DNA from: Gemmatimonadota bacterium | GTDB lineage: Bacteria; JBHIER01; G020348925 | DNA length: 16,545 nt | Assembly (NCBI GenBank): GCA_020348925.1 | Contig: CP070758.1 | Span: 542,742 to 559,286 of the forward strand | Direction: 5' to 3' | In this document: positions 1-16,545 of the stretch, piece by piece | How positions within the stretch are numbered: position 1 is the first letter of the stretch | Layout of the letters: each line of letters starts with the position of its first letter | Notes under the pieces: model-generated | Seen by the model: the letters and a program-made list of their open reading frames with translations, nothing else | The model's database searches: none | What the model was told of the DNA's origin: nothing | Translations under genes and position numbers: made by a program

Positions 1-380
1 AATAAAATCGTCATGGGATTTGTTAACGTAAGAAAAAAAGAAGAAATATAAGCATTGAAGTATTTTGCTTTCTTCAATATCGAAGGATCCTTCAGGGATT
101 TTGACAGAAAAGCCCTCACTCCAAGATAACAGAGGAAGATGCCGCCTGTGAGGCTGAACCAAAATGTGTGTTGAACTAAAAAATGAGAGATGACTGTCAA
201 GCCAAAGGCAGCGACGGACCCGTAGAGTGCATCGGCTGTCGCCGCACCAAGGCCGGTATACACTCCCGAACGGTAGCCGCCGTTTATGGTTCTTTGAATA
301 CACAGAACCCCGATCGGTCCGACGGGTGCAGCGATGGAAAATCCAATGATCAAACCTTTTAAGAATATGGGGATTTCCAT
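1..380 (-). CDS. LysE/RhtB-family amino-acid or metabolite exporter (partial, C-terminus beyond left edge)
   Basis: An open frame reads leftward from an ATG at 380 to the window edge, giving about 126 residues with no stop. The N-terminus has the LysE-superfamily signature in its first helix, SIAAPVGPIGVLCIQRTI at about residues 15-32, followed by a glycine-rich second helix (GVYTGLGAATADALYGS). The hydrophobic segment FFLTLTNPMTIL near the edge matches the family's conserved T-N-P motif before the next membrane span. Family members are inner-membrane exporters of about 200 residues with six helices, which pump out amino acids or related solutes. The substrate cannot be told from sequence. 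About two thirds of the protein is present. No strong Shine-Dalgarno precedes the ATG. The gene lies 127 bp downstream of the dipeptidase on the same strand, so it may be the last gene of that unit; export of dipeptide breakdown products is a guess. Confidence 0.85.
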   Translation of the reverse strand, partial: MEIPIFLKGLIIGFSIAAPVGPIGVLCIQRTINGGYRSGVYTGLGAATADALYGSVAAFGLTVISHFLVQHTFWFSLTGGIFLCYLGVRAFLSKSLKDPSILKKAKYFNAYISSFFLTLTNPMTIL

Positions 381-507
381 AGATCACAACATTTCAGAAT
401 TTCTTAATACTCCCTAATCAAATGCAACACGGAGATTGGAGATATTCCGAAAAGGTCGAAAAGCTGAAAAATGAACGCTTCTTTGGGCTTTCGAAAACTC
501 TGTTGAA

Positions 508-1527
508 TCAAGTTCTTTGTAAATCGTACAAATTACGTTGTATGAAATTTGTGACGTTTCGAAAGGCCAAGGCTTTTTGTTCCTCTCCGTTCAATATGCC
601 GTTCAATTGTCTGAGAATCTCCTGATACTTTCCGGCATGTTCATGCTCCTTGAAAAAGAACGGAATGCGGCTCTTATCAGGATGATATTTCCAACAGAAA
701 AAATCGGCGCCGAAGCATAGGGCATCCTTTGCACCCATCTCGAAACCGTGTTGGATGTGCTGTGTCAGCATTTTAGGATCATCAGGGTGCAGGAAGTTTC
801 TCAGGAAGTTCATCCCGATGAGGCCTTTGCGGCGGATAATCTCCGTGGCTATCTCATCGGAGAGATTGCGATCGTGATCGTACACGGCCCTGAAATTGGA
901 GTGGCTGGCGATGACGGGGATGTTCAGACCTTTCCTGTCGATGTAGTCGAGTATGTCGTGGGCCAGGGTGGTGCTGGTATGGGACAGGTCCACGGCGATA
1001 CGCCTGCCATCGAGATAATCCATCAGAACTTTGCCGTCGTCTTTGAGGCCGGACTTCGAACTATTGCCACCGCCGAAGCGATTTTCACCATGATGCGTGA
1101 GTGAGAGATACAACAGGCGTTCGGTTTTCTGAAGTATCTGCTCCAATCGAGTGAAGGTCTGTTCCAATGGCTCGTCTTCCTCGCAGAGCCCGGAAACATT
1201 CTCAATGGCGGCGAGGATTCCGGTTTTTTTCGAACCAAGAGCTCCGTGCAATTGCTTTGGGCCGGCAAGAGGTGTGAAGAACTGGTTCTCATCCCGGAGC
1301 AGTTGTCGGAATATCTCGGCTTGTTTTCTGGCCAGGTCCGCACTCCCCTTTTCTGTAGATGTATATATGGCCAAAACTTGCAGCTTGACGTTGCCCTCCT
1401 GCAGGTGGGGAATGGCACAGCCGATATCCTCTTTGTTCGCAGGATGAGCGCCTTTGACGCTGGCGAGGTAGACAAGCAGGTCGCAGTGCATGTCGAAAAT
1501 CGGATGAGCGTCTCTATCGGGGATCAT
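508..1527 (-). CDS. M19-family (renal-type) membrane dipeptidase
   Basis: The 339-residue product has the metal-binding pattern of peptidase family M19: HxD near the N-terminus (H14, D16 in FDMHCDLL), a bridging glutamate in AAIEN (E109), two histidines in DLSH (H183) and ASHS (H209), and a late aspartate in GADF (D275). Spacing and length (family usually 310-400) agree with a full TIM-barrel dizinc dipeptidase. Relatives hydrolyse dipeptides, including Cys-Gly types and some containing D-residues; the substrate here is unknown. No signal peptide or membrane segment is visible, so it is probably cytoplasmic despite the family name. The start is firm: its ATG overlaps the stop of the upstream flavoprotein gene as ATGA, and a GGAG lies 8 nt upstream inside that gene, implying translational coupling. 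Confidence 0.92.
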   Translation of the reverse strand: MIPDRDAHPIFDMHCDLLVYLASVKGAHPANKEDIGCAIPHLQEGNVKLQVLAIYTSTEKGSADLARKQAEIFRQLLRDENQFFTPLAGPKQLHGALGSKKTGILAAIENVSGLCEEDEPLEQTFTRLEQILQKTERLLYLSLTHHGENRFGGGNSSKSGLKDDGKVLMDYLDGRRIAVDLSHTSTTLAHDILDYIDRKGLNIPVIASHSNFRAVYDHDRNLSDEIATEIIRRKGLIGMNFLRNFLHPDDPKMLTQHIQHGFEMGAKDALCFGADFFCWKYHPDKSRIPFFFKEHEHAGKYQEILRQLNGILNGEEQKALAFRNVTNFIQRNLYDLQRT

Positions 1528-2111
1528 TTACTTGACTCCATAGTCTCAATGACTTTCTTACCCGCCACCCGGGCACTGTCAAGGACGTCGGGATAGTTTC
1601 GCACGTCTCCGGGTTTGTGAGCTCCCGGGGCAACGACGGTGGCGAAGAGTTCCATCTTGAGCCAATCGAGTGCACCCTGGAACATCCCTGTGGTGTGACG
1701 GGCAGAGGTCTGCTTCGTATCCTCCAACGGTATTGCGAGGATGGCCCGTTTCCCCTTGAATGACACAATACCTCCGTGGTGGGCTCCGTACCAACGGTCG
1801 AGGAAGGTTTTGAACTGGGCTGTGGGACCGTAGTAGTAAATCGGTGTGCCCAGAACCCAGACCTGGCTGTGCTGCATCTTCTCAAAGAGAACCTGCATGT
1901 CGTCCTGCTGCACGCAATCGCCGATTTCGTAGCAGGCATCGCAACCCTGACAGGGCGCAATAGCGAGCTCGGTCAGGATAATCTTCTCCACCACTGCGCC
2001 CCCTTCCGCCGCCCCGGAGAGGACCTCATCCACGAGGATTTCCGTATTCCCCCCGCGGCGCGGACTTCCCACGATACCCAAAACTCGGGTACGATCTTTG
2101 TCGCCGTTCAT
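1524..2111 (-). CDS. NADPH-dependent FMN reductase-like flavoprotein with Isf-type cysteine cluster
   Basis: The product is 195 residues from the chosen start. It has the flavodoxin-like FMN phosphate loop GSPRRGGNTE (residues 15-24) and a later flavin-site segment GTPIYYYGPTAQFKTFLDR, as in NADPH-dependent FMN reductases and iron-sulfur flavoproteins. Between them PCQGCDACYEIGDCVQQDDM carries C54, C57, C60 and C66. This CX2CX2CX5C spacing resembles the compact 4Fe-4S motif of the Methanosarcina Isf family, so the protein may bind both FMN and a cluster and act as a cytoplasmic electron carrier or reductase. An in-frame ATG at 2156 would add 15 residues, but the ATG at 2111 has AAAGGAG six bases upstream and yields the usual family N-terminus. 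The gene ends in a 4-bp overlap with the dipeptidase. Cluster binding is inferred. Confidence 0.88.
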   Translation of the reverse strand: MNGDKDRTRVLGIVGSPRRGGNTEILVDEVLSGAAEGGAVVEKIILTELAIAPCQGCDACYEIGDCVQQDDMQVLFEKMQHSQVWVLGTPIYYYGPTAQFKTFLDRWYGAHHGGIVSFKGKRAILAIPLEDTKQTSARHTTGMFQGALDWLKMELFATVVAPGAHKPGDVRNYPDVLDSARVAGKKVIETMESSK

Positions 2112-2117
2112 CAGTAT

Positions 2118-2124
2118 CTCCTTT
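2118..2124 (-). promoter_or_regulatory. Ribosome binding site that fixes the flavoprotein start
   Basis: On the minus strand AAAGGAG lies six bases before the ATG at 2111. No comparable site precedes the alternative ATG at 2156, so the shorter start is preferred. Confidence 0.7.
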
Positions 2125-2169
2125 ATTGGAGTGATAAGATTTTCGTCGTTTGCCATTCAAAAAAAATTC

Positions 2170-2934
2170 TTATTTGAGTAAAAGTAAAGTCGAGGCAAGT
2201 GTTGATGCAAGAATCAAAATTCGGTATGGCTTATCGGGGATGGCCCGAACAATCCGGATCCCAAAATAAAAACCGCCCACAATGGCCGGTGCCATAAGGA
2301 GATCGAACGCCATGGTTTTCAGGGTTACGGTCTTCCAGAAAATGACATGCAGGGGTATTTTCGATAGGCCGACCAGAACGAAAAGGCAGGATGCAGTACC
2401 TATAAGGTTATACTTCGGAAGGCGCATGGCCAGCAGGTAGAGCCACATGAGTGGACCTCCGACATTTCCGACCATCGTAGCAAATCCTCCCGAGATACCC
2501 AACACCATAGGAAACCACCAGCCTTCGGGGACTGTGACACTTTGCTCCCCTATATCCTGCCGTGTCATGACGGCAATTCCGGCGAATACAGTTCCAGCCA
2601 GGATTTTCTTGAAGAGATCATCGGAGATGAAATTCCCTACGAGGAGTCCCGCCATGATCCCCAATAGAATCCACGGCATGAAGCGCACGACGTACTTCCA
2701 ACGCGCATGATGGTTGTAATAATGAACGGCCAAAATATCCGCAATGATGTTTATGGGTAAGACAACCCCTGTTGATGCTCTTCCTCCAAAGAGGTTCGCC
2801 ATAATGAGTACGACAAGCGAATTGAGACCCATCAATCCCGCTTTCGTAATGCCGGCAAGCATTCCACATGCGAGTGAAAAAATCCATGTCAGAGGCGAGA
2901 GATTGGACCATTCAAATGACACGGTCATCACCAT
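2170..2934 (-). CDS. TauE/SafE-family (sulfite exporter-type) permease
   Basis: The product is about 254 residues and strongly hydrophobic, with roughly eight predicted membrane helices. Features of the TauE/SafE (DUF81) family are visible: a first-helix stretch GMLAGITKAGLMGLNSLVV, the segment STGVVLPINIIADILAV after the second helix, and a mirrored second half containing GFATMVGNVGGPLMWLYLLA. Members are inner-membrane carriers proposed to export sulfite, sulfoacetate or other small organosulfur anions, but most are uncharacterised. A GTG at 2943 would add three residues; the ATG at 2934 is preferred because AGGTG lies six bases upstream. It sits 58 bp upstream of the flavoprotein and 103 bp downstream of the selenoprotein-like gene. 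A role in sulfur or selenium compound handling is possible from context but not shown. Confidence 0.88.
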   Translation of the reverse strand: MVMTVSFEWSNLSPLTWIFSLACGMLAGITKAGLMGLNSLVVLIMANLFGGRASTGVVLPINIIADILAVHYYNHHARWKYVVRFMPWILLGIMAGLLVGNFISDDLFKKILAGTVFAGIAVMTRQDIGEQSVTVPEGWWFPMVLGISGGFATMVGNVGGPLMWLYLLAMRLPKYNLIGTASCLFVLVGLSKIPLHVIFWKTVTLKTMAFDLLMAPAIVGGFYFGIRIVRAIPDKPYRILILASTLASTLLLLK

Positions 2935-3037
2935 TTTTGACACCTGAATACATTATCGAAAAAACTGCCATACCTGTCCCTGCTAAAGTTCTGAAACGAT
3001 TCCGGAAGGCATTTCGTCTTCCATTTACCTTGGCTCA

Positions 3038-3409
3038 CTATTTTTCGGTTGAGCCCTTCCTTTTCGTTTTATCCAATTCATCCAAAACTTTGAAGACATA
3101 GCGAGCGGACCAGTCTATTACATTGCCGCCTAACGCCAAAGCGACAGCGGTCGCTTCCAATATCTCCTTTCGATCGACGCCAAGGTCAACAGCACTGTTG
3201 ACGTGATACTCTATTCAGCCATAACATCCGTTGCTGATACTTATTCCCAGAGCGATCAGCTCTTTGTATTTTTGTTTAAGAGCTCCATCCTTCAAAGCGT
3301 TCTCTTCGATCTGTGCCAGTTCACGAAATGTGCTTACACCGCTGAGGTACATCTTGGCATTGTACTTTTTTCTTAACTGCTGAATGTCATGAATATCGTC
3401 GAACATCAT
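3038..3409 (-). CDS. AhpD/carboxymuconolactone decarboxylase-family selenoprotein (in-frame UGA read as selenocysteine)
   Basis: A conventional reading gives only 64 residues and stops at TGA 3215-3217. Reading through the TGA gives 123 residues ending at TAG 3038-3040, the usual size for a single-domain AhpD/CMD protein. The N-terminal half ends KYKELIALGISISNGCYG, and the continuation is IEYHVNSAVDLGVDRKEILE then ATAVALALGGNVIDW. AhpD proteins carry CxxCxxxH at this point; here it is C62-Y-G-U65-I-E-Y-H69, with the TGA replacing the resolving cysteine. A SECIS-like hairpin follows the TGA. Family members are thiol-dependent peroxidase/reductase partners, and CxxU/UxxC versions are known selenoproteins. 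Adjacent ATGs at 3409 and 3406 are both possible; AGGAGG is 2 nt from the first and 5 nt from the second, favouring the second. Alternatives are a nonsense-inactivated gene or a sequencing error, less likely given exact placement and the hairpin. Confidence 0.85.
3185..3217 (-). promoter_or_regulatory. Bacterial-type SECIS element with its UGA (selenocysteine insertion)
   Basis: On the minus strand the UGA (3217-3215) is followed by 12 nt and then a perfect hairpin: GUCAACA (3202-3196), loop GUGC (3195-3192), UGUUGAC (3191-3185). The apical loop begins 19 nt after the UGA and opens with G-U. This fits the known bacterial pattern of a small G-containing loop about 16-37 nt downstream of the UGA, within the coding sequence. 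SelB binding is inferred. Confidence 0.75.
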
Positions 3410-3546
3410 AGCCTCCTTTCCTTGGCTCCGGCAAGAGTTGCCCCTTCATAAAGAATACCGACACGCCTGTTAAGACTCTTACCTCGATTCTCTTCAGTTT
3501 CTTTAGACAAACATAACGATTTTCATGTCACCATAATAACCTCCTC

Positions 3547-5859
3547 TCACATTTGAAACAGATATTGCAGCTTGACGAAAAACTGCCGCGAGGTCAAACG
3601 GGTCGAGCATTCGGTTCCATCAATCCCCAGACCGTTATATTTACAGTAGTCGTACGTCGTTCCAAAGTAGAAAAGAGAGAAAGGACTCAACCGGTAGGTC
3701 AACAGCGGGTCAACATCCCAGGTTTCATAGAAGTCGTTGTACTGTATGACCCAGCGTAATGACAGTTCCCTTGTAATTTGATAATACAGCCGTGTCCTGA
3801 AAATGGATCCTTCGAAGAGACTCTCGTCGGACTCGAGATCGTTACTGGTCGCATATGTAAAAGAGGGTTCGAGGAGTAACCTGCGGGTCGGTCTGATGTA
3901 ACCGTAGAGATCAATTTGGCTTTCCTTTCCCATGACCGGAGGGTTTTCCAGACGGGCGATCCGATGGCCGTAGTCCATTGAAAATTCCAGGGAGAGCATT
4001 TCGCTGAAATTCCTGGATGCATAGAGATTTCCATTCCATATGTTTTGAAACCGTATTCCTTTCAACCGCTCTGCTCTTCGTGCATATGAACAAGAGACGG
4101 TCACCTGACCTTTGAGCTGAACAGCGATCTCGCCTTTGATCACTTCTATCTTCGGCGTGCCGTTGAAATTCCATCGTTTTCCAAAGTAGGCATTCGGCTT
4201 GATACGCTCGACGGCACTGTTCTCAAAGTAAAAAGTGTATGTCGTCGTGAGCTCTGTCTGTCGCCAATTGTTGCTGGGGCGATAACCGAGATCGGCGCGG
4301 TACGTGGGGCTGAATTCCCAGTAGGTGGCGTCGAAATCGAGATGGCGGGAGCGCTCTTCGAGGTTGATTGTGAGAGCGTGTCCTGCGAAAGATTCACCGT
4401 CAAAAGCGGCCGTATGCGAGCCACCGTCGAAGGTGGAATCGATCACATCATCTTGGATAAGTTCTTCGATATCCTCTGAGAGCTTCTCGTCCTCCGGCTC
4501 CATCGTGTAACTGCCAATCACCTGGCCCTGCAATCGAAAGTTCTTGTGCAGGTATATCTGACTGTCAAAGCTCGCAAGCGTACCTGAGCCGCCTCCGTCC
4601 AGGCGGCGATCGGTCACCAGAAGTCCGGCGTGAGAATCCGTGCCGAAAGTCCTTTTCATCCTGAGAACGTTTGAACAGCTTTTTCCGGCTGAAAGAAGCC
4701 CGCTGCTCTCCTCAAAGGGCAGTACTATTGGCGAGTCCTCATCGCGCGCCACCACATAGGCGTAACTCGTCTTATTCATTCGCCCCGTCATCTTCGCCGC
4801 CAACCGGGGATTGTTGATTGTCCGGGTGTAAAAGGTAATGATCCACGTATTGAACAGGTCGCTGCCCTCCTGGAAAAAAGGCCGTCGCTCCGGGTAAAAC
4901 AGGGCGAAGGTGGTATTGACGTCTATCTGGTCGGCGTCCGCTTCGACCTGACTGAAATCCGGATTCACGGTCGCTTCAACGGCGATATTAGAGGTCGGCT
5001 CGAAGGTGGCACTCATTGAAAGCTCCCCCTCGGGGTCGCCATTCTCAAATCTGAAGGGCGAATCGGCGGTTCCGCCTCCGTTCAGGGCGCCTGACTGGTA
5101 ACTGATGAGGCTCGGCAGGATTTCGACACCTTTTCCCGGCTCTATGTTCCGGATCCCCTCAATGGTTCCCCACTGACACGGCCGGCAGGGCTCGTTTCGG
5201 TCGTAAGCCGCCCAGGAATATTCGCGCCAGCTCTGGCGCGGGTGAATGCGATAAAAGTCGACCTTCCAGACCTGCTCCTGCTGATTGGGAAAACGGAGGC
5301 TGGAGAAGGGGACGGCGATCTCCACCTGGTAGCCGAAATCCGTGATCTCCCCCGCCGACTCCCAGATCACGTCGTACCCGATGTCCCAACCGCCGCTGCG
5401 CGACCACAGCCAGTCGCACTGGATCCCGTAGGGATTGGCCATAAGCTCATAGGCCCACGCGGCGTCGCCGTAGGTATCGATCAAAAGCTCGACAACGTCG
5501 TTGCCCCGCAGTTGATCCCGGTCACAGTATGTGGCCCGAACCGCTGCCGGATCGTCGTAACAGAGAAAGGCGACGTACAGATGTTGATCGTCATAGGTTA
5601 TGAGGGCTTTTGTCTCCACCGGAGGTTTCGTTTGATCACCGGGCTCGTGTTCGGCAAAATTGTCCGCCACAGCGGCCCCATGCCAGCCGGGATCGTCCAG
5701 CCGTCCGTCGATCTTTACGATCCCAGCAGCCGGCTTTACTTCGAGCGTGGGATTGAATACAGGAGTGAAGGTGTCACTGTTTTCAGAACTTGAGGTGAGT
5801 GACACCGTTGCTAAGAGAAACAAGGCTGCCATTACTGGAGAGATGCTTTTGCGTTTCAT
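3547..5859 (-). CDS. CBM9-like/DUF5916 outer-membrane beta-barrel protein
   Basis: From the chosen start the product is 770 residues. It begins with a Sec signal peptide (MKRKSISPVMAALFLLATVS, then SLTSSS). A carbohydrate-binding family 9-like (DOMON-type) beta-sandwich follows over about residues 35-230, with KIDGRLDDPGW, TYDDQHLYVAFLCYD, MANPYGIQCDW and VEIAVPFSSLRFP. The DUF5916 region then opens with NPDFSQVEADADQIDVNTTF and ALFYPERRPFFQEGSDLF, followed by alternating strands typical of an outer-membrane barrel to the end (LQYLFQM). Function of the family is unknown; a role in binding or moving glycans or other ligands at the outer membrane is inferred. An upstream in-frame ATG at 5961 would add 34 charged residues before the signal, so it is rejected; the ATG at 5859 has GGAGG six bases upstream. 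No TonB box is obvious. Confidence 0.9.
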   Translation of the reverse strand: MKRKSISPVMAALFLLATVSLTSSSENSDTFTPVFNPTLEVKPAAGIVKIDGRLDDPGWHGAAVADNFAEHEPGDQTKPPVETKALITYDDQHLYVAFLCYDDPAAVRATYCDRDQLRGNDVVELLIDTYGDAAWAYELMANPYGIQCDWLWSRSGGWDIGYDVIWESAGEITDFGYQVEIAVPFSSLRFPNQQEQVWKVDFYRIHPRQSWREYSWAAYDRNEPCRPCQWGTIEGIRNIEPGKGVEILPSLISYQSGALNGGGTADSPFRFENGDPEGELSMSATFEPTSNIAVEATVNPDFSQVEADADQIDVNTTFALFYPERRPFFQEGSDLFNTWIITFYTRTINNPRLAAKMTGRMNKTSYAYVVARDEDSPIVLPFEESSGLLSAGKSCSNVLRMKRTFGTDSHAGLLVTDRRLDGGGSGTLASFDSQIYLHKNFRLQGQVIGSYTMEPEDEKLSEDIEELIQDDVIDSTFDGGSHTAAFDGESFAGHALTINLEERSRHLDFDATYWEFSPTYRADLGYRPSNNWRQTELTTTYTFYFENSAVERIKPNAYFGKRWNFNGTPKIEVIKGEIAVQLKGQVTVSCSYARRAERLKGIRFQNIWNGNLYASRNFSEMLSLEFSMDYGHRIARLENPPVMGKESQIDLYGYIRPTRRLLLEPSFTYATSNDLESDESLFEGSIFRTRLYYQITRELSLRWVIQYNDFYETWDVDPLLTYRLSPFSLFYFGTTYDYCKYNGLGIDGTECSTRLTSRQFFVKLQYLFQM

Positions 5860-5928
5860 TTGTCTCCTCCTTGTTCTTCGGGCTTTGTTTGTCAGGCGAT
5901 ATACATTCGAATTTTTACGGTTCATATT

Positions 5929-5943
5929 GTTGCAAGTTGCAAC
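5929..5943. promoter_or_regulatory. 15-bp palindrome upstream of the outer-membrane protein gene
   Basis: GTTGCAAGTTGCAAC is a perfect 7-bp inverted repeat around one central base. It lies 70 bp before the start at 5859, in the cupin-barrel protein spacer. It could be a dimeric repressor or activator site. No regulator can be assigned. Confidence 0.35.
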
Positions 5944-6014
5944 TATTTTATTGCTTTTCACGGCAGCCGCAGTGTTGTGGCGTTGTACAGTCCTGTTGAG
6001 CTGGATATGAATTC

Positions 6015-6383
6015 TCAGTCGCCCAGGGGATGTACCTGGCTGTCTTCGACCATCAGCATGACGGCGCCCTCGGGAGCCCGTGTCCGATGTTCAACTCCCT
6101 TCGGCACTGTATACCCTTGATGAGGATTGAGCTCGACCGTGTCACCTTCCACATCGAGCACAAGCCTCCCCTTCAAGACAAAGAAAAACTCATCGGTCTG
6201 TTCGTGCTTATGCCAGTGGAACTCACCCCGGACGATGCCCAGTCGAACAACGCAATCGTTGACCTGGCACAGCGTCTGATTGAACCATTCTTCCCTGCAC
6301 GAGGTCACTATGCTCGGGACGTCAATCAGTTCGGAATACCCGTACTTCGTATTCAGGTCAATTTTGCAATTTTGTGATTTCAT
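6015..6383 (-). CDS. Small single-domain cupin protein
   Basis: The 122-residue product is one cupin barrel. Motif 1 is GEFHWHKHEQTDEFFFVLKG, giving H56, H58 and H60 with E65. Motif 2 is HQGYTVPKGVEHRTR with H99. These provide the 3-His/1-Glu set that binds a divalent metal in many cupins. No signal peptide is present, so it is likely cytoplasmic. Small cupins of this type include isomerases, dioxygenases and ligand sensors, and the reaction here cannot be named. The start is well supported: AGGAGG lies four bases before the ATG. The gene is 58 bp downstream of the LUD-domain gene and 155 bp upstream of the outer-membrane protein gene. Cysteines at 6, 29, 39 and 44 are numerous for such a short protein, but they form no recognised motif. 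Confidence 0.88.
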   Translation of the reverse strand: MKSQNCKIDLNTKYGYSELIDVPSIVTSCREEWFNQTLCQVNDCVVRLGIVRGEFHWHKHEQTDEFFFVLKGRLVLDVEGDTVELNPHQGYTVPKGVEHRTRAPEGAVMLMVEDSQVHPLGD

Positions 6384-6441
6384 GAAACCTCCTTTTTTGT
6401 TAATTCATTCTTACTGCTTTAAAGAGGCGTTCGATACGACG

Positions 6442-7107
6442 TCAATACCCCAGTTCTTCGCCGACCAAGACGACGGTGATGCGATCTGGAGACATGCTCG
6501 ATTCGATGACGACGAGCTGGCTGCAGATCCTGTTGGGAGGGGTGCAGTGGGGGTCCTTGCAGAAACCGAACCGTGAGCAGGGCGTTTCGACATTTACGCG
6601 AATTGAGTCCAGGGGCGCGGCGGTCGTTTTTATTCTGGCAACGGCATCTTCGACAGTCGATACGACTTTGTTCATGCCCACCATGAGGATCACCCTCTTG
6701 GGTCCGAAGATCATACAGGCCACACGATTCCCAATGCCGTCCTGATTGACCAGTTGTCCGTCAGCCGTGATGGCGTTGCTGCTAGCAATAAAGACATCGG
6801 ACAGCAGCCCCGTCCGCCGCATTTCATTGACCTCATCACGGGTAACGCCGTCCTTGTACCGGTCGAGAAGCCTGATGTTCATCTTTCTGAGCGCGTCCAC
6901 CAGACCCGACTCGATGATGGTTTCCGAACCGCCCAGGCCGACCAGCGCACCGTCCGGAATTTTCGCGCAAATTTCCCGAACGGCGATTTCGCTGTTCTCA
7001 CAGTATATCCCTGTCATGTTTCTTCTCTTGAGGTTTTTGATGATCTGCTCCGCCTGATTTTTGTAGATCGTCTCCTTGGGATTCGAGAATGCGTCTTTCG
7101 TCTCCAT
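6442..7107 (-). CDS. LUD-domain protein (DUF162, LutC/YkgG-like lactate-utilization family)
   Basis: From the ATG at 7107 the product is 221 residues, the normal length for the stand-alone LUD family. Typical blocks are visible: VGLGGSETIIESGLVDALRK, GVTRDEVNEMRRTGLLSDVF, ASSNAITADGQLVNQDGIGN, RVACMIFGPKRVILMVGMNK and the C-terminal ITVVLVGEELGY. CSRFGFCKDPHCTPPNRIC holds four cysteines shared by this subgroup. LUD proteins include LutB/LutC subunits of a lactate-oxidising complex, but the single-domain form is widespread without other Lut proteins, and no lutA or lutB is seen here. Function is therefore unassigned, probably cytoplasmic and metabolic. The frame is open farther upstream: an ATG at 7215 with GGAGG eight bases before it would add 36 residues unlike the family. 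The 7107 start, with AAAGGAG eight bases upstream, is preferred. Confidence 0.87.
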   Translation of the reverse strand: METKDAFSNPKETIYKNQAEQIIKNLKRRNMTGIYCENSEIAVREICAKIPDGALVGLGGSETIIESGLVDALRKMNIRLLDRYKDGVTRDEVNEMRRTGLLSDVFIASSNAITADGQLVNQDGIGNRVACMIFGPKRVILMVGMNKVVSTVEDAVARIKTTAAPLDSIRVNVETPCSRFGFCKDPHCTPPNRICSQLVVIESSMSPDRITVVLVGEELGY

Positions 7108-7115
7108 TATTACGG

Positions 7116-7122
7116 CTCCTTT
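7116..7122 (-). promoter_or_regulatory. Ribosome binding site for the preferred LUD-gene start
   Basis: AAAGGAG on the minus strand sits eight bases before the ATG at 7107. A second good site, GGAGG at 7224-7228, precedes the in-frame ATG at 7215. The two sites leave the true N-terminus open; family length favours 7107. Confidence 0.6.
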
Positions 7123-7243
7123 CGAAAACGAGGTTTTGTGATCAATGATTTTACTCACTCCATGAGGTTGATCCTGTTCTCCGACCCCTTTCGTATGGCA
7201 GCAATTGATCTTCATGAGTAACACCTCCAAACGTATCGCAGAG

Positions 7244-8140
7244 TTAACAATTCTGTCGACGATTCGTGAACCAGATTCCGGAGAGGATCAGGATCGTTCC
7301 TGCAATTAGGGACCAATCCAATCCTTCTCCTAAAAAGATGATACCGAGGCTCACTCCTATGACGGGAATGAGATACGTAATTGTGGAAGCACGGGTCGGG
7401 CCGAGGGAATGAATCAAGTGATAGAAGATTATCCAGCCCAGACCTGAGCTGAGTGCTCCCAGCCAGAGGATGGCCGTCCACGTTATTGTTCTTGCCGGTA
7501 ACGTGAAAGGGATTTCAATCGAGAGGGTAATTGGCCACATCACGATATTGGCCAGGAGCATGGTATAAAACGTCAGAAGGATCGGCGGGATGCCGCGAAA
7601 CTTCGCCCGGGCGTACACATTTGAGGCACCATAGAAGGCCGACGACAATAGCAATGCACCGTGGCCCAGCAGCATCAGGCACAGTGCTTCTCTGGCTATA
7701 CTGAAAGATGAGATGAGTTCATCGTGGACGAGCACGATGACACCGAAAAATCCTAAGAGCAAACCCTGGACCCGCCGGACCGTCATCCGATCGTCGTCCA
7801 GGAAAACGTGGGCCACGAGAATCGTGAACAAGGGAACCGTGGCGTTGAGCACCGTAGCCACCGTCGAATCGATGTGCTGCTCCGCCCAGAAGATGAGGAT
7901 CCAGGGAATCGCCATCGCGATCAGTCCCTGGATGAGCAGGTGTGAGCACATCTTCAAACTGCTGGGTGTTTCCGGTTTGCCACGTACGAAGAATACGAAC
8001 GTCGCCAACAGCCCCGTCAGAAGCCGAAGCGTCACGACAGTCAGGGGGCTGCTCTCCTGAACGGCGATCTTTATCCAGAGAAACGATGACCCCCAGAGAC
8101 AGGCGAGCGTTATAAAGACTGACCACTGTTTAGCGTTCAT
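7244..8140 (-). CDS. EamA/DMT-superfamily transporter
   Basis: The 298-residue product is almost wholly hydrophobic, with about ten predicted helices arranged as two EamA halves. The first helix, ITLACLWGSSFLWIKIAVQ, and the segment AEQHIDSTVATVLNATVPLFTILVA are typical of the drug/metabolite transporter superfamily. The second half repeats the pattern with SSAFYGASNVYARAKF and ALSSGLGWIIFYHLI, then TRASTITYLIPVIGVSLGII. The protein ends in a short basic tail (NRRQNC). Members export amino acids, purines or other metabolites across the inner membrane; the substrate is unknown. Only a weak Shine-Dalgarno is visible before the ATG at 8140. Spacers of 230 bp upstream and 136 bp downstream separate it from same-strand neighbours, so an own promoter is possible. 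Confidence 0.9.
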   Translation of the reverse strand: MNAKQWSVFITLACLWGSSFLWIKIAVQESSPLTVVTLRLLTGLLATFVFFVRGKPETPSSLKMCSHLLIQGLIAMAIPWILIFWAEQHIDSTVATVLNATVPLFTILVAHVFLDDDRMTVRRVQGLLLGFFGVIVLVHDELISSFSIAREALCLMLLGHGALLLSSAFYGASNVYARAKFRGIPPILLTFYTMLLANIVMWPITLSIEIPFTLPARTITWTAILWLGALSSGLGWIIFYHLIHSLGPTRASTITYLIPVIGVSLGIIFLGEGLDWSLIAGTILILSGIWFTNRRQNC

Positions 8141-8200
8141 AGGAACTCGATCGTTTCGTGTTCGACAGACACAAGCTGCACTTTCCTCCGAGACGGGATC

Positions 8201-8222
8201 GCACAGGATACGTACCCTGTGC
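8201..8222. repeat. 22-bp imperfect palindrome between the SDR and EamA genes
   Basis: Arms GCACAGG and CCTGTGC flank TACGTA, itself palindromic, with a single mismatched pair over 22 bp. There is no T-run on either side, so it is more like an operator than an intrinsic terminator. No regulator is assigned. Confidence 0.4.
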
Positions 8223-8311
8223 GGAAAAATGGAAGGGGATATATATCCCTATCCCAATTATCGGCCGGCGTACACATACCGGGCGATCAAGGTTTTTCCG
8301 CACCTCTGCTC

Positions 8312-8347
8312 CCGCTTCGATGACCTTGATGGGATAACTCGAAGCGG
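8312..8347. repeat. 9-bp inverted repeat (hairpin) downstream of the SDR gene
   Basis: CCGCTTCGA (8312-8320) and TCGAAGCGG (8339-8347) are perfectly complementary across an 18-base loop, starting 24 bp after the SDR stop on the minus strand. It could slow or end transcription or protect the mRNA 3' end. No U-tract follows on the minus strand, so it is not a classic terminator. Confidence 0.4.
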
Positions 8348-8370
8348 ATGGCACGGACTCCTAAGACATG

Positions 8371-9150
8371 TCACAGCAGCGCCGGCACGTGGCCGCCATC
8401 GATGACGATACTTTGACCGGTGATGTAGCCTGCCTGACGTGAACACAAGAAGGCACACAACGCACCGAACTCCTCGATAGTACCCAGCCGCTTCATTGGT
8501 CCTCTCTCGGCGTAACGCTGGACGGCCTCATCCGGAGGGAGATCCCCACGCCCGATGACATGCGGCGCGAATCGCCGCAAGAGGTCCGTGTCGAATGGTC
8601 CCGGTAAAATGGAGTTTACCGTAACTCCCGCTGCCCCCACCTCACGAGCGCGTGTTCCAAGTGCGCCCAGCAGACCGGGCTTTATACCGTTCGATAGCGG
8701 AGTACCGGTAGTGATCTCCTTCGCAGAAATCGAGCTGATGTTGACTATACGACCGTATCCCTCTTCGATCATGTCAGGCAGACACCGCTGGACCAGGTCC
8801 AGCGCGGACAGCATAACGAGCTCGAAGGCCGCACGCCAGTCCTTTTTGCTCTTGCTCATGAATGTCCCTGGCGGCGGTCCGTCGATGTTGGTGACCAGTA
8901 TCGATATCGTCCCGAGGCGGGCTCGTGCTTCCTTGAATAGGCGCGCGCGCTCTACGGCCCGGCTTACGTCGGCCTGCACGAAATGTGCCTTTTCCCCCAG
9001 TTTTGATTCCGCGTCGAGGCCTCGTTCCGTATTGCGACCGTTTATGACGACACGCACTCCTTCGGCTGCCAACGCCGCGGCGCATCCGAATCCGAGTCCC
9101 CGCGTACTCGACATCAAGAGCGCTGTCTTTTCCGCAATTCCAAAGTCCAT
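8371..9150 (-). CDS. Atypical SDR oxidoreductase (BKR-like subgroup, catalytic Tyr not conserved)
   Basis: The 259-residue product is a Rossmann-fold short-chain dehydrogenase of standard length. The cofactor loop is SSTRGLGFG (residues 14-22), a variant of TGxxxGxG. The usual NNAG region reads TNIDGPPPG (88-95), and the catalytic serine region is VNISSISAKE (136-145). Where YxxxK is expected the sequence is LSNGIKPG, so the tyrosine appears replaced by S153 while K157 remains. The end, GYITGQSIVIDGGHVPALL, is the normal SDR C-terminus. This matches the subgroup described as beta-ketoacyl-ACP-reductase-like SDRs that lack a perfect NAD motif and catalytic tetrad. Substrate and even activity are uncertain. 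The start has GGAGG seven bases upstream. It follows phzF by 173 bp on the same strand and probably begins the next part of the gene run. Confidence 0.88.
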   Translation of the reverse strand: MDFGIAEKTALLMSSTRGLGFGCAAALAAEGVRVVINGRNTERGLDAESKLGEKAHFVQADVSRAVERARLFKEARARLGTISILVTNIDGPPPGTFMSKSKKDWRAAFELVMLSALDLVQRCLPDMIEEGYGRIVNISSISAKEITTGTPLSNGIKPGLLGALGTRAREVGAAGVTVNSILPGPFDTDLLRRFAPHVIGRGDLPPDEAVQRYAERGPMKRLGTIEEFGALCAFLCSRQAGYITGQSIVIDGGHVPALL

Positions 9151-9269
9151 GGGGCAACCTCCGAAATCTTGCCAAGCAGATGATTGTGTCTCACCTCTTG
9201 AACCCTAACTTGTTCTTCTGATATTGTCGTCGTTGTATTCACGACCTTCAGGTCCGTAAGCGTAGCCCT

Positions 9270-9284
9270 ATTATGATGCATAAT
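9270..9284. promoter_or_regulatory. Small dyad in the phzF-SDR spacer
   Basis: ATTATG and CATAAT flank three bases in a 15-bp dyad, 120 bp upstream of the SDR start. A second small dyad, TGATGC/GCATCA (9308-9326), overlaps the phzF stop. Either could be a protein site or weak hairpin. The evidence is symmetry only. Confidence 0.25.
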
Positions 9285-9323
9285 GGTTCGTAAAAGTTAC
9301 CTGATTGTGATGCGTACTCTGCA

Positions 9324-10211
9324 TCAGCCCCACCGCCCTTCCGCAATGGGGACGACCTTACCGCCGACAAAGATCTCGAGACCTTCATCCCGTCCCTGTG
9401 CCCGGAGAGAAATGTGCGACGGCCTTCCGATCTCATATCCCTGACCCGTGGCCAGATCGATTCTGTCAGATTTGAGATAACGATTTTTTACAAGGTAGGC
9501 GGCCAAGCATCCGTTGCCGCTGCCTGTTGCCGGATCTTCGGAAATCCCGAGACAGATGGGAAAGACACGGACGCCGAATTCTTGCCCTTCCGAATACCCT
9601 TCCGGGCAGAAGGTCAGTATGATTTTGGCCCATGACTCCCTGATGAGCTCATCGTAGAGCTCCCTCCTTATCGAGACCCGTTTTAATGCGTCGAGAGACG
9701 TCAGGGGGACGACAATAAAGGGTAAACCGGTGGATACTTCTTCGATGGGCCAGCGGACGTCGATGTCGTCTTCCTTCAGACTCAGAACTTTTGCCATGGG
9801 CTCGACATCCATGATTTTACCGAAGGTCGGCTCGGCCTGCTTCATCCAGAGCGTCCCGTCTCCGTTCCCCTCCGGAAATTCAACCGGAACCTGGCCCACC
9901 TTGAGATTCAATACGACTCTGTTCACTGGTTGTTGCATGATGTGTTTCCGGATGATGTAGGCGGTTCCCAGGGTCGGATGACCGGCAAAATCGATCTCGG
10001 CCATCGGCGTGAAGATGCGCACATTATATCCGCCATCCTGCGGCTCGTCGGACAGGATAAAGGTCGTCTCCGAGAAATTGATCTCGCGAGCTATGCGCTG
10101 CATCTCCTCATCCGACAGAGAGGCGCAATGGGTGAAGGTCGCCAGTTGATTGCCGGAATACTTCCCCTGACTGAAAACGTCGGTAAAGAAAAATTTTGGT
10201 TGAGAATTCAT
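9324..10211 (-). CDS. PhzF-family isomerase/epimerase
   Basis: The 295-residue product has the two-domain PhzF layout at full length. FTDVFSQGKYSGNQLATF starts the first domain. The catalytic glutamate lies in FSETTF (E48, equivalent to the Glu of PhzF), followed by RIFTPMAEIDFAGHPTLGTA. EDPATGSGNGCLAAYL (residues 225-240) marks the matching loop in the second domain. PhzF of phenazine pathways isomerises trans-2,3-dihydro-3-hydroxyanthranilate, but no other phenazine genes are present, so this is one of the many family members of unknown substrate. The ATG has GGAGG six bases upstream. It is divergent from the LysR-type regulator across a 100-bp spacer and is the likeliest direct target of that regulator. 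Confidence 0.92.
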   Translation of the reverse strand: MNSQPKFFFTDVFSQGKYSGNQLATFTHCASLSDEEMQRIAREINFSETTFILSDEPQDGGYNVRIFTPMAEIDFAGHPTLGTAYIIRKHIMQQPVNRVVLNLKVGQVPVEFPEGNGDGTLWMKQAEPTFGKIMDVEPMAKVLSLKEDDIDVRWPIEEVSTGLPFIVVPLTSLDALKRVSIRRELYDELIRESWAKIILTFCPEGYSEGQEFGVRVFPICLGISEDPATGSGNGCLAAYLVKNRYLKSDRIDLATGQGYEIGRPSHISLRAQGRDEGLEIFVGGKVVPIAEGRWG

Positions 10212-10237
10212 CCGTCTCCTCCTTTTTTATTTTTCTG

Positions 10238-10276
10238 TTGCAATGATATATTTTTTTCATTAATATTGCAAATATT
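10238..10276. promoter_or_regulatory. Overlapping divergent promoters and operator-like dyads between phzF and lysR
   Basis: For phzF (minus) a -35 TTGCAA (10271-10266) and a -10 TATCAT (10248-10243) are 17 bp apart. For the regulator (plus) a -35 TTGCAA (10238-10243) and a weaker -10 TAATAT (10261-10266) are also 17 bp apart. Each -35 overlaps the other promoter's -10. TTGCAAT/ATTGCAA form the outer arms of a dyad, and AATATT-GCA-AATATT (10262-10276) is a second dyad. This is the arrangement expected for a LysR-type regulator repressing itself and controlling a divergent target. Promoter calls are by eye. Confidence 0.5.
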
Positions 10277-10311
10277 GTTTTAGTATCGGATTAATACCCT
10301 GGAGGTATAAG

Positions 10312-11193
10312 ATGGAACTACGGCATTTGCGGTATTTTTTGACCTTGGCGGACGAGTTGCATTTCGGAAGAGCCGCCGAAAAATTGTTCATGGCCCAACC
10401 TCCCTTGAGCCGGCAGATCAAACTGCTGGAGGAGGAACTGGGCGTTGAGCTGTTCAACAGGACGAAAAAGAGCGTTCAGTTAACACCCTACGGTAAATAC
10501 CTGAGGGAGGAGGCCGTCAAAATATTCCGACAAATGGAAATAATGAAAAATCGGTTGGATTTGCTGAAAGAGGGCGTTATCGGTCAGATAAAAATCGGCT
10601 ACGTGGGATCGGCCATGCATTCCCTGCTGCCGGAAGTGCTCTCATTATTGAATCGAAAATATTCGGAGATTGATACCTTTCTATCGGAATTGGACAACGA
10701 TGGCCAGATCGAGGCTTTGAGAAACGGCAATATCGATGTGGGCTTTGTCAGGCCTCCCATCAAAGCCGACGACATCTCTATAAAACCGATCTGTTCGGAA
10801 ACCTTCTCCGTGATCGTGCCTTTTTCGCATCCGTTGGCCAAATCGAAAAAAATACATCTGGAGCAATTGGCGGACGAGCCCTTCGTCAGCTTCTGCCGTC
10901 AGTGCGGTCCCTCGTTGTTCGACAAGACGGTCAGTATCTGCAACAGGGTTGGATTTTTCCCGAAGATCGTTCACGAAACGAGCCAGATCAATTCTCTGGT
11001 CAGGCTTGTCGAGAGCAACATGGGCTACTCCATTGTTCCCACAGGCGTGAAATCGGGGTATAATCTACGGGTAAAATTTTATGAACTCGATCAATTCCCC
11101 GAACGGGCCGAGCTGGCCTTGGCTTACAATCCCAATCATCTCACGGCCACAACCGAAAAAGTGATCGACTTGATTTCGAACTTTTGTTCTTAG
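10312..11193 (+). CDS. LysR-type transcriptional regulator
   Basis: The 293-residue product has the family's N-terminal winged helix-turn-helix: MELRHLRYFLTLADELHFGR, then AAEKLFMAQPPLSRQIKLLE and EELGVELFNRTKKSVQLTPYG over residues 1-62. A linker helix (residues 64-85) follows, then a periplasmic-binding-protein-like effector domain, with IKIGYVGSAMHSLLPEVL opening subdomain 1 and VRLVESNMGYSIVPTGV late in the domain. The N-terminal motif resembles the CatR/BenM branch, whose members sense small aromatic acids, but effector residues cannot be assigned. GGAGG lies six bases before the ATG. The gene is divergent from phzF and shares its promoter region, which suggests control of phzF and perhaps of genes beyond it. 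Length is normal and no defect is seen. Confidence 0.95.
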   Translation: MELRHLRYFLTLADELHFGRAAEKLFMAQPPLSRQIKLLEEELGVELFNRTKKSVQLTPYGKYLREEAVKIFRQMEIMKNRLDLLKEGVIGQIKIGYVGSAMHSLLPEVLSLLNRKYSEIDTFLSELDNDGQIEALRNGNIDVGFVRPPIKADDISIKPICSETFSVIVPFSHPLAKSKKIHLEQLADEPFVSFCRQCGPSLFDKTVSICNRVGFFPKIVHETSQINSLVRLVESNMGYSIVPTGVKSGYNLRVKFYELDQFPERAELALAYNPNHLTATTEKVIDLISNFCS

Positions 11194-11553
11194 AATTCGT
11201 TAGCGATTCCAATACCATTCATTAGAGATAGCCGCAGCTTGATCGTCTTCAGTCGTTTTGGCCCCGTCAGGTCTTAAATGGACGGTGGTACAGAAAGCGA
11301 TTTAAAATACCATAATTTAGAAAGAAAAGATGTGATTTTGATGGTTTGATCCTGAAGGCAACTGGCCAGTTTTCAAGTGCCCACTGACAGAAAACTTAAT
11401 TTTGAAAGGTTGACCCTGAATAATTTCTGTCACAGTCAACCATCTTAAGGTGTCAAAGGATTGAAGTGAAAGAGGCGCATGTATTGAGAGAACCTTTTGA
11501 ACCGGCAATGATTAGAAACGCGGTTTTCAATTACATGGAAGGAGACGTGCGAG
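11194..11553. other. Non-coding spacer with overlapping inverted repeats
   Basis: No gene is supported in this 360-bp stretch. It holds two mutually exclusive stem possibilities: TGACAGAAA (11385-11393) with TTTCTGTCA (11424-11432), and GGTTGAC (11408-11414) with GTCAACC (11435-11441). There is also an imperfect 21-bp direct repeat, 11336-11356 and 11400-11420, matching at 17 positions. The structures could form a leader RNA for the next gene or be remnants of a mobile sequence. No intrinsic terminator for the regulator is evident. Confidence 0.4.
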
Positions 11554-12555
11554 ATGAAAGTAAGAAAAATCAGTTGCTTGCTTCTTCAATCACTCGTAAT
11601 TCTATTCACTGTGTTCTCCGGGATTACCATCTTGTATGGTCAGTCATTTCATTTTGACTTTGAAGATGGTTACCAGGAATGGAAAGCGGATTTCGCTGAT
11701 TATCCCGTTGGGGACAGTGCACATTGGAACCTCAACCATTTTCATCAGGCGATGCCCGATATTGTCCCTGTTCAGAATGGACTCAGAATGGTGGGAGACA
11801 ATTTTTCCGATGATCTCTTTTTCTTTATGAAAAGAAAGATCGAAGGGTTACATCCAAACACTAAATTTCAAATCATTTTTTCGATAGACGTAGTTACGAA
11901 TATGCCGCCGAACGCAATAGGTGGTTCAGATCTCATGCTGAAAGCCGGGGCCACGATCATTGAACCCAAAAAAATTGTTGTTGACGAGGATGGAATCCAG
12001 TATTACAGAATGAATATTAACAAAGATAGCCAGTCGCAGCCCGGTACGGACATGGATACGTTGGGACATGTACACCATGACGTGACAGACAACTTCGATT
12101 ATCATATAGCCAACTATCAAAATGGAATGGAACCATTTGAAATCACATCGGATTCAAACGGTGAATTGTGGGTGATAATCGGGGCAGAGAGTCAATTTGA
12201 AGGTCCGGCTGAATTCTTGATAGCACATACTGAATGTACTTTAGAGAATAGAACTTCGATAGAAGACCATGAAAAACATAAAGAAATACCTGCAGATTTT
12301 GAACTTTTCCAGAACCATCCAAATCCTTTCAATCCGCATACAGAGATTGCGTTCGGGTTGCCCGAAGATACTCCGATTCGATTGGTTGTTTACAATACCT
12401 TGGGACAGGAAGTGGACATACTGGTACATTCGGTCATGGAGGCCGGTCATCAAAAGGTGATGTGGGATGCTTCCAACTATGCCAGCGGGATCTATTTTTA
12501 TAGACTTTTAGCTGGTGATTTTACATTCATCAGGAAAATGATTTTGCTCAAGTGA
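11554..12555 (+). CDS. Secreted protein with C-terminal Por/T9SS-type sorting domain
   Basis: The 333-residue product starts with a signal peptide (MKVRKISCLLLQSLVILFTV, then FSGITILYGQS). The middle (about 31-235) opens with FHFDFEDGYQEWKADFADYP and has NFSDDLFFFMKRKIEGLHPN and later GELWVIIGAESQFEGPAEF. It resembles a recurring secreted domain of unknown function, which I cannot name. The last 85 or so residues are a type A sorting domain with FlgD-like Ig fold: FELFQNHPNPFNPHTEIAFG, LVVYNTLGQEVDIL, GIYFYRLLAGDFTFIRKMIL. In FCB-group bacteria such tags direct export through the type IX system and attachment or release at the surface. GGAG lies nine bases before the ATG. The gene is alone, with spacers of 360 and 197 bp. 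The passenger's ligand is unknown. Confidence 0.88.
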   Translation: MKVRKISCLLLQSLVILFTVFSGITILYGQSFHFDFEDGYQEWKADFADYPVGDSAHWNLNHFHQAMPDIVPVQNGLRMVGDNFSDDLFFFMKRKIEGLHPNTKFQIIFSIDVVTNMPPNAIGGSDLMLKAGATIIEPKKIVVDEDGIQYYRMNINKDSQSQPGTDMDTLGHVHHDVTDNFDYHIANYQNGMEPFEITSDSNGELWVIIGAESQFEGPAEFLIAHTECTLENRTSIEDHEKHKEIPADFELFQNHPNPFNPHTEIAFGLPEDTPIRLVVYNTLGQEVDILVHSVMEAGHQKVMWDASNYASGIYFYRLLAGDFTFIRKMILLK

Positions 12556-12752
12556 TTTCTTTCAAAATCGATTGAAACAGTATCGTTAATAATATTCCTT
12601 TTCAAGGGAAGATGTTGAATAAGGTTCGAAAAATGCTACGATTGTATTTAGAAACAACGCTTTTCGCATAAGCATCCGGCTCCATATCTTCGGGAATCTT
12701 CTCAGGGAGATAACAACACAAATCGCTTCTGCGCAATGAGAGGAGATGTGCT

Positions 12753-13856
12753 ATGAAAAAGTGTTATATAATTGCAGGGACGATCGTTTTGTTGTTTTGT
12801 CTGAGATTTTTTGTCTCGGCACAACTGTTTGATAACGACAGAACGAAAGGGGATGTCAATGGAGATGGCGTCGTAAATATCCTGGATGCGATACGCAGCG
12901 TGGAAATTGTCTTGGGGATCCAGTCTCCACCCAGCCAAGATGAGCTTTGGGCTGCTGATTGCAATGGAGATGAACAGATCAATGTTCTTGATGTATTAGG
13001 CGTTGTCAATGTCGCTTTAGAGATAGGAACATGCCTTTCCTCGTGCGAGGAACTCGATTGTGACGATGGCAATCCATGTACTGAGGACTACTGTGATTCT
13101 TTACTCATTCGGTGTGTGCACAATTCGTTGCCCTCTGGAATGTCTTGCGATGATGGTGATCCCTGTACTGAGAATGACATATGCCAGAATGGAATCTGTG
13201 TAGGAACGCCCACGGACTGCATCGATAGAGACGGGATTACCTATCAGACGGTCATGATCGGCGATCAATGTTGGATGGCTGAAAACTTGAAGGTGACACA
13301 CTACCGGAACGGCGATCCCATACCCAATGTCACTGTTGATACAGAGTGGGCGAATTTGACAAGCGGGGCTTACTGCGATTATGACAATAATGCTGATAAT
13401 GTGTCTGTGTATGGGCGACTGTACAACTGGTACGCAGTGGACGACAACCGCAATATCGCCCCCGAAGGCTGGCATGTGCCCAGCGATGATGAGTGGAAGC
13501 AGCTGGAGCTGTATCTGGGGATGAGCCAGTCGGAGGCTGATGATACAGGATATCGTGGGACAGACCAGGGTGGCAAATTAAAGGCGACGGGGACGATTGA
13601 AGAGGGGACAGGGCAGTGGCATGCTCCAAACGCTGGAGCTACAAATGAAACCGATTTTTCCGCGATGCCTGGTGGGGCCTGTTACAGCGAGGATGGGACC
13701 TTTAATAATCTGGGTTTCCACGCCCCCTTCTGGTCTTCGACAAAGGGCGGGAGTAACACTGCCTGGGGCCGGAGCCTGGGTTGCGTCAGTGCAGAGGTTT
13801 GCCGCAACAACGTCGATATGCAGTATGGTTTTTCCGTGCGTTGTGTGAGGGATTGA
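12753..13856 (+). CDS. Secreted protein: dockerin-like repeats, Cys-rich segment and FISUMP domain
   Basis: The 367-residue product has a signal peptide (about residues 1-24). Two dockerin type I-like calcium loops follow: GDVNGDGVVNILDAIRSVEI (33-52) and AADCNGDEQINVLDVLGVVN (67-86). Residues 98-156 form a cysteine-rich segment with a repeated CDDGxPCTExxxC motif (CDDGNPCTEDYC and CDDGDPCTENDIC). From about 158 to the end is a Fibrobacter succinogenes major paralogous (FISUMP) domain: YQTVMIGDQCWMAENLKVTH, GRLYNWYAVDD, GWHVPSDDEWKQLELYLG, FWSSTKGG and the final GFSVRCVRD. FISUMP proteins are exported, often in large families, and of unknown function. Unlike its neighbour it has no Por-type sorting tail. 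AGAGGAG lies before the ATG. No cellulosome context is present, so cohesin binding should not be assumed. Confidence 0.9.
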   Translation: MKKCYIIAGTIVLLFCLRFFVSAQLFDNDRTKGDVNGDGVVNILDAIRSVEIVLGIQSPPSQDELWAADCNGDEQINVLDVLGVVNVALEIGTCLSSCEELDCDDGNPCTEDYCDSLLIRCVHNSLPSGMSCDDGDPCTENDICQNGICVGTPTDCIDRDGITYQTVMIGDQCWMAENLKVTHYRNGDPIPNVTVDTEWANLTSGAYCDYDNNADNVSVYGRLYNWYAVDDNRNIAPEGWHVPSDDEWKQLELYLGMSQSEADDTGYRGTDQGGKLKATGTIEEGTGQWHAPNAGATNETDFSAMPGGACYSEDGTFNNLGFHAPFWSSTKGGSNTAWGRSLGCVSAEVCRNNVDMQYGFSVRCVRD

Positions 13857-14653
13857 CTATTTGCCATTTGACTATTTTATCCCCCGAATTGGGATCGAAA
13901 ATTTTTAGGACTCTGTCTAAATGAGATGAATTGCCCGTGTGCAAGGTAAATCATGATTTGTTGTTGGGGATTTTCCTTTGAAGTTTGATTTCTGTAATTC
14001 TTGGGAAAATCTAATAGTATCGTTCAATATCTAGCATTGAATATTAGTTTTGAAAATCTTCACTTTCAAGAATTTTTTCAGATCCGTTCCCCAAAAGTGT
14101 TTGTTATCAAAGAAAAACCTTACTTTTGATTTATTGAGGGCGATAAATGTTTCTGACGAGAATTACAGAATTCACGAAGAGATATTTATCAGGTACCTAT
14201 CGGCCACGTTCACCCGGCAGGCCATTCCTGCACTGTTGAAAGAAAGAAGCTTGGGTGGCAGTTGAGCCATTTTGAAAACGCAAGGATATGAATCCACGGT
14301 TTTCGCCTTTCTCAATTTCCCACCTTCTAATCACTTTACATGCCTTATTGTACAGCCTGTCTTGTAAAACCCCACGAGCTCTTAGATATTTAAAAAAGTA
14401 CTTGACAACAAATTTAGAATATCTTAATCTTACCTTTCTAAAAAGGTCCTTGTCAGGCAAAAAGATGAAATTCTGGGTTCATGCTGAACCTATAGATAAT
14501 ATACAATAAACCTGTCAGTTGCATAGATGTCAACCCGGAAGTGATGGATATACGAACAGAACCAATTAAACAGATTGAACTCACGACGCTGTCGAGGTAC
14601 ACACTTCACCCTCTAATCCTCGATTTTATCGGGAATCAGAAAGGAGGAAGCAA
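13857..14653. other. AT-rich intergenic stretch with no supported gene
   Basis: About 800 bp separates the FISUMP gene from the fibre gene. Short open frames exist on both strands (for example 14197-14460 minus, 87 codons), but none has a recognisable domain, a good ribosome binding site or conserved context. Small features are a 10-bp direct repeat TTGACTATTT at 13853-13862 and 13868-13877 over the FISUMP stop, and an isolated consensus -35 TTGACA at 14402-14407 without a convincing -10. The 3' end is the leader of the next gene, with GGAGG six bases before its ATG. Confidence 0.5.
13879..13906 (+). terminator. Possible weak intrinsic terminator after the FISUMP gene
   Basis: ATCCC (13879-13883) and GGGAT (13891-13895) can pair across seven bases, 22 bp after the stop, and a T5 run follows six bases later. 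The stem is short and the T-run displaced, so efficiency is doubtful. Confidence 0.3.
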
Positions 14654-16545
14654 ATGACTAAGCACCATATAGTCCTTTGCATCGTCATCGCCCTGACACT
14701 GGCGATGGCACTTGCTTCCCTGGCTGATGTGCCGCAGCTTATCAGTTTTCAGGGCAAACTGAGTGACAATGTCGGCAATCCATTAAACGGTCACTACGAA
14801 ATCACTTTTCGCATCTATAATGTCCAATCGGGAGGAACACCCCTCTGGTCGGAGACACTGAATGTGCAGTGCGAGGATGGACTGTACAGTGTTATTCTTG
14901 GAAAGATCAGCCTCATCGCTCTCGACTTCGCCGGTCAGTATTGGCTGGGTGTCCAGATCACAGGTGAGGGTGAGCTCTCGCCCAGGTACGAGTTAACCTC
15001 TGTTCCAGGAGCCTTCAGGGCCGCTGTGGCCGACTCTGCGGTAACATCCGCCTCAGCGGTTAACGCAGATAAAGTGGACAATAGAGATGCCGATGATTTT
15101 GCTGTCTCTGATCATCAGCACGACGATCGCTACTACACTGAGATGGAATTGAATACATCAGATGGCAACCCGCCCAATGAGGGTTCCAACCGAATGAGCT
15201 GGGATAACCTGACCGACGTACCCGCAGGTTTTGCAGATGGTACTGACGAAGTTGGTGAACCTGGTCAAAGTCTGTCTCAGGTAAGTGCAGGTACCGGCAT
15301 CAACGTAACTGACCCAACGGGTCCGACAGCAACTGTGGCCCACGCGACCGATGCGTCAGCCCTGCCTAATGCCCACCACACCAAGACCACCTCTGCCTCT
15401 GAATTGAATTCGGGAACTTTGGATAACGCCCGTTTTTCGGCTTACAGCGATCTGGGTGCCGAAGGGAAGATTGGGACCGGTTCTGACCAAGTGTCAACTG
15501 GCGATCACAACCACGACGCTGATTATGTGAACGCTGGCCAGGATAATTCCATCACCAGTGGGATGATCGTAAATGGTACGATACAGCAGGCAGATGTTTC
15601 TTTCTCTATAGGAGATGGCCACTCGCTTGATGCGGCCGACGGAGATCCGACGGATGTAGTGTATGTGGATAATACTGGGAAAGTTGGCATCGGGATAACG
15701 AATCCGTCAGAGAAATTGGATGTTGAAGGAAGTATTCGTGCAAGCGGTACTGTCAGCAGCGGAAATTCGGTGACTATTGACGGGTCAAATCACCGCATCA
15801 ATTCTTCCGACACATTTGAACTATATGTGAATGGGGATCGTGCTCTTCGCATTGAATCCCAATCTGAATTTCCGACTATCATAGGGGGATTCAGTGAGAA
15901 TGTCGTCAAGACAGGTGTGTGGGGTGCTGTTATTGCTGGGGGCGGAGAAATAGACAGAATCAATCAGGTAACTGATAGATATGGCACAGTGGGGGGGGGC
16001 TCCGGAAATCAGGCTGGCGACAACGAGGGAACGATAACCGACGCCATCTACGCCACCGTTGGTGGGGGCACTATCAATACAGCCAGCGGGAGTAATGCCA
16101 CAGTCAGCGGGGGCAAATACAATACAGCCAGCGGGAGTGGTGCCACAGTCAGCGGGGGCGCATTCAATACAGCGGGCGGAGTTAACGCCACTGTCAGCGG
16201 GGGGCAAAGCAACATCGCCAGTAGCTACAGGGCCACGGTCGGCGGGGGAGAAAACAACGAAGCCAGCGGTTCCAGAGGCACCATTAGCGGAGGCGGTGGC
16301 AACGAAGCTGGTGGCGGTTTTTCCACCGTTGGCGGGGGTTACCACAATACAGCGAGCGGAGATTACGCTACTGTCAGTGGGGGGGATGGCAACATCGCCA
16401 GTGGCCACAGTGCCAACATCGGCGGGGGAGCAAACAACGAAGCCAGTGGTTACACCGCAACTGTTCCAGGAGGGCGAGATAACTCCGCCGTTAGGTCTTA
16501 CAGTTTTGCCGCCGGCCGGCGGGCTAAGGCCAATCATGAAGGAAC
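14654..16545 (+). CDS. Large secreted surface/tail-fibre-like protein with 15-residue glycine-rich repeats (partial, open at right edge)
   Basis: From the ATG at 14654 the frame is open for more than 630 codons to the window end. GGAGG lies six bases upstream. A signal peptide (MTKHHIVLCIVIALTLAMAL, then ASLA) leads into a beta-rich module, PQLISFQGKLSDNVGNPLNG to about residue 110, common at the start of large FCB and deltaproteobacterial fibre proteins; it ends YELTSVPGAFRAAVADSA. Next are linker segments with fibre-type motifs (DHQHDDRYYTEMEL, VGIGITNPSEKLDVEGSIRA). From about residue 467 a run of 15-residue repeats, consensus ATVSGGxxNxASGxx, extends to about residue 616, followed by SFAAGRRAKANHEG. 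Such arrays resemble YadA/Hep_Hag-like trimeric fibre heads. Similar proteins often end in a chaperone or intramolecular-cleavage domain, which would lie outside this window. Adhesion or envelope decoration is the inferred role. Confidence 0.85.
   Translation, partial: MTKHHIVLCIVIALTLAMALASLADVPQLISFQGKLSDNVGNPLNGHYEITFRIYNVQSGGTPLWSETLNVQCEDGLYSVILGKISLIALDFAGQYWLGVQITGEGELSPRYELTSVPGAFRAAVADSAVTSASAVNADKVDNRDADDFAVSDHQHDDRYYTEMELNTSDGNPPNEGSNRMSWDNLTDVPAGFADGTDEVGEPGQSLSQVSAGTGINVTDPTGPTATVAHATDASALPNAHHTKTTSASELNSGTLDNARFSAYSDLGAEGKIGTGSDQVSTGDHNHDADYVNAGQDNSITSGMIVNGTIQQADVSFSIGDGHSLDAADGDPTDVVYVDNTGKVGIGITNPSEKLDVEGSIRASGTVSSGNSVTIDGSNHRINSSDTFELYVNGDRALRIESQSEFPTIIGGFSENVVKTGVWGAVIAGGGEIDRINQVTDRYGTVGGGSGNQAGDNEGTITDAIYATVGGGTINTASGSNATVSGGKYNTASGSGATVSGGAFNTAGGVNATVSGGQSNIASSYRATVGGGENNEASGSRGTISGGGGNEAGGGFSTVGGGYHNTASGDYATVSGGDGNIASGHSANIGGGANNEASGYTATVPGGRDNSAVRSYSFAAGRRAKANHEG
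16052..16501 (+). repeat. Ten tandem 45-bp coding repeats
   Basis: Ten in-frame 45-bp units start at 16052, 16097, 16142, 16187, 16232, 16277, 16322, 16367, 16412 and 16457. Each encodes a variant of ATVSGGxxNxASGxx. Some blocks are identical at DNA level: the first 18 bases of units 2 and 3 match exactly. A degenerate unit with a short insertion (GTVGGGSGNQAG) precedes the array near 15985. Unit number could change by recombination or replication slippage. Confidence 0.9.

Follow-up and report, generated by a model that had tools for sequence, protein, structure and literature searches.

The gene at positions 3038–3409 on the minus strand of the window, by which we mean the whole 16,545-nucleotide stretch of DNA analysed here, almost certainly encodes a selenoprotein of the CMD/AhpD family, in which an in-frame UGA would direct SelB- and SECIS-dependent insertion of selenocysteine at position 65 to give a thiol oxidoreductase with a CxxU active site. 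Insertion of selenocysteine at this UGA had been proposed in an earlier note on this DNA, and the proposal is supported by the selenocysteine machinery of the genome, by cysteine at position 65 in homologues and by a SECIS-like hairpin downstream; the insertion itself and the redox catalysis are what we infer from the sequence. The features to which we refer are the following.

3038–3409, minus strand: read-through coding sequence of a predicted 123-residue CMD/AhpD-family selenoprotein (translation with TGA as U, Pfam CMD, AlphaFold2)
3412–3419, minus strand: Shine-Dalgarno sequence AAAGGAGG, 5' of tandem ATGs (from the sequence)
3260–3262, minus strand: Glu50 codon, at the position of AhpD Glu118 (12 residues before Cys62, as Glu118 is to Cys130)
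3224–3226, minus strand: Cys62 codon, predicted partner of Sec65 in CxxU (invariant column)
3215–3217, minus strand: in-frame UGA, predicted selenocysteine codon (U65) at the second Cys of CxxC (Cys in 32 aligned homologues; UGA in the L048 orthologue)
3203–3205, minus strand: His69 codon, at the position of AhpD His137 (kept in at least 90% of homologues; spacing as in PMC3141380)
3185–3202, minus strand: putative bacterial SECIS hairpin with a 7 bp stem and a GUGC loop at 3195–3192 (SECIS criteria of PMC13188914)

The reading frame opens with an ATG at 3409 and closes with a TAG at 3038, and the UGA at 3217–3215 is its sole interruption. The earlier note gave no strand; retranslation of the minus strand agrees with its placing of the TGA at the second cysteine of a CxxCxxxH motif, followed by 58 further codons to a TAG. 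Reading the TGA as U yields a protein of 123 residues (MMFDDIHDIQQLRKKYNAKMYLSGVSTFRELAQIEENALKDGALKQKYKELIALGISISNGCYGUIEYHVNSAVDLGVDRKEILEATAVALALGGNVIDWSARYVFKVLDELDKTKRKGSTEK) with U65 situated in C62-Y-G-U65-I-E-Y-H69. Ordinary ORF calling ends at residue 64, as had been foreseen for automatic annotation, and would miss a predicted redox enzyme. Because the spacing between AAAGGAGG and the ATG is 2 nt for the first ATG but 5 nt for the second (3406–3404), translation may in fact begin at the second methionine (3406), in which case selenocysteine would be residue 64. Frame-specific codon usage persists past the TGA, with the in-frame score the highest of the six frames, and the protein shares 60–64% of its amino acids with its two nearest relatives after the TGA, as against 54–56% before it.

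Assignment to the family is clear from Pfam CMD (PF02627), which matches residues 29–96 of the read-through protein at 58.6 bits (cut-off 23), the portions on either side of the UGA scoring 26.1 and 17.4 bits. We aligned 36 CMD proteins, comprising the query, three paralogues from the same genome with UGA at position 65, and 32 homologues free of stops. Cys62, position 65 (counting the selenocysteine codon) and Gly77 are invariant in this alignment, and His69 is nearly so; all 32 stop-free homologues have cysteine at position 65, as the selenoprotein reading had led one to expect of relatives. The AlphaFold2 model (pLDDT 91.5, pTM 0.83) predicts an all-helical CMD fold carrying the C62-x-x-U65-xxx-H69 motif, and its best PDB match is TM1620 of Thermotoga maritima (1p8c, also 1vke; TM 0.88), with lpg0406 of Legionella pneumophila (5dik) at TM 0.79. 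The CxxC and His of both structures align with the motif, although both, at 28–29% identity, have cysteine where the window protein would have selenocysteine.

The proton relay of AhpD consists of Glu118, Cys130, Cys133 and His137 (PMC3141380), and its spacing in the Mycobacterium tuberculosis protein is that of Glu50, Cys62, Sec65 and His69 here. However, M. tuberculosis AhpD is longer, has Cys133 in place of Sec65 and His132 where the window protein has Gly64, and is a poor global structural match to the model (TMq 0.42). The window protein lies outside AhpD proper (TIGR00777), scoring 24.2 bits against a cut-off of 191.95 with only the core domain matched.

The earlier note had described a perfect 7 bp stem with a GUGC loop beginning 12 nt past the TGA, and we find this same structure at 3202–3185, with seven Watson-Crick pairs (GUCAACA/UGUUGAC) and a distance of 19 nt from UGA to loop. 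The published rules for bacterial SECIS elements specify a loop of 3–9 nt, a stem of 4–16 bp, a G at loop position 1 or 2, a UGA-to-loop distance of 16–37 nt and an energy of −7.5 kcal/mol or lower (PMC13188914). A search by these rules, suggested earlier as a check, accepts the hairpin, which reaches the energy threshold only with short flanks included (−7.9 to −8.5 kcal/mol, and −6.8 kcal/mol alone). Of the 654 TGA triplets in the window, 4, the present one included, are followed by an equally good hairpin where a SECIS element should lie, and when the 22 codons after the TGA were recoded synonymously 20,000 times, 0.84% of the products gave an equal hairpin, so that the chance of a correctly placed stem of at least 7 bp with the required G is 0.6–0.8%. 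The hairpin is thus more than chance, and what stands out is its length, position and loop; the region as a whole folds with an unremarkable energy (z of +0.4 to +0.5), and an Rfam search of the window found no RNA family.

The strongest alternative is that a cysteine codon has become UGA through a nonsense mutation or was miscalled, the gene being dead or misread. TGC and TGT are each one base from TGA, and one of the orthologues described below shows real-looking decay with additional stops. Nevertheless, we consider this alternative very improbable, as the window gene has a single stop at exactly the codon expected for selenocysteine, protein conservation and in-frame codon usage carry on downstream of it, a hairpin is present in the right place, and the genome encodes the full selenocysteine machinery. 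A sequencing error at the TGA, which had been named as a possible refutation, is unlikely given that UGA occupies the same codon in three paralogues of this genome and in the L048 orthologue.

Two orthologues bear on this question, the only ones above 50% identity among 59 domain-wide genomes, 395 of the G059 phylum and 85 of the G092 class; phage and viral collections held no relatives, and plasmid matches were all below 60% identity. The closest named relative, from the Syntrophobacterales MAG Delta_01 (58–59% identical), reads CYGCIEYH and has no stops, and in it the stem is gone (−0.6 kcal/mol). The other, at locus L048 (57% identical) in another genome drawn from the same phylum, reads CYGUMESH, in which the codon corresponding to U65 is likewise UGA, and its genome has selA. 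Its hairpin (−3.9 kcal/mol) retains the GUGC loop along with six base pairs, of which two are G-U. Two further stops, a TAG where the window gene encodes Glu50 and a TGA close to the N-terminus, mean that this gene is no demonstration of a functional second copy, and the intact copy in the window is unaffected. We considered pyrrolysine for the TAG and rejected it, as no PylS scored over the cut-off in that genome; decay or an assembly error is for that reason likelier, and by its sequence the L048 gene probably once encoded a selenoprotein and has either decayed or been mis-assembled. Random stops elsewhere in close relatives had been put forward as grounds for rejecting a selenoprotein, and in this respect the two orthologues divide, L048 having two such stops and the Syntrophobacterales gene none.

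The same arrangement recurs within the genome. Among nine CMD matches, four genes, including that of the window, have exactly one in-frame TGA, and in all four it falls at the second cysteine (CYGU in the window, and CEYU, CKPU and CYPU elsewhere) and is followed by a hairpin that conforms to the loop, stem and spacing rules. As four CMD genes share both the UGA at this cysteine and the hairpin, it is very unlikely that the UGA in any of the four arose from a chance mutation or a miscalled base.

The genome is a single contig of 5,037,917 bp (5.04 Mb; completeness 96.3), and all four genes whose presence the earlier note made a check on its proposal, selA, selB, selC and selD, are found in it. 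Adjoining genes encode SelB (396.5 bits) and SelA (598.8 bits), SelD scores 372 bits, all three over curated cut-offs, and a tRNA-Sec of 65.8 bits (gathering threshold 47) has the anticodon UCA (TCA by ARAGORN). The selD gene (L017; C1:2516704–2517624), which adjoins selA and selB, has one in-frame TGA (RCAGUASKL), and its product is likewise predicted to be a selenoprotein. A change in the meaning of UGA throughout the genome, to Trp or Gly for instance, would account for in-frame TGAs in several genes but can be dismissed with near certainty, as those found are all at Cys/Sec positions (the second cysteine in the CMD proteins, and the Sec site of SelD), the other long coding sequences of the window end normally without TGA read-through, and the UCA-anticodon tRNA scores as tRNA-Sec.

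For selenocysteine insertion at the window gene we propose the following mechanism. SelB carrying Sec-tRNA(Sec) would bind the hairpin at 3202–3185 when a ribosome reaches the UGA at 3217–3215, and selenocysteine would be inserted at position 65. Cys62-x-x-Sec65 would then constitute the redox pair, with Glu50 and His69 acting as proton relay, and the protein, in its all-helical CMD fold, would function as a peroxidase-like or disulfide-reducing oxidoreductase.

CMD-domain (PF02627) selenoproteins with CxxU were described in 2005 from the Sargasso Sea (PMC1088965), 'AhpD-like 2' selenoproteins followed from GOS in 2008 (PMC2398784), and CxxU CMD/AhpD-like selenoproteins also appear in a 2026 review (PMC13188914). 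Likened to these by their descriptions, the window protein has the same Pfam domain, predicted selenocysteine at the second CxxC position, and a UGA with a downstream SECIS hairpin. The AhpD-type CxxU site is also common to three NCBIfam models, NF041537 (ArsM_AhpD_UU), NF041047 (GSU3128 family) and NF045649 (MduS), the AhpD domain of the first being the best NCBIfam match. Unlike these models, the window protein is a stand-alone domain of 123 residues, and it scores 51, 25.8 and 32.7 bits against their respective cut-offs of 510, 110 and 380. Since it falls under every cut-off, no NCBIfam selenoprotein model covers it, and it is an otherwise ordinary addition to the CxxU AhpD/CMD selenoproteins already known. 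What it contributes is an intact CxxU CMD protein, which can be set beside one orthologue with Cys and a second, decayed one with UGA; its genome has three further CMD genes containing predicted selenocysteine codons.

Of these three paralogues, one is a predicted selenoprotein sensor kinase (L078:9276–10526, minus strand; at about 16.4 kb of C1) with CMD domains, HisKA and HATPase_c, in which the first CMD domain has CKPU and a SECIS-like hairpin follows the UGA; a Cys homologue of its tandem CMD part, with CEPC and without the kinase, occurs in another genome (G344, L091). The 2026 review of selenoproteins names no kinase selenoprotein (PMC13188914), and an unspecified histidine kinase selenoprotein has been predicted in marine deltaproteobacteria (PMC8318568). 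A stand-alone CMD gene (L039:1501–1746, minus strand; C1:14817–15062) with CEYUITVH and a 6 bp SECIS-like hairpin with the loop GGU lies some 1.3 kb away from the region of the kinase gene that encodes the CMD domains. The remaining gene (L046:1501–1707, minus strand; C1:4158000–4158206) has UGA at the second cysteine in CYPUMEHY, and among NCBIfam models it matches the AhpD portion of MduS best, at 39.2 bits, far under the cut-off. Given four Sec-type CMD proteins in one genome, one of them fused to HisKA-HATPase, we suggest speculatively, and with considerable doubt, that the window protein might belong to a selenium-based network of redox sensing and peroxide handling, in which the CxxU CMD domain would serve both as sensor input and as enzyme.

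Downstream of the selenoprotein gene on the same strand lie an M19 dipeptidase gene and the two genes below.

2170–2943, minus strand: TauE/SafE exporter, possibly co-transcribed (Pfam TauE, 79.5 bits)
1524–2156, minus strand: flavodoxin-fold NADPH-dependent FMN reductase-like protein, possibly co-transcribed (Pfam FMN_red, 79.5 bits)

The gap between the selenoprotein gene and the TauE/SafE gene is 94 nt and contains no terminator-like site on the minus strand, and all three neighbours could form an operon with the selenoprotein gene. The neighbourhoods of the window gene and its two orthologues differ, and because this context is not conserved the neighbouring genes give no firm indication of a substrate. 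Elsewhere in the window, two plus-strand genes encode secreted-looking proteins, one (11554–12555) whose end resembles, by eye, a type-IX-secretion sorting domain and another (12753–13856) with dockerin-like repeats and a FISUMP-like region, also by eye, features that would be in keeping with a host of the FCB group, and an ORF on the minus strand (15821–16537) has a repeated motif around PADxG and is likely repeat-derived.
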